A stretch of DNA of 60,620 bases, taken from the NCBI GenBank assembly GCA_028277105.1, contig JANQHO010000158.1, positions 1-60,620 on the forward strand, in the 5' to 3' direction. The stretch is from Owenweeksia sp. GTDB taxonomy: Bacteria; Bacteroidota; Bacteroidia; Flavobacteriales; Schleiferiaceae. The translations under genes and the position numbers were made by a program. Positions within the stretch are counted from its first letter, which is position 1. Every line of letters begins with the position of its first letter. Under the pieces are notes generated by a model that ran no database searches, had not been told where the DNA came from, and saw nothing but the letters and a program-made list of their open reading frames with translations. This document shows positions 1-60,620 of the stretch, piece after piece.

Positions 1-2
1 AC

Positions 3-746
3 CTTTCAGATTTTCCCTATGAACAGTTAATTGCATGGGATCCCGAGGAGCGTGAAATTACAGCAGGTTACCGCTTGTTGTTCTGTAAAGACGGTGAAAA
101 AGATAGCGAAGGCAAAATCGTTTCAGCCACGGCACACCTTTTTGACCTCTCAGAAAAATTTTACGAGGATTATTTACCTTATACTCTGGAGTTGGGGCGT
201 TCGTTTGTTCAGCCCAAATACCAGAGGAATTCTGAAAACCGCAAGGGTCTTTTTGCCCTGGACAACTTATGGGATGGTCTGGGCTCTTTAATAGCCAGGG
301 AGCACGATATGAAATATATGTTTGGCAAAGTAACCATGTATCCCGAATACGAGCGGGAAGCCCGTAACTATATTTTGGCTTTTATGGATCTTTTTTTTCC
401 GGATGATGTAGGGTTGGCCAAACCACATGAGCCTTTGATCACCAAAGAAGAATTGCTACCCTATAAAAAGCCTTTTGTAGGCTTGGAATACAAGCCAGCT
501 CACAGCATACTTAACAAAATGGTAAGAGAAAGAGGAGAAAATATCCCTCCCCTGATCAACACTTATATGAATATTTCCAGTACCATGAAGACCTTTGGTA
601 CGGCAGCTAATTACGAATTTGGTGAGGTGGAAGAAACGGGAATATTAATGACAGTGGCCGATATTTATCCCACCAAAAAAGACCGCCACAGTGAAACCTA
701 CGAAGAAAACAGGGAATTCATAGGGCCACTGAAAAGTAAAGCCTAA
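3..746 (+). CDS. GNAT-type N-acyltransferase, GlsB/OlsB-like (5' end outside window)
   Basis: The reading frame is open from base 3 and the start codon lies before the window, so about 247 C-terminal residues are visible. The sequence fits the hemolysin/OlsB-like acyltransferases (Acetyltransf_5), which attach an acyl-ACP fatty acid to the amine of an amino acid. In Bacteroides the relative GlsB makes the first step of glycine lipids. Visible family features are an ITAGYR strand, an 'ELGRSFVQPKY' segment, and a long C-terminal part with an 'NTYMNISSTMKTFG' stretch. It converges on rpe and overlaps the last 4 bases of that gene. The family call is fairly firm. The substrate (glycine or ornithine) is inferred only, and the O-acyltransferase partner is not in view. 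Confidence 0.7.
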   Translation, partial: LSDFPYEQLIAWDPEEREITAGYRLLFCKDGEKDSEGKIVSATAHLFDLSEKFYEDYLPYTLELGRSFVQPKYQRNSENRKGLFALDNLWDGLGSLIAREHDMKYMFGKVTMYPEYEREARNYILAFMDLFFPDDVGLAKPHEPLITKEELLPYKKPFVGLEYKPAHSILNKMVRERGENIPPLINTYMNISSTMKTFGTAANYEFGEVEETGILMTVADIYPTKKDRHSETYEENREFIGPLKSKA

Positions 747-1390
747 AAACCTTTCAAATCAGCTATGGTCTGCACAGGGTCATTTGATTTGAAAACAAAG
801 CTTCCGGCTACCAGAACATCAGCTCCGCATTCTATTAATTTTTGAGCATTGGCCGAGCTTACACCTCCGTCTATTTCTATCAGTGTAGCAGCATTTTGAG
901 CCAAGATGATCTCTTTGAAATCCCGTACTTTCTGATAGGTGTTTTCAATAAAACTTTGACCGCCAAAGCCGGGATTGACACTCATCATGCAAACAATATC
1001 AATCTCGTGGATAACATCTTTTAATAGGTGAACCGGGGTGTGGGGATTGATGGCTACCCCGGTTTTCATATCTTCTTTACGAATAGCCTGCAAGGTGCGA
1101 TGCAAATGGGGAGAGGCTTCGTAATGCACCGTTAAGTGATCGGATCCTACAGCTTTAAAATCAGCGATGTAACGTTCCGGCTGTACGATCATCAAGTGAA
1201 CATCCAGTGGCTTTTGTGCGTGTTGGTTGATAGCTTCAATTACGGGCAGACCAAAAGAAATGTTAGGTACAAAAACCCCGTCCATTACATCCAGGTGAAA
1301 CCAGTCGGCTTCGCTGTTATTTACCATTTTGCAGTCGCGTTGCAGGTTGGCAAAATCGGCAGAAAGGAGGGAGGGGGCTATAACAGGCAT
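743..1390 (-). CDS. rpe: ribulose-phosphate 3-epimerase
   Basis: This enzyme interconverts ribulose 5-phosphate and xylulose 5-phosphate in the cytosolic pentose phosphate pathway. The 215 residues match the usual family length. The TIM-barrel landmarks are present: 'APSLLSADF' near residue 5, metal ligands H32 and D34 in 'HLDVMDG', H65 in 'DVHLM', the phosphate loop 'NPGFGGQ' near 139-145, and D174 in 'EIDGG'. It starts with ATG. It lies downstream of the sigma factor gene on the same strand, but a strong hairpin terminator separates the two, so it is probably transcribed separately. Nothing looks damaged. Confidence 0.97.
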   Translation of the reverse strand: MPVIAPSLLSADFANLQRDCKMVNNSEADWFHLDVMDGVFVPNISFGLPVIEAINQHAQKPLDVHLMIVQPERYIADFKAVGSDHLTVHYEASPHLHRTLQAIRKEDMKTGVAINPHTPVHLLKDVIHEIDIVCMMSVNPGFGGQSFIENTYQKVRDFKEIILAQNAATLIEIDGGVSSANAQKLIECGADVLVAGSFVFKSNDPVQTIADLKGF

Positions 1391-1415
1391 AATTTGAAAC
1401 TTAACGGCTCACAAA

Positions 1416-1449
1416 TATAAAAACAAAAAGCCCCCGCATTGCGGGGGCT
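1416..1449 (-). terminator. intrinsic terminator after the sigma factor gene
   Basis: A perfect 9-bp GC-rich inverted repeat (AGCCCCCGC, loop of three, GCGGGGGCT; 1429-1449) is followed on the minus strand by a T-rich run (TTTTTGTTTTT). It sits 9 bases after the stop codon of the sigma factor gene and before rpe. Confidence 0.9.
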
Positions 1450-1458
1450 GAAGTCGTC

Positions 1459-2322
1459 TTAACCGAGGTAAGTTTTCAATATCTTACTGCGGGAAGTATG
1501 TTTCAATCTGCGGATGGCTTTTTCTTTGATCTGGCGAACCCTTTCGCGGGTCAGGTCAAATTTTTCACCAATCTCTTCCAGGGTCATGGGATGTTGGCCA
1601 CCCAGACCAAAGTACAACCTTACCACATCACCTTCGCGAGGTGTTAAAGTAGCCAGAGAGCGTTCAATCTCAGTGCGCAAGGAGTCCTGCATCAAATCGT
1701 CATCGGGATTCGGGCTTTCCCCTGTATTGAGTACGTCATACAGGTTGCTGTCCTCACCTTCTACCAGGGGAGCATCCATAGAAATGTGACGGCCGCTGTT
1801 ACGCAGGCTTTCCTTCACATCATTTTCGCCCATCTCCAGATTGTCGGCAATTTCACCGGCTGAAGGAGCGCGTTCGTGTTCCTGCTCCAGGGTAGCATAG
1901 GCTTTGTTGATCTTATTGATAGATCCGATCTTATTAAGAGGTAAACGCACTATACGCGATTGCTCAGCCAAAGCCTGAAGTATGCTCTGGCGGATCCACC
2001 AAACAGCGTAGGAAATGAATTTAAATCCTCGGGTTTCGTCAAAGCGTTGAGCGGCTTTAATAAGGCCGAGATTTCCTTCGTTTATCAGATCGGGCAGGGT
2101 AAGCCCTTGGTTTTGATATTGTTTTGCCACTGAGACCACAAACCTCAGGTTAGCTTTAGTGAGTTTCTCCAGGGCAACCTGGTCACCCGCTTTGATCCTC
2201 TGAGCCAACTCTACCTCTTCTTCCGCAGTAATCAGTTCAACTTTGCCGATCTCTTGCAAATATTTGTCAAGAGAAGCGGTTTCACGGTTTGTTACCTGTT
2301 TTGTAATCTTAAGCTGCCTCAT
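1459..2322 (-). CDS. rpoD: primary RNA polymerase sigma factor (RpoD/SigA)
   Basis: This is the housekeeping sigma-70 factor that directs RNA polymerase to promoters. At 287 residues it is the short Bacteroidota form without region 1.1. Region 1.2 begins near residue 17 ('[11 protein letters not shown]'). Region 2 is complete, including '[17 protein letters not shown]' and the -10 recognition and melting helix '[13 protein letters not shown]'. Region 4 ends in the helix-turn-helix '[19 protein letters not shown]'. This class reads the TTTG / TAnnTTTG promoters seen elsewhere in this window. It starts with ATG, lies 60 bases after pnp on the same strand, and ends in a strong terminator. No anti-sigma partner is nearby, as expected for a primary factor. 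Confidence 0.96.
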
Positions 2323-2382
2323 AACTTTTTATAAAAAATTCAGTAGTTTAACGTCAAAAATTATTCCTTAGTTCAGACCAGA

Positions 2383-4506
2383 CTAATTTTCAGAAGGTTT
2401 GGGAAGCAATACTTTGCGGGATAGCTTTAACTTGCCTCTGTCGTCTTTTCCGATGAGTTTTACCTGTACTTTATCGCCTTCCTTCAGTACTTCTTCAACA
2501 GTTTTAAGCCTGCGATGTTCGATCTCACTAATGTGTAAGAGACCATCGGTATTAGCTCCTATTTCAACGAAGGCTCCGTAGGGCTGTACAGATCTGACGG
2601 TACCTTCGTATACTTCACCTACTTCGGGAACAAAAGCGATGCGCTTGATACGATTCATAGCTTCGTTCATCTTGTCACGGTCCGAGCCGGAAATTTCTAT
2701 GAGACCTTTGTCACCCTCTTCTTCAATGGTAATTATAGTATCGGTATCAGCCTGCAGCTTCTGAATGTTTTTACCGCCAGGGCCTATTATCGCTCCGATG
2801 AAATCTTTTGGAATTTCCATCAGCTCAATTTTAGGTGCATTGGGTTTAACATCTGGTCTTGGTTCAGAAATGGTTTTCATCATTTCATCCAGAATGTGCA
2901 TACGGCCAGCCTGGGATTGTTCCAGGGCCTTCTCCAGTATTTCGTATGAAAGACCTTTTATTTTGATATCCATCTGGCAGGCAGTAATACCGTCTCGGGT
3001 TCCGGTAACTTTAAAGTCCATATCACCCAGATGGTCTTCATCACCTAAAATGTCTGATAATACTGCATATTTACCAGTTTCAGGATCGGTGATCAAGCCC
3101 ATGGCAATACCGGAAACAGGTTTTTTGATCTGGATACCAGCATCCATCAAAGCTAAGGTACCGGCACAAACCGTAGCCATAGAAGATGAGCCATTGGATT
3201 CCAGTATATCGGAAACCACCCTTACCGTATAGATACTGGAATCGGAGATCATAGGTTTTAGGGCTCTTTGAGCCAGATTACCGTGACCTACCTCTCTGCG
3301 GCTGGTTCCCCTCAAAGGGCGGGCTTCCCCGGTTGAAAAAGGAGGAAAATTATAGTGGAGGTAAAATCTTTCAGCGCCCACAAAAGTTACTCCGTCAACC
3401 CGGTTTTCGTCCAGCCGAGAGCCCAGGGTTACAGTGGTGAGTGACTGGGTTTCTCCCCGGGTAAAGATGGCAGAGCCATGGGCACCGGGCAGATAGTCTA
3501 TTTCTGTCCATATAGAGCGAACCTCATCCAGGGCGCGGCCGTCCAAACGCTGATTATCGTTCAGAATCATATTTCGCATGGCGAGGTACTCCACATCGTG
3601 GTAGTATTTTTTAATAAGATCTCCTTTTTCCTCGAGTTCCTCTTCTGAATATTTTTCGAGATACTTTTCAAGTACTTCTTTAAACTTATCGGAGCGCTCT
3701 TTTTTACTCAATCCGGCTTTAGCAACGACATATACTTCATCATATGTGGCTTTCATTATTTCTTCAGCCAGCTCCTCATCGTTGTTTTCGTGATTGTATT
3801 CTCTTTTTTGCTGGGCTTTTTCCACTTTGGTAGCCAAAGCCTCCTGGGCTTCAATCTGCTTTTTGATGGCTTCATGGGCAAAAGAGATAGCTTCCACCAT
3901 TTCCTTTTCAGAAATTTCTTTCATTTCGCCTTCCACCATTACCACGCTTTCTTTGCTGGCCCCGATCATCATATCAATGTCGGATATTTCCATCTGATCA
4001 GGAGAAGGGTTGATAAGGAGCTCTCCGTTTACCCGGGCAACTCTTGCTTCAGACATGGGGCCATTAAAGGGGATGTCAGATACGGCTATGGCCGCTGAAG
4101 CAGCTAGCCCTGCCAAACAGTCAGAAGAAACGTTAGGATCATAAGACATAAGGCTGATCATCACCTGGGTATCGGAGTGATAATCCTTGGGAAAAAGAGG
4201 GCGGAGGCAACGGTCAACCAGTCGCATCACCAAAATCTCTTCATCGGAAGGTCTTCCTTCTCTTTTCAGGAAACCACCGGGCACTCGTCCGGCAGCGGCA
4301 AATTTTTCCCGGTAATCTACGGTGAGGGGAAGGAAATCGGCTCCTTCTAGGGGTTCTTCGTTAGACACAACGGTAGCCAGTAACATGGTACCTCCCATTT
4401 TCACTACTACAGAACCATGAGCTTGTTTGGCAAGCTTTCCTGTTTCCAAGGTGATGGTTCTTCCGTCATCAAGCGTAATTTCCTCTTTAATTGGTGTTGG
4501 AATCAT
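2383..4506 (-). CDS. pnp: polyribonucleotide nucleotidyltransferase (PNPase)
   Basis: This is a phosphorolytic 3'-to-5' exoribonuclease that degrades mRNA and tails RNA. The 707-residue protein has the full architecture: two RNase PH cores (about 1-220 and 310-540) with the helical linker between them, the catalytic aspartate region '[15 protein letters not shown]', a KH domain with '[15 protein letters not shown]' near 555, and a C-terminal S1 domain with '[18 protein letters not shown]'. It lies downstream of rpsO, the same gene order as in E. coli. A 14-bp hairpin separates the two genes; it may end rpsO transcription or act as a processing site. The gene starts with ATG and shows no lesions. 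Confidence 0.97.
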
Positions 4507-4525
4507 TAAATATCAAATATTAAGA

Positions 4526-4564
4526 ACGTAAAAAGAGAAAGGCAATTTCAAAATTGCCTTTCTC
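4526..4564 (-). terminator. hairpin between rpsO and pnp
   Basis: A perfect 14-bp inverted repeat (GAGAAAGGCAATTT, 2-base loop, AAATTGCCTTTCTC; 4535-4564) is followed on the minus strand by TTTTT. It lies 18 bases after the rpsO stop. It looks like an intrinsic terminator. Because pnp follows directly, it could also be a readthrough or processing hairpin, as between rpsO and pnp in E. coli. Confidence 0.75.
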
Positions 4565-4582
4565 CAACAAATAAGGTAGTGC

Positions 4583-4852
4583 TTATTTCCTGATACCAAG
4601 TTCAGCAATGATAGCACGATATCTTTCGATATCAATATTTTTAAGGTAGTTGAGAATTCTCTTGCGTTTACCTACCAGGCTTACTAGAGCCTTTTCCGTA
4701 TTGAAGTCCTTGCGGTTTTTCTTTAAATGCTCAGTAAGGTGATTGATGCGATAAGTGAATAAAGCAACCTGGCCTTCGGGAGAACCTGTGTCGGTTTCAG
4801 AATTTCCGTACTTCTTAAAAATCTCCCTTTTCTTTTCTGTTGTTAAATACAT
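4583..4852 (-). CDS. rpsO: 30S ribosomal protein S15
   Basis: The 89-residue protein matches S15, which binds the central domain of 16S rRNA and helps form the inter-subunit bridge. Family landmarks are 'YGNSETDTGSPEGQVALFTYRI' cut by the usual turn, 'HLKKNRKDF' and 'LVGKRKRILNYL'. It starts with ATG, is the usual length, and has its own upstream -7 box (4897-4904). It precedes pnp, with a 14-bp hairpin between them. Confidence 0.97.
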   Translation of the reverse strand: MYLTTEKKREIFKKYGNSETDTGSPEGQVALFTYRINHLTEHLKKNRKDFNTEKALVSLVGKRKRILNYLKNIDIERYRAIIAELGIRK

Positions 4853-4896
4853 TCCAAAATCTTTTAGATAAATGTTATGCTAAATAAAATGAGCGG

Positions 4897-4904
4897 CAAA
4901 ATTA
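4897..4904 (-). promoter_or_regulatory. -7 box of the rpsO promoter
   Basis: Read on the minus strand this is TAATTTTG, an exact match to the Bacteroidota TAnnTTTG -7 element, 45 bases before the rpsO start. No clear TTTG -33 box is visible at the expected distance, so the call rests on one element. Confidence 0.5.
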
Positions 4905-4925
4905 AGAAAAAATAACGGACTAGAA

Positions 4926-5789
4926 TTATTTTTTCTCCTCATTTTCAGAGTTTACCATTTGGAGAAAGAGGGAAACTTTGCTTTTGAGTTTTTTTCGCTC
5001 TACTATGAAGTCCAGGAAACCATGTTCCAATACAAACTCGGAAGTTTGAAATCCTTCCGGCAGGTCTTTTCCAATGGTTTCCTTAACTACCCTGGGTCCG
5101 GCAAAACCGATCAGGGCACCGGGCTCAGCTATGTTAATATCACCTAACATAGCGTAGGAAGCGGTAACGCCTCCGGTAGTAGGATCAGTAAGCAAGGATA
5201 CGTAGGGAATACCCTCTTTTCCTAAAAGGGCCAGTTTGGCACTGGTTTTAGCCATTTGCATTAATGAAAAGGCCGCTTCCATCATACGGGCACCCCCTGA
5301 CTTGGAGATCATAATAAAGGGCTTGCGGTATTTTAAAGCGTGATCAATGGCTTTGGCAATTTTTTCACCTACAACAGAACCCATAGAACCTCCAATGAAA
5401 TTAAAGTTCATACAGGCTATTACTATGTCTTTCTGGTCCATTTTACCATAGCCAGTTGTAACTGCCTCATTAATGCCGGTCTTTTTTACAGCAGCGGCAT
5501 AACGATCGGTATATTTCTTGGTGTCCTCGAACTTCAGAGGATCACCGGAAGTCATTTTAGGGTTCAGTTCAGAGAACTTTCCCTCGTCAAAAAGGAAACT
5601 AAAATATTCTTTGGCATTGATCCGGTCGTGATGGCCGCAATTATTGCAAACCCACAAATTCTTGGCGTGATCCTCAACGCTGATGATGACCTTACATTTA
5701 GGGCATTTATGCCATAAGCCTTCAGGAGTTTCTTTTTTATCCTTGGTACTGGTGGTGATCCCTTCTTTATTTCGCTTAAACCAACCCAT
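4926..5789 (-). CDS. accD: acetyl-CoA carboxylase carboxyltransferase subunit beta
   Basis: This is the beta subunit of the carboxyltransferase that moves the carboxyl group from biotin to acetyl-CoA, the first step of fatty acid synthesis. The 287-residue protein has the N-terminal four-cysteine zinc finger (C29, C32, C48, C51) and a crotonase-like core with '[20 protein letters not shown]' and '[15 protein letters not shown]'. The partner accA is not in the window. It lies downstream of the class I aldolase on the same strand, and a weak hairpin lies in the 71-base gap. It starts with ATG and is intact. Confidence 0.96.
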
Positions 5790-5806
5790 GTTCTCCGGTT
5801 AAGATT

Positions 5807-5829
5807 CTTAAAAATTTCAGTTACTGAAA
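5807..5829 (-). terminator. weak terminator after the aldolase gene
   Basis: On the minus strand a 6-bp stem (TTTCAG, loop of three, CTGAAA) is followed by TTTTTAAG, about 30 bases after the aldolase stop codon. The stem is short and AT-rich, so it may be leaky and let transcription continue into accD. Confidence 0.4.
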
Positions 5830-5860
5830 GGATGATATCCCTAACTGTTCAATACTGTAC

Positions 5861-6925
5861 TCAGGCAATAGTAACGCCTTCTTCGAGATATACATCCTGA
5901 ATAGCGTTTAACAGTTCAATACCTTCTTTCATAGGTTTCTGGAATGCTTTTCTGCCTGAGATAAGTCCTTGTCCGCCTGCTCTTTTATTAATTACCGCGG
6001 TTCTTACAGCCTGACCCATATCGGAAGATACACTACCGGTAGAAGCACCACCTGAATTGATCAACCCCTGACGACCCATGTAGCAATTGGCTACCTGATA
6101 GCGACAAAGATCAATAGGGTTTTCACTGGTAAGTTCAGAATAGACCTTATCGTGGGTTTTCCCGAAGTTCAGTGCCTTATAGCCTCCGTTATTTTCGGGA
6201 AGCTTTTGCTTAATAATATCAGCTTGTATGGTAACGCCCAAGTGATTGGCCTGCCCAGTTAAATCAGCTGAAAGATGATAATCGGTGCCATCTTTCTTAA
6301 AAGCCGAATTGCGGGTGTAGCACCATAAAATAGTAGCCATTCCCAGTTCATGAGCATATTCAAAAGCCTCGGCTACTTCAATGATCTGGCGATTGCTTTC
6401 TTCTGAACCAAAGTAAATGGTGGCTCCCACAGCTACAGCTCCCAGATTCCAGGCTTCTTCTATAGAACCAAACATAATTTGATCGTAACTATTGGGGTAG
6501 CTCAGGAATTCGTTGTGATTGATCTTTACTATAAAAGGTATTTTATGGGCGTATTTTCTGGAAACACTGGCCAGTACACCATAAGTTGAAGCCACTGCGT
6601 TACAGCCACCTTCAATGGCTAGCTTTACAATATTTTCTCCGTCAAAATAAATAGGGTTTGGGGCAAAGGAGGCTCCGGCCGAATGCTCTATACCTTGGTC
6701 TACCGGTAAGATAGAAACATACCCGGTATTGGCTAAACGACCGTTGCTATATAAAGCTTGCAGGCTTCTCAGCACCTGCGGATTGCGATTGCTCACAGAA
6801 AATACCCGGTCTACAAAATCTGCTCCGGGCAAGTGAAGTTGTTCTTTGGAAATGGTTTGGGATTGGTGGTTGAGAAGAGCCTCTGCTTCGCTACCAAGAA
6901 GTTCTGTTATCTTACTAAGAGACAT
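5861..6925 (-). CDS. fbaB: class I fructose-bisphosphate aldolase (DhnA/FbaB type)
   Basis: This enzyme cleaves fructose 1,6-bisphosphate to two triose phosphates, or condenses them, in the cytosol through a Schiff-base lysine. The 354 residues match the bacterial DhnA-type class I aldolases rather than the zinc class II enzymes. Visible landmarks are '[15 protein letters not shown]' near residue 75, '[15 protein letters not shown]', the likely catalytic lysine region '[14 protein letters not shown]', and the phosphate-binding '[12 protein letters not shown]' near the C-terminus. It starts with ATG and has its own well-formed promoter (6957-6986), which argues against co-transcription with tamL upstream. 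Confidence 0.95.
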
Positions 6926-6956
6926 ACAATGATGTTTAGGTTTACTATAATGATGG

Positions 6957-6986
6957 CAAATTTATAATTTTTTACAGGCCTACAAC
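6957..6986 (-). promoter_or_regulatory. promoter of fbaB
   Basis: On the minus strand GTTG (6983-6986) is followed after 18 bases by TAAATTTG (6957-6964), an exact -7 consensus. The predicted transcription start is about 25 bases before the fbaB ATG. Confidence 0.65.
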
Positions 6987-6991
6987 TGCTA

Positions 6992-9307
6992 TTAAAAGGG
7001 ATAACCCAAAGCTATGTTGTAAGTAAAAGTATTCCAGCCGGCTTTATTCAATACCCAGCCATTATTGATATCCAGTCTGCCAGGATCGCGGGCTTTGATA
7101 CCAAGATCAAAGCGAATGACAAAAAAGTCAAAATCGAAACGCAAACCAAAGCCTGTTCCTATAGCCAGTTCGTCTAAAAAATTGGAAATTTTCAAGGCAG
7201 TTTGAGGATCGAGATCTTCCAGCCCTCCCGTTAACCAAATGTTGCCAATATCTGCAAAAAATGCTCCTTTGAGGAAGGATACAATGGGAAAACGATATTC
7301 CGAATTAATAAGGAATTTAAAAGTACCAATGGCAAAGTTGGGGTTAGAACCATTACTGTAATCGGTGTTCTCCTGGGTTCCGGCTCCCAGGCGATAAGCA
7401 GGCCAGGCTCTCAGATCATTGGTGCCTCCCATGAAAAATACCCGGGAAAAAGGAGGAATGCGATAAGTAGTATTGGCAGAATCGCTAACAATACTATTGC
7501 CATATGGTAAAATATATCCTAGAAACAAGCGGTTGATCCAGGCCGAGTTCTGACTGAAATTCCAGTAAAAACGATAGTCGGTCTCTATTTTTAGGAATTG
7601 ATAATAGAGAACATTAAATAAAATATCCTGGCCGATTTCATTGGTTCCTTCTATAGAGAAGCTGTTGTCTAGTAGAGATATAGAATTACCGGCAATTTCC
7701 ATTGAACCCCTAAAAAAGTTATAATTAGTTTTTTGGGGGTCAACCTGCTCATTATAGGTAAAAGTATATTTAGAAGCTCCTATAAATTCCGATTGAAAGG
7801 CCTGGCGCTGTATATCATTAAAATTATCAAGGAAAGAACCACTGACATCAAAAATATTGGAATAGCTAAGATCAAGCAGGTCCACCTGATGGGTTTTCAG
7901 ACTGGTTTCTTTCCAGATGTAGGAAAGCTTAGCGTTGAAGGTTTCCCTTTGAAATTCAGCCCTGCTGAGGCGATCTAATGAAAGGGATATTCTCGATTTC
8001 GGTTGCATTCTTTTAGGCAGAAGCCCTATAGTATTGAAAGGGAGTAAAAAGCGCTGAAACTCCAGACTCACTTCAGCACCTATTTCATAGGTTTGGGTAA
8101 ATTGGTCATTAATAGTAGTGGCCTGCAACTCAAAACTGTTGTTGAGCTTAAATTGCAGGGCTTCACCCCCGCCAAAGAGATTGCGGTTTATTAAACCCAG
8201 GTTGAGATTAATTCCAAAATTACTACTGGTATTAGTTGCTTCTGTTTCGAGAGTAAATGTTCTTTTAGGTTGTGGGAATAACCTGATGTAAGAATTTAAA
8301 AGAGGCCCGGTACTGTCATAGCCTATTTCATTGAAATTTATTTCAGTAATCCGAAAAGCTTGATAACCAGCCAGGTGAGAATAAGTGTTTTTTACATATT
8401 GTTGGTTGTAAATATCCAGATTTTCAAAGTGTATGGCGTCAGTGATATAACGGGGTTTGTACTTTAAGGTGTCGTAAATGAAATGATAACCCTCGTATTC
8501 TAAAGTATCTGAAGGTGCATCGCTACTGGTGTAATCGTAATCAGTTCTGATAAAAACAGTATCGATAGAATATTTTTCGTGATCGCGGTAGTAAATACTA
8601 TCCTCAATTCTATAAGGCTTTTGGGCTATTAGCATGGTTACGTCTACCGAGTCGCCCCGGATCAAGGTATCAGCCGAGAAAGTGATATAGCTTTTGGGGA
8701 ATCCGTAAAAGCCCCTGTTTTTGAACAGGTTCACCAAACGGCCTCTTTCCTGGTCCAATGTAGTTGCATCGTAGGGATCACCTTCCTCCACCAGGCGGTC
8801 TTTGGAATTTTTTTCTTCAAGGCTTTTTAGCCTTTCGGTTTTTATGTCAGTCTTATACTTCCGTATATAGTAGCGTTTACCAGGCTTTACATAATACCTG
8901 ATCTTGGCTTTTTTGGAGTTCCTTTTATAATTGATAATCATATAGGAAACCTCAGCATTAAAATATCCGTGATTGAAAAAAAAATCCTGTATTTGCTGGG
9001 CACTATTAACTGCTTCAGCAGAATCTAAAATTACCGGAGCCTCTCCTATACGGGAGAAGAAATTATCGGGTTCACCATTACCCCAGTTATAGAGAAGCAG
9101 GTCAAACTTAAACAAACCGAGGTTGGTAAAATTGGGCGTTTGTTTAATAACACCTTCAGTCCCCGGCAGGGCTTTTTTATCATCCGCAACTTCAATTTCA
9201 TTTTTCACCAGTAGTTTTTGGCCTTCAGGGATGTGACGGGTATAGCTGCATCCCATTAAAAGCAAAAAGCAGAGCAGCGGAGAGAATATATGCAGCTTTT
9301 TTATCAA
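6992..9307 (-). CDS. tamL: TamL-type lipoprotein / BamA-TamA family outer membrane protein
   Basis: This is an outer membrane assembly protein of the Omp85 family in the lipoprotein form found in Bacteroidota (TamL), the proposed partner of TamB. From the chosen start the protein has about 771 residues. It opens with a lipoprotein signal peptide ending in 'LLLMGC', then POTRA-like domains with repeated Tyr-rich segments, and a C-terminal 16-strand-type barrel ('LRAWPAYRLGAG', 'GTGFGLRFDFDFFVIRFDLG'). No ATG precedes the signal peptide in frame. The upstream TTG at 9331 lies inside a -7 promoter box, so I chose the TTG at 9307 (MIKKLHIFSPLL). The rRNA methyltransferase gene runs divergently just upstream. 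Confidence 0.88.
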   Translation of the reverse strand: MIKKLHIFSPLLCFLLLMGCSYTRHIPEGQKLLVKNEIEVADDKKALPGTEGVIKQTPNFTNLGLFKFDLLLYNWGNGEPDNFFSRIGEAPVILDSAEAVNSAQQIQDFFFNHGYFNAEVSYMIINYKRNSKKAKIRYYVKPGKRYYIRKYKTDIKTERLKSLEEKNSKDRLVEEGDPYDATTLDQERGRLVNLFKNRGFYGFPKSYITFSADTLIRGDSVDVTMLIAQKPYRIEDSIYYRDHEKYSIDTVFIRTDYDYTSSDAPSDTLEYEGYHFIYDTLKYKPRYITDAIHFENLDIYNQQYVKNTYSHLAGYQAFRITEINFNEIGYDSTGPLLNSYIRLFPQPKRTFTLETEATNTSSNFGINLNLGLINRNLFGGGEALQFKLNNSFELQATTINDQFTQTYEIGAEVSLEFQRFLLPFNTIGLLPKRMQPKSRISLSLDRLSRAEFQRETFNAKLSYIWKETSLKTHQVDLLDLSYSNIFDVSGSFLDNFNDIQRQAFQSEFIGASKYTFTYNEQVDPQKTNYNFFRGSMEIAGNSISLLDNSFSIEGTNEIGQDILFNVLYYQFLKIETDYRFYWNFSQNSAWINRLFLGYILPYGNSIVSDSANTTYRIPPFSRVFFMGGTNDLRAWPAYRLGAGTQENTDYSNGSNPNFAIGTFKFLINSEYRFPIVSFLKGAFFADIGNIWLTGGLEDLDPQTALKISNFLDELAIGTGFGLRFDFDFFVIRFDLGIKARDPGRLDINNGWVLNKAGWNTFTYNIALGYPF

Positions 9308-9328
9308 GTTTGCTCTTGTTTTAACCGA

Positions 9329-9336
9329 CAAAGGTA
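9329..9336 (-). promoter_or_regulatory. -7 box of the tamL promoter
   Basis: The minus strand reads TACCTTTG, an exact TAnnTTTG match. Transcription would begin near 9322. The TTG at 9331 would then be untranscribed, which leaves the TTG at 9307 as the tamL start. No convincing -33 box is seen. Confidence 0.5.
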
Positions 9337-9339
9337 ACT

Positions 9340-10065
9340 ATGCTATCTAACACTGTTGAAAAACTGATACGAAAGCTACGGCAAAAAAAATATCGCTACG
9401 AATATGGTTTGTTTGTGGCTGAAGGGCCTAAAGTTGTTGAGGAATTGATCAAAGCTGGTCTTACGGTGAAGCATCTTTTTGCCGTTGACCATACAGTTTG
9501 GGAGGCATACGGAGCCCAGTCAATTGAACGAAGAAAACTCAATGATATCAGCCAGTTGGATACTCCAAACGGGGTGTTAGGTGTTTTCGAGTTTCCCCAA
9601 TACAAGTCTTGTGAAACCAGTAAAATAAAGATAATACTCGACCGTGTCAACGACCCTGGAAATCTTGGAACAATTATCAGGACAAGTGATTGGTTTGGGG
9701 TTGATAAAATTTACTGTACCACCGGGACTACAGATGTGTTTAATGCTAAATGTGTGCAAAGCACCATGGGTAGTATAGCCAGGGTAGAGATAGAATATCT
9801 GGAAGAAAAGGAAATAGAAAAAATAACGGAAAATCACACTTTATTAGTAGCTGATATGGAGGGGATGAATATCAATTACATGAAATTTGATTTTGAAGAA
9901 GTCTTTTTGGTGATGGGAAGTGAATCGCATGGTCCATCCGATTTCTGGAAAGAAAGAGCTCAGAAAATAACCATACCCAAGACAGGGGAATCACCAGTAG
10001 AAAGTTTAAATGTAGCAGTAGCTACTGCAATAATCCTGTCACGCTTGAGCCTGCCTTTTAGCTGA
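9340..10065 (+). CDS. SpoU/TrmH-family RNA 2'-O-methyltransferase
   Basis: This is a SAM-dependent ribose methyltransferase of the SPOUT class, probably acting on rRNA. The 241-residue protein has an N-terminal RNA-binding (L30e-like) region and the three SpoU motifs: motif 1 'DRVNDPGNLGTIIRTSDWFG' near residue 105, motif 2 'VMGSESHG' near 190, and motif 3 'IPKTGESPVESLNVAVATAI' near the end. These form the trefoil-knot SAM site. The ATG at 9340 lies only 32 bases from the divergent tamL start. The 3' end overlaps the convergent DMT permease gene by 27 bases. The exact nucleotide target cannot be told from sequence. Confidence 0.93.
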   Translation: MLSNTVEKLIRKLRQKKYRYEYGLFVAEGPKVVEELIKAGLTVKHLFAVDHTVWEAYGAQSIERRKLNDISQLDTPNGVLGVFEFPQYKSCETSKIKIILDRVNDPGNLGTIIRTSDWFGVDKIYCTTGTTDVFNAKCVQSTMGSIARVEIEYLEEKEIEKITENHTLLVADMEGMNINYMKFDFEEVFLVMGSESHGPSDFWKERAQKITIPKTGESPVESLNVAVATAIILSRLSLPFS

Positions 10066-10923
10066 TCGCCTTTTGATCCAGGATTTGTAGATCACATTCA
10101 GGATAACCCCAGACAGTACCAGCATAATCCCAAAAAGAGCGAGATAAGAGTATTCCACCCCAAAGATGAAAAAATCAAAGCCAAGGGCGAAAATAATACC
10201 CAGGTATTTAAAGCTGGCAATCTCGTTGATCTCAGCCGCCTGTAAGGCTTTGGTCATGTAAACCTGAGCGATCTGGGTTAAAATACCCATTAAAACAAGC
10301 AATAGCCATTCCCAACCTATGGGGGTTACCCAGTTAAACAAACTTACAATAGCCATAAGCGGAGTAGCGATCAGGGGAAAATAAAAGACTACAACCACAG
10401 GATGATCGGTGTCTTTGAGTTTACGGATACAAATGTAGGCCAGCCCGGCAAAGATAGAAGAGGTGATCCCCAGTAAGAGCAGGTTGGTAGTAATATTGGG
10501 ATCAAAGCCTTTAATAAGGGCAATGCCGCCAAAAGATAAAGCAAAGAAAAACCATTGAAGGTGTTTCACTTTTTCGCCAAGAAAAAAAATGCCAAAAAGG
10601 GTGGTAAAAATAGGAGAGAGGTATTGTATAGTAATGGCCGAGCCCAGAGGTAGCTTCTGTAGGGTATAAAAAAATATAGAAAGCGCGGTAACCCCAAAAA
10701 CACCTCTGAGGACAAGGTAAGTTTTGTTGTTGCCAAAAGGACTGATATGTCTACGCCACAAAAAGAGCAGGCTGAGGGTGAGTGAAACCAGGGAGCGAAA
10801 AAGTACCAGCTCGGTAGCTGGTAAGCGATGCAGGTATTTTACCGTTAGGTTCATCAGTGAAAAGCCCAGCACTGATATAAGCATAAAGCCAAAGGCTTTG
10901 TTGATCTTTAGATCTTTCCCCAT
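10039..10923 (-). CDS. EamA/DMT-family membrane permease
   Basis: This is a drug/metabolite transporter superfamily protein of 294 residues with about ten hydrophobic helices and two EamA repeats (about 8-140 and 150-280). Typical family text includes 'LFRSLVSL' after helix 2, 'ALSIFFYTLQKLPLGSA' and 'YLSPIFTTLFGIFFLGEKV' near the end of repeat 1. The C-terminal tail is Lys/Arg rich and presumably cytoplasmic. The substrate is unknown; relatives export metabolites or amino acids. It starts with ATG and stands alone. Its 3' end overlaps the convergent methyltransferase gene by 27 bases. Confidence 0.9.
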   Translation of the reverse strand: MGKDLKINKAFGFMLISVLGFSLMNLTVKYLHRLPATELVLFRSLVSLTLSLLFLWRRHISPFGNNKTYLVLRGVFGVTALSIFFYTLQKLPLGSAITIQYLSPIFTTLFGIFFLGEKVKHLQWFFFALSFGGIALIKGFDPNITTNLLLLGITSSIFAGLAYICIRKLKDTDHPVVVVFYFPLIATPLMAIVSLFNWVTPIGWEWLLLVLMGILTQIAQVYMTKALQAAEINEIASFKYLGIIFALGFDFFIFGVEYSYLALFGIMLVLSGVILNVIYKSWIKRRSAKRQAQA

Positions 10924-11036
10924 TGAAGCGGCAAAAGTGAGGAATATTGCTTGTTTTACATGGATTTATAAAGTTTAATGGGTAATAGACTCATAGTTAT
11001 TAGCTATGCAAATACGGCAAAGAATTGTTAGATATA

Positions 11037-11732
11037 TTAAAAAGGTATTTCCTTCTTATCTCTGAAAAATTTACCCGAAGGGCCACCGGAGGGCAGTAGT
11101 GCAGCCCATACAATGGTTTCGGCCCCTTTTTCCAGGGAGCGGGGAGCTTCTGAACCTCCCATATCGGTGCGCACCCAGCCCGGACAAACGGAATTTACCA
11201 GTATATCGTGCCGGCTTAACTCATCTGCGAGTTTAAGGGTGAGCGCGTTGAGGGCAGCTTTAGAGATGCCGTACCCGGGTGTGCCACCTTTCATGCCTTC
11301 CAGAGCACCAGCACCACTGCTTACGTTTACGATACGGCCGTAATTGTGTTTCTGCATCAATGGGATAAAGGCCAGGGCCATCCGCCAGGGCCCTATCAAA
11401 TTGGTGTTAATGGTATCCTGTACATTTTCCAGGTCGGCATTGAGAGTGTTTTGCCAGGTATCGTAATTGATGCCAGCATTATTCACCAATATATCCAGCC
11501 TGCCAAACTCTTTTTCCACATAGTCCTTAATGGCATTTACACTTTGGTTATTGGTAATGTCCAGTTGGTGATAATACACATTCTCGGGCATGCTTAACAG
11601 GACTTTTTTTCCATCTTCCGGTTTGCGGCTGGTAAGAATAACGGTAAAACCCTCTTGAGCTAATTGCTTTACAACTGCCAGACCAATTCCCCGGTTCGAT
11701 CCGGTTACCAGAGCTGTTTTATGATCTTTCAT
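11037..11732 (-). CDS. SDR-family NAD(P)-dependent oxidoreductase
   Basis: This is a 231-residue classical short-chain dehydrogenase. The cofactor motif TGSNRGIG is at 10-17, NNAG at 84-87, the catalytic serine at 138/139, and YxxxK at Y154/K158, followed by 'VNSVCPGWVRTDMGG'. The arginine after the first strand ('TSRKPED') suggests a preference for NADP(H). It is the last gene of a minus-strand group: AraC regulator, NTF2-like protein, alpha/beta hydrolase, SDR. In that setting a role in detoxifying or reducing a small carbonyl compound is plausible but inferred. The protein is intact. Confidence 0.92.
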   Translation of the reverse strand: MKDHKTALVTGSNRGIGLAVVKQLAQEGFTVILTSRKPEDGKKVLLSMPENVYYHQLDITNNQSVNAIKDYVEKEFGRLDILVNNAGINYDTWQNTLNADLENVQDTINTNLIGPWRMALAFIPLMQKHNYGRIVNVSSGAGALEGMKGGTPGYGISKAALNALTLKLADELSRHDILVNSVCPGWVRTDMGGSEAPRSLEKGAETIVWAALLPSGGPSGKFFRDKKEIPF

Positions 11733-11802
11733 TTTATACTTTCGGTGTTAACTGAAATTGGCGAATAGCAAATGTTTAATGCTATCCGCCATTAAATCTA
11801 AA

Positions 11803-12831
11803 TTAAAGCTTTTGGTCAAACCATTTTTTGGCTTCTGAAACTGATTCATTGACTTCTGCTTCCTGGTCGTAGTAGCTAAATTGGTGGTAGGGGGATTCGA
11901 GTTCCGTTTCCATCCAAAAAAGCTTTTTGTCATTTGTTGCTATTTGCTCAAAATAATTTTTGGTGTATTGTGGTAAAACCGCTCCATCCGAATGGATCAT
12001 CAGGGTAGGGGCGGTTAATTTTGAAGCGCTAGGCATAGGATCGGTCGTAAGCCAGTCTTCCCAAGACATTACCGCAAAGCGGTCGGCACTCCACTCCGGG
12101 ATAGCACCCCTCTCAGGGTTGAGATAGTAATCATAAGGGCCATACATAGCGGCCGATTCATCTGTGGTTGAAATAGTGGGAATATATTCTGTCAGCCCGG
12201 ATTCAGAGTAGTTTTTCTTGGCCTTCTGCGCGGCATCAATCTTAACCTTCACACCTGCTTCGCCTCCGTAAAAAAGCTTCACCGCTTCGGCATCGTGTAA
12301 CCAGGAAGCTGTAGTTACAACAGATCGGATTCTCTTGTCTTCAGAAGCTGCCATAAGCGTGTACATAGCTCCGGCACATACACCGAATGCTCCTATTTTA
12401 GCCTTGTTTACTTCCGGTAAATTCTCCAGGTAGGTTACTGCATTTTCTATATCGGTTTTTTTCAGGGAGGGATTTTCATAAAAGCGGGGTTCCCCTTCGC
12501 TTTCCCCGAAATTCCTGAAATCAAAAGCCAGGGTTATATATCCTTCGCGTGCCAGTTTTTCAGCATATAACCCAGCCATTTGCTCTTTTACAGTAGTCCA
12601 GCTACCTGAAACTACAATAGCAGGGTATTGTTTGCCTTTCTGATAACCTTCGGGATAATACAGATTACCTGCCAGCTTGGCTCCTTCACTTAAAAAATTT
12701 ACTTTTTTCATGCTTATTGATTCTTGTTTAACTTGATTTGAATTAGTATTTATTTTTTCACTCTTTAGCGCGTTGTAATTACAAGCCCATAAGACTGAGA
12801 ATAAGGTTGTTATAACTATTGCTTTTTTCAT
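11803..12831 (-). CDS. lipoprotein alpha/beta hydrolase, dienelactone-hydrolase-like
   Basis: This is a 342-residue alpha/beta hydrolase with a lipoprotein-type signal ending 'LWAC' (C17), so it is probably anchored in the cell envelope. The catalytic triad can be read: nucleophile elbow GVCAG with cysteine C152, acid D282 in 'HSDGAVLP', and H316 in 'SPYHQF'. A cysteine rather than serine nucleophile is typical of dienelactone hydrolases and some YcjY-like proteins. The oxyanion region 'VSGSWTTVKEQMAGLYAE' precedes it. A second MKK at residue 41 gives a possible cytoplasmic start, but the signal sequence favours the first ATG. It sits 70 bases before the SDR gene and 26 bases after the NTF2-like gene. 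The substrate is unknown. Confidence 0.85.
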   Translation of the reverse strand: MKKAIVITTLFSVLWACNYNALKSEKINTNSNQVKQESISMKKVNFLSEGAKLAGNLYYPEGYQKGKQYPAIVVSGSWTTVKEQMAGLYAEKLAREGYITLAFDFRNFGESEGEPRFYENPSLKKTDIENAVTYLENLPEVNKAKIGAFGVCAGAMYTLMAASEDKRIRSVVTTASWLHDAEAVKLFYGGEAGVKVKIDAAQKAKKNYSESGLTEYIPTISTTDESAAMYGPYDYYLNPERGAIPEWSADRFAVMSWEDWLTTDPMPSASKLTAPTLMIHSDGAVLPQYTKNYFEQIATNDKKLFWMETELESPYHQFSYYDQEAEVNESVSEAKKWFDQKL

Positions 12832-12857
12832 GTTTGTGTAAATTGTTTTTTTGAGTT

Positions 12858-13361
12858 CTATTTTTTGTCCGTTTTGACTGATAACATGGCCTTTTCGACC
12901 AGAGAGGTATTGCCGGATTGGTATTTGAAATGGAATGTCATTTGACTAATTTTCCAAGTATCCTCCGGATCTTTTAACAGCTCAAAATCATAAGAACCTA
13001 CTACTGTCCACAGATCGTTATCGAGATAATGGGTAGCAGTACCGTAACAGAATGTCTGGGCCTTATCACGCTCTATTGTGATTAAAAAATTACCCAATTG
13101 ATGATGGGTACTTTCAAAACCGGGAAGGATAGATTGCCAACTGGAGATAATTTCTCCTGGTGTCAATTCCGTAGCTGGCTCTCCCGACATGGAGGAATAG
13201 TCGAGTACTACTTCTGAAGCAAAACACTCTTCTGCCTTTTCCCAGTTTCTTTGGTCGGTGGCAACAAAAAGTTGCGTTACTATCTGCCTGATGTCTTCCA
13301 TTTTCTGTGCTTTTAGAGTTAATGAGAGTATGGTTATTATTCCAAGTGCTAATGATCTCAT
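12858..13361 (-). CDS. secreted NTF2-like (SnoaL-type) protein
   Basis: This is a 167-residue protein with a short signal peptide ('ALGIITILSLTLKAQ') followed by a single NTF2-fold domain. The fold is suggested by the opening helix 'IRQIVTQLFVATDQRNWEKAEECFASEVVLDY' split by the usual turn, and by closing strands 'TWKISQMTFHFKYQSG'. Such cone-shaped domains bind small hydrophobic ligands or act as isomerases. No clear catalytic Asp/His pair can be assigned. It is the first gene after the AraC regulator on the minus strand and is likely co-transcribed with the hydrolase. The ligand is unknown. Confidence 0.78.
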   Translation of the reverse strand: MRSLALGIITILSLTLKAQKMEDIRQIVTQLFVATDQRNWEKAEECFASEVVLDYSSMSGEPATELTPGEIISSWQSILPGFESTHHQLGNFLITIERDKAQTFCYGTATHYLDNDLWTVVGSYDFELLKDPEDTWKISQMTFHFKYQSGNTSLVEKAMLSVKTDKK

Positions 13362-13443
13362 GATGCTTTGTTTTTTGTTCTGAACAAAGGTCAGAAGCTA
13401 GGAACGGGGCGGATTTATGAAATCAAAGCGAGAAGTAGGAATT

Positions 13444-14364
13444 TCAAAGAATAGCTTGTTGGCGGTAGGTAAGCGGGGTTATTTGGGTATGTTTTTTAAA
13501 GAAAGCGCTGAAACTGTTGGGAGAATCAAAGTAAAGGGTGTAGGCGATTTCCTTAACACTCATATCAGTTTGGGCAAGGTAGGATTTAGCCAATTGCAGT
13601 AAATGGCTGTGGATGTGATTTAGAGCTGTTAATCCTGTAAGACTCTTTACTACGGCATTTAAATAATTGGGGTGAACATTCAGCTTTTGGGCATAGTAGC
13701 TGGTAGAGTGAAGGTTTGAGAATGTTTCCAGCTTAGTGTTGGGATAAAAACTGGTTTGGATGAGGGTTTGGTAGCGGGTTAGTAGTTTCAGATCAGCAGC
13801 TTTTAATTCCTGTTCGGCCTCTACCAGATCGACCTGCCTGGAAAAATAACGCTTTACATAACTGAACAGGAGCAGTACACTAGCCTCTATTAATTGGAAT
13901 TTATCTTCGTTAGAGCCGTGGTATTCCTGCCATATATTTCTATAAATACTCAGAATGTTTTCCAGGTCATTTTCTTCTATTTCAAAGGGAAGGGACTTGT
14001 CTATTTTCAGGAATGGAAAGTCTTCCAGCAGTTTAGAAAAGTAGTTGGACTGGGCGATAAAATCCTGGGTAAACATGAGGTAAAAACCTTGCCAGTCGGG
14101 CACAATATCCCAGGAAATGAGCTGAAAAGGAGAGTTGAAAAAAATGGTTGATCCACTGGGGAAATCGGTATGATGGCCGGTAATAGCTTTTCCCTGGCCT
14201 TCGGATTTTATGGCTATAGCGTAAAATTCATGCCGGAAAGGCGGCATTTCATTTACAACGGAAGGCATGTTTTCCTCAAAGCTCCGGATATCAAAATGTG
14301 GATGCCTGGGTGGAGGAATACGAATGGCTTTGCAATAATCGGCTATGGTTTTGAAGTGCTTCAT
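13444..14364 (-). CDS. AraC-family transcriptional regulator
   Basis: This is a 306-residue regulator with an N-terminal cupin-like sensing region (about 1-160) and a C-terminal two-helix-turn-helix AraC domain (about 205-306). The domain includes 'YYAQKLNVHPNYLNAVVKSLTG' split over the first HTH, and 'VKEIAYTLYFDSPNSFSAFFKKHTQITPLTYR' over the second. It lies upstream of the NTF2-like, hydrolase and SDR genes on the same strand, with 82 bases between it and the first of them, and likely controls them. It starts 12 bases after the corA stop, so some transcription from corA may also reach it. The inducer is unknown. Confidence 0.92.
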   Translation of the reverse strand: MKHFKTIADYCKAIRIPPPRHPHFDIRSFEENMPSVVNEMPPFRHEFYAIAIKSEGQGKAITGHHTDFPSGSTIFFNSPFQLISWDIVPDWQGFYLMFTQDFIAQSNYFSKLLEDFPFLKIDKSLPFEIEENDLENILSIYRNIWQEYHGSNEDKFQLIEASVLLLFSYVKRYFSRQVDLVEAEQELKAADLKLLTRYQTLIQTSFYPNTKLETFSNLHSTSYYAQKLNVHPNYLNAVVKSLTGLTALNHIHSHLLQLAKSYLAQTDMSVKEIAYTLYFDSPNSFSAFFKKHTQITPLTYRQQAIL

Positions 14365-14376
14365 TTAGGCCAGTTT

Positions 14377-15441
14377 TTACAGCCATTTCTTACGCCTGAA
14401 ATAAAGGAGCATGGTAAGGGCTATCAGCACGATAACTCCCCAAAAAATATAGTAACTGTATTTATAGTGGAGTTCAGGGAAGTAGTCGAAATTGGTGCCG
14501 TATACCCCGGCAAAAAAAGAAAGGGGTATGAAGATAGCGGAAAAGATGGTGAGCACTTTCATAATGTCATTCATCTTATTGCTCACAATGGAATGATACA
14601 GTTGCAAATAATCTGAAAGTACGGTGCGGTAGGCTTCAGCCGACTCAATAGCGTGGGTTACCAGGTCCATCAGGTCTTTGTAATACGGTAATATCTTTTT
14701 TTTCTTGATCATTTCCGTATCCGACTTCAAGATGGTCAGCATCGCTTCCCGGAAAGGTTTGGCTACTTTCAGGATGAAGTGAAGCTCTCTTTTATAAGCG
14801 TTGATCTCTTCGATAATCTTTTGATCCTGTTTTTCCAATACCCTGAACTCTAACTCATCAATTTTTTCACGAAGCCCCTCTATTAAATAAATGTAGTTAT
14901 CCACTATGGTATCCAGGAGGGCATAGGTGGGGTAATCGGACCCGCTTTGCCTTAAAATACCTTTGGAGGTACGAAGGCGGTACCGTACGGGATCAAAAGT
15001 ATCTCCAGCCTGTTCCTGAAAAGTAATTAACGCCCCGTCTTTTAGAATAAAACTGACCTGTTCCGTTATCACCCTTAATTGTTCTTCTTCAAGGTGGAGC
15101 ATTTTTAGAGTGATGAATACAAAATCGTCAAACTCTACGAACTTGGCCCGCTGCCCTGTATTCATTACGTCTTCCATTGCCAGTGGGTGGATTCCCAATT
15201 TCTGAGCTATTTGAGCCATAAACCCCACTTCATCCAGCCCCGTAATATTGTACCACTGCATTTTATCTGTGCTGGGGCGGGGTAAGTCTTCTTCCTTTAC
15301 CAGTTCTGTTTCTTCCAGGCTCTGTTCATTGTATTCCAGATAATCAATGGTAGGCCGCTCTGTTTTTTTAGTGCCGATAAATACCAGACTTCCGGGAGGA
15401 AGCCCTCTGTTTTCGGTTCTTTTCTTAAAAAATCTTGCCAT
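14377..15441 (-). CDS. corA: CorA-family magnesium/cobalt transporter with GTN in place of GMN
   Basis: This is a 354-residue member of the CorA/Mrs2 channel family: a large cytoplasmic N-terminal funnel, long stalk helix, and two C-terminal transmembrane helices (about 292-312 and 329-348). The pore signature after TM1, normally YGMNF, reads YGTNF here (G315, T316, N317; codon 316 is ACC at 14494-14496). The following periplasmic loop 'DYFPELHYKYSYY' is otherwise conventional. The GMN motif is the main selectivity element of CorA proteins, so ion preference may differ. A -7 box lies upstream at 15477-15484. It begins with ATG. Confidence 0.9.
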   Translation of the reverse strand: MARFFKKRTENRGLPPGSLVFIGTKKTERPTIDYLEYNEQSLEETELVKEEDLPRPSTDKMQWYNITGLDEVGFMAQIAQKLGIHPLAMEDVMNTGQRAKFVEFDDFVFITLKMLHLEEEQLRVITEQVSFILKDGALITFQEQAGDTFDPVRYRLRTSKGILRQSGSDYPTYALLDTIVDNYIYLIEGLREKIDELEFRVLEKQDQKIIEEINAYKRELHFILKVAKPFREAMLTILKSDTEMIKKKKILPYYKDLMDLVTHAIESAEAYRTVLSDYLQLYHSIVSNKMNDIMKVLTIFSAIFIPLSFFAGVYGTNFDYFPELHYKYSYYIFWGVIVLIALTMLLYFRRKKWL

Positions 15442-15476
15442 AAAACAAAGCAGTATTGGGATTATTGATACATTCC

Positions 15477-15484
15477 CAAATGTA
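15477..15484 (-). promoter_or_regulatory. -7 box of the corA promoter
   Basis: The minus strand reads TACATTTG, an exact TAnnTTTG match 36 bases before the corA ATG. It overlaps an imperfect palindrome (ATACATT, CCC, AATGTAT), so a repressor site is possible. No clear -33 box is visible. Confidence 0.5.
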
Positions 15485-15504
15485 TTAACTAAACCTAACT
15501 TAAA

Positions 15505-15867
15505 ATGAAAAACAAAAGCGAAGTAAAAAAATTCAGGATCAGTAATCCTCAGTCTGATGTTTTGTTAGATGTAAATTCTGGATTTGGTCAACCAACGGAT
15601 ACTATTGTAACAGTTGATGGCGAAAAGATCTTTCAGGAATTCGGGGCAATAAAGGGTAAAAGTATTGGGAAAGCTTCTGGCCTTGAGGGTAAAGAAGTAA
15701 ATATTCACCTGATGGCTCAGGATAAAAATGACAATTCTGACAACTTTGATATTGTCATAAAAGTCTATGAAGAAAATGATAATACTTCCGCAGAAATGGA
15801 GTATAAAGGAAAGGCTTCGGAAGAAGGTGAAGTAGTAATTCTCGATTTTTTGCTCTTTGTTATTTAG
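15505..15867 (+). CDS. hypothetical protein, 120 residues
   Basis: I do not recognise this gene. It encodes a 120-residue acidic, mostly hydrophilic protein without a signal peptide. Alternating hydrophobic residues in 'VLLDVNSGFG', 'TIVTVDGEKIFQEFG', 'KEVNIHLMAQ' and 'FDIVIKVYEEN' suggest a small beta-rich fold. The last residues 'VVILDFLLFVI' are very hydrophobic. It has an ATG start and lies divergently from corA. It ends 7 bases before the next gene on the same strand, with which it is probably co-transcribed. Codon use looks like that of its neighbours. Confidence 0.65.
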   Translation: MKNKSEVKKFRISNPQSDVLLDVNSGFGQPTDTIVTVDGEKIFQEFGAIKGKSIGKASGLEGKEVNIHLMAQDKNDNSDNFDIVIKVYEENDNTSAEMEYKGKASEEGEVVILDFLLFVI

Positions 15868-15874
15868 ATCTGAA

Positions 15875-17056
15875 ATGATGAAAAAAATATTGTTTTCAAC
15901 CGCTATTTTGTTGAGTAGTTTAACAATGGCTCAGACAGAGAGTAAAGACAGCGTCCAGGAGTTCAATTTTAACTTATTGGAAACACCCTCAGACCCTGCT
16001 TTTATTATTATGGGTAACTCCAATACCGAGATTGAAGAGCCTTCCGATGTATCTGCCCTTAAAACCTCAATACTTAACGCTACTGATAATCTATCAGAAT
16101 TTCCCGGTAATTATGCCCTGAGTATAGCACCGGCCTGGCTTATTAAGGGAGATGCTATTAGCTATGATGAATATTTAAATAACTCAAAAGTAGTCGATAA
16201 CATCTGGCAAAGTCTGCAATTATCTTTTGGAACAAGCACTTTTGAAGAGAGCAGTGAAAACTACCGGAGACTAGGTGGAGGAGTTAAATTTTCGATATAC
16301 CGGGGCTCGGTAAATGAGGGATTACAAAATAAGTACGAGAGTTATTTCCAGAATTTCCACGCAGGTTTTGTTAAAACCAGAGATTCATTGCTCCGCTCCG
16401 ATTCGCTTTACCAAAAAACTAAAAAACAGTTTTTGGCTACTGATGATCCCGTTCTGGAAAAACAACTGGAATTGAAATTAGAGGAAATGCGGGAGAAAGT
16501 TACAGATGAGGTTTATGAAATGAAAAAGCAGAAGGTAGAAGAACTGGGTAATATTAAGCTGGAACGGACAGGTTTTTTCTGGGATATAGCTGCGGCAGGG
16601 GCCTGGAATTTTTATGATTTCACCAATGATATTGACAGTTCCGATATTTACCGCTGGGGCGGCTGGACCAATTTTGGCTGGCGGGATTCCGCAGCTCAAA
16701 ATAGTTTTATCGGCATGGTTCGTTATCTGAGCTTCACCAATGATCCCTTTATTACCCCTACAGAAGTTATTGACTCGCTGGATTATGAATCGCTCGATCT
16801 CGGCTTGAAGTATGTTTGGAATCCTATAGCGAAGTTTAAAATATCCGGAGAAGGTATTTACCGCTTAATGCTAAATGAGGATATGGAACATACTTACAGG
16901 TTTATGGTAAACGTATCCTACGATGTAGGTAAAAATCAAATAGTAAACCTGGCATTAGGCCGTAACTTTGAAGGAGTTTACACCAGAGAAGCAGAAGGGC
17001 TTATTTACCTGGGCTATGTAATTGGTTTTGGTAACGAGTGTAAGCTTAAGCTTTAA
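15875..17056 (+). CDS. exported, probable outer membrane beta-barrel protein
   Basis: This is a 394-residue protein from the tandem ATGATG at 15875. A signal peptide 'KKILFSTAILLSSLTMAQ' leads into a region with several Trp/Tyr-rich amphipathic strands. A highly charged helical segment at about 180-220 ('LEKQLELKLEEMREKVTDE') may form a coiled coil. Paired strands follow to the C-terminus ('FRFMVNVSYDVGKNQIVNLALG' style repeats and a final 'GLIYLGYVIGFG'). The pattern fits a Bacteroidota outer membrane barrel with a soluble insert. I cannot name a family. It is paired with the 120-residue gene upstream. Its end overlaps the convergent FAD-dependent dehydrogenase gene by 11 bases. Confidence 0.7.
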   Translation: MMKKILFSTAILLSSLTMAQTESKDSVQEFNFNLLETPSDPAFIIMGNSNTEIEEPSDVSALKTSILNATDNLSEFPGNYALSIAPAWLIKGDAISYDEYLNNSKVVDNIWQSLQLSFGTSTFEESSENYRRLGGGVKFSIYRGSVNEGLQNKYESYFQNFHAGFVKTRDSLLRSDSLYQKTKKQFLATDDPVLEKQLELKLEEMREKVTDEVYEMKKQKVEELGNIKLERTGFFWDIAAAGAWNFYDFTNDIDSSDIYRWGGWTNFGWRDSAAQNSFIGMVRYLSFTNDPFITPTEVIDSLDYESLDLGLKYVWNPIAKFKISGEGIYRLMLNEDMEHTYRFMVNVSYDVGKNQIVNLALGRNFEGVYTREAEGLIYLGYVIGFGNECKLKL

Positions 17057-18605
17057 GTAAGCTAAAAACCGCTTCAGCGCATTTCTCACCATCAATAGCA
17101 GCTGAAACTATCCCACCAGCATAACCGGCACCTTCACCACAGGGAAATAAGTTTGGGATTTGCGGGTGGCTTAGTTTTTCTCTGTCGCGCGGGATGCGCA
17201 CCGGAGAAGAAGTACGGCTTTCAATCCCCACTATATTAGCCTCTTCGGTGTAATAGCCTTTCATTTTTTGCCCGAATTTCATAAAGGCCTTCTGCAGCCT
17301 GCTGCTGATGGCTTTGGGCAGTATTTCCTGCATGGGGGCGGGAGTCAGTCCCGGCACATAACTACAATCATTGAGGACAGAGGAATTTTGCCCTTTTACA
17401 AAATCGGTAAGGCGCTGGGCCGGGGCTGTTTGATTTTTGCCTCCGGCCTGCCAAACAGCTTTTTCCGTTTGTTTTTGATATTCCAGTCCAGCCAGGGGAC
17501 CAAACTTCCGGTAGGCTTTCAGATCTTGTTCTTCAATAGCTACCACTATGCCTGAGTTGGCAAATTTGTTATCCCTCTTGCTGGGCGACATCCCGTTAAC
17601 CACTAACTCACCTTCAGCTGTAGCTGCGGGAACTATAAGGCCACCGGGACACATGCAAAAAGAATAAACACCTCGCCCATCAATCTGCTCTGCCAGCTTG
17701 TAAGAGGCAGCTGGCAAGTATTTGTTCCGGGCAGAGCCGTGATATTGTATGTTATTGATAATTTCTTGTGGATGTTCTACTCTTACACCCATAGCAAAAG
17801 GCTTGCTTTCTATGCGAATGTTTTTTTGAAGAAGTAGTTCAAAAACATCCCGGGCAGAATGCCCGGTTGCCAGGATGAGGGCCTTACCTTCTATGATATC
17901 TCCTTTATGGGTTTTAACAGCGTAAATCTTGCCATTGCGGATGATGATATCCTCCATACGGCTTTCAAAATGGATCTCCCCGCCATATTGCAGAATAGTT
18001 TCCCGTAAGGCCTGTACTACTTTGGGCAGTTTATTGGTCCCGATATGAGGGTGAGCATCTATCAGTATATTCTCAACTGCCCCGTGGTTTACCAGTATAT
18101 CCAGTACTCTTTTTACATTTCCTCTTTTTTTACTGCGGGTGTACAACTTACCGTCTGAATAGGTACCGGCTCCACCTTCACCAAAGCAATAATTGGAGTC
18201 AGGATTTACGAGGTGATCCCGGTTAATAGCCTTGAGATCGCGCCTGCGGCTTTGTACATCTTTTCCTCTTTCGATGATGATGGGTTTCAGACCGAGTTCA
18301 ATACACCTCAAAGCGGCAAACATACCAGCGGGACCACAGCCGACAATTAATACCGGGCTTTCCTTGGAAACATTATGATATTGCCCTTTATAAATATCTC
18401 GGGCTTGAGCCTTTTCCCCGATAAAAACCCTGGCTTTGAGGTTGACCTTAATATGGCGGTTGCGGGCATCAATAGAACGGTTGAGTAACTGTATACCCTT
18501 AATGTCAGTTGGCAGAACGCGACATTCCTTTGCAAAAAGGGGGAGGTAATGTTGTTCACTGGCGGCTTCCTGAGGTGAGCAAACCAGGCTGATCTCCTGT
18601 ATCAC
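17046..18605 (-). CDS. NAD(P)/FAD-dependent dehydrogenase (COG2509-like)
   Basis: This is a 519-residue flavoprotein of the uncharacterised FAD-dependent dehydrogenase group common in Bacteroidota. An N-terminal ferredoxin-like region (about 1-85) is followed by the FAD dinucleotide motif 'VLIVGCGPAGMFAALRCIELG' split at residue ~88, 'CFGEGGAGTYSDGKLYTR', the second FAD contact 'ALILATGHSARDVFELL', and a closing 'PCGEGAGYAGGIVSAAIDG'. The GTG at 18605 is the only start upstream of the ferredoxin-like region, because the preceding in-frame codons run into a stop. The physiological substrate is unknown. It lies 15 bases after porT on the same strand. Confidence 0.88.
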   Translation of the reverse strand: MIQEISLVCSPQEAASEQHYLPLFAKECRVLPTDIKGIQLLNRSIDARNRHIKVNLKARVFIGEKAQARDIYKGQYHNVSKESPVLIVGCGPAGMFAALRCIELGLKPIIIERGKDVQSRRRDLKAINRDHLVNPDSNYCFGEGGAGTYSDGKLYTRSKKRGNVKRVLDILVNHGAVENILIDAHPHIGTNKLPKVVQALRETILQYGGEIHFESRMEDIIIRNGKIYAVKTHKGDIIEGKALILATGHSARDVFELLLQKNIRIESKPFAMGVRVEHPQEIINNIQYHGSARNKYLPAASYKLAEQIDGRGVYSFCMCPGGLIVPAATAEGELVVNGMSPSKRDNKFANSGIVVAIEEQDLKAYRKFGPLAGLEYQKQTEKAVWQAGGKNQTAPAQRLTDFVKGQNSSVLNDCSYVPGLTPAPMQEILPKAISSRLQKAFMKFGQKMKGYYTEEANIVGIESRTSSPVRIPRDREKLSHPQIPNLFPCGEGAGYAGGIVSAAIDGEKCAEAVFSLLKA

Positions 18606-18620
18606 TTTAAATTTTGGTGA

Positions 18621-19325
18621 TTATTCGAAAGTAAAGTTAATTAAAATGGAACGGCTTTGGAGCAGATCAATACCTTCTACTAAAAAGGTATCATCCTGTA
18701 CCAACAGATTGGCAAAACCAAAGGAGGCTTTGATCTGGGGAGAAAATTTGAAGTATTCGAAGTAAATATCTACTCCAAACCCAAACTCGTAAAACAGATC
18801 GGAACTCGTGATCTTAAAAATACGGTCGTCCTCAGAATCTTCATTTGAAGCCAGGTCCATATTGTATTTTATTCCCCCTAAAACATAAAGGCGGTAATTA
18901 TCTATACGCTGTGATTTGTATTTCAACTCAAAGGGAAATTCTATATAGCTGCTTTCAACTTCACGCGTCACAATTTGCCTTTCCTGGGTTGAGGGTTCAA
19001 TTACATCAAACTTCAAAGTTCGGGTGGTAGCAGCAAAAGAGGGAATAAATCTCAGATCCAGAAAGCGCGCTAACCTGAGATTACTAATGATACCAATTGT
19101 ATAACCCGGAGCAACATCAGTTTCAACAGAGTAATAACCCCCGAGGGCTGCCAGGTCTTCAATAGGGCGAACCTGGAAATCATAATAATTAACACCTATA
19201 CAAAAACCAAAGTGTACGATTCTCCGGTCGTATTTAGGCTGATTTTTAAGCAAGCGCTGCCCCCAGGCTGGTGCTGCCAGCATTGTGCTGAATATAAGAA
19301 CGGTTAGTAATCTGCCTGTTTTCAT
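18621..19325 (-). CDS. porT: PorT-type outer membrane protein of type IX secretion
   Basis: This is a 234-residue protein with a signal peptide ('LTVLIFSTMLAAPAWG') followed by an eight-strand-type outer membrane barrel (OMP_b-brl_2 pattern). Internal signatures such as 'KYDRRIVHFGFCIGVNYYDF', 'YIEFPFELKYKSQRIDNYRLYVLGG' (both split in reading) and 'FYEFGFGVDIYFEYFKFSP' match PorT/SprT. That protein is needed for type IX secretion and gliding in Bacteroidota. Position next to ubiE/menG is the usual context of this gene in the phylum, which strengthens the call. It starts with ATG and lies 29 bases after ubiE. Confidence 0.82.
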   Translation of the reverse strand: MKTGRLLTVLIFSTMLAAPAWGQRLLKNQPKYDRRIVHFGFCIGVNYYDFQVRPIEDLAALGGYYSVETDVAPGYTIGIISNLRLARFLDLRFIPSFAATTRTLKFDVIEPSTQERQIVTREVESSYIEFPFELKYKSQRIDNYRLYVLGGIKYNMDLASNEDSEDDRIFKITSSDLFYEFGFGVDIYFEYFKFSPQIKASFGFANLLVQDDTFLVEGIDLLQSRSILINFTFE

Positions 19326-19354
19326 TTCTTATGCAAAACGTCCTTCGAAACTCA

Positions 19355-20086
19355 TTATTTCGTTGCCTCATAGATTGTGGCAACTCCAAAGGTAAGAGGT
19401 TCAAACCGGGTTTGGGTAAAATTTATCTTTTTTAATATGTCGTTGAAGTCTTTACCATAGGGAAAAGCATCTACCGATTCAGGTAAATAAGTATAGGCGC
19501 TTTTATCTTTAGAGACCAGTTTACCTAAACCGGGTAAAATGTTTTTGAAATAAAATTGGTAAAGTTGACGGAAGGGAAAAGCAGTGGGCTGCGAGAATTC
19601 CAAAACCAATAGCTTACCGTCTTTTTTCAAAACCCGGTATATTTCACGTAGTCCTTTTTCGAGGTTTTCAAAGTTGCGGACACCAAAAGCTACGGTAACA
19701 ATATCAAAACTATTGTCTTCAAAAGGAAGATTCTCCGAATCTGCCTGTTGCAGGCTTATGATAGAAGTCAATCCTTTTTCACTGATTTTCTTATCACCTA
19801 CACTGAGCATTCCGGCAGAGATATCAATTCCGGTTATTTTTTCGGGATGAACCCTGGTGAGGGCTATTGCAAGGTCGGCCGTTCCGGTAGCTACATCCAG
19901 GATATTTTTGGGATTGGAACGGGCGGCTATTTTGACCACCTTTTTACGCCAGCCCTTGTCAATGCTCAAAGAAAGAAAGTGATTAAGAAAATCGTATCGC
20001 TGAGAAATGTTGTCAAACATTTCGGCAACCTGTTGTTTCTTACTACTCTCTTTTTCAGAATACGGCTTTACTTCTTTTTTACTCAT
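19355..20086 (-). CDS. ubiE: demethylmenaquinone methyltransferase (UbiE/MenG)
   Basis: This SAM-dependent C-methyltransferase converts demethylmenaquinone to menaquinone, the last step of quinone synthesis in Bacteroidota. The protein has 243 residues from the ATG at 20086. An in-frame TTG at 20107 would add seven residues and is less likely. Motifs: '[20 protein letters not shown]' near the N-terminus, SAM motif I '[15 protein letters not shown]', '[12 protein letters not shown]', '[21 protein letters not shown]', and '[19 protein letters not shown]' near the C-terminus. It is upstream of porT on the same strand. Confidence 0.95.
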
Positions 20087-20126
20087 CTCATAATAACAGG
20101 GCTGCAAATTTATAGTTTATGACGAG

Positions 20127-21938
20127 CTAACCGACTAAAATATTGGCTTTGGGGTATTTATAATCAGTACTCTGTTTTTTACGGCCGAGGGCAAAGGCCA
20201 AAGTAAGAGGGCCTACCCTTCCCAGATACATACTGATCATAATTATAATCCGGCCGCCCAGGCTCAGATCATCGGTAATACCGGTGCTTAAACCTACTGT
20301 ACAAAAGGCTGATACTGCTTCAAAAGAAAGTGCTATGAGGTCAGTACCCGGTTCCACTATGGCCAGGCCAAAGATGGCGATGGAAATAAAAGCAATGGAG
20401 AAAAGAAAGATCAGGAAGGCTTTATTGAGCAGGTCGAAAGGGATGGTACTTCGAAAAAGCTCCAACCGTTCCTTACCTCGCGAAGTACTCCAGGCTCCTA
20501 AAAGTACCAGGGCAAAGGTGTTGGTTTTGATCCCCCCTCCGGTAGAACCGGGAGAAGCCCCGATAAACATTAAAAAAATGGTGAAAATGAGGACCGGAGT
20601 GGTGACCATGCCAATATCGATAGTATTAAAGCCAGCAGTACGAGTGGTGACGGACTGAAACAAACTGGATATGATTTTACCCCCGATGGTTCTGTCGGAC
20701 ATGGTATTGTTGGCTTCAAAAATGTAAAATACCAGAAAGCCTGCCGTGATCAGGATACCGGCACTGATAAGAGACAATTTGGTATTGATACGGAAAGACT
20801 GCCACGGCTTTTTTTTGAGCTCACGATACTTGCGGATAGACAGTAAATCGCGCAAAGTAGCAAAACCAATACCTCCGCAAATGATCAAAACTGCAATTAC
20901 GAGATGCAGGCTGTAGCTATTGGCTACATTGTTTTCAAAAAGCCCATTGCTAAATAGAGAAAAGCCGGCATTATTAAAAGCGGAAATGCTGTGGAAAAGG
21001 GAAAAAAACATCTTTTCGCCTAAACCGTCAAAATCAGTTTGTGGCGACCAGTTCAGGAATATCAGAATAGCTCCGATAACTTCAAGGCTTACACTGAAAA
21101 TGAATATCTGCCGGAAAAGGGTGTTGGAATCGCTTAGGCTTTCGGTATTGAGGCTTTCCTGCAAAATACTTTGATGCTTCAGTCCCAGTCCTTTGCGGGC
21201 GAAAAGAGCAAAAATGGTAGCAAAGGAGATAATGTTAAGTCCTCCCAACTGAATGAGCATCATAATGACCAACTGCCCTTTAAAACTAAAATAAGTAGCG
21301 GTATCCACAACAACAAGACCGGTAACGCAACTGGCTGAAATAGAGGTGAAAAGAGCGTCAGCGAAAGGAATAGCAATCCCAGAGGCTGACATGGCGGGCA
21401 TAGATAAAAGGCCACAACCCATTGCAATGAGGATCAAAAAGGACGACAATAGAAGAGCGGGAGGGGAGAGGTTGAGCTGGGCAATGAAGTTTCCGGCTCT
21501 GCCAACTTCGTTGATCAGTATTATGAAAAGGTAAGCCTGTATTACCAGAATAAAGAAATTCTCTAGTTTGTCAAACCCGAGCAACATACCCAGGCTGTGA
21601 ATCATCTCCCAGCCAAAAATGTAGGTAGAGATGAAGTTGAGGATAATAATAAGCATCAGTATGGCTTCCGGGACCGATTCTTTGAGGTCCTTTAGAGGCT
21701 GAAAACTGTAAAAAAGCCGTATCCCATACTTAAGGATATAAAAGCCAAAACTCCACTTTATAACATTGATGATGAAATCCCTCTCATTGTCATTTACGTG
21801 GAAACCGTGATAGTAAAGCAGGCAGCCTACGGAGAATATGGCAACTACTACACTCGCTACCCTGAAAACCCTGAGTACCGAGTTTTTGGAATCGTAAATC
21901 CTGAGATTGATGAACTCCCTGATCTCCCGTAAATTCAT
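20127..21938 (-). CDS. TrkH/KtrB-family potassium transporter with N-terminal extension
   Basis: This is a 603-residue ion-channel-like membrane subunit of a K+ uptake system. The four pore loops are recognisable: 'SASCVTGLV', 'SAFNNAGFSL', 'TTRTAGFNT' and 'SAFCTVGLSTG'. Each keeps the filter glycine. About 150 residues precede the first pore unit and contain roughly four extra hydrophobic segments, as in several Bacteroidota TrkH proteins. The regulatory TrkA/KtrA RCK subunit is not visible here. It begins with ATG and overlaps the upstream glycosyltransferase gene by 4 bases (ATGA), which indicates translational coupling. Whether Na+ is co-transported cannot be told from sequence. Confidence 0.9.
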   Translation of the reverse strand: MNLREIREFINLRIYDSKNSVLRVFRVASVVVAIFSVGCLLYYHGFHVNDNERDFIINVIKWSFGFYILKYGIRLFYSFQPLKDLKESVPEAILMLIIILNFISTYIFGWEMIHSLGMLLGFDKLENFFILVIQAYLFIILINEVGRAGNFIAQLNLSPPALLLSSFLILIAMGCGLLSMPAMSASGIAIPFADALFTSISASCVTGLVVVDTATYFSFKGQLVIMMLIQLGGLNIISFATIFALFARKGLGLKHQSILQESLNTESLSDSNTLFRQIFIFSVSLEVIGAILIFLNWSPQTDFDGLGEKMFFSLFHSISAFNNAGFSLFSNGLFENNVANSYSLHLVIAVLIICGGIGFATLRDLLSIRKYRELKKKPWQSFRINTKLSLISAGILITAGFLVFYIFEANNTMSDRTIGGKIISSLFQSVTTRTAGFNTIDIGMVTTPVLIFTIFLMFIGASPGSTGGGIKTNTFALVLLGAWSTSRGKERLELFRSTIPFDLLNKAFLIFLFSIAFISIAIFGLAIVEPGTDLIALSFEAVSAFCTVGLSTGITDDLSLGGRIIIMISMYLGRVGPLTLAFALGRKKQSTDYKYPKANILVG

Positions 21939-22975
21939 GAGTCTAGTTGTTCATCCATCACCTTATCGATCTTTTCCATTACATCAGATACATTTATCCA
22001 GTTCAGGCAGGCATAGTCTCCCCTGAAGCAAACTTTGTTGCCAAAAACGGAACAAGGGCGGCAATTTAGTTTATCGGTGGGAATCTGCACTACCAGGTCC
22101 TGATTATTTCCCAAAGGCGCAAAGCCTGCATAAGGGTGAGTAGCTCCCCAAACGGATACTACTGGTATGCCAGCCAAAGTAGCCAGATGCATATTAGAGG
22201 AATCCATGGACACCATTAATTGTAAATGGCTGATCAGACTCAGCTCTGTAGCCAGGTCGAATTCTCCCGCCAGGTTTACCACTTCCTGGTCACTGCTCAG
22301 TTTTTGCAGATATTCTTTCTCAGATTTACCACCGAAAAGATAGACAGAATAACCTTTGGCAATCAATTGCTCCAGTAGCTCCTGCATTTTATCAACAGGC
22401 CACGTTTTTCCCTGATGTTGGGCAAAAGGAGCAATACCAATAGTTTTTTTATGGGCCTTTATACGGTCGATCAATCCCTCTGCCTTATTACTTGCATAAT
22501 TTAAGCCCTGAACAAAAGAGGGTTCAAAATGCAAATCAAAACCTGCTTTTTGAAAAGTTTCAGCATATCGTTCAGCGCTGTGCTTTAAAGGTTTCAGGAT
22601 CTTATTTTCTTTCCGGGTCAACAGCTTTTTTTCTGCCCGCCCCTTATCTAAAGTGAAAACCGGTATAGAGCCGGCTTTCCAAAAAAACGAAAGGATCTTG
22701 GTGCGCAAAACATTGTGGAGATCAATTACCAAATCAGGCTTCAGTTCCCGCTTAATTTTTTGTGACAGTTTAAAAAGACCTGAAAAACCTTTAAATTCTT
22801 CATCAATATCTACACCGATGAAGTTGATATCCAGCGGCCGAAAAAGAGGTCCCAACCAGGAACGGGATAAAAAATGAAGCTCCAGTTGAGGGTGTTGTTT
22901 TTGGAGTTCCTCAATTACGGGGATGGTGAGGGCAACATCGCCCAGGGCGGAAAAGCGCATGATAAGAACGCGCAT
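21935..22975 (-). CDS. family 9 glycosyltransferase (heptosyltransferase-like)
   Basis: This is a 346-residue GT9 enzyme resembling ADP-heptose:LPS heptosyltransferases (RfaF/WaaF). The N-terminus 'VLIMRFSALGDVALTIPVIEEL' (split) is the classic acceptor-domain opening. The C-terminal nucleotide-sugar region has 'IGIAPFAQHQGKTWP', 'MVSMDSSNMHLATLAGIPVVSVWGATHP' in parts, and a late Cys-rich stretch 'LNCRPCSVFGNKVC', also seen in Bacteroidota homologues. It probably adds a sugar to LPS core or another surface glycan on the cytoplasmic side. It overlaps trkH and lies 3 bases after the DUF4254 gene, so the three genes are likely one transcript. Confidence 0.9.
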   Translation of the reverse strand: MRVLIMRFSALGDVALTIPVIEELQKQHPQLELHFLSRSWLGPLFRPLDINFIGVDIDEEFKGFSGLFKLSQKIKRELKPDLVIDLHNVLRTKILSFFWKAGSIPVFTLDKGRAEKKLLTRKENKILKPLKHSAERYAETFQKAGFDLHFEPSFVQGLNYASNKAEGLIDRIKAHKKTIGIAPFAQHQGKTWPVDKMQELLEQLIAKGYSVYLFGGKSEKEYLQKLSSDQEVVNLAGEFDLATELSLISHLQLMVSMDSSNMHLATLAGIPVVSVWGATHPYAGFAPLGNNQDLVVQIPTDKLNCRPCSVFGNKVCFRGDYACLNWINVSDVMEKIDKVMDEQLDS

Positions 22976-22978
22976 TGA

Positions 22979-23587
22979 CTAATCGTTTTTTGAAGCGTAA
23001 AGCACGGGGTTGAGTTCGGGATCGTTATACATTTTCATCTGGCGGTATACTTTCATAATCCTTTTGCCTTCGGCCAGATCCTGCAATAATTGGTCGATAG
23101 CCTGAGTAAGGTCTTTTTTTTGGGTAAGCAATACCTTCAGTTTGAGCTGATTTTTTTCCAGAAGATCTTTGGCAATATTTTTTCTGCCAGCTTCAATTTG
23201 CATGTGATACACTTTTAGCGCCAGGATGGAAAGACGGTCGATGGCCCAGGCCGGGCTTTCAGTATTGATGCGCGCTTCCACCCGGGGTGCAACTTTGCTG
23301 AAAAGTTCAAGGTAATGGTCATCAACTTTCTCTACAATATCCGTCCTCAACTGGTTGCTTTTATCAATTCTTCTTTTTATTTCCAGGGCTTTCCCCGCTT
23401 CTATTTCCGGATCGCGGATAATGTCTTCCAGATGCCATTGTATGGTATCAATCCAATTTTTACGGTACAGCAAATGTTCAAAACTACCTTCGGTATATGG
23501 ATTTTGCTCGGGAGCATCTATATTATCGCTCAGGTGATAATCCTCTACAGTTTTATAAAAAAGATCAAACATTTCTCCTGACTGCAT
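22979..23587 (-). CDS. DUF4254 protein
   Basis: This is a 202-residue, mostly alpha-helical cytoplasmic protein that fits DUF4254, a Bacteroidota family of unknown function. Typical text is 'NPYTEGSFEHLLYRKNWIDTIQWHLEDIIRDP' in pieces near residue 30, and 'PAWAIDRLSILALKVYHMQIE' near 115. No catalytic motif is evident. The ATG at 23587 shares one base with the stop of the aminotransferase gene (TGATG); a GTG one codon earlier is also possible. The gene is followed after 3 bases by the GT9 gene. Family members often sit beside glycosyltransferases, so a role in surface glycan assembly is a reasonable guess. Confidence 0.85.
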   Translation of the reverse strand: MQSGEMFDLFYKTVEDYHLSDNIDAPEQNPYTEGSFEHLLYRKNWIDTIQWHLEDIIRDPEIEAGKALEIKRRIDKSNQLRTDIVEKVDDHYLELFSKVAPRVEARINTESPAWAIDRLSILALKVYHMQIEAGRKNIAKDLLEKNQLKLKVLLTQKKDLTQAIDQLLQDLAEGKRIMKVYRQMKMYNDPELNPVLYASKND

Positions 23588-24780
23588 CACGAAAGCTTTT
23601 CTACTGCGTTTTTAATCCTTTTTACGGCTTCTCTCAGTTTTTCTTCTGATGCGGCATAAGATATGCGCAGGCAGTCAGGGCTGCCAAAAGCTTCGCCCGG
23701 AACCAGGCCTACATGCGCTTCTTCTAGCAGGAACATACAAAGATCATTGCTGTTTCCTATTTCCTTGCCTTCATAAGATCTGCCGATAAAAGCTGAGATA
23801 TCGGGAAAAATGTAAAAAGCGCCTTTGGGTGTATTGGTAATAAAACCTGGAATTTCATTGAGAAGATTAAGGACAATATCTCTTCGTTCCAAAAAGGCTT
23901 CTTTCATATAGCTTACTTCTGATGGAGAAGCTTCCATGGCAGCCAGAACAGCGCGCTGGGTAATGCTGCAGGTAGCTGAGGTAAACTGACCCTGTATCTT
24001 ATCACAGGCTTTGGCAATTTCAGTGGCGGCAGCCAGATAACCACAGCGCCAGCCGGTCATGGCAAAACCTTTAGAAACACCATTAACTGTGATAACCCGG
24101 TCAAAAATATTTTCATTGGCCGCCAGGCTGGCGTGTTTCCCTTCAAAGTTGATCAATTCGTAGATCTCGTCACAGATAACGTAAACCGAAGGATGCTTTT
24201 CGAGCACTTCAGCCAGGGCAGACAACTCCTCAGCGGTGTAAACACTGCCGGAAGGATTACAAGGTGTGCTGAAGATCAGCATTTTGGTTTTTGAGGTAAT
24301 ACTTTCTTCCAGTTGCTCAGGAGTGACTTTGAAGTCACTTTCAATGCTAGTGGGTATTACCACCGGCTTCCCTTCGGCTAGTTTTACAATTTCGTAGTAC
24401 GAAACCCAGTAGGGAGCGGGCAGTAAAACTTCATCTCCCGGATTTAGTAAACAAAGAGCCGCGTTGGCAATACTTTGTTTGGCCCCGGTAGAAATGACTA
24501 TTTGTTCTGCTGAATAGTTAAGGCCATTGTCCCGTTTTAATTTGAGGCTGATGGCTTCGCGTACATCTTTGTAGCCGGCAATAGGCGGATAATGGGTATA
24601 ATTATCATCAATGGCCTTTTTGGCGGCTTCCTTTATAAAATCAGGGGTGTTGAAATCGGGCTCTCCCAATGACAGACTGACAACATCAATGCCGCGTTCT
24701 TTCATTTCGCGGCTCCTCTTGTTCATAGCTATAGTCTGAGATTCGGAAAGATTTAGAATGCGCTCGGAGAGAAGATTCAT
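23587..24780 (-). CDS. PLP-dependent aspartate-type aminotransferase
   Basis: This is a 397-residue fold-type I, class I aminotransferase. Landmarks are 'SLSLGEPDFNTPDFIKEAA' split near residue 35, 'STGAKQSIANA' near 98, the 'TPCNPSGSVY' substrate loop, 'ICDEIYELI', the PLP lysine in 'NGVSKGFAMTGWRCGY' near 233, and the carboxylate-binding arginine in 'CLRISYAAS' near the end. It most likely transaminates aspartate with 2-oxoglutarate, although related enzymes accept other amino acids. It starts with ATG. Two overlapping exact -7 boxes precede it (24803-24818). It is the first gene of a run with the DUF4254, GT9 and trkH genes. Confidence 0.93.
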   Translation of the reverse strand: MNLLSERILNLSESQTIAMNKRSREMKERGIDVVSLSLGEPDFNTPDFIKEAAKKAIDDNYTHYPPIAGYKDVREAISLKLKRDNGLNYSAEQIVISTGAKQSIANAALCLLNPGDEVLLPAPYWVSYYEIVKLAEGKPVVIPTSIESDFKVTPEQLEESITSKTKMLIFSTPCNPSGSVYTAEELSALAEVLEKHPSVYVICDEIYELINFEGKHASLAANENIFDRVITVNGVSKGFAMTGWRCGYLAAATEIAKACDKIQGQFTSATCSITQRAVLAAMEASPSEVSYMKEAFLERRDIVLNLLNEIPGFITNTPKGAFYIFPDISAFIGRSYEGKEIGNSNDLCMFLLEEAHVGLVPGEAFGSPDCLRISYAASEEKLREAVKRIKNAVEKLS

Positions 24781-24802
24781 CCAGGGATTTATTATGAGTA
24801 AG

Positions 24803-24818
24803 CAAAGCTACAAATTTA
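24803..24818 (-). promoter_or_regulatory. two overlapping -7 boxes before the aminotransferase gene
   Basis: The minus strand carries TAAATTTG (24811-24818) directly followed by TAGCTTTG (24803-24810). Both match TAnnTTTG exactly and lie about 25-35 bases before the ATG. No clear -33 element is seen. Confidence 0.5.
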
Positions 24819-24873
24819 GCAATAGTGCGGTTTTTGATTTTTACGATATTTGGTCGCTGCTTAAAAATTAAAC

Positions 24874-25395
24874 ATGGAAGTTTTTCTCGAGATACTTAAA
24901 TACGCCCTGCCATCAATTTTTTTGCTGATCTTATGCTATATGATGTTGTCCAACTTTATGGATAATGAAGAGAAGCGCAGGTTGTATTTTTTGAAAAAAG
25001 AAACGCAAAAAAGCGCCCTGCCCATAAGGTTACAGGCTTATGAAAGACTGTCGATCTTTCTGGAACGCATTACACCTGACCGCTTGCTGGTAAGAGTTTC
25101 TTCCAAAGACCTTACGGTAAAACAGTATCAGAATGTGTTGTCACATGCTATAAGGACGGAGTTCGAACACAATCTCTCGCAGCAAATTTATTTAAGCGAT
25201 GAAGCCTGGCGGATGATCGTTACCGCCAAATCAGCTACTGTGGGTATTATTAATAATGTAGCGGAAGAGCTGGATGCGGCATCGGAAGGAGTAGAATTGA
25301 GCAAAAGACTGTTAAATCGCGTAATGGAAATGGACAGTTTCCCCACTAAAAAAGCCCTGGCTTATCTGAAAGCCGAAGTCAAAAAGAATTTTTGA
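24874..25395 (+). CDS. membrane-anchored conserved protein (DUF7935-like)
   Basis: This is a 173-residue protein with one N-terminal transmembrane helix (about 8-28, 'ALPSIFLLILCYMMLSNFM') and a helical cytoplasmic domain. The text 'PIRLQAYERLSIFLERI' and 'SQQIYLSDEAWRMIVTAK' resembles a Bacteroidota family I know as DUF7935; the family number is from memory and not certain. The function is unknown. It is divergent from the aminotransferase gene and convergent with a lipoprotein gene across a shared terminator. It starts with ATG and is intact. Confidence 0.75.
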   Translation: MEVFLEILKYALPSIFLLILCYMMLSNFMDNEEKRRLYFLKKETQKSALPIRLQAYERLSIFLERITPDRLLVRVSSKDLTVKQYQNVLSHAIRTEFEHNLSQQIYLSDEAWRMIVTAKSATVGIINNVAEELDAASEGVELSKRLLNRVMEMDSFPTKKALAYLKAEVKKNF

Positions 25396-25396
25396 C

Positions 25397-25420
25397 AAAA
25401 AGGGGCAAAAGCCCCTTCTT
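25397..25420. terminator. bidirectional terminator
   Basis: A 6-bp GC-rich stem (AGGGGC, AAAA, GCCCCT; 25401-25416) has A-rich sequence on the left and TCTTT on the right. It lies between two convergent genes, directly after both stop codons, and can serve both. Confidence 0.75.
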
Positions 25421-25798
25421 TCATTTATACTTGAGTAGCTTGGCCTTTACAAATTTTTCTTCCTGGGTAGTGGTAGAAGAATAAACCCCTCCGCGTTGGT
25501 CATCCCTGGTTTGAGTATCTGTGCCTGATAGTTTCTTTTCGATATCCCCTATAAGAATAGCATCGGCTCCTTTTTCACGGGCTTTTTTCATCATTTTTTC
25601 CTGAATGGTTTCCATATTGATGAATTCCCCTGCCTCGGCCTGCATAGTACCCATTACTTCAAAGTCTTTTTTGATATCGGCTTCATCAAAATACATTTCA
25701 ACCTGGGTAGTAGGGGTGTATTGCTTGCCTATATAGTCTACTGTAACGCAGGCGCTTATACAGCATGCCAGCAAACTCATTAGTAACAGTTTTTTCAT
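25421..25798 (-). CDS. small lipoprotein of unknown function
   Basis: This is a 125-residue protein from the ATG at 25798. It opens with a lipoprotein signal 'KKLLLMSLLACCISAC' whose lipidated cysteine would be residue 17. The longer frame reaching back to 25861 lacks such a signal and overlaps meaB, so the shorter start is preferred. The mature part has a pattern 'DFEVMGTMQAEAGEF' and 'KAREKGADAILIGDIEK', like small envelope proteins that carry an alpha/beta GADA motif. I do not recognise a characterised family. It lies 37 bases after meaB on the same strand and ends at a bidirectional terminator. Confidence 0.75.
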   Translation of the reverse strand: MKKLLLMSLLACCISACVTVDYIGKQYTPTTQVEMYFDEADIKKDFEVMGTMQAEAGEFINMETIQEKMMKKAREKGADAILIGDIEKKLSGTDTQTRDDQRGGVYSSTTTQEEKFVKAKLLKYK

Positions 25799-25835
25799 AG
25801 TTTGATATTGTTGTTTTGAATTTGGCGCAAAAATA

Positions 25836-26879
25836 TCAATTTGTACTCCAAAGATCTTCAACCATTTTTTTAGCTGCTGTGAAAGGTTCTATTTTTCCTG
25901 TTTTTATTAGATTTTCAAGGGGCAATATTCTTTCTCTGCGTTCTTTGTCTTTGTGAAATTGTTGGATCAAAAGCTCTCCCAGGGTTTCCCGGAACCAATT
26001 GACGGCTTGTTGCTGGCGGTTCTCAAAAAAATAGCCTTTGAGCTTTTGTTGCTCTTCAAATTGTTGAACAGTCTGCCAAATATCGTCCATACCGGTTTTT
26101 TCCAGGGATGAACAAGTTTTTACCTGGGGAATCCATTCATTGGGATTGGGTGGAAAGAGATGTAAAGCCCGGCTGTACTCGGCTTTGGCTCTTTTAGCTT
26201 CCCTCAGATTATCACCATCAGCTTTGTTGATCAGTAAAAGATCAGCCATTTCCATAATGCCCCGTTTGATGCCCTGTAACTCATCTCCCGCTCCAGCCAA
26301 CATCAGCAATAAGAAAAAATCTACCATAGACTTGACAGTGATTTCAGACTGGCCTACCCCTACGGTTTCAACTATGATGATATCAAAACCAGCTGCCTCG
26401 CATAAAAGTATAGCTTCGCGGGTATGCTGACTTACTCCCCCCAGGTTGCCGGATGAGGGCGAAGGGCGTATAAAGGCTTTTTCGTTGGCGGCCAGTTTTT
26501 CCATACGGGTTTTATCGCCCAGTATACTGCCTTTGGTGCGTGAGCTGCTGGGATCTATAGCCAGTACTGCTACTTTTTTACCTTGTTCTATCAGGTAAGA
26601 ACCAAAGGCCTCTATAAAAGTGCTCTTTCCTACGCCCGGTACCCCGGTAATACCTATGCGGAGGGAGTTGCCGGTTTTGGGGAGTAACTGATGAATAAGC
26701 TCTTCCGCTAGCTGGCGATGTGTATCCAGTTTGCTTTCGGCAAAAGTTAAGGAGCGACTCAGGGCAGCGCGATTACCTGCCCTTATGCCCCTGGCTAATT
26801 CTTCTGCTGAAGGCAGTTGTTTTTTAGGAGTTTTGCCTTTGCCAAAATCGGGATTTATGGAAGCCTTGCCCGTTTCCAC
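25836..26879 (-). CDS. meaB: methylmalonyl-CoA mutase-associated GTPase MeaB
   Basis: This is a G3E-type GTPase chaperone that loads and protects adenosylcobalamin in methylmalonyl-CoA mutase. The 347 residues contain the P-loop 'GITGVPGVGKSTFIEAFG' near 78, the switch text 'LAIDPSSSRTKGSILGDKTRM', 'ETVGVGQSE' (Walker B region) and 'NKADGDN' (NKxD). The C-terminal dimerisation arm is present. The start is GTG at 26879, just after the ybaB stop. The mutase genes lie about 1.3 kb upstream on the same strand, separated by small genes that may be later insertions. It is intact. Confidence 0.93.
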   Translation of the reverse strand: METGKASINPDFGKGKTPKKQLPSAEELARGIRAGNRAALSRSLTFAESKLDTHRQLAEELIHQLLPKTGNSLRIGITGVPGVGKSTFIEAFGSYLIEQGKKVAVLAIDPSSSRTKGSILGDKTRMEKLAANEKAFIRPSPSSGNLGGVSQHTREAILLCEAAGFDIIIVETVGVGQSEITVKSMVDFFLLLMLAGAGDELQGIKRGIMEMADLLLINKADGDNLREAKRAKAEYSRALHLFPPNPNEWIPQVKTCSSLEKTGMDDIWQTVQQFEEQQKLKGYFFENRQQQAVNWFRETLGELLIQQFHKDKERRERILPLENLIKTGKIEPFTAAKKMVEDLWSTN

Positions 26880-26881
26880 AA

Positions 26882-27193
26882 TTATTTAAAAAGATTACCA
26901 ATGCCGGGCATCATACCCTGAGCGGCTTGTTGCATTTCTTTTTCATTAATAGCAGAAGCTTGCTCAATGGCTTTATTAAGGGCAATAACCAGATGATCGG
27001 TAAGCTCGTTTTTATCCTGTAGGAGGTTATCGTCTATTTCAATCTCTTTGATTTGGCGATTACCGGAAATAGTAATGGTTACACCACCAGAGCTTTCCTT
27101 GACGTATACGCCCTCTAGTCTTTCTTTAGTTTCTTCTACCTGTCTCTGGGCTTCTTTCAGTTTGCCCATCATGTCTTTCATGTTTCCAAACAT
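26882..27193 (-). CDS. YbaB/EbfC-family nucleoid-associated protein
   Basis: This is a 103-residue DNA-binding protein of the YbaB/EbfC family, a tweezer-shaped dimer that binds the nucleoid and is often found with recR/dnaX in other bacteria. The text 'FGNMKDMMGKLKEAQRQVEE' (N-terminal helix), 'VKESSGGVTITISGN' and 'IEIDDNLL' is typical. The frame opens 28 codons earlier, but family length and an exact -7 box at 27221-27228 both point to the ATG at 27193, preceded by AAAGGGATT. It lies 2 bases before meaB. Confidence 0.9.
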   Translation of the reverse strand: MFGNMKDMMGKLKEAQRQVEETKERLEGVYVKESSGGVTITISGNRQIKEIEIDDNLLQDKNELTDHLVIALNKAIEQASAINEKEMQQAAQGMMPGIGNLFK

Positions 27194-27220
27194 AATCCCT
27201 TTAAATATTGATGTGGCAGG

Positions 27221-27228
27221 CAAAGTTA
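27221..27228 (-). promoter_or_regulatory. -7 box of the ybaB-meaB promoter
   Basis: The minus strand reads TAACTTTG, an exact TAnnTTTG match 27 bases upstream of the chosen ybaB start. This excludes the longer reading-frame start at 27277 for transcripts from here. Confidence 0.5.
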
Positions 27229-27289
27229 AGCTTTCAGGGAAGTACTTGATGTGAGAAGGGTAATCACTTGCCTTCACTATGGGAAGGTG

Positions 27290-27736
27290 TTAGTTTTTAA
27301 GGGCTCTGATAGTGCTTCCATGTTCACAGGGAATACCACACTTATCCAGTTTGCTAAAAAAAAGACTGTCGTTGCGGAATTCAATTCTTCTTTCCCTGTA
27401 ACCAGATCCACCACCCCAACTTTCAAATCCACTGGTTGGATCTTGAAGTGGAATAACTATTTCTTCAAGGTCAGTATTAGAAGGTGATATTTTTACACTT
27501 GAATCATGTATTGCACTAACGGTAAGGTCAACTGTATAAGTTGTATCACTGGGAGTAATTATCCAGAGGGTGTCATTTATTTTTTCAGGTGAAGAAGTAT
27601 ACCAATAGTATTCACCAGTATAGTTGCCAACAAGATCATCCCTGAAATCCAGCTTTTGAAGCTTATCGTCCTTTTTTTTGCAAGCAGAAATGTGTACGAT
27701 CAGTGCCAATAAGAATAAAATCAGAAAGGGCTTCAT
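27290..27736 (-). CDS. small lipoprotein of unknown function
   Basis: This is a 148-residue protein with a lipoprotein signal 'FLILFLLALIVHISAC' (C19) followed by KKKDD. The mature part is beta-rich, with 'VGNYTGEYYWYTS', 'TYTVDLTVSAI' and 'RRIEFRNDSLFFSKL', a pattern of Bacteroidota lipocalin-like surface lipoproteins. Two cysteines close together (CGIPC) near the end may form a disulfide. I do not recognise a named family. It is flanked by the toxin remnant upstream and ybaB downstream. It starts with ATG. Confidence 0.72.
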   Translation of the reverse strand: MKPFLILFLLALIVHISACKKKDDKLQKLDFRDDLVGNYTGEYYWYTSSPEKINDTLWIITPSDTTYTVDLTVSAIHDSSVKISPSNTDLEEIVIPLQDPTSGFESWGGGSGYRERRIEFRNDSLFFSKLDKCGIPCEHGSTIRALKN

Positions 27737-27759
27737 GCCTGTAGTTTAGGTTATTTTAT

Positions 27760-27897
27760 TTAATACACGTAGTTGTAAACTATATAGTTGGTTAACTTTT
27801 GCTGTAGTTGTTGGATTGATTTTTTTTGATTCCAGTAAGCAAAAATTTCTTTTCTGTCTCTGGCAGATCGTTGTGACCATTTTACTTTTTTAGCCAC
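27760..27897 (-). pseudogene. truncated ParE/RelE-type toxin
   Basis: This is a 45-codon frame starting with GTG at 27897. It overlaps the end of the antitoxin gene by 16 bases, the usual coupling in type II modules. It reads VAKKVKWSQRSARDRKEIFA and continues to 'YWNQKK', matching the first strand and helix of ParE-like toxins (K-x-W-S-x-x-A-x-x-D-R-x-E-I-x-x-Y-W). Family members have about 95-100 residues. Here a stop comes at codon 46, and no continuation is visible in the other frames before the lipoprotein gene. The core beta-sheet and the C-terminal basic residues are missing, so the toxin should be inactive. Confidence 0.6.
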
Positions 27898-28172
27898 TTT
27901 TCGAAATATTCTGAATTTTCTTCATCAGAAATCCATTTTCCTTTGGCATATTCTTCACGGGCTTCCTGTACAGCCTCCATCTGGTCGTTATTTAATATGA
28001 ACTCAACAGTATCTGTGGATTTATTTTTCGTATAAACAGATTTTTCCTCCTGGACTTTTTCCGAGTATACTTCATAAGTAGAAAGAAGATTTTGAATCTC
28101 CTGCAAAGTGTTTTCATCATTGCAACTGCTTATCTTTTGGATGAGCTTTGCTTTTAGGTTTTCCAAATCCAT
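27882..28172 (-). CDS. antitoxin of a decayed ParE-type module
   Basis: This is a 96-residue acidic protein. The first half is helical with many Glu/Gln residues. The C-terminal half 'LNNDQMEAVQEAREEYAKGK' followed by 'ISDEENSEYFEKWLKK' is the toxin-neutralising tail pattern seen in Bacteroidota antitoxins paired with ParE-like toxins. There is no signal peptide or obvious HTH. The gene is complete with an ATG start, while its downstream toxin is truncated. It lies 40 bases after the mutase large-subunit gene. An orphan antitoxin could still neutralise related toxins elsewhere in the genome. Confidence 0.65.
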   Translation of the reverse strand: MDLENLKAKLIQKISSCNDENTLQEIQNLLSTYEVYSEKVQEEKSVYTKNKSTDTVEFILNNDQMEAVQEAREEYAKGKWISDEENSEYFEKWLKK

Positions 28173-28211
28173 AATCTTTTGCTTACAGGTTTGATACTAC
28201 AATTTAATAAA

Positions 28212-30344
28212 TCAATTACTAAAGGTTTTAATCATCACCTCCAAAATCTTAGCAGCAGCCTCGGCAATCACTGTTCCCGGGCCAAAAACCCCTGTTACTC
28301 CAGCATCAAATAAAAACTGATAGTCTTTAGGGGGAATTACTCCTCCGGCAATTACTAGTATATCTCCCCGCCCTTGTTTTTTCAATTCCTCAATCACCTG
28401 GGGGACCAAAGTTTTGTGACCAGCCGCTAAAGAACTTACCCCTAAAATATGTACATCGCTTTCTATCGCCTGACGGGCGGCTTCAGCAGGGGTTTGAAAA
28501 AGCGGACCGATGTCTACGTCAAATCCCAGGTCGGCAAAGGAGGTGGCTACCACTTTAGCACCACGGTCGTGACCGTCCTGTCCCATTTTGGCGACCATAA
28601 TACGCGGCCTGCGGCCTTCCAGTTCTTCAAAGCGATCGGCCAGGGCGCGGGCTTTTTCAAATTTTTCGTCTTGCTTCATCTCGTTGGAATAAACACCTGA
28701 AATAGAGCGAATTTTAGCCGTATAGCGGCCGAATTCTTTTTCCATCGCCCTGCTAATCTCGCCCAAGGTAGCTCTTTGCAGGGCTGCCTCAACCGCCAGT
28801 TCTAGCAGATTACCTTCCCCTGTACGGGCACATTTGGTTATAGCATCCAGAGCCGCTTCAGCTTTTTGAGAGTTACGTTCTTTCTTAATTCTTTCAATGC
28901 GTTCGACTTGCTGGCGTCTTACTTTGGCGTTGTCTACTTCAAGTAACTCTATCTCTTCATCTTTTTCGTTGAGGTAGGCATTTACTCCAATGATCCATTC
29001 CTTTCCACTGTCGATACGGGCCTGTTTTTTAGCTGCAGCCTCTTCAATTCGCATTTTTGGGAGGCCGGTCTCAATGGCTTTGGCCATACCGCCCAGTTCT
29101 TCAATCTCTTCTATCAGCTTCCAGGCCCTGCGGGCTAGCTGGTCGGTAAGATACTCTACATAATAGGATCCACCCCAGGGATCAACGGTTTGGGTAAGAC
29201 CCAGCTCCTGCTGTAAGATCAATTGCGTATTGCGGGCTATACGGGCCGAAAAATCGGTAGGCAAGGCAATGGCTTCATCCAGGGAATTGGTGTGCAGCGA
29301 TTGGGTTCCGCCAAAAACAGCAGCCATAGCCTCAATGGTAGTGCGGGTTACATTGTTAAAGGGGTCCTGCTCGGTAAGGCTGTAACCACTGGTTTGGCTG
29401 TGAGTACGCAAAGCCATGGATTTGGGATTTTGCGGATCGAATTGCTTTACAATCTTAGCCCATAGCATACGGGCGGCCCGCATTTTAGCAATTTCCATGA
29501 AATGGTTCATACCAATACCCCAGAAGAAAGAAAGGCGGGGGGCAAAGTCGTCTATTTTGAGCCCTGCTTTAAGCCCGGTGCGGATGTATTCCAGGCCATC
29601 GGCCAGGGTATAAGCCAGTTCGATATCGGCCGTAGCCCCAGCTTCGTGCATGTGGTAACCGGAAATGGAGATACTGTTAAAGCGAGGCATATTGTTGCTG
29701 GTATACTCAAAAATATCCGCTATGATGCGCATAGAAGGTTGAGGCGGATAGATATAGGTATTCCGCACCATGAATTCCTTGAGAATGTCGTTTTGGATGG
29801 TGCCGGAAAGCTGTTCGGGTTTTACGCCCTGCTCTATAGCGGCTGCTATATAAAAGGCCATAACAGGGATCACTGCCCCGTTCATGGTCATGGAGACCGA
29901 CATCTGGTCGAGCGGGATCTGATCGAAAAGGATCTTCATATCCTCTATACTATCAATAGCTACCCCGGCCTTACCTACATCACCGATCACGCGTTCGTGA
30001 TCGGAATCATAACCCCGGTGAGTAGCCAGATCAAAGGCTACCGAAAGTCCTTTCTGTCCGGCTGCCAGATTTCTGCGGTAAAAGGCGTTGGATTCCTCTG
30101 CTGTAGAAAATCCGGCATATTGGCGAATAGTCCAGGAACGACTGGTATACATGCTGGAATAAGGACCTCTAAGGTAGGGGGAAAGGCCAGCAACAAAATC
30201 TACATGTTGCAGTTTGTCAAAGCCCTCCTTGCCAAAACTTTCAGGGACTTCAATCCTTTCAGGGGTCTGCCAGATACCTATTCCGGCAGAGGGCTTCCCA
30301 GCTTGATTTTTATAAGCGGTATTTTGAAAATTGTGTCTTTCCAT
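28212..30344 (-). CDS. mutB: methylmalonyl-CoA mutase, large (B12-binding) subunit
   Basis: This adenosylcobalamin enzyme interconverts succinyl-CoA and methylmalonyl-CoA on the propionate route. From the ATG at 30344 the protein has 710 residues; a GTG eight codons earlier is also open. The TIM-barrel catalytic domain has '[24 protein letters not shown]' in parts near 85-110, the catalytic '[11 protein letters not shown]' with its histidine near 245, and '[17 protein letters not shown]'. The C-terminal cobalamin domain has the DxHxxG motif '[10 protein letters not shown]' near 600, then '[12 protein letters not shown]' and 'AGGVIP'. It lies 69 bases after the small subunit gene. Confidence 0.96.
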
Positions 30345-30413
30345 GATTTTTGGCTTTAGATGCTTCACCTTGTTCAGTATGACCTAAAAATCATTCCGAA
30401 CTAAGTGAGGGAT

Positions 30414-31781
30414 CTATTTTAGCGTATCCTCAATTTTTTCCGATAGGCGTTTTATCCTGACGGGTTTTACGGTGGTACCTTTAAGGCTCTTATCGGTTAT
30501 GGTTTTGGATTCAATATTTTTCTCATCATCCTTGCGGTATCGGTTAACCCCGATCAGGATCTTTTGACCTTCGTCAAAAGCTTGTTGTTCAGCCCTGGCC
30601 GTGGTTTCCACCTCTTGTTGTAGCCACCCTTTCTTCAGGGCTTTTACATAGCCACCTTCTGCTTCTATGGATTTGAAGAATTCCCAGCCTTTACGGGCGA
30701 GTGCCTCGGTTAAGTTTTCAATAAAATAAGAGCCCCGTGCGATATCACTTACGGCATCCAGATGGGCTTCGTATTGTGCAATTAAAGATTGATTGCGGGA
30801 AATACGGCTTTCCAGGCTTTCGCTGTTATTGTCATCCTGTATAAAGGGTTTGATGGAAAGTTCATCACAACCGCCAATTACGGCAGCCATAGTTTCATTG
30901 GTGGTGCGTATCATATTATTGTAAGCATCCATGTTGCTTTTATTACGCAAAGAGTTTTCACAATAAATATGAGCTTCGCTTTCGGGGAGCTTCAACTCAG
31001 ATTGAAAGTTGAGCCATAACCTGCGAAAAGCACGCAGCTTGGCGATCTCTCCAAAATAACTAGAGCCGATGGCAAAATTGAACCAGAATTTTGTGGTCGA
31101 CTCTAATTGTAAACGGTGAATATATTCATAAGCCATGCTGAGGGCTATACCCAGTTGCTGACCCAGGTCTGCCCCGGCATTGGCAAACAGGTTGGCATTG
31201 ATGCAAACGGTTTTAAAACCAGCTGATGTAGCATGGGTAAGCTTTTTAAGCTCATTGAGATCCTCGTTTTCGCCTTTGAACCAGCTGCCGGTACGAGCAA
31301 GGTTTTCCAGGCAATCGATATTAATGGAACCGTTTATTTGACTGTGATTAAGTTGACGTTCCTTTATAATTTTTTGAAGCTTATCCCATATTTCCAGACC
31401 GTTCCCTTCTGTCACAAAGTGAGTGTAAATATGTTCGATGAGGATATCTTTCAAAAGAGTTTTGAGATCAGTATCGGGGCCGAGGTAGAACAGGAGGGAG
31501 GTGGCGCCTTTGTTTAAATAGTTCAGGGCTTTTTTATTGTCTTCTTTTTCATCGCGGACTAAAATCTCCTGTACGGTCTCCCAGCCTTTTTGATTACCCA
31601 AAGAATAAGCTTGTTCTACCTGCCCGTTTTCCCGGTTATAAACAGCTTCAACTACGATGTTTTCTTCTAGTTCAGAACGAAGGCTGGTAACGGTTTTTCC
31701 CTTAAGGTCTTTTTCAATTTTTTGCTGCCACTCGGCTAAAGTATATGGGTTGAAATCTTCAAAGAGATTTTCTTCAGGCAT
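30414..31781 (-). CDS. mutA: methylmalonyl-CoA mutase, small subunit
   Basis: This is the non-catalytic partner of the heterodimeric mutase. The 455-residue protein follows the TIM-barrel half of the family ('FNPYTLAEWQQKIEKDLKGK' at the N-terminus, 'FAIGSSYFGEIAKLRAFRRLW' near 240, 'DAYNNMIRTTNETMAAVIGGC' near 285). It has no DxHxxG motif and no full cobalamin domain, and the Lys-rich tail is short. Members of this subunit in other bacteria keep a degenerate B12 domain, so this one is rather short. It is upstream of mutB and 55 bases after divIC on the same strand. It starts with ATG. Confidence 0.93.
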   Translation of the reverse strand: MPEENLFEDFNPYTLAEWQQKIEKDLKGKTVTSLRSELEENIVVEAVYNRENGQVEQAYSLGNQKGWETVQEILVRDEKEDNKKALNYLNKGATSLLFYLGPDTDLKTLLKDILIEHIYTHFVTEGNGLEIWDKLQKIIKERQLNHSQINGSINIDCLENLARTGSWFKGENEDLNELKKLTHATSAGFKTVCINANLFANAGADLGQQLGIALSMAYEYIHRLQLESTTKFWFNFAIGSSYFGEIAKLRAFRRLWLNFQSELKLPESEAHIYCENSLRNKSNMDAYNNMIRTTNETMAAVIGGCDELSIKPFIQDDNNSESLESRISRNQSLIAQYEAHLDAVSDIARGSYFIENLTEALARKGWEFFKSIEAEGGYVKALKKGWLQQEVETTARAEQQAFDEGQKILIGVNRYRKDDEKNIESKTITDKSLKGTTVKPVRIKRLSEKIEDTLK

Positions 31782-31836
31782 AGATCAGGCTTTGAAGCAA
31801 AGGTCTGAAAAGAGTTTCAATGTTAAAAAGCAGGGA

Positions 31837-32154
31837 TTATTCTTCCGTTTCTATCAGATAAATCTCTTCTCCCGGACGGTTCATCCAGTATTGCTCCCGG
31901 GCAAACTTTTCCAGTTTTTCCAGGTCGGAGGTCAGTTCCTCCAGTTGTTTGCGGTCTCTGGCTATTTCGCTTTGATAATACTGGATATTTTCCTCCAGTT
32001 CTTCAATTTCATGGTTGAGTTCGTGGTGGATGAGATATGAGTTTACGTCCAGAAAGAGCATCCATACCAGAAAAGTTACGGTAGACAGGACGTATTTATT
32101 GGAAATAATCCTGAACCATTTTTGCTGACGGATGAAAGGCCATTTATCTTTCAT
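31837..32154 (-). CDS. septum formation initiator (FtsB/DivIC family)
   Basis: This is a 105-residue division protein: short basic cytoplasmic N-terminus, one transmembrane helix (about 25-43, 'VLSTVTFLVWMLFLDVNS'), a periplasmic coiled coil rich in Glu/Leu (about 48-85), and the family tail 'KFAREQYWMNRPGEEIYLIE'. FtsB/DivIC proteins link with FtsL and FtsQ/DivIB at the divisome. Position before the methylmalonyl-CoA mutase genes is a gene order I know from Flavobacteriia. It starts with ATG. Confidence 0.9.
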   Translation of the reverse strand: MKDKWPFIRQQKWFRIISNKYVLSTVTFLVWMLFLDVNSYLIHHELNHEIEELEENIQYYQSEIARDRKQLEELTSDLEKLEKFAREQYWMNRPGEEIYLIETEE

Positions 32155-32229
32155 AGGATCAAAGTAAGTAAACCTTTAGCCTGAATAGTTATCCAGAAGA
32201 TATTTTTGCTTAACAGAGGAGTGTTAAAA

Positions 32230-34005
32230 TCAAGTAGTAAACTGAAGATCGCTCAAGTTGTGGTACAAACCATTTTCTATTTGCAAGAGTTCCTCGTGCG
32301 TACCACTTTCCACAATCTTGCCTTTTTCCATTACAATAATCTTGTCGGCTTTGCGAATGGTAGCCAGGCGATGAGCAATTACTATTGAGGTTCGTCCTAT
32401 CATTAGCTTATCCAGAGCATCCTGTACCAGCCTTTCCGATTCTGAATCAAGGGCCGAGGTGGCCTCGTCCAGGATCAGTATTTTAGGATTTTTAAGAACG
32501 GCCCTGGCTATAGCTATGCGTTGCCGCTGTCCACCGGACAATTGTAGCCCTCTTTCTCCTACAACAGTGTCTAACAGGTCTTTAAAGTTTTTGATGAACT
32601 CCCAGGCATTGGCCTTTTTGGCAGCTTCAATGATCTCTTCTTCCGTAGCATCGGTCTTGCCGTAGCTAATGTTCTCGCGTATACTCCCCCCAAAGAGAAA
32701 AACATCCTGGGGCACTACCGCCATTTGATTTCTCAATTGCGATAAAGAATATTTATTGGAAGGTTTACCGTCAAAATAAATAGTACCCGAAGATGGTTCG
32801 TAAAAACGCAGAATAAGGTTGACCAAAGTTGATTTTCCTGCTCCGCTAGGCCCAACCAGTGCTATTTGTTCACCTGATCGGGCACTGAAGCCTACATCTT
32901 TTAAAACTTCATTGTCTTTGCGGGTGGGATAGGTAAAGCTGACATTTGAAAATGTCAGTTCACCTTTAAAACCCGGTAAAAGGTTTTCCACTTTATCTTC
33001 CTGAACTTCCTCTGTTTCTTCATCCAATATTTCCATGAGCTCCTCGGTGGCTCCTATAGCTTTTTGCAAGCTAGCGTATACATTAGCCAGGCCTCCGATT
33101 GATCCGCCAATGAAACCGGAGTAGATCACAAAACTGAAGAGCTGCCCGGTTTGTAACTCCCCGGTAGCGATCAGATTAGCGCCTTGCCATATAACAGCTA
33201 CTATAGCGCCAAATAAACCTATAATAATGAAGGAACTGAAGGCTCCGCGATATTTGCCACCTTTCATGGCAATTTTAGCCACCTCATTGGTTTTGTTGCG
33301 GTAACGTATGATCTCAAAAAATTCGTTGGCAAAAGCCTTTACATTAAAGATGCCCTGCAAGGTTTCTTCTACTATGGTGTTGGATTCAGCTACTTGTTTT
33401 TGCACATCTTTGGAATACCTCCGGATAAAACGCCCGAAGAAAACAGAGATGACGACAATAGCCGGCAGGATGGCCAGCATAAAGAGGGTGAGTTTCACAG
33501 AAGTAATGGCTAAAAGGGTAATACCACCTATTATAATGATCATCTGACGGAGGAATTCGGCCAGGGTGGTGGTAAAGGTTTCCTGTAAAAGTGAAATATC
33601 CGATGATATGCGGCTGTTCAATTCACCTACTCTTTTTTGGTTAAAAAAAGTTACGGGTAATTTGATCAGGTGCCGGTAGGTAGCCTGCCGCAGGGAGGCC
33701 AGGGTTTTTTGGGTAACATTGACAAAGAGAATGATGCGAAAAAAGGAGAAAACAGCCTGGGCCATTAATACTACGAACAGCAGCAAGGCCGTATCATTAA
33801 TATTTTCAATGATCTTCTCTGTGTTGGTGGCATCTACCAGATCGCCTAAAAGTTTGGGAAATGCCAGGTTGGCAGAACTGGAGAAAAATAAAAACACCAG
33901 CCCCAGAATGAATTCAGCCCGGTAGGGCTTTACATACTTATAAAGCCTGAGCGACTTTTTGAAGGATTTCCAGCTTAATTTAGCCTTCTTCTTTTCTTCT
34001 GACAT
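32230..34005 (-). CDS. ABC exporter, fused membrane and ATPase domains (MsbA-like)
   Basis: This is a 591-residue half-transporter with six transmembrane helices (about 30-325) and a C-terminal ATPase. The ATPase motifs are complete: Walker A 'GPSGAGKST', Q-loop 'VVPQDVFLFGGS', signature 'LSGGQRQRIAIARA', Walker B 'ILILDEATSALD', and the H-loop 'IAHRLATI'. It works as a homodimer and may export lipid, lipopolysaccharide core or drugs; sequence alone does not tell which. The start is ATG at 34005, one codon after an in-frame GTG. A good promoter with a short palindrome in its spacer lies upstream. It is divergent from the NSS transporter gene. Confidence 0.92.
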   Translation of the reverse strand: MSEEKKKAKLSWKSFKKSLRLYKYVKPYRAEFILGLVFLFFSSSANLAFPKLLGDLVDATNTEKIIENINDTALLLFVVLMAQAVFSFFRIILFVNVTQKTLASLRQATYRHLIKLPVTFFNQKRVGELNSRISSDISLLQETFTTTLAEFLRQMIIIIGGITLLAITSVKLTLFMLAILPAIVVISVFFGRFIRRYSKDVQKQVAESNTIVEETLQGIFNVKAFANEFFEIIRYRNKTNEVAKIAMKGGKYRGAFSSFIIIGLFGAIVAVIWQGANLIATGELQTGQLFSFVIYSGFIGGSIGGLANVYASLQKAIGATEELMEILDEETEEVQEDKVENLLPGFKGELTFSNVSFTYPTRKDNEVLKDVGFSARSGEQIALVGPSGAGKSTLVNLILRFYEPSSGTIYFDGKPSNKYSLSQLRNQMAVVPQDVFLFGGSIRENISYGKTDATEEEIIEAAKKANAWEFIKNFKDLLDTVVGERGLQLSGGQRQRIAIARAVLKNPKILILDEATSALDSESERLVQDALDKLMIGRTSIVIAHRLATIRKADKIIVMEKGKIVESGTHEELLQIENGLYHNLSDLQFTT

Positions 34006-34027
34006 CACATTCTAATTACGAGTGTTT

Positions 34028-34057
34028 CAAAGTTGCAACAGCCTTGCCAAGGTCAAA
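34028..34057 (-). promoter_or_regulatory. promoter of the ABC exporter with operator-like palindrome
   Basis: On the minus strand TTTG (34054-34057) is followed after 18 bases by CAACTTTG (34028-34035), one mismatch from TAnnTTTG. The spacer holds a perfect palindrome CCTTG-C-CAAGG (34042-34052), placed where a repressor would block polymerase. Confidence 0.6.
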
Positions 34058-34134
34058 ATACTGTTATTTTTTCCGGTAATACTCAACTTTAGCTTGAATG
34101 ATTTATAGAGATGCCTAAAATATACAATCCGATA

Positions 34135-34162
34135 TTGTCATGTAGTAATATTTATATATTTG
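34135..34162 (+). promoter_or_regulatory. promoter of the NSS transporter operon
   Basis: TTG (34135-34137) is followed after 17 bases by TATATTTG (34155-34162), an exact -7 box. The predicted transcript would have a leader of only about 20 bases before the ATG at 34192. Confidence 0.6.
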
Positions 34163-34191
34163 GCCTCCTATCAACCGCGATAATTCTCTAA

Positions 34192-35847
34192 ATGAGTACA
34201 AATAAAGAATCATGGGGTACCCGGGTAGGTCTTATTCTGGCTATGGCGGGTAATGCCGTTGGCCTGGGTAATTTTCTCAGGTTCCCTGTTCAGGCCGTAC
34301 AAAATGGCGGTGGCGCATTTATCATTCCCTACCTTATCAGTTTTCTTTTAATGGGTATCCCTCTTTTGTGGGTTGAATGGTCGATGGGAAGGTTTGGCGG
34401 AAAATTTGGCGACCACTCCACTCCCTTTATCCTGGATAACATGACCAAAAAGCGTTTGTGGAAGTATTTTGGGATTTTCGGGATCTTCACCAATATGGGA
34501 GTTATGGCCTACTACACTTATATAGAGTCATGGACCCTAACCTACACTATAAAATCACTTAAAGGCGATTTCCTCGGGATGGGGATAGACGATGTAGGCC
34601 GCTTTTTTGATTCCTATGTCGATCTCGGCTCCGGTATTAATCTTCCGGGTTGGGGTTTGCTGGCCTTTGTTGTAACACTTACACTTAACATATATATCTT
34701 ATCAAGAGGTCTCAGTGGTGGAATTGAGAAAGTGGCCAAAATAGCCATGCCTTTACTGATCGTATTTGGGGCTTTCCTGGCAGTGATCGCGATAACATTA
34801 GGAGATACCGGGCAATGTACGGATTGCAACTCTCACGTAGGACTCAATTTTTTATGGCAACCCCAGTTTGATACACTGGCCAATCCCAAAGTATGGCTGG
34901 CAGCTGCCGGGCAAATATTCTTTACTCTTTCCGTGGGGATGGGGACTATACATTGTTATGCTTCTTATGTAAAAAGCAAAGATGACATTGCTTTAAATGC
35001 CATGTCTGCCGGTTGGATGAATGGTTTTGTAGAGATTGTCCTCGGTGCTTCGGTAGTGATCCCTATTGCTGTAGGATATTTAGGGTTGGATTGGGTTAAG
35101 GAAAATGCCGGATTTATGATGGCCTTTAAGACCATGCCATACCTCTTCGATCAATTCGGCAGTGTGATGGCTATTCTGGCAGGGGTAGCCTGGTTTGGCC
35201 TGTTATTTTTTGCGGGGATCACTTCTTCACTGGCTATGGGAACCCCCTGGATGGGCTTTGTGGAGGATGAGTTTGACTGGAGCAGGAATAAAGCTGCTTT
35301 TACATTAGGATTAGTGATACTGGTGCTGGCTTTACCTACCATACTATTTTTTGAAAAAGGGGTTTTTGACGAATATGATTATTGGACCGGCACTGTGTCC
35401 CTGGTGGTATTTGCCCTGGCAGAGGTTATCCTTTTTGCCTGGGTATTTGGCATGGACAAGGGCTGGAAAGAGATTACCGGGGGAGCCGACATGAAAGTAC
35501 CTATAGTGTTCAAATACATCATTAAATATGTAACACCACTTTTTATAGCGGTAATTTTTATTACATCCTTGTTCAAACCCCTTAACGGAGATCTCAGCGA
35601 CTGGACACAGGCCTTCAGTCAACTATCTTCAGGCGAAGGTTGGCCCTGGGCCAATGACAGTATCATTAACCAGGTCTTCCACTTAAATACGGGCATTGAG
35701 TGGTTTAATGCAGATGGGGCTACTGATATGTTCTACGTTGATATGTCGAGATTTTTGCTTATTTTAACTTTTGTTGGTTTGGGGGTTATGATCAAGATAG
35801 CATCCAACCGCAGAAAACGTTTAGCAACCAATAAGGTAGAAGCATGA
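34192..35847 (+). CDS. sodium-dependent transporter, NSS/SNF family
   Basis: This is a 551-residue LeuT-fold symporter with about twelve transmembrane helices. The Na+ and substrate site around unwound helix 1 is visible in 'GNAVGLGNFLRFPVQAVQNGG' (split near residue 16-36), with 'IPLLWVEWSMGRFGG' in helix 2. The substrate is likely an amino acid, driven by Na+. A 47-codon partner gene overlaps its stop codon (ATGA), as in the MetPS methionine transporters, so methionine or a related amino acid is a candidate substrate, by inference. A Cys pair 'CTDCNSH' lies in the extracellular loop after helix 5. It starts with ATG. Confidence 0.92.
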   Translation: MSTNKESWGTRVGLILAMAGNAVGLGNFLRFPVQAVQNGGGAFIIPYLISFLLMGIPLLWVEWSMGRFGGKFGDHSTPFILDNMTKKRLWKYFGIFGIFTNMGVMAYYTYIESWTLTYTIKSLKGDFLGMGIDDVGRFFDSYVDLGSGINLPGWGLLAFVVTLTLNIYILSRGLSGGIEKVAKIAMPLLIVFGAFLAVIAITLGDTGQCTDCNSHVGLNFLWQPQFDTLANPKVWLAAAGQIFFTLSVGMGTIHCYASYVKSKDDIALNAMSAGWMNGFVEIVLGASVVIPIAVGYLGLDWVKENAGFMMAFKTMPYLFDQFGSVMAILAGVAWFGLLFFAGITSSLAMGTPWMGFVEDEFDWSRNKAAFTLGLVILVLALPTILFFEKGVFDEYDYWTGTVSLVVFALAEVILFAWVFGMDKGWKEITGGADMKVPIVFKYIIKYVTPLFIAVIFITSLFKPLNGDLSDWTQAFSQLSSGEGWPWANDSIINQVFHLNTGIEWFNADGATDMFYVDMSRFLLILTFVGLGVMIKIASNRRKRLATNKVEA

Positions 35848-35987
35848 GTACATTTGCGTTGATATTAATGATTACTGTGCAAGGTCTTGTGGCCTGCACA
35901 ACAGCATATTTTTTCTTCAAGGTTCTTAAAACCCCTCCTAAGCAGGAACCGGACTCCTATTCGGAAAATGACGATATCCCCCGCTAA
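35844..35987 (+). CDS. MetS-like small subunit of the NSS transporter
   Basis: This is a 47-residue protein that overlaps the NSS transporter stop by 4 bases (ATGA). One transmembrane helix (about 4-24, 'FALILMITVQGLVACTTAYFF') is followed by a short polar tail with 'KTPPKQEPDS'. This matches the MetS-type small subunits that accompany NSS transporters, as in the MetPS system of Corynebacterium. The match rests on size, topology and position. It probably stabilises or activates the large subunit in the inner membrane. Confidence 0.8.
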   Translation: MSTFALILMITVQGLVACTTAYFFFKVLKTPPKQEPDSYSENDDIPR

Positions 35988-35997
35988 ATGTTGATTG

Positions 35998-37095
35998 ATG
36001 TGGAAGGGTCTGAAAGAGTTTTTTTACTATCCACGTAGTCAGCGCAACGGGATTTTTGTGCTGATGGGCGTGATCATCCTTCTCCAGTTTTTTCTATACG
36101 TTGATGATTTTTTCTTCAAACCGGAACCAGTCGACCGGGAAGAACTGGAACAAGTACTCACCGAATGGAAAAAGCGCGATAGCCTGGCCAGCTATAAACC
36201 AGAAAAAACTATAACTTTCTTCAACTTCGATCCTAATACAGCCACCGAAGAGGAGCTAAAGTTACTGGGGCTATCTGACAGACAGGCTGAAATAATAGTT
36301 AATTACCGTAGTAAAGGTGGAAAGTTTCGTCAAAAAGACGACTTACTCAAAATTTACAGTATAGACACCAATTGGTATCTGAAAGCGAAACCCTACGTAT
36401 CAATAGCCTCGAATACCAATACTAAATTGAAAAAAGAAAGGGTATTTGATTTCAGGCAATTTGATCCTAATACTATTTCTAAGGCTGAACTTGAAAATAT
36501 GGGGCTGAAAGAGTGGCAAGCCCGTATGGTGGAAACTTATCGTACCAAGGTAAGGCCTTTTCAAAAGCCCGGTGACTTATATAAGATATACGGCCTGGAT
36601 TCTGTTTTGATAGAAAAGATGCTTCCTTATGTTGAACTGGATACCAGTTTTTTGAAGCAGGAACCCAAAGAAATTGTATTGATAGAATTGAATTCGGCTG
36701 ATACTAATGAACTGACAAAGATCAAAGGGATAGGCCGCGCTTATGCCCGCAGAATAGTCAAATACCGTCAATTGTTGGGAGGTTTTGTCAATAAAGAACA
36801 GCTACTTGAAGTATACGGTATGGATTCGACACGTTATCAGCGTATAAATGAGCATATAGAGGTGGATATCTCGAAAATCAACAGGCTAAATGTGAACACT
36901 GCAACGTTTAAAGAGTTACTAAAACATCCTTACCTGTCTTATGAAGTAGTGCAGAATATCGTAAACTTCAGGAATAATGTAAGGCCCTTTAAAAAGGTAG
37001 ATGAACTGAAAAATATTGAGTTGGTCGATGAGGATTTAATGAGTAAAATTGCAAAATATCTCACTGTAAGAGGCGATGTGGAGTCTGATCAGTGA
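35998..37095 (+). CDS. membrane-anchored protein with four helix-hairpin-helix units
   Basis: This is a 365-residue protein from the ATG at 35998. After a short basic N-terminus there is one transmembrane helix (about 17-36). The soluble part contains four related ComEA-type helix-hairpin-helix units near residues 76-125, 152-200, 226-275 and 296-345. Each opens with N-x-A/T-T-x-x-E/D-L ('[11 protein letters not shown]', '[11 protein letters not shown]', '[17 protein letters not shown]', '[11 protein letters not shown]') and closes with F-x-x-x-x-x-L-x-x-I/V-x-x-x-D. The family binds DNA non-specifically. ComEA itself has one such unit, so four in one chain suggests DNA binding at the envelope, or a structural role. 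It lies 10 bases after the MetS-like gene. Confidence 0.82.
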
Positions 37096-37123
37096 TAACT
37101 CTGAAAGTAAATTATTGGAAATT

Positions 37124-38299
37124 ATGGAATTAACGGCTGAAAATTTGGAGGTAGGTTTAGACTTCAGCATGTCGGAAACTCAGAAGATGGTAGCCGAAAC
37201 CGTGCAGGATTTTTGTGAACAACATATCCGTCCCAATATAATGATGTGGGATGAAAGCCAGGAATATCCTATCAAAGTATTTAAGAAACTGGGAGAGTTG
37301 GGCCTGATGGGAGTATTAGTTCCCGAAGAGTACGGAGGTGCAGGCTTAAGCTATAATGAATATGTTACTGCTATAACAGAATTGAGTAAAGTTGATCCTT
37401 CTATCGGTTTGTCGATGGCTGCTCATAATTCACTTTGTACCGGACATATAATGCAGTTTGGCAACGAAGAACAGAAAAGGAAATATCTCCCGAAACTGGC
37501 CACTGCTGAATGGATTGGTGCTTGGGGCTTAACGGAAGCCAATACCGGTTCAGATGCTATGCGAATGCGTGTTACAGCTGAGAAAGATGGAGACGATTGG
37601 ATATTGAACGGAGCCAAAAACTGGATTACGCACGGTATAAGCGGAGATGTGGCAGTGGTATTGGCCCGTACGGGGGAATTACTCGATAGTCACGGAATAT
37701 CCGCTTTTGTAGTTGAAAGAGGAACTCCCGGTTTTTCAGGGGGTAAAAAAGAGAATAAATTGGGTATGCGCGCCTCTGAAACAGCAGAGATGATATTCGA
37801 CAACTGCCGCATTCCCGCTAAAAATATGCTGGGTAAAGAAGGTGAAGGTTTTATACAGGCGATGAAAGTATTAGACGGAGGTCGTATTTCCATTGCCGCC
37901 TTATCGCTGGGAACAGCCTACGGAGCTTATGAAGCAGCCAAAAAATATTCCAAAGAAAGGGAGCAGTTCGGTCAGCCTATTAGTAATTTTCAGGCTATAG
38001 CTTTTAAACTGGCTGATATGGCCACTGAGATTGAAGCAGCAGAACTCCTGACCTTTAAGGCAGCCGATCTGAAGAACAGGGGAGAGAAGGTTACCAATCT
38101 CAGCGCTATGGCCAAGTATTATGCTTCTGAAGTGGCGGTTAAGGTATGCAATGAGGCAGTACAGATCTTTGGCGGCTATGGCTTCACTAAAGATTTTCCT
38201 GTGGAGAAATTTTATCGCGATGTAAAGCTCTGCACTATTGGAGAAGGAACCAGTGAAATTCAAAAAGTGGTACTTTCCAGAAATTTGATGAAGGATTAA
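37124..38299 (+). CDS. acyl-CoA dehydrogenase
   Basis: This is a 391-residue FAD enzyme that oxidises acyl-CoA to trans-2-enoyl-CoA. The start is the ATG at 37124; the frame is open 16 codons earlier but overlaps the previous gene there. Landmarks are '[18 protein letters not shown]', '[21 protein letters not shown]' in parts (FAD loop), '[21 protein letters not shown]' in parts, '[19 protein letters not shown]' and the catalytic glutamate in '[11 protein letters not shown]'. It probably serves short- or branched-chain substrates in amino acid or fatty acid breakdown. It is monocistronic or the end of the preceding operon. Confidence 0.94.
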
Positions 38300-38318
38300 T
38301 TTCCAGAGAAATATTTTT

Positions 38319-38326
38319 TACATTTG
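38319..38326 (+). promoter_or_regulatory. -7 box of the rpsU promoter
   Basis: TACATTTG is an exact TAnnTTTG match 28 bases before the rpsU ATG. The -33 position holds only a weak T-rich match. Confidence 0.5.
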
Positions 38327-38353
38327 CAGCCCTGAAAATTTTAAAGATAAGCA

Positions 38354-38545
38354 ATGTTAGTAATATCTGTTAAAGAAGGTGAATCTATCGAGCGCGCTTT
38401 AAAGCGTTATAAGAGAAAGTACGACCGTACTGGTGTACAAAGGGAGATAAGGGCTCGTCAGCAGTTTATCAAGCCTTCCGTAAAGCGCAGAAGCGAAATT
38501 ATTAAGGCTGCCTACATCCAGCAAAAGCGCCAGGACGAAGAGTAG
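38354..38545 (+). CDS. rpsU: 30S ribosomal protein S21
   Basis: This is a 63-residue basic protein matching S21, which helps in mRNA binding at the 3' end of 16S rRNA. Landmarks are 'VKEGESIERALKRYKRKYDR' and the basic tail 'RQQFIKPSVKRRSEI'. It has its own -7 box upstream and a terminator-like hairpin downstream. It starts with ATG. Confidence 0.96.
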   Translation: MLVISVKEGESIERALKRYKRKYDRTGVQREIRARQQFIKPSVKRRSEIIKAAYIQQKRQDEE

Positions 38546-38568
38546 ATTCAGTAATTCTTAACATATTT

Positions 38569-38606
38569 AAAGCAAGGATTTGTAACTTTACATCTCCTTG
38601 CTTTTT
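38569..38606 (+). terminator. terminator-like hairpin after rpsU
   Basis: A perfect 10-bp stem (AAAGCAAGGA / TCCTTGCTTT) with a 16-base loop is followed by TTCATTT. The loop also contains TAACTTTA, one mismatch from a -7 box, so the same segment may carry the xerC/D promoter. Confidence 0.6.
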
Positions 38607-38611
38607 CATTT

Positions 38612-39508
38612 ATGCTATTTGAAGATTTTTTTGACTATCTCAGACTTCAGAAGCGTTACTCTGAACATACCCTCACCGCCTATTCTACAGATATCAGATC
38701 CTTTTCTGACTACCTTTCTTCTGAATTTGAAGTAGACGACATAACGGAAACCAATCATCAGCTGGTGAGAAGCTGGATCATCAACCTCATGGAAAGTGGC
38801 TTATCTGCCAGAAGCATGAATCGTAAAATATCCAGCCTTAAAACGCTATTTCGCTACCTTCTCAAGGAAGGAAAAATAACAGTCAATCCTATGAGTAAAG
38901 TAACTGCCCCTAAACAGGGTAAGAGGCTTTTGAGGGTAGTAAACCAGGATGATATCAATTCTTTGCTGGACGACAATCTCTTCCCCAATGACGAATGGGG
39001 TAAAACGGAAAAAATGATCATAGAGACATTTTACAATACCGGTATGCGTCTTAGTGAGCTAATCAATTTGAAATTTGAAAATATAGATCTTAAAACAGGT
39101 CAAATTAAGGTTTTGGGCAAGAGAAATAAAGAACGTATCATTCCCACAAGTGATAATTTTAGACAATTGCTACTTGCTTACCAAAATCAACAAGCTGTAA
39201 ATAGGGAGGTATCGCCACAATCGTGGTTTTTTGTGAATAAAAAAGGAAATAAGCTATACCCCAAGCTTGTATATGAAATGGTAAATAAGTACCTTAGTTT
39301 AGTTTCTGAGATCGAAAAAAAAAGTCCACATGTGTTGAGGCACTCGTTTGCTACGCATATGTTGAACAGGGGGGCTGATCTCAATTCAATCAAGGAATTA
39401 CTCGGGCATTCCAATTTATCAGCTACCCAGGTCTATACTCATAATTCTATAGACCAGATTAAACGATTGTATAACCAAAGCCACCCGAGAGGCGACAAAA
39501 ACTCTTAG
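38612..39508 (+). CDS. tyrosine recombinase XerC/XerD
   Basis: This is a 298-residue site-specific recombinase. The N-terminal SAM-like DNA-binding domain begins 'DYLRLQKRYSEHTLTAYSTD'. The catalytic domain carries all active residues: R in 'NTGMRLSELI', K in 'VLGKRNKERIIP', H-x-x-R in 'SPHVLRHSFATHML', H in 'LLGHSNLS', and the nucleophile Y in 'QVYTHNS'. The length and position among housekeeping genes (rpsU, hpf, tRNAs) fit a chromosome dimer resolution enzyme rather than a phage integrase. I cannot tell XerC from XerD. It starts 66 bases after rpsU and ends 4 bases before hpf. Confidence 0.93.
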   Translation: MLFEDFFDYLRLQKRYSEHTLTAYSTDIRSFSDYLSSEFEVDDITETNHQLVRSWIINLMESGLSARSMNRKISSLKTLFRYLLKEGKITVNPMSKVTAPKQGKRLLRVVNQDDINSLLDDNLFPNDEWGKTEKMIIETFYNTGMRLSELINLKFENIDLKTGQIKVLGKRNKERIIPTSDNFRQLLLAYQNQQAVNREVSPQSWFFVNKKGNKLYPKLVYEMVNKYLSLVSEIEKKSPHVLRHSFATHMLNRGADLNSIKELLGHSNLSATQVYTHNSIDQIKRLYNQSHPRGDKNS

Positions 39509-39512
39509 ATCT

Positions 39513-39818
39513 ATGAAGGTACACGTTCAGTCTGTAAACTTTACTGCAGATCAAAAGCTCATCGATTTTATCCATAAAAAAATGAACAAGCTGGATCAAT
39601 TCTACGACCGTATTATCGATGGAGAAGTTTTTTTAAAAGTTGACAACAATCACACCAAGCAAAACAAGATTACCGAAGTAAAACTGAACATACCAGGCCA
39701 TGACCTCGTGGTAAAAAAACAATGTAAATCATTCGAAGAAGCTACCGACTTATCCGCTCAGGCCTTACGCAGACAGTTACGCAAGCACAAAGGCAAGGTA
39801 AAAGCACTGGCTTCTTAA
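39513..39818 (+). CDS. hpf: ribosome hibernation promoting factor, short form
   Basis: This is a 101-residue HPF/RaiA-family protein that binds the 30S decoding centre in stationary phase. The fold is seen in 'VHVQSVNFTADQKLIDFIHKK' (split), 'EVFLKVDNN' and the basic helix 'QALRRQLRKHKGKVKAL'. The long-form C-terminal dimerisation domain is absent. It lies 4 bases after xerC/D and just upstream of the tRNA operon promoter. It starts with ATG. Confidence 0.93.
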   Translation: MKVHVQSVNFTADQKLIDFIHKKMNKLDQFYDRIIDGEVFLKVDNNHTKQNKITEVKLNIPGHDLVVKKQCKSFEEATDLSAQALRRQLRKHKGKVKALAS

Positions 39819-39833
39819 AATCTTTTTCTGCTA

Positions 39834-39864
39834 TTTGTAGCAATTCAATTTCTTTATACATTTG
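39834..39864 (+). promoter_or_regulatory. promoter of the tRNA-tuf-rpoBC superoperon
   Basis: TTTG (39834-39837), a 19-base spacer and TACATTTG (39857-39864) form a complete match to the Bacteroidota housekeeping promoter. It is the best promoter in the window and lies 49 bases before tRNA-Thr. A small inverted repeat (CCGTT / AACGG, 39869-39883) lies at the expected start of transcription. Confidence 0.78.
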
Positions 39865-39912
39865 CAGTCCGTTTTTTGAACGGGCTGTTCTTTTATGTAA
39901 TGTACTGTAAAA

Positions 39913-39989
39913 GCCTGTGTAGCTCAGTTGGCCAGAGCAGCTGATTTGTAATCAGCTGGTCGGGGGTTCGAATCCCTCCACAGGCTCCA
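39913..39989 (+). tRNA. tRNA-Thr (anticodon TGT), CCA encoded
   Basis: The cloverleaf folds cleanly: acceptor GCCTGTG / CACAGGC, D arm GCTC / GAGC, anticodon stem GCTGA / TCAGC with loop TTTGTAA (anticodon TGT), and T arm GGGGG / CCCTC with TTCGAAT. The discriminator T is followed by genomic CCA. It is the first gene of the tRNA cluster. Confidence 0.95.
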
Positions 39990-40028
39990 GTGGAGGCATA
40001 AGTGTTGAAAACCACTTTTGCCTCTACT
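39989..40028 (+). repeat. hairpin in the tRNA-Thr/tRNA-Tyr spacer
   Basis: A 16-base inverted repeat with two mismatches (AGTGGAGGCATAAGTG / CACTTTTGCCTCTACT) and an 8-base loop fills the spacer. It has no T-run, so it looks like a processing or stabilising element rather than a terminator. Confidence 0.7.
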
Positions 40029-40037
40029 AACAAAATC

Positions 40038-40120
40038 GGGGAGATACTCAAGCGGCCAACGAGGACAGACTGTAAATCTGTTGGTTTTTACCTTCGCAGG
40101 TTCGAATCCTGCTCTCCCCA
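40038..40120 (+). tRNA. tRNA-Tyr (anticodon GTA)
   Basis: This is a class II tRNA with a long variable arm. Acceptor GGGGAGA / TCTCCCC, anticodon loop CTGTAAA (anticodon GTA), T arm GCAGG / CCTGC with TTCGAAT, discriminator A. The CCA end is not encoded. Confidence 0.95.
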
Positions 40121-40136
40121 CAGCCAGAAGTTAGCT

Positions 40137-40196
40137 CTAAAGTTTAAGGCTTAAAGTTCAAAGTCAAAATAGCTATCGTTAAACCTTAAACTTTAG
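40137..40196 (+). repeat. hairpin in the tRNA-Tyr/tRNA-Gly spacer
   Basis: A perfect 13-base inverted repeat (CTAAAGTTTAAGG / CCTTAAACTTTAG) has a 34-base loop that itself contains the related words TTAAAGTTCAAAGT. It is AT-rich and not followed by a T-run. Confidence 0.7.
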
Positions 40197-40214
40197 AACT
40201 AAAAAATAAATTAA

Positions 40215-40288
40215 GCGGGAGTAGCTCAGCTGGCTAGAGCATCAGCCTTCCAAGCTGAGGGTCGCGGGTTCGAATCCCGTTTCCCGCT
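40215..40288 (+). tRNA. tRNA-Gly (anticodon TCC)
   Basis: Acceptor GCGGGAG / TTCCCGC (one G-T pair), D arm GCTC / GAGC, anticodon stem TCAGC / GCTGA with loop CTTCCAA (anticodon TCC), T arm with TTCGAAT, discriminator T. The CCA end is not encoded. Confidence 0.95.
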
Positions 40289-40298
40289 CTAAGGTGGA

Positions 40299-40369
40299 AA
40301 TTAGTTGATTAGTATAAGGTTGATTGGTAAACGAGCAATGCTGATCTCCAATTAACTAATCAACTAATT
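40299..40369 (+). repeat. hairpin in the tRNA-Gly/tRNA-Thr spacer
   Basis: A perfect 15-base inverted repeat (AATTAGTTGATTAGT / ACTAATCAACTAATT) has a 41-base loop. The right arm is followed by a further partial copy (AACTAATTACT). The arm sequence is unrelated to those in the other spacers. Confidence 0.7.
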
Positions 40370-40380
40370 AACTAATTACT

Positions 40381-40452
40381 GCCGATGTAGCTCAGGGGTA
40401 GAGCGTTTCCTTGGTAAGGAAAAGGTCAGGGGTTCAAATCCCCTCATTGGCT
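40381..40452 (+). tRNA. tRNA-Thr (anticodon GGT)
   Basis: Acceptor GCCGATG / CATTGGC, D arm GCTC / GAGC, anticodon stem TTTCC / GGAAA with loop TTGGTAA (anticodon GGT), T arm AGGGG / CCCCT with TTCAAAT, discriminator T. It is the second threonine isoacceptor of the cluster and lies just before tuf. Confidence 0.95.
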
Positions 40453-40521
40453 CTAAGTGAAAGACCAAGGTGGTCTCGCTTGTTGTAAATTAGAATAAAT
40501 TAAAATTTAATTATTTAAACC

Positions 40522-41709
40522 ATGGCAAAAGAAACTTTCCAACGTACCAAGCCACACTTGAATATAGGTACTATCGGACACGTTGACCACGGTAAGACCA
40601 CTCTGACTGCTGCCATTACTACTGTATTGGCTAATGCCGGTCTTTCTGAAAAGCGTGATTTTGATTCAATTGATAATGCTCCTGAAGAAAAAGAAAGGGG
40701 TATTACGATTAATACTGCTCACGTAGAGTACGAAACTCAGAACCGTCACTATGCTCACGTTGACTGTCCCGGTCACGCTGACTATGTAAAGAATATGGTA
40801 ACAGGTGCCGCCCAGATGGATGGTGCTATCTTAGTTGTTGCCTCTACAGATGGTCCTATGCCTCAAACTCGTGAGCATATCCTTCTGGGCCGTCAGGTAG
40901 GTATTCCACGTATCGTTGTTTTCATGAACAAAGTGGACATGGTTGACGATGAAGAGCTTTTAGAATTAGTTGAAATGGAGATCCGTGAGCTTCTTTCTTT
41001 CTACGAATACGATGGTGATAATACCCCTGTTATCCAAGGTTCAGCTCTTGGAGCTCTCAACGGTGAGCAGAAGTGGGTAGATACAGTAATGGAGTTAATG
41101 GCAGCTGTTGATGAGTGGATCGAAGAGCCTGTACGTGATAATGAGAAACCTTTCCTTATGCCTATCGAGGACGTTTTCTCAATTACTGGTCGTGGTACAG
41201 TTGCTACCGGTCGTATTGAAACTGGCGTTGCCAACACAGGAGATGCCGTAGAGATCATCGGCTTTGGCGATGAGAAGCTTACTTCTACTATCACAGGTGT
41301 AGAGATGTTCCGTAAAATCCTCGACAGAGGTGAGGCTGGTGATAATGTAGGTATTCTTCTCCGCGGTATTGAAAAAACTGATATCCGCAGGGGGATGGTA
41401 ATTTGTAAGCCCGGCTCTATTACTCCTCATACTAAGTTCAAGGCTGAGGTGTATATCCTTAAGAAAGAAGAAGGTGGCCGCCACACTCCTTTCCACAATA
41501 AGTATCGTCCTCAGTTCTACCTTCGTACAACTGATGTAACTGGTGAGATCATTCTTCCAGAAGGTACTGAAATGGTAATGCCTGGCGATAACTTGTCTAT
41601 TACCGTTGAACTGATAGCCCCCGTAGCTATTAATCAAGGTCTGCGCTTCGCTATCCGCGAAGGTGGTAGAACTGTTGGCGCGGGTCAGGTTACTGAAATT
41701 ATAGAGTAA
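40522..41709 (+). CDS. tuf: translation elongation factor Tu
   Basis: This GTPase carries aminoacyl-tRNA to the ribosome. The 395-residue protein has the three usual domains, with G1 '[10 protein letters not shown]' near 19, the switch I threonine in '[10 protein letters not shown]', G3 '[12 protein letters not shown]', G4 'NKVD' and G5 'GSAL'. The C-terminus '[15 protein letters not shown]' is standard. It is embedded between tRNA-Thr and tRNA-Trp in the superoperon, so its transcript must be cut from tRNAs on both sides. It starts with ATG after an A/T-rich leader. Confidence 0.98.
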
Positions 41710-41739
41710 GAGAGTTCTCTTAAATAATGAATTTGATCA

Positions 41740-41773
41740 AAAGGTATTCCGAGGTTTTCGGGATGCCTTTCTG
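41740..41773 (+). repeat. hairpin after tuf
   Basis: An imperfect stem (AAAGGTATTCCGA / TTCGGGATGCCTTT, with G-T pairs) lies 30 bases after the tuf stop. It is followed by CTGTC rather than a T-run. It may be an attenuator, a 3' stabiliser or a processing site before tRNA-Trp. Confidence 0.5.
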
Positions 41774-41867
41774 TCATAAGTAAAGAAGGTATAAAAGTTG
41801 CAAAGCTTTGAGGTTGTTGAACAATAAACTTTGAACCTTAACAACTTTAAACTTCAAAACCAAATAT

Positions 41868-41940
41868 ACGGGTGTAGCTCAGCTGGTAGAGCAGCGGTCT
41901 CCAAAACCGAAGGTCGTGAGTTCGATTCTTACCACCCGTG
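41868..41940 (+). tRNA. tRNA-Trp (anticodon CCA)
   Basis: Acceptor ACGGGTG / CACCCGT, D arm GCTC / GAGC, anticodon loop CTCCAAA (anticodon CCA), T arm GTGAG / CTTAC with TTCGATT, discriminator G, as expected for tryptophan. The outermost pair of the anticodon stem is a G-A mismatch. The CCA end is not encoded. It lies between tuf and secE, a common order in bacteria. Confidence 0.95.
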
Positions 41941-41954
41941 CAAAGTATTAAAGA

Positions 41955-42146
41955 ATGAATAAAGTAAGAGGATATTTCCAGGAATCTTATGAAGAGCTTG
42001 TTAATAAGACTTCATGGCCGAGCTGGAGTGACTTGCAAAGAACCTCAGTTTTGGTAGCCGTAGCTTCAATAATAATATCATTGATCATTTTTGCTATGGA
42101 TAAAGTGATCAGTTTTGCATTGGAAACCTTTTACGAATTATTTTAA
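41955..42146 (+). CDS. secE: preprotein translocase subunit SecE
   Basis: This is a 63-residue single-helix form of SecE, the clamp subunit of the SecYEG channel. The amphipathic 'YEELVNKTSWPSWSDLQRTS' segment is diagnostic, followed by one transmembrane helix (about 33-55). It starts 14 bases after tRNA-Trp and ends 9 bases before nusG. Confidence 0.95.
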   Translation: MNKVRGYFQESYEELVNKTSWPSWSDLQRTSVLVAVASIIISLIIFAMDKVISFALETFYELF

Positions 42147-42155
42147 GAAGGATTA

Positions 42156-42704
42156 ATGGCCGATTCAGGTAAAAAATGGTATGCACTTCGGGCTATATCC
42201 GGACAGGAAAATAAGATAAAAGCTTATATAGAGGACGAAGTAGAATATGCGGGATTACAAGATTATCTCGGGCAGGTACTGGTTCCGACTGAAAAAGTAT
42301 ACCAGATAAGGAATGGAAAAAAGGTTAGCAAAGAAAGGAATTACATTCCAGGCTATATAATGGTTGAAGCTCATCTCGTAGGAGAATTAGTACATACTAT
42401 AAAAAACATAAATGGAGTAATAGGATTTCTGGGAGCCGAAAAAGGCGGAGATCCGGTTCCTTTGCGACAGGCTGAAGTAAATCGTTTACTGGGTAAAGTA
42501 GATGAACTTTCTGAATCTGATGAGCAGATTAATATACCTTTTGTAACTGGTGAAACGGTTAAGGTTATTGACGGACCTTTCAATGGCTTTACCGGTACAA
42601 TTGAAAAGATAAACGAAGAGAAGAGAAAACTTGAAGTGATGGTTAAGATATTCGGGAGAAAAACCCCTCTTGAATTATCTTATATGCAGGTAGAAAAAGA
42701 ATAG
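42156..42704 (+). CDS. nusG: transcription antitermination factor NusG
   Basis: This is a 182-residue protein with the NGN domain ('KWYALRAISGQENKIKAYIE' at the start, 'IPGYIMVEAHL' near 65) and a C-terminal KOW domain ('FVTGETVKVIDGPFNGFTG' near 127). It binds RNA polymerase and links it to Rho or the ribosome. The gene is in the secE-nusG-rplK order. A hairpin in the 74-base gap after it may be a ribosomal protein leader. Confidence 0.97.
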   Translation: MADSGKKWYALRAISGQENKIKAYIEDEVEYAGLQDYLGQVLVPTEKVYQIRNGKKVSKERNYIPGYIMVEAHLVGELVHTIKNINGVIGFLGAEKGGDPVPLRQAEVNRLLGKVDELSESDEQINIPFVTGETVKVIDGPFNGFTGTIEKINEEKRKLEVMVKIFGRKTPLELSYMQVEKE

Positions 42705-42716
42705 AGAATGTGAGCT

Positions 42717-42752
42717 CTGTAAATCCGGAAAAGCTTCCAGTCCGGTACACAG
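42717..42752 (+). promoter_or_regulatory. leader hairpin before rplK
   Basis: Nested pairs CTGT / ACAG and CCGGA / TCCGG form a stem-loop in the gap between nusG and rplK. Ribosomal protein L1 represses the L11-L1 operon through a leader at this place in E. coli, so this is a candidate L1 site. The sequence likeness to the 23S target was not tested. Confidence 0.45.
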
Positions 42753-42778
42753 TTTTAGATAAATAAAGAAAAGTAAAA

Positions 42779-43216
42779 ATGGCTAAAGAAGTAAGTGCTA
42801 TAATTAAGCTTCAGGTAAGAGGCGGTGCTGCAAATCCATCTCCCCCTGTTGGCCCGGCATTGGGTGCCAAAGGTGTGAATATTATGGAGTTTTGCAAGCA
42901 GTTCAACGCCCGTACCCAAGACAAGCAGGGTAAAGTACTTCCGGTAATCATTACCGTGTACATGGACAAGTCTTTTGACTTTGTTATTAAAACCCCACCT
43001 GCGGCCGTACAGTTAATGGAAGCTGCAAAAATTAAGAAAGGATCGCCCCAGTCCAACCTTCAGAAAGTTGGCAAAGTTAGCTGGGAACAGGTAAAAGTAA
43101 TTGCAGAAGATAAAATGCAGGATTTAAATGCTTTTACTGTGGAATCAGCCATGAATATGGTTGCCGGAACAGCTAGAAGCATGGGCATAACTATTACCGG
43201 AAACAAACCAGCTTAA
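42779..43216 (+). CDS. rplK: 50S ribosomal protein L11
   Basis: The 145-residue protein matches L11 of the GTPase centre. N-terminal '[21 protein letters not shown]' (split) with the thiostrepton-site prolines, '[13 protein letters not shown]' and the C-terminal RNA-binding '[20 protein letters not shown]' are all present. It begins with ATG and precedes rplA by 10 bases. Confidence 0.98.
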
Positions 43217-43226
43217 AGAGACAAAA

Positions 43227-43919
43227 ATGGCCGTAGTAAGTAAGAAAAGAAAGGACGCCCTGGCAAAAACTGAAAAGGATAAGAACTATTCTTTAGAAGA
43301 GGCCAGTGCATTGGTGAAAGATATCACCACTACCAAGTTTGATGCCTCCATTGATCTGGCAGTTCGTCTTGGTGTTGACCCTCGTAAAGCCAACCAGATG
43401 GTTCGTGGTGTGGTAACACTCCCCCACGGTACTGGTAAAGATGTTAAGGTTTTGGCTTTAGTTACCCCTGACAAAGAACAAGAAGCCAAGGATGCAGGTG
43501 CTGATTATGCAGGCCTGGATGAGTTCATTGAAAAAATAAAAGGGGGCTGGACAGATGTTGATGTGATTGTAACCATGCCTAGCGTTATGGGTAAAATAGG
43601 CCCTTTAGGGCGTATTCTTGGCCCTCGTGGTTTAATGCCTAATCCCAAAACAGGTACGGTAACCATGGATATAGCCAAAGCGGTATCAGATGTTAAGGCT
43701 GGTAAAATAGACTTTAAAGTTGACCGTTACGGAATTGTCCATGCTTCTGTTGGTAAGGCTTCTTTTGAGGCAAAAAAGATCAGGGAAAACGCAGAGGAGT
43801 TAATAAAAACCCTTATTCGCATGAAACCCTCTGCCGCCAAGGGAACCTACGTTAAAAGTATAAGCATGAGCAGTACCATGAGTCCCGGTATTGCCATTGA
43901 TTCCAAATCTGTTTCTTAA
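43227..43919 (+). CDS. rplA: 50S ribosomal protein L1
   Basis: The 230-residue protein matches L1 of the mobile stalk and likely translational repressor of its operon. Landmarks are '[21 protein letters not shown]' (split), '[20 protein letters not shown]' and '[12 protein letters not shown]'. It begins with ATG. It lies 11 bases before rplJ without a separate leader. Confidence 0.98.
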
Positions 43920-43930
43920 TACTCAAAGAG

Positions 43931-44452
43931 ATGACAAGAGAAGAAAAAAACCAAGCTATAGATGATCTTACTGATGTATTAAAGGGTACGGATACTCTTT
44001 ATATAGCAGATATTGAGGGTCTGAATGCAGAACAAACTTCAAGCCTTCGCAGATTGTGTTTCAAGAATGATATCAAGATCAATATTGTAAAGAATACCCT
44101 TCTTAAGAAGGCGATGGAGCGCTCCGAAAAGAATTTTGAAGAGTTGTTCCCTATCCTTAAGGGTAATACTAGTATAATGGTGTCTGAAACGGGAAATGCT
44201 CCGGCCAAACTCATCAAAGAGTTTAGAAAGAAACAGGATAAGCCCGTCCTGAAAGGAGCTTTTGTTCAGGAAGCCATTTACATCGGTGATGATCAACTCG
44301 ATGCTCTTACCAAGCTTAAATCAAAGGATGAGCTTATCGGAGAGGTTATTACTCTGCTGCAATCTCCAGCCAAGAATGTTATTTCTGCCCTGCAAAGTAG
44401 CAGGAATACTCTTGGCGGCCTCTTGAAGGCACTGGAAGAGAGATCAGCATAA
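43931..44452 (+). CDS. rplJ: 50S ribosomal protein L10
   Basis: The 173-residue protein matches L10, which anchors the L7/L12 dimers. The N-terminal 23S-binding domain includes 'DTLYIADIEGLNAEQTSSLRR' (split) and 'IKINIVKNTLLKKAM'. The C-terminal helix that carries L12 dimers runs from about 140. Only 11 bases separate it from rplA, so the long L10 leader seen in E. coli is missing here. Confidence 0.97.
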   Translation: MTREEKNQAIDDLTDVLKGTDTLYIADIEGLNAEQTSSLRRLCFKNDIKINIVKNTLLKKAMERSEKNFEELFPILKGNTSIMVSETGNAPAKLIKEFRKKQDKPVLKGAFVQEAIYIGDDQLDALTKLKSKDELIGEVITLLQSPAKNVISALQSSRNTLGGLLKALEERSA

Positions 44453-44517
44453 TAGTTGTGTACGCACTCAGCTTCCATATATTAAGTGTTGTAATTTAAA
44501 TTTTAAAAGACCAAAAA

Positions 44518-44898
44518 ATGGCAGATATCAAAGAATTAGGCGATCAGTTAGTGAACCTTACCGTAAAGGAGGTTAGCGAACTGGCAGAATACCTGAAGCA
44601 AGAGCACGGTATTGAGCCAGCAGCAGCAGCCGTAGCAGTAGCCGGACCAGCAGCTGGTGGTGAAGGCGGTGACGCAGCTGAAGAAAAAACTGAATTTGAT
44701 GTAATCCTCAAAGCCGCTGGTGGTTCCAAGCTTGCTGTTGTCAAGCTTGTAAAAGAACTGACCGGCTTAGGATTAAAAGAAGCAAAAGGACTTGTTGATG
44801 GCGCACCCAGCCCGTTGAAGGAAGGAGTAGCCAAAGATGAAGCAGAAGCACTTAAATCTCAGCTTGAAGAAGCTGGTGCTGAAGTAGAGCTGAAATAA
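44518..44898 (+). CDS. rplL: 50S ribosomal protein L7/L12
   Basis: The 126-residue acidic stalk protein recruits translation factors. The N-terminal dimerisation helix '[20 protein letters not shown]', an Ala/Gly-rich hinge (about 36-55), and the C-terminal domain '[20 protein letters not shown]' are clear. A large hairpin follows before rpoB and may reduce RNA polymerase readthrough relative to the abundant L7/L12. Confidence 0.98.
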
Positions 44899-44921
44899 GC
44901 TTTACCTGCTTTCTTGAAACT

Positions 44922-44975
44922 GGTTTAGGTCTTTCCCCGCTTTAAACAGTGGGGCTAGGCCTAAACCCTTTTGTG
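44922..44975 (+). promoter_or_regulatory. putative attenuator between rplL and rpoB
   Basis: An 8-bp outer stem (GGTTTAGG / CCTAAACC) encloses a CCCC / GGGG inner stem (44922-44967), followed by CTTTTGTGTTT. The shape fits a partial terminator, matching the known rplL-rpoB attenuation in E. coli by position. Confidence 0.6.
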
Positions 44976-45004
44976 TTTAATTTAACTTTATTTCATTTTC
45001 TACA

Positions 45005-48000
45005 ATGTCTAACAATCCGGCCACCAAAAATCTTGGAGAAAGAATAAATTTTGCATCTATAAAAAATGCTTTTGATTATCCTGACTTTCTGGATATTCAA
45101 TTACAATCTTTCCAGGATTTTTTCCAACTAGACACTAAACCAGCAGACAGACAGGACGAAGGCTTATTCCGTACGTTTAGTGAAAATTTTCCCATAACTG
45201 ACGCCAGGAACCAGTTTGTACTGGAATTCCTGGATTATTTTATAGACCCGCCACGCTATTCCGAAGAAGAATGCATTGAAAGAGGATTGACCTTTAGCGT
45301 GCCGCTTAAAGCCAGACTGAAATTATATTGTACCGATCCTGAACACGAAGATTTTGAGACAATTGTACAGGATGTTTATCTCGGTTCAATACCCTATATG
45401 ACCCCCCGGGGTACTTTTATCATCAATGGTGCTGAAAGAATTGTAGTTTCCCAATTGCACCGTTCTCCCGGAGTTTTCTTCGGGCAAAGCTACCACGCCA
45501 ATGGAACCAAGCTCTATTCAGCCCGTATTATTCCTTTTAAAGGAAGCTGGATAGAATTTGCTACCGATATCAATAGCGTGATGTACGCTTACATCGATCG
45601 TAAGAAAAAATTACCTCTTACTACCCTGCTCCGCGCTATTGGGTATGAGAGGGATAAGGATATACTCGAGATTTTTGACCTGGCTGAAGAAGTAAAGGTT
45701 TCTAAATCAGGTTTGAAGAAAGTAATGGGTCGTAGACTGGCCGCCCGTGTACTTAAGACCTGGATTGAAGACTTTGTGGATGAAGATACTGGTGAAGTAG
45801 TATCCATTGAAAGGAATGAAGTGGTACTCGATCGGGATACTATTCTCGAAAAAGATCACATCGATGAGATTATGGATGCAGAAGTACAAACTATTCTTCT
45901 CCATAAAGAAGACATTGAAGCATCGGAATACTCCATTATTCACAATACTCTGCAGAAAGATCCAACCAACTCTGAAAAAGAAGCAGTAGAGCACATTTAT
46001 CGCCAGCTGAGAAATGCTGAGCCACCAGATGAAGAAACCGCTCGTGGTATTATCGACAAGCTTTTCTTCTCAGAGCAGCGTTATAACCTTGGAGAAGTTG
46101 GCCGTTACAGACTGAACAAAAAACTGGGCCTTGAGATTGCCGAAGATGTGCAGATACTCACCAAGGATGATATTCTGAGCATTGTGAAATATCTTATCGA
46201 GCTGATCAATTCCAAAGCAGAAGTAGATGATATAGACCACCTGAGTAACAGGAGGGTTCGTACCGTTGGGGAGCAATTGGCCAATCAGTTTGGCGTAGGT
46301 TTAGCCCGTATGGCACGTACTATTCGTGAGCGCATGAATGTCCGCGACAATGAGGTATTTACCCCTATAGATCTGATCAACGCTAAGACCTTGTCTTCCG
46401 TTATCAATTCTTTCTTTGGCACTAACCAATTATCTCAGTTCATGGATCAAACCAATCCCTTGTCTGAGATTACTCATAAAAGAAGGTTATCTGCTTTAGG
46501 GCCTGGTGGTCTTTCACGGGAAAGAGCCGGTTTTGAGGTTCGTGATGTTCACTATACTCACTACGGACGTCTATGTCCTATTGAAACACCGGAAGGGCCA
46601 AACATTGGGCTGATATCTTCCATGTGTGTTTACTCTAAGGTTAATAAAATGGGATTTCTTGAAACTCCTTATCGCAAAGTTGATAATGGTAAGGTAGACT
46701 TTTCACAAGATCCGGTTTACCTGAGTGCCGAGGAGGAGGAAGAAAAAGTAATTGCCCAGGCTAATGCCCCTGTTGCCGATAACGGAAATTTTGTCAATGA
46801 CAAGGTTAAAGCACGTGATGAAGCGGATTACCCATTAATAGAGCCTGATAAGATCGATTATATGGATGTATCACCTAACCAGATTGCATCTATTTCGGCT
46901 TCTTTGATCCCTTTTCTGGAGCATGATGATGCTAACCGTGCCTTGATGGGATCGAACATGATGCGCCAGGCTGTACCTCTGTTAAGACCGGATGCTCCGA
47001 TTGTAGGAACCGGGCTGGAAAGAAGAGTAGCTTCAGATAGCCGGGTGTTGATCAATGCTGAAGGGGATGGAGAAGTGGAATACGTTGATTCGGAAAAAAT
47101 TGTGATCCGATACGACCGCAATGAAGACGAAGAGTTAGTGAGTTTTGATGATGAATTTAAAACTTATAATCTCGTCAAGTTCCGCAAGACTAATCAAGGC
47201 ACATGTATTAATATTAATCCCATTGTTACCAAAGGTGAAAGAGTTACCAAAGGCCAAGTACTTTGTGAGGGTTACGCTACCGAAGGCGGAGAATTAGCAC
47301 TTGGCAGAAATATGCAGGTGGCCTTCATGCCCTGGAAAGGTTACAACTTTGAGGACGCTATCGTAATATCTGAAAAGGTAGTACGGGAAGATATCTTCAC
47401 CTCTATCCATATAGATGAATATTCACTGGAAGTAAGGGATACCAAATTAGGGGTTGAAGAACTAACTGCTGATATTCCTAACGTAAGTGAAGAAGCCACT
47501 AAAGACCTGGATGAAAATGGTATCATCAGAGTAGGGGCCGAAGTAAAACCCGGTGATATTTTAATTGGTAAGATAACCCCCAAAGGAGAGTCTGATCCCA
47601 CCCCGGAAGAAAAACTGCTCCGCGCCATTTTTGGTGATAAAGCAGGTGACGTTAAAGATGCGTCACTTAAAGCTTCCCCCTCATTGAATGGTGTGGTAAT
47701 AGATAAGAAGCTTTTCTCTCGTGCCATCAAGGATAAGAAAACACGCCTTAAGGATAAGGAAGAACTGGAAAGACTGGAAGAAGAGTTCAACATGAAAGTG
47801 GAGAACATTCGTCAGAAATTCCTTGAAAAGCTCAATATATTGGTAGCCGGTAAAACCAGCCAGGGAGTTAAAAACGACCTCAATGAAGAAGTGATTCCCA
47901 AGGGTACCAAGTTTACACAAAAGATACTGAATGGTATTGATGATTACACTCGCATTACTGGTGGAACCTGGACTACCGACAACGATAAGAACGAGCTTAT

Positions 48001-48829
48001 TGCCACTTTGATTCACAATTATAAAATCAAGGTGACAGATATAATGGGAGCCTATAAGCGCGAGAAGTTTACCATTAGCGTAGGTGATGAACTCCCTGCC
48101 GGTATTGTTAAAATGGCCAAGGTTTACATTGCCAAAAAACGCAAGCTCAAAGTAGGGGATAAAATGGCGGGACGCCATGGTAACAAAGGTATTGTGGCCC
48201 GTATCGTTCGCCAGGAAGATATGCCTTTCCTGGAAGACGGAACCCCTGTTGATATTGTGCTGAATCCATTGGGTGTACCTTCCCGTATGAATATCGGTCA
48301 GATTTATGAAACCGTATTGGGTTGGGCCGGTAAGAAATTAGGTAGAAAATACGGTACCCCAATTTTTGACGGGGCATCCATTGATGATATTAATAAACTG
48401 ACAGACGAGGCCGGTATACCCCGTTTTGGTCACACCTATTTGTATGATGGAGGTACCGGTGAACGTTTTCACCAGGCAGCCACGGTAGGTGTTATTTATA
48501 TGCTTAAACTTGGCCACATGGTTGACGATAAGATGCACGCTCGTTCTATTGGTCCTTATTCACTGATCACACAGCAACCTTTGGGTGGTAAAGCCCAATT
48601 CGGAGGTCAGCGTTTTGGTGAGATGGAGGTTTGGGCCCTCGAAGCCTTTGGCGCTTCCAATATCCTGCGTGAGATTCTGACGGTTAAGTCAGATGATGTG
48701 GTAGGTAGGGCTAAGACCTATGAAACTATAGTTAAAGGAGAGCCTATGCCTGAACCAGGTATTCCTGAGTCATTCAATGTATTGTTACATGAATTGAATG
48801 GCCTTGGCTTGAAGATCACTTTGGACTAA
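45005..48829 (+). CDS. rpoB: RNA polymerase beta subunit
   Basis: The 1274-residue catalytic subunit of RNA polymerase is complete. The rifampicin pocket near residues 476-505 reads '[20 protein letters not shown]' followed by 'RLSALGPGG', with the sensitive-type Q, D, H, R and S residues, so no common resistance change is visible. Further landmarks are '[16 protein letters not shown]', '[12 protein letters not shown]' and the C-terminal '[20 protein letters not shown]'. It begins with ATG after a 106-base gap holding a putative attenuator. It lies 31 bases before rpoC. Confidence 0.98.
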
Positions 48830-48860
48830 CCATTTTATAAGAACTTAATTTTTCCGATAC

Positions 48861-51800
48861 ATGACTTTAAGGAAAACAGATAAAAACAATTATAATAGTA
48901 ATTTTCAAAGCATTACTATAAGCCTGGCTTCTCCCGAGAGCCTTCTGGAGAAATCTTATGGTGAGGTTTTGAAACCAGAAACTATCAACTACCGTACTCA
49001 CAAGCCAGAAAGGGATGGTCTTTTTTGTGAAAGGATATTCGGGCCGGTAAAAGACTACGAATGTGCTTGTGGTAAGTACAAACGTATCCGTTACAAAGGT
49101 ATTGTATGCGACCGCTGCGGAGTGGAAGTTACCGAGAAAAAAGTTAGAAGGGAACGGGTAGGTCATATAAACCTGGTAGTTCCGGTAGCTCATATCTGGT
49201 ATTTTAAGTCTTTACCTAACAAAATAGGCTATCTCCTAGGTCTTCCCACCAAAAAGCTCGATATGATCATTTACTACGAGCGCTATGTGGTGATACAGGC
49301 CGGAAATGCTACTCATCCTGATGGTACTCCACTTAATTACATGGAATACCTGACTGAAGAAGAGTACCTTGAGATATTGGATCGCCTGCCCAGTGAAAAT
49401 CATTACCTGGACGATAGCGACCCAAATAAATTTATCGCTAAAATGGGGGCTGAGGCACTCATCGAGTTGCTTTCCCGTTTGGATCTAGACCAGCTTTCTT
49501 ACGACCTCCGTCATAAAGCCAATACGGAAACTTCTCAGCAAAGGAAACAAGAGGCCTTAAAACGTCTTCAGGTAGTAGAGGCTTTCCGCGATGCCAATAC
49601 CCGTATTGAGAACCGGCCTGAATGGATGATCGTTAAGGTAGTACCGGTTATCCCCCCTGAATTGCGTCCCCTGGTTCCTCTGGACGGAGGTCGTTTTGCA
49701 ACTTCCGACCTTAATGATCTGTACCGCAGGGTAATCATCAGGAATAACCGTTTGAAGAGATTGCTGGAGATCAAGGCTCCTGAGGTGATCCTTAGAAATG
49801 AGAAAAGAATGCTGCAGGAAGCGGTTGATTCGCTTTTTGACAACACCCGTAAGTCCAGTGCTGTTAAAACGGATAGCAACCGGGCGCTTAAATCCCTTTC
49901 CGATTCTTTGAAAGGTAAGCAAGGTCGTTTCCGTCAAAACCTCTTAGGAAAAAGGGTTGACTATTCTGCCCGTTCAGTTATTGTTGTAGGGCCTGAATTG
50001 AAACTCCACGAATGTGGTTTGCCTAAAAACATGGCAGCCGAACTGTTCAAACCTTTTATCGTTCGCAAGCTGATCGAAAGAGGGATCGTTAAAACGGTAA
50101 AATCTGCCAAAAAGATCATTGATAAGAGAGAGCCGGTAGTTTGGGATATCCTCGAAAATGTTATGAAAGGGCACCCCGTTCTGCTTAACCGTGCTCCGAC
50201 TCTTCACCGTTTAGGTATTCAGGCGTTTCAGCCCAAGCTGATCGAAGGTAAAGCTATTCAGCTTCACCCCTTGGCCTGTACAGCTTTTAACGCTGACTTT
50301 GACGGTGATCAGATGGCAGTTCACCTGCCTTTAGGATCGGCCGCTATCCTGGAAGCACAGATATTGATGTTGGCTTCTCATAATATTTTGAACCCGGCCA
50401 ACGGTTCACCTATTGCCGTTCCTTCTCAGGACATGGTACTGGGGCTTTACTATATGACCAAAGCTAAACCCAGCACCGATGATATGAAGGTAAAAGGCGA
50501 AGGGCTGACTTTTTACTCTGCCGAAGAATTGATGATCGCCTATAATGAAGGAAGGGTAGATCTCAATGCCGAGGTAAGGGTAAGAGGCCGGGTTGAGGAA
50601 GATGGTGAAATGAAGATCAAACTGATCGATACCAGTGCCGGTAGAGTGATCTTTAATACAGTAGTGCCGGAATCAGTGCCTTTTATCAATGAAGTACTGA
50701 CCAAAAAAGCTCTGCGTGAGATCATTGCCATGATCCTCAAAAAAACAGATATACCCACTACTGCCGATTTCCTGGATAACATCAAGTCATTGGGCTACAA
50801 TAATGCGTTCAGAGGAGGCTTGTCCTTTAGCCTGGGTGATATTATTATTCCGCAGGAAAAAGAAGACCTTATTAAGAGTGCCGAGGAGCAGATAGAAAGC
50901 ATTTTGGCCAGCTATAATATGGGTCTTATCACCAATAATGAGCGTTACAATCAGGTAATTGATGTTTGGACTACTACCAATGCTCAGCTTACCGAAAGAG
51001 CGATGCATCACTTAAGAACTGATCGCCAGGGCTTCAATCCCATATTTATGATGCTTGATTCCGGAGCGCGTGGTTCTAAAGAACAGATCCGCCAGCTTTC
51101 AGGTATGCGTGGTTTGATGGCCAAACCTCAGAAATCGGGTTCATCAGGAGGAGAAATTATTGAAAACCCTATTATTTCTAACTTTAAAGAGGGTCTTTCT
51201 ATTCTGGAGTATTTTATCTCTACTCACGGTGCGCGTAAAGGTTTGGCTGATACAGCCCTTAAGACAGCGGATGCTGGTTACCTTACCCGCAGGTTGGTTG
51301 ATGTTGCCCAGGATGTGATTATCAATGAAGAAGACTGTGGTACACTGAGAGGATTAGAGGTTACCGCTCTCAAGAAAAATGAAGAGATAGTAGAGCCTCT
51401 CTACGACAGGATATTGGGCCGTACATCATTACACGATGTTACCGATCCAGTTTCCGGAGAATTGTATGTAAGATCAGGAGATGTAATTACAGAAGTAATT
51501 GCCCGCAAAATAGAAGAATCCGCCATTCAAATGGTAGAGGTCCGTTCTGCACTAACCTGTGAATCGGTAAAAGGTATTTGTGCCAAATGTTATGGAAGAA
51601 ACCTGGCCACCGGCAAGAAAGTACAAAAAGGCGAGGCAGTAGGTGTTATAGCTGCTCAATCTATCGGTGAACCCGGAACACAGCTTACTCTCCGTACCTT
51701 CCACGTGGGTGGTACTGCCGGTAACGTTGCCGAAGAGTCATCTATCATGGCCAAATTTGACGGTAAGATAGACTTTGAAGAGCTGCGTACCGTAAAAGGA

Positions 51801-53180
51801 GAAGACAACGAAGGTAATCAGGTTGATGTTGTGATCGGTCGTACAGCTGAAATGAAGTTGATCGATGAAAAGACTGGTATCACCTTGGCGACCAATAATG
51901 TACCCTATGGTTCTTTCTTAAGGGTGAATGACGGTGACAAATTGAAGAAAGGCGATGTAATTTGCGAATGGGACCCTTACAATGCTGTTATCATCTCTGA
52001 AACTGCCGGTACTATCAAGTTTTCCGATATAGAACAAGGCGTTACCTATCGTGTGGAGATTGATGAGCAAACTGGTTTTATGGAAAAAGTGATCAACGAA
52101 ACCCGTAATAAAAAGCTCATTCCTACTATATACATTGTAGACGGAGATGGTAAAGAACTTAAACACTATACCCTTCCCGTTGGGGCACACATTATAGTAG
52201 AAGAAGGCGATAAGATCAAAGCCGGTAAGACACTGGTTAAGATTCCTCGTAAATCGGCCAAGGCTGGTGATATTACAGGTGGCCTTCCCCGGGTTACAGA
52301 ACTATTTGAAGCCCGTAATCCTTCCAATCCGGCTGTAGTATCTGAAATTGACGGAGTGGTATCTTATGGAAAGATCAAGCGTGGTAATCGTGAGATCATT
52401 GTAGAAAGCCGTACCGGTGAGGTGAAAAAATATTTGATCAACCTCAGTAAGCAGATACTTGTTCAGGAAAACGATTACGTACGTGCTGGTATGCCTTTGT
52501 CTGACGGAGCTATTACTCCTTCTGATATTCTAGCTATCCAGGGCCCCAACCGTGTTCAGGAATATCTTGTAAACGAGGTTCAGGAAGTATACCGTCTCCA
52601 GGGTGTGAAGATCAACGATAAGCACTTTGAGGTGATTGTTCGCCAGATGATGCGTAAGGTTGAGATACAGGATCCGGGTGATACTACCTTCCTTGAGGGT
52701 AATCTGGTTCACAAAGATGATTTTATCACGCAAAATGACTGGATATTCGACAAGAAAGTTGTGGTAGATGCCGGTGAATCCGATGAACTGAAGCAGGGAC
52801 AGATCATTACAGCCCGCAGATTGCGCGATGAGAACTCCAAGCTTCGCAGAGCAGATAAAAAGCTGGCAGAAGCACGTGATGCCCAGCCTGCCACCGCTAA
52901 ACCTGTACTGCAAGGTATAACAAGAGCTTCGCTTCAAACCAAGTCATTCATTTCGGCAGCTTCTTTCCAGGAAACTACTAAGGTTCTTAATGAAGCAGCT
53001 GTAAATGGCAAACGCGATACGCTTGAAGGATTGAAAGAGAACGTTATCGTTGGACATAAAATTCCCGCAGGTACCGGCCTTAAGGAATACGATAAGATCA
53101 TTGTTGGTTCAAATGAGGATTATGAAAAACTCAAAGAGAGCCACAGTGTTGAAGAAGAAGTAGAAGAAGTAAAAAGCTAG
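48861..53180 (+). CDS. rpoC: RNA polymerase beta' subunit
   Basis: The 1439-residue catalytic subunit of RNA polymerase is complete. The N-terminal zinc site has '[20 protein letters not shown]'; the Mg2+ motif '[15 protein letters not shown]' is near 477. The bridge helix and trigger-loop regions and a second zinc-site '[13 protein letters not shown]' (about 895) are present. The C-terminal Glu-rich tail '[10 protein letters not shown]' is of the Bacteroidota kind. It ends 2 bases before the DUF3467 gene. Confidence 0.98.
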
Positions 53181-53182
53181 TT

Positions 53183-53503
53183 ATGGCCGAACAAAACCAG
53201 CCACCCAAAGAAGGACAGATCAGCCTGGAACTGAATGAGGAGATAGCGGAAGGTATCTATTCCAATTTAGCTATTATCAATCATTCAGCCAGTGAATTTG
53301 TCTTGGATTTTGTAAAGATCATGCCTGGTGTGCCTAAAGCCAGGGTTAAATCCCGTATTGTTTTAACCCCTCAACACGCCAAGCGTTTTTTGCGGGCCCT
53401 ACAGGAAAATGTAAACCGCTTTGAAGGCCAGCATGGAGAGATCAAAGACGTAGAACAGCCTCAAATCCCACTGAACTTTGGTGGCCCTGCAGGCCAGGCC
53501 TGA
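53183..53503 (+). CDS. DUF3467 protein
   Basis: This is a 106-residue protein of the DUF3467 family. Text such as 'YSNLAIINHSASEFVLDFVKI' (split), 'MPGVPKARVKSRIVLTPQHAKR' (split) and the helix 'FLRALQENVNRFE' is typical. The function is unknown. Position directly after rpoC (2-base gap) is common in the phylum, so it may act with RNA polymerase or in nucleic-acid processes; this is inference from gene order. It starts with ATG and is followed by a strong terminator that ends the superoperon. Confidence 0.88.
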   Translation: MAEQNQPPKEGQISLELNEEIAEGIYSNLAIINHSASEFVLDFVKIMPGVPKARVKSRIVLTPQHAKRFLRALQENVNRFEGQHGEIKDVEQPQIPLNFGGPAGQA

Positions 53504-53527
53504 TAAACTGGGAAAATAGATTGGTTA

Positions 53528-53557
53528 AAACCCGCTTATTATAAGCGGGTTTTTTAT
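53528..53557 (+). terminator. terminator of the rpoBC superoperon
   Basis: A 10-bp stem (AACCCGCTTA / TAAGCGGGTT with a 3-base loop) is followed by TTTTTATTAT, 25 bases after the DUF3467 stop codon. It is a classic intrinsic terminator. Confidence 0.92.
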
Positions 53558-53593
53558 TATCTGGCCTGATAAAAATCATGTTAAAAAAATATA

Positions 53594-54613
53594 ATGCTGT
53601 TTAGTTTTGGATCAATGGGCAGAATCCTAAATAGGAATAGGGTAAAAGGCAATCTTGCCAATAACCATTGGCAATTGTTTGGTATTAAGTTTACCCAGGC
53701 TCTCCGCTATAAATTTGATTACTACCATTATTGTTCCGGTCATTTTACTGAGAAGGCCTCTATTAGGGAGATCAATCTTGAGTTTTGTAGTATAGGGAAC
53801 GCCATATCCAAATTTTCAGTTTCAGGTCATACCAACTCCAAGTCTTATATGAGCACAGAAATATTAGATAGGGTTTTCAATGATCTTTTGTACGATAAAA
53901 GATTTTCAAGGGTTGCTACTATTAGTCTCTATGATGGGGGAGAGACCTTTTTACACTCTAAAAGGCTTGAACTTTTGAGAAGGGTAAAATTGCACAAAGC
54001 CCTATGGAATATAAGCGGTAAGAAATTTCCCAGGATAACGTTAATATCCAATGGAATACTGCTGCGGGAAAGTCAAGTAAAGGAGTTGCTTGAGATAAAT
54101 GTTATAAACGAAATAGGTTTTAACCTGGATAGTGATAGTATCAAAGCTTTTGAAGATTTGAAAATGAATGGCGGGGAAGGGAGATTTGTTGAAAGATTAA
54201 AAATGTTCATCAAACTGAAAGATATTATCTCACCGGAGGTAAAGATCATTGGTGTTGGTATAGCAGAAAAGCCCCATGCTATCAATTCCGGTTACGTGTC
54301 ACCTGAAATCGGGAGTGTTATCAATATACTGGATAGAATAGATTACAGGCTGCCAGGTGATACAAACATTGATAATATCGGAAAAGTCAATGAAACAGGT
54401 TGTAATCTTTTGTTGAAACAATTAACAATACTGCCTGACGGTAGTGTATCGGTATGCTGTAATGATTTGAATTCTAAAGGAATAGTTGGTAGTGTGCTGG
54501 GAAATAGCTTATATGATATCTATTTTTCAGGGGCGAGATTAAAATATGTTCGTAAATTGTACGAAGGAAAAAAGAAGAATTGGAGCTTTGCAGGAAATTG
54601 TATAAGCTATTAA
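53594..54613 (+). CDS. radical-SAM/SPASM-like protein lacking the cluster cysteines
   Basis: This is a 339-residue protein that follows the layout of radical SAM enzymes with a C-terminal SPASM-type domain, but the CxxxCxxC motif is gone. At the expected place it reads 'SIGNAISKFSVSGH', with G68, S72 and S75 at the three cysteine positions (codons GGG, TCC, TCA). The surrounding signature is kept: 'INLEF' strand before it, 'YMSTEILDRVFNDL' after it, the SAM-contact 'DGGET' at 114-118, 'LISNGILL' near 150, and SPASM-like 'TILPDGSVSVCCNDL' with C270, C288, C289 and C336. The usual last cysteine is missing. It stands alone between two terminators. It should not bind the catalytic 4Fe-4S cluster; it could be a decayed enzyme or a binding protein. 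Confidence 0.7.
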   Translation: MLFSFGSMGRILNRNRVKGNLANNHWQLFGIKFTQALRYKFDYYHYCSGHFTEKASIREINLEFCSIGNAISKFSVSGHTNSKSYMSTEILDRVFNDLLYDKRFSRVATISLYDGGETFLHSKRLELLRRVKLHKALWNISGKKFPRITLISNGILLRESQVKELLEINVINEIGFNLDSDSIKAFEDLKMNGGEGRFVERLKMFIKLKDIISPEVKIIGVGIAEKPHAINSGYVSPEIGSVINILDRIDYRLPGDTNIDNIGKVNETGCNLLLKQLTILPDGSVSVCCNDLNSKGIVGSVLGNSLYDIYFSGARLKYVRKLYEGKKKNWSFAGNCISY

Positions 54614-54656
54614 AGTAAACCAATCTGATAAACCTTAACCTGGTTTACTGCTAGTA

Positions 54657-54684
54657 AAAGAGCCGCGATTGCGGCTCTTTTTAG
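54657..54684. terminator. bidirectional terminator
   Basis: A perfect 10-bp stem (AAAGAGCCGC, GATT, GCGGCTCTTT) lies between the convergent SPASM-like gene and the BlaR1-like gene. It is followed by TT on the plus strand and T-rich sequence on the minus strand, so it can serve both. An 8-bp inverted repeat (GTAAACCA / TGGTTTAC, 54615-54648) lies just before it. Confidence 0.8.
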
Positions 54685-54695
54685 TTTGGGACTAC

Positions 54696-55949
54696 TTATT
54701 GCAATTTCATGTTTATGGGCACAACAAAAGAGATAGCCACTTTTTTGCCTTTATAGGTAGCAGGGCTCAATTGAGGTAAACCCGCTATAAGTTCCAGGGC
54801 ATATTTCTCAGCTTGTTTTACAGCGTTTTCTTCCAGCTTATTTTTATAAGATAAGCCTCGTAAAATTACAGGTTCGATGATCTTGCCTTCTTCATCTATA
54901 ATAAATTTAACGTACATTTTTCCTGATATCCCATGTTGTTTGGCCATTTCGGGATACTCAAAGTTGTTAGCAATGTAGCTGATCAAACCTTCCTGAAAGC
55001 ACTCTCTTTGTTCCTCAGATGATATATTTTTATTACAATTATCAAAAAGTGGAGGTTGTTCAACTTCAGCAAAATTTTTTAACTGATCTTCTCTGTTGGT
55101 ATGATTGTCCTGCTTTTTCTCACAGGAATGGAGACTCAAAACAAGAAGGACAGGGATAATAAGCAGGTAAATCAATTTTAATTTACTGCTTTGTTGTTTT
55201 TTGTAAAGCATAGTGATTCTTTTTTTGATTAATGATGAATTGAAAAAGGGGCTGACAGGAATATTTACTTCTCTGCCAAATATGTTGCTCAAAAGCAGGC
55301 TTGCATATACTTCCGTGGAAGTTTTGGCAATGGTTATCTGATCAGCTTCCAACTCGTGTAATTGTTTGAGTTCATAAGCCAGGAGATGGGTAAAGGGATT
55401 GAACCAGGCAAAAGAGTTAACAGCATAGTAAAGCATATTATCCCAGCTATGGCCTTTTGTTTTATGGACATTTTCATGAATCAATACCAGTTCGAGCTCT
55501 TGTTTTGTATAGTTCATATCCGGAATGACTATTTTATTGAAGAAACTAAAAGGGCCGGGTGCTTTGTTGACGAAGTAGTAGGTAACAGATCCAAACTTCT
55601 TTTTGACAGCTTGAGCTAACAGTAAGTAGATCTTAATGGAATTGACAAAAAGAGGAACAACCATCAAGGTAAAACCCGACCAATAAATCAGTTTTAACCA
55701 TGAAATACTATTTTCAGCGGAAGTAGTACTAATAAAGTTGGTCAGTGTAATTTCAGCTAAGAAAAAATCATCGGAAAGAGGAGAGGAAACTTGCGAGCCA
55801 AGCCATGCAATGCTTATAGCCAGTAGCGGTACTGATAGTAGGTATATCCTGTTGAACAGAAAGAAACTCAACTTTTTGAAACCTGTCAGATAAAGGAAGT
55901 ACAGACACCCACTGTACATCAAGTAGTTTATTAACACAGTAGTATTCAT
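54696..55949 (-). CDS. BlaR1-type M56 metallopeptidase fused to a TonB C-terminal domain
   Basis: This is a 417-residue membrane sensor/protease. About four transmembrane helices (near 5-25, 34-52, 86-110 and 248-265) frame a cytoplasmic zinc protease with 'LIHENVHKTKGHSW' (HExxH at 158-162) and a downstream 'HELEADQ'. After the last helix comes 'SLHSCEKK', and a TonB C-terminal-like domain fills about 310-417 ('EGLISYIANNFEYPEMAKQ', 'GKMYVKFIIDEEGKI'). No penicillin-binding sensor domain is present, so the signal is probably not a beta-lactam. It overlaps blaI by 4 bases (ATGA). Likely role: cleave the BlaI-like repressor upon an envelope signal. Confidence 0.88.
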   Translation of the reverse strand: MNTTVLINYLMYSGCLYFLYLTGFKKLSFFLFNRIYLLSVPLLAISIAWLGSQVSSPLSDDFFLAEITLTNFISTTSAENSISWLKLIYWSGFTLMVVPLFVNSIKIYLLLAQAVKKKFGSVTYYFVNKAPGPFSFFNKIVIPDMNYTKQELELVLIHENVHKTKGHSWDNMLYYAVNSFAWFNPFTHLLAYELKQLHELEADQITIAKTSTEVYASLLLSNIFGREVNIPVSPFFNSSLIKKRITMLYKKQQSSKLKLIYLLIIPVLLVLSLHSCEKKQDNHTNREDQLKNFAEVEQPPLFDNCNKNISSEEQRECFQEGLISYIANNFEYPEMAKQHGISGKMYVKFIIDEEGKIIEPVILRGLSYKNKLEENAVKQAEKYALELIAGLPQLSPATYKGKKVAISFVVPINMKLQ

Positions 55950-56311
55950 GTATTTTTTTTGCTTTCGATCAGTTTCAAGATATCATCCAGCTCTTTTGTG
56001 TTAATACCATTCTTCTCTACAAAAAAGGAAACCATATTGCTGAATGAACCGCTGAAATAGCCTTTCATCAACTTGTCGATCTTGTATTTGCTGTACTGAT
56101 CTTTACCTATAAGAGGAAAGTACTGATAGGATTTGCCAAAGACTTTATGAGAAACCATTTTTTTCTGCTCCAGGATACGGATTATGGTAGAAACAGTATT
56201 GTAAGCAGGTTTGGGCTCCGGTAACAGATATATTACTTCTTTTACAAAAGCTGCTTCCAGTTTCCACAAAACCTGCATTATCTCTTCTTCTGCTTTGGTG
56301 AGTTCTTTCAT
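55946..56311 (-). CDS. BlaI/MecI/CopY-family repressor
   Basis: This is a 121-residue winged-helix repressor from the ATG at 56311; an in-frame codon at 56332 would add seven residues not typical of the family. The N-terminal domain 'LTKAEEEIMQVLWKLEAAF' and 'PAYNTVSTIIRILEQKKMV' carries the DNA-recognition helix. The C-terminal helices (about 75-120) form the dimer and hold the protease cleavage region. It overlaps the BlaR1-like gene. A perfect palindrome of two operator-like units lies 22 bases upstream, so autoregulation is very likely. Confidence 0.92.
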   Translation of the reverse strand: MKELTKAEEEIMQVLWKLEAAFVKEVIYLLPEPKPAYNTVSTIIRILEQKKMVSHKVFGKSYQYFPLIGKDQYSKYKIDKLMKGYFSGSFSNMVSFFVEKNGINTKELDDILKLIESKKNT

Positions 56312-56332
56312 GAGATGAGTATTTGAAAACAA

Positions 56333-56374
56333 GTGTAACTAAAAAATTAGTTCAAACTAATTTTTTAGTTACAC
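56333..56374. promoter_or_regulatory. 42-bp perfect palindrome, double BlaI-type operator
   Basis: Two 20-base arms (GTGTAACTAAAAAATTAGTT and its exact complement) meet at a CA centre. Within it are two 16-bp units, AACTAA-AAAA-TTAGTT (56337-56352) and AACTAA-TTTT-TTAGTT (56355-56370), separated by 2 bases. The 6-4-6 layout equals that of known BlaI/MecI operators (TACTAC-ATAT-GTAGTA). It lies directly upstream of blaI. Confidence 0.8.
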
Positions 56375-56380
56375 CCGAAG

Positions 56381-56405
56381 AAAAAAAACCGCTTTGTAAG
56401 CGGCT
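56381..56405 (-). terminator. terminator of the zinc peptidase gene
   Basis: On the minus strand a 6-bp stem (CCGCTT, 3-base loop, AAGCGG; 56389-56403) is followed by eight T residues, 30 bases after the peptidase stop. It insulates the blaI operator region from upstream transcription. Confidence 0.85.
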
Positions 56406-56433
56406 TTAATTCGTTAAAAACAGATGTGTTATT

Positions 56434-57123
56434 TCAATCCCTGCTTCCCATAAAAAGCATTACGTAGTAAGCCAGTTGAGTAATAGCAGCTAAGGCCGCT
56501 ACCAGATAAGTATTAGCCGCCATATTCAGCGCATCTTTAGCCATATCGTGCTCACTGCGGGTGGTTGTACCGGTATTTTCCAGCCAAACCAAAGCTCTTC
56601 TGGAAGCATCGTATTCTACCGGCAAAGTAACAAGGGTAAAAAGCGTAATAGCACCCTGCATAACGGCCATGGCCAGGAAAATGGAATTTATGGGAATAGC
56701 TGTTACCAAAAAACCGCCAAAAAGCATCAGCATAAAAACAATGCTCATGGTTTTAGAGCTAAAGCTCACTACAGGAACCATAGCCGAGCGGAATTGCAAC
56801 CAGCTATAAGCGGTGGCATGCTGTACAGCATGACCACATTCGTGGGCGGCAACCGCAGCGGCAGCGGCAGAACGCCCGTGATAAACATCCTCACTGAGGT
56901 TCACTGTTTTGTCTGCAGGATTATAATGATCTGTTAAACGGCCGGGAGTAGAGATCACTTTTACATCATAAATATTGTTGTCGTGCAGCATTTTTTCCGC
57001 TATCTCCTTGCCGCTCATTCCGTTGCTCAGGCCTACCTGACTGTATTTTTTGAACTTGCTTTTAAGCCGGGCCTGTACAATAAACCCTATCAGCATAAAG
57101 GCTATAAGAATTCCAATGATCAT
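56434..57123 (-). CDS. membrane zinc metallopeptidase (YugP family)
   Basis: This is a 229-residue membrane protein of the YugP-type zinc-dependent proteases. It has an N-terminal helix (1-17), the zinc motif 'AAHECGHAVQHATAY' (HECGH at 94-98), three further hydrophobic segments (about 112-135, 140-165, 205-225) and the third-ligand region 'LPVEYDASRRAL' near 170. The biological substrate is unknown. It starts with ATG, is divergent from surE with 96 bases between, and ends in a strong terminator. Confidence 0.92.
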   Translation of the reverse strand: MIIGILIAFMLIGFIVQARLKSKFKKYSQVGLSNGMSGKEIAEKMLHDNNIYDVKVISTPGRLTDHYNPADKTVNLSEDVYHGRSAAAAAVAAHECGHAVQHATAYSWLQFRSAMVPVVSFSSKTMSIVFMLMLFGGFLVTAIPINSIFLAMAVMQGAITLFTLVTLPVEYDASRRALVWLENTGTTTRSEHDMAKDALNMAANTYLVAALAAITQLAYYVMLFMGSRD

Positions 57124-57219
57124 AATATTTCGTATCAGTTTATATTTAGTTCAAAATTATCAAAATGTATGCCCTCTCCGTTCTAATTTAACCATTAGTT
57201 TTACGGGAAATTTTTGAAG

Positions 57220-57993
57220 ATGACCGATAAAAAACCGTTGATACTGGTTTGCAATGATGACGGTATTACCGCTCCGGGAGTGCGCAATCTTATAAGGGTA
57301 ATGAATGAAATAGGTGAGGTTGTGGTAGTTGCGCCAGACGGCCCGCAGAGCGGAACGGGCCATGCCATTACTATAAACGGTATTTTGAGGTGTGATCCCA
57401 TTACCATTGAAGAAGGACCGCAAAAGGAATACAGCTGTTCCGGCACACCGGTAGATTGTGTCAAACTGGCAGTAAACGTGGTATTGGACCGAAAGCCGGA
57501 TATAGTTGTCTCAGGCATTAACCATGGTAGTAATTCTTCTATCAATGTCATCTATTCCGGCACTATGTCGGCAGCGGTAGAAGGTTCTTTGGAGGGTATA
57601 CCTTCCATTGGCTTTTCACTTTGTGACTTCAGTTGGTCTGCCGATTTTAAACCGGCACTGAAATATATCAAGGAAATAACCCTAAGAGTATTGGAAAAGG
57701 GGCTGCCCTATGGTATTTGCCTCAATGTAAATATTCCAAAATACAATGGTTCAGACTATAAAGGAATTAGAATTTGCAGGCAAGCCAAAGCCAACTGGGA
57801 GGAAGAAATGGATAGTCGCAAAGATCCGCGCGAGCGCAGTTATTACTGGCTCACAGGGAGATTTGTGAACTATGATGAAGGGGAAGATACCGATGAATGG
57901 GCCCTTTCCAATTATTATATTTCGGTAGTACCGGTAAACAGTGATATTACAGCCCATCACTGGGTCAGGGAAATGAATAGTTGGGATCTATAA
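57220..57993 (+). CDS. surE: 5'/3'-nucleotidase SurE
   Basis: This is a 257-residue metal-dependent nucleoside monophosphatase of stationary-phase survival. The start is the ATG at 57220; an in-frame TTG two codons earlier is less likely. Motifs are 'LILVCNDDGITAPGV' with the metal aspartates, 'APDGPQSGTGHAIT', 'CSGTPVDCVKLA', 'SGINHGSNSS' and 'YSGTMSAAVEG'. It lies upstream of a small membrane protein gene and lpxB on the same strand and may be transcribed with them. Confidence 0.96.
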   Translation: MTDKKPLILVCNDDGITAPGVRNLIRVMNEIGEVVVVAPDGPQSGTGHAITINGILRCDPITIEEGPQKEYSCSGTPVDCVKLAVNVVLDRKPDIVVSGINHGSNSSINVIYSGTMSAAVEGSLEGIPSIGFSLCDFSWSADFKPALKYIKEITLRVLEKGLPYGICLNVNIPKYNGSDYKGIRICRQAKANWEEEMDSRKDPRERSYYWLTGRFVNYDEGEDTDEWALSNYYISVVPVNSDITAHHWVREMNSWDL

Positions 57994-58035
57994 TTCTGCC
58001 GCTATTCTGGCGTTTATTAATCGAGATTTTGAGGT

Positions 58036-58326
58036 ATGAAGAATTTAACACCCCAATGGTGGTTAGGTATATTTTTGGGTTTGATTACTCCTTTACTGGG
58101 GGTTATGCTAGTGCTGGAAGTCCGCCCAGAGCTGATGGGTATTCAACAATACGAAAGCGATATAGTGAAACAGATCAATGTAAAGATCATCACTTTTGGT
58201 ATGATACTGAATGCCGCTTTTTTCTTTATAATGTTGAGATTAGAGAAAGAAGAGATGGGGCGTGGGTTATTGTTTGCCAGCGTGGCCTATCTCGTTATGA
58301 TATTTATTTACAGGTTCCTGTTATGA
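58036..58326 (+). CDS. small membrane protein of unknown function
   Basis: This is a 96-residue protein with three predicted transmembrane helices (about 9-28, 50-68, 76-93) and short charged loops ('RLEKEEMGR'). I do not recognise the family. The ATG is preceded by TTTTGAGGT, a fair ribosome binding sequence. It lies 42 bases after surE and 66 bases before lpxB, both on the same strand. Proteins of this size between surE and lpxB may be conserved in the phylum; I could not check. Confidence 0.72.
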   Translation: MKNLTPQWWLGIFLGLITPLLGVMLVLEVRPELMGIQQYESDIVKQINVKIITFGMILNAAFFFIMLRLEKEEMGRGLLFASVAYLVMIFIYRFLL

Positions 58327-58392
58327 ACTTTTTGGGTTGAACTCAAAATCGGCTTACTGCAATTCCAATATTAGCTGATAATTTTCTGAAAA

Positions 58393-59517
58393 TTGAAATA
58401 CTATCTCATAGCCGGTGAAGCCAGTGGCGACCTCCATGGCTCTAATTTGATGAAAGCCCTCAAAGAGAAAGACCCTCAAGCTGTTTTCAGGTTTTGGGGG
58501 GGTGACTTAATGGAGCAACAGGGGGAGAGGCCAGTTAAGCACTACCGTGACCTGGCATTCATGGGCTTTGTGGAGGTAGTAGCTAATCTGAAGACGATAT
58601 TAAAGAATATTGCTTTCTGTAAACAGGATATAGAGCAATTTAAACCCGATGTTCTCATATTGATAGATTATCCAGGTTTTAATATGAGAATAGCGGAATT
58701 TGCCAGACAGAAAGGATTAAAAGTGATCTATTACATCTCTCCCCAGGTATGGGCCTGGAAGCAAAACAGGGTACATAAGCTGAAACGGGATGTTGACCGA
58801 ATGCTTTGTATCCTACCCTTTGAAAAGGAGTTTTACCGGGACTTTGACATGGAAGTGGATTTTGTAGGCCATCCTTTGATCGATGCCATTGACAGAAGGG
58901 CTGATTTTGACAGGGCGGTACGCCTAAAAGAGCTGGGCCTGAAAGAAAACAAATCTGTTATAGCCTTGCTGCCCGGTAGTCGCAAACAAGAGATCCAGAT
59001 CATGCTGCCGGTAATGCTAAAGGCAGCAGAAAAATTTACGGACAGTTATCAGATAGCGATAGCCGCAGCCCCTTCCCAGGAATTGAGCTTCTATAAAAAT
59101 ATTATAGGCCACCTGAGTTACTGCTCAGTGGTAGAGGGTAAAACTTATGATCTGCTCGAAGTCAGTGAAGCAGCCCTGGTAACTTCGGGAACGGCTACTT
59201 TGGAAACGGCTCTCTTCGAGGTGCCGGAAGTGGTGTGTTATAAAGGAAATTGGGCCTCTTACTGGATAGCCCGTCAGTTGGTTAAGGTGCCTTACATTTC
59301 TTTAGTTAACCTTATCGTTGACCGTGAATTGGTGAAAGAACTGATACAGGGGGAAATGAATCCCAAAAGGTTGGAAGAAGAACTGAGGTATTGTCTTAGT
59401 AAGGAAGGAAAAGAAAGATTAAAGCGAGAATATAAAGAGTTAAAGATAAAGCTGGGCGGAAAAGGAGCATCAGCCAAAGCTGCTCATATTATTGCGGAAG
59501 AGGTAGGTTTGAAATGA
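58393..59517 (+). CDS. lpxB: lipid-A-disaccharide synthase
   Basis: This GT19 enzyme joins lipid X with UDP-2,3-diacylglucosamine to form the lipid A disaccharide at the inner membrane. The 374 residues match the family. Motifs are 'YYLIAGEASGDLHGSNLM' at the start, 'FMGFVEVVANL', 'LIDYPGFNMRIAEFARQKG', 'ISPQVWAWKQNRVHKLK', 'GSRKQEIQ' and 'SGTATLETALFEVPEVV'. The only start matching family length is TTG at 58393. The stop overlaps the SpoIID-like gene by 4 bases (ATGA). It shows the organism makes lipid A. Confidence 0.95.
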   Translation: MKYYLIAGEASGDLHGSNLMKALKEKDPQAVFRFWGGDLMEQQGERPVKHYRDLAFMGFVEVVANLKTILKNIAFCKQDIEQFKPDVLILIDYPGFNMRIAEFARQKGLKVIYYISPQVWAWKQNRVHKLKRDVDRMLCILPFEKEFYRDFDMEVDFVGHPLIDAIDRRADFDRAVRLKELGLKENKSVIALLPGSRKQEIQIMLPVMLKAAEKFTDSYQIAIAAAPSQELSFYKNIIGHLSYCSVVEGKTYDLLEVSEAALVTSGTATLETALFEVPEVVCYKGNWASYWIARQLVKVPYISLVNLIVDRELVKELIQGEMNPKRLEEELRYCLSKEGKERLKREYKELKIKLGGKGASAKAAHIIAEEVGLK

Positions 59518-60620
59518 GAGTGTGTATTTCTATCATATTTGTATTACAGGCATTAACGGTTTACGGACTGGATATCAAAGTCAGGCTATTTTCTTCGGTC
59601 AGTACCCAAAAAGCTATTGTTACTCCCGATACAGGTCTTTACTTTCTGGTAGCCTTTGACGATCAATTACAAAGGGTAGATACCATATACGATATCTTTC
59701 CCCAAGATAGTATTCGCACTTTGTATTTCAAACAAAAAGGAAAGAAGATTGAGGTAAACAGGAATAAGGAAAACCTGGGAACTTATAAAGCCGTTCGTTT
59801 ACTGAGCCTCCATCCCACCAAGGAATTCAGGATAGAAGTGAATGGGAAAAACAGGGTTTACAGGGGCGATCTGCAGTTGAGGGCTTATAACGGCAGCTTG
59901 CAGATAGTAAATATTGTTCACATAGAAGATTATGTAGCCGGAGTAGTTGAGAGTGAGGGCGGCCACGTAGCTGAGATAGAGTATTTTAAAGCCCAGGCAG
60001 TTTTGGCCCGTACCTTTGCTTTGCGCAATTGGGACAAGCATCAGGATGAGGGTTATAGTTTAAAAGACGATGTAACGTCCCAAGTCTATTTTTCCAAATG
60101 CCATCATAAAAATAAAGAGCTGATACTGGAAGCAGTTTGCTATACCGAAGATACAGTATTGGTCAATAACGGTTGTTTGCCTATACTGGGAGTTTTTCAT
60201 GCCAATAGTGGCGGGCAGACTGCAAATGCTGAAGATGCCTGGCAGCAACCCGTAGATTACCTCAAAACCAAAATAGACAGTTTTAGTATCGGTGTAGGAA
60301 GTTACACCTGGGAAAAGAAAATTTCCAGGCAGAGGTTTTACAGCTATGTGGCCCGATATCTTGGAGTGGCCAATAATGCCCAACTCCATAAGTCCTTGCT
60401 GAATTTTAAGCAAAAAAAACGCAGGTCGCATTTCACTTACAAGGGGAAAAAACTAAAGCTCACCCATTTGAGAAGGGATTTTAATCTGCGTTCTACATTT
60501 TTTGAAATAGAAGAAAGCGGGAACTATATCATTTTGAAGGGTAAGGGCTACGGTCACGGAGTGGGAATGTCGCAAGACGGGGCAATAGAAATGGCCAAAA
60601 AGGGCTATAATTATAAAGAT
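59514..60620 (+). CDS. SpoIID/LytB-domain protein (3' end outside window)
   Basis: The frame from the ATG at 59514 stays open to the window end, giving 369 residues so far. A short signal-like start ('VCISIIFVLQALTVYG') suggests export. A beta-rich N-terminal region is followed by the SpoIID core: 'HIEDYVAGVVESEGG' near 136, 'FKAQAVLARTFALR' near 160, 'GVFHANSGGQTANAEDAW' near 223, and 'GKGYGHGVGMSQDGAIEMAK' near 346. SpoIID proteins are peptidoglycan lytic transglycosylases or amidase enhancers that act on stem-less glycan. The gene is coupled to lpxB by an ATGA overlap. The active-site glutamate is likely E141 or E148 by comparison. Confidence 0.88.
   Translation, partial: MRVCISIIFVLQALTVYGLDIKVRLFSSVSTQKAIVTPDTGLYFLVAFDDQLQRVDTIYDIFPQDSIRTLYFKQKGKKIEVNRNKENLGTYKAVRLLSLHPTKEFRIEVNGKNRVYRGDLQLRAYNGSLQIVNIVHIEDYVAGVVESEGGHVAEIEYFKAQAVLARTFALRNWDKHQDEGYSLKDDVTSQVYFSKCHHKNKELILEAVCYTEDTVLVNNGCLPILGVFHANSGGQTANAEDAWQQPVDYLKTKIDSFSIGVGSYTWEKKISRQRFYSYVARYLGVANNAQLHKSLLNFKQKKRRSHFTYKGKKLKLTHLRRDFNLRSTFFEIEESGNYIILKGKGYGHGVGMSQDGAIEMAKKGYNYKD

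Follow-up and report, generated by a model that had tools for sequence, protein, structure and literature searches.

The 60.6-kb stretch of DNA analysed here, called the window below, encodes a radical SAM-fold protein that is probably a pseudoenzyme, i.e. catalytically dead but still folded, and probably still regulated by oxygen limitation. The window belongs to a 174-contig draft genome (3.9 Mb) of a marine-type Bacteroidota, and the contigs of the nearest relatives are those of Owenweeksia/Cryomorphaceae/Schleiferiaceae-type Flavobacteriales. The case rests on the residues that the protein has lost, on the way in which the rest of it has changed, and on a predicted promoter shared with low-oxygen genes.

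The gene and its former catalytic site

The gene and the sites discussed in this section are the following.

53527 to 53553, forward strand: intrinsic terminator of the rpoB-rpoC-DUF3467 transcript (terminator scan), isolating the gene from upstream transcription
53615 to 54613, forward strand: coding sequence of the cysteine-less radical SAM/Twitch protein, probably 332 aa (aligned orthologue starts and an open reading frame; the frame from 53594 begins 21 nt upstream)
53795 to 53818, forward strand: former CxxxCxxC site, now G68-NAI-S72-KF-S75 (alignment with 21 homologues)
53933 to 53944, forward strand: SAM amino-group contact motif DGGE, NGGE in homologues (alignment)
54347 to 54356, forward strand: net 4-codon in-frame deletion removing the conserved RRLHDWGG loop (alignment; low pLDDT at residues 255-263)
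54656 to 54684, no strand assigned: bidirectional terminator-like hairpin AAAAGAGCCGC-GATT-GCGGCTCTTTT between the gene and the convergent BlaR1/BlaI pair (sequence reading)

The frame from 53594 to 54613 is open over 339 codons with no stop. The original prediction took 53594 as its beginning, but the likely start codon is the ATG at 53615, since it aligns with the starts of the orthologues and fits the promoter position, and hence the first 7 residues of the 339-codon frame are probably untranslated. The gene stands alone between terminators as had been claimed, the upstream one being found by the terminator scan and the downstream hairpin being read from the sequence. It is a single-copy gene, the sole match in its own genome. 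Pfam finds both Radical_SAM (5e-8) and SPASM (3.6e-6) above the cut-off, the Radical_SAM match beginning only at profile position 25, past the cysteine motif. No NCBIfam family scored above the cut-off in the profile search.

All three cysteines of the CxxxCxxC motif, or of any variant of it, are absent, as predicted. Residues 68-75 read GNAISKFS, while all intact homologues found, including those of Verrucomicrobia, Desulfovibrio-type bacteria and Omnitrophota, have CNLRCxxC or a close variant in the alignment. The residues N69, F74, H79 and K83 around the motif are kept, showing that the alignment register is right; they also rule out a compensated frameshift, which we considered as the origin of the altered motif. 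There is no substitute cysteine near the motif except C65, which the near orthologues have too. Because all three ligands are gone, a SAM-ligating cluster would be impossible, and on the established mechanism we infer that radical SAM chemistry is excluded and that SAM would not be reductively cleaved.

The flanking signature had been described as kept, but L70, R71, A76, L77, D78 and P82 are lost as well, and so are the LDGG, NAKW and HDWGG loop motifs. The GGE motif that contacts SAM after strand 2 is indeed present at residues 114-117, though it reads DGGE instead of the NGGE of the homologues (N114D). The intact orthologues (L002-L007, e.g. on contigs CAKZRR010000032.1 and NZNV01000014.1) resemble the protein in length, domain layout and mostly in their class-II promoter. 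They differ in keeping CNLRCxFCALDHxKPK, NGGET, SLDGG, NAKW or NARW, HDWGG, and LCKxC or LCRxC. Taking a column as conserved when 90% or more of the 21 other sequences keep it, 30 of the 68 family-conserved columns are broken in this gene, versus 0-9% in the 21 homologues.

Orthologues, decay and constraint

Homologues occur in 21 of the 88 same-family genomes and in a few of the same order, the best identity being 44-46%. Among 25 relatives, 24 have CxxxCxxC and one (L043) has the motif deleted. A search for the G/S/S form in the genome collections found no second case, so this form is known from one genome, and the conservation of the form in other genomes that the original prediction had proposed to check did not materialize. 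The prediction would have been refuted by a copy that alone is mutated under relaxed selection; the copy is alone in being mutated, but the absence of stops, the severity of the substitutions and the promoter indicate constraint.

In genus g4 (L026, L027, L031, L032) the gene sits at the equivalent position, preceded by rpoC-DUF3467 and followed by BlaR1/BlaI and surE/lpxB. It is therefore an orthologue in its ancestral position, with no spare paralogue. A paralogue beside an intact copy was considered and is ruled out by the single genome match and by the ancestral synteny. Between the DUF3467 and the radical SAM genes, genus g4 (L027:10032-13919 and L031:3316-7137) has a small protein paired with a DUF4842 protein, once or twice in tandem; these pairs are absent from the window.

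The same comparisons dispose of the idea of a sequencing or assembly artefact, or of an unrelated radical SAM look-alike, to which we give next to no weight. The draft state of the genome, with its 174 contigs, could invite such an idea, but the substitutions are spread codon by codon in register, the gene order is that of genus g4, the 44-46% identity extends over the length, and the fold match reaches Z 20.6. This reading is already refuted by the alignment and the synteny.

A more serious alternative is that the gene is decaying and is still open by chance, i.e. that the enzyme became dispensable, that constraint was relaxed though it stayed mostly non-zero, and that no function is left. 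Conserved residues are lost throughout the barrel. Identity to the near orthologues hardly varies between conservation classes (0.49-0.64), which is the profile expected of relaxed selection, and GC at codon position 1 is lowered (0.39 versus 0.45-0.55 in most homologues). In near-invariant columns the first- and second-position change is 0.30 outside the motif versus 0.29 inside. Two orthologues, in genomes G030 and G083, are independently broken, and since the gene is in addition found in only 21 of the 88 family genomes, the enzyme appears to be dispensable.

These two broken orthologues provide a contrast. The one in G030 (L008 / L032:5500-7000, contig JAUICR010000014.1) has a frameshifting deletion of ~62 nt that covers exactly the CxxxCxxC stretch, which could be an assembly error as the assembly is of low coverage (contig coverage 0.97); downstream of the deletion 0 of 53 conserved residues are lost. 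The one in G083 (L023, L025) has a one-base frameshift just past CNLRCKFCALDH and is split between two contig ends at LTR, the pattern that an insertion element would leave. As read from their sequences, the two pseudogenes are the reverse of the window gene, with residues intact and frames broken.

The way in which the window gene has changed is not that of plain relaxation. Relative to the closest codons of the orthologues, codons 68-78 have at least 13 of their 33 nucleotides changed, so the loss of the motif is old, not recent. When neutral drift was simulated from the orthologue sequences, a 44% loss needed ~0.27 changes per site and brought ~9 stops, with a probability of ~1e-4 for no stop, an argument made somewhat weaker by the frame having been chosen for being open. 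Outside the motif, 48 of the 119 columns with a secure ancestral residue have changed, and these changes are far more conservative than neutral ones, with a mean BLOSUM62 score of +0.38 versus a neutral expectation of -0.79 (SD 0.23), i.e. 5 SD off; the mean of the motif changes is -1.27. The result stands even if as many as 24 of these changes, half of them, date from a previous phase under constraint (P 0.001 or less). Of the 75 hydrophobic columns 70 are kept, versus 61.9 (SD 3.2) under neutrality (P=0.007). Both indels relative to the near orthologues are in frame, and the promoter is intact. In a branch dN/dS run a neutral window branch was ~17 log units worse than an unbounded single omega, with dS saturated and the omega values uninterpretable. 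As the altered form is found in one genome, selection after the loss is tested indirectly, and the stop and substitution tests favour it. We consider decay under relaxed but non-zero selection a serious though less likely reading, and the claim that this full-length frame is no ordinary decaying pseudogene is supported.

Predicted promoter and the low-oxygen link

Two predicted promoter elements lie between the upstream terminator and the likely start codon.

53567 to 53578, forward strand: CRP/FNR-type box TGAT-AAAA-ATCA (TGAT-N4-ATCA), class II, centred at -41.5 from the inferred transcription start (same box and spacing at intact orthologues, hemN and the cco operon)
53602 to 53609, forward strand: Bacteroidota -7 box TAGTTTTG, 23 nt past the CRP/FNR-type box (TAnnTTTG 11-13 nt before the ATG in most near orthologues)

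Position -41.5 is the class-II position of CRP/FNR-type activators. The consensus for the Bacteroidota -7 box was taken from PMC9723704, and setting the box at -12 to -5 places the inferred transcription start at about 53614, giving a nearly leaderless mRNA. The same arrangement of box, spacing and TAnnTTTG precedes most of the near orthologues.

The pattern is rare. Within the window it occurs only at this gene (0.15 expected), and over the 3.9 Mb of the genome TGAYN4RTCA-TAnnTTTG with a spacing of 22-24 gives 6 sites (2 in the reversed control), 4 of them with 23 nt, including those of hemN and the cco operon. The window gene, with its predicted TGAYN4RTCA box 23 nt before TAnnTTTG, thus has the same site as hemN and cco. 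We suggest that about four to six such predicted sites define a small low-oxygen regulon in this genome. The layout is identical before hemN and the cbb3 oxidase region on one of the genome's own contigs (C23; L088:708-750 and L088:8279-8321). On another (C11; L092:1501-1543), the pattern with 23-nt spacing precedes two small putative lipoprotein genes (148 and 250 aa).

The intact gene adjoins the cco operon, a copper ATPase and a Crp/FNR regulator in genera g14 and g19. Apart from these cco/FNR genes in g14 and g19 the neighbourhoods differ, and no partner genes hinting at the substrate of the intact enzyme are conserved across genera. The shared promoter, and in part this neighbourhood, appear to tie the radical SAM/Twitch family to the low-oxygen regulon, with the window gene keeping the predicted control. 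Linking a widespread, uncharacterised family of Twitch radical SAM proteins with the hemN/cbb3 regulon in this way offers a clue to what the intact enzyme does.

The Twitch half, the fold and known systems

The C-terminal half of the protein holds a second cluster site.

54332 to 54610, forward strand: BtrN-type Twitch domain with C270 (54401-54403), C288 (54455-54457) and C336 (54599-54601) kept and C333 (54590-54592) changed to Ala (profile alignment to BtrN, 4m7s/4m7t)

The original prediction saw a SPASM-like tail here, and C270, C288 and C336 are indeed kept, but the domain is a Twitch and not a full SPASM, C333 is lost, and C289 matches no BtrN ligand. SPASM is a seven-cysteine motif binding two auxiliary clusters (PMC6231123). 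The only tail cysteines are C270, C288, C289 and C336, and the intact homologues are without the remainder too. C289 is no new ligand because it is common to all homologues and aligns with a Phe in BtrN. A Twitch domain of the BtrN type is a C-terminal half-SPASM whose four cysteines ligate a single auxiliary cluster; the intact near homologues have them all, and the window protein has three of the four (C333A).

The Twitch half is nevertheless the better kept one, with 16 of its 20 conserved columns kept versus 22 of 48 in the barrel (Fisher P=0.015; P=0.046 without the motif). An alternative hypothesis could be that C270, C288 and C336 still bind an auxiliary Fe-S cluster, with the fourth ligand open or non-cysteine, and that the protein has an electron-transfer, redox-sensing or cluster-binding role. 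The preferential keeping of this half and the promoter type shared with low-oxygen genes are in line with such a role, and MoaA and SkfB have Twitch sites with three cysteine ligands (PMC6231123). However, Ala replaces one of four ligands found in nearly every intact homologue. The earlier suggestion that the protein uses only an auxiliary cluster is thus weakened by the damaged site, even though three-cysteine Twitch sites exist, and we hold such a role to be improbable.

The structure check proposed with the original prediction bears out the radical SAM fold, the superfamily being defined in this sense by a complete or partial TIM-type barrel. The AlphaFold2 model of the window protein has pLDDT 81 and pTM 0.84 (pLDDT 87 for an intact orthologue), and is uncertain at the motif (residues 73-77) and at the deleted loop (255-263), although at this loop the intact model is uncertain as well. 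Among PDB structures the window model matches BtrN best (Z 20.6, 228 residues, 3.0 A), followed by ChlB, DesII and anSME, the four lying at Z 17-20, in agreement with the Radical_SAM match of Pfam. The model is weak evidence of folding since AlphaFold2, given aligned intact homologues, would produce this fold for nearly every member; we read it as showing kinship, not stability.

To return to the pseudoenzyme, the ancestral gene would have encoded a stand-alone enzyme of the radical SAM/Twitch type, under the same CRP/FNR-type activation as hemN and the cbb3 oxidase. This lineage has given up the catalytic centre, as the sequence shows by the loss of the three radical SAM ligands, much of the signature and one auxiliary ligand. 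Selection may have retained the folded protein, which is probably still produced when oxygen is short. Its role would be a non-radical one, most likely that of a binding or scaffolding pseudoenzyme whose Twitch half, the better kept of the two, would still recognise the former partner or substrate; our simplest guess is that it binds this partner or serves it as a scaffold. The full proposal, in which a cysteine-less radical SAM-fold protein induced at low oxygen by a CRP/FNR-type regulator is kept by selection for a new non-radical role, either binding the former substrate or partner or sensing, is a tentative one.

Among kinases and proteases, enzymes that persist after losing catalysis are well known. 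To our knowledge, such pseudoenzymes are hardly described among radical SAM proteins, in which a gene without its cluster cysteines is usually taken to be dead. Our literature search found no direct paper on a wholly cysteine-less Twitch radical SAM protein or pseudoenzyme. The window gene may provide a clean test case, since it is an orthologue present in one copy at its ancestral position, has an intact promoter of a regulated type, and can be compared with intact homologues as well as with two pseudogenes.

Other members of the superfamily serve for binding or have a non-canonical cluster motif, as do HemW, Campylobacter CgdH2 and Dph1-Dph2. HemW and CgdH2 are heme chaperones, HemW holding a [4Fe-4S] cluster and CgdH2 having CX3CX2CXC (PMC10320005), and Dph1 and Dph2 have non-canonical motifs, each with cysteine-bound clusters (PMC11048331). 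The window protein differs from all of them, as none is reported in these two papers to be without all cluster cysteines. The closest known system is BtrN, the butirosin 2-deoxy-scyllo-inosamine dehydrogenase (PDB 4m7s/4m7t), which is the best match by both profile and structure, shares the barrel and the Twitch domain, and has its ligand cysteines at positions equivalent to C270, C288, C333 (the lost one) and C336. Unlike the window protein, which is without the first motif and one of the four Twitch cysteines, BtrN possesses CxxxCxxC and the full set of four, and with ~16% identity in the structural alignment the two need not share a substrate.
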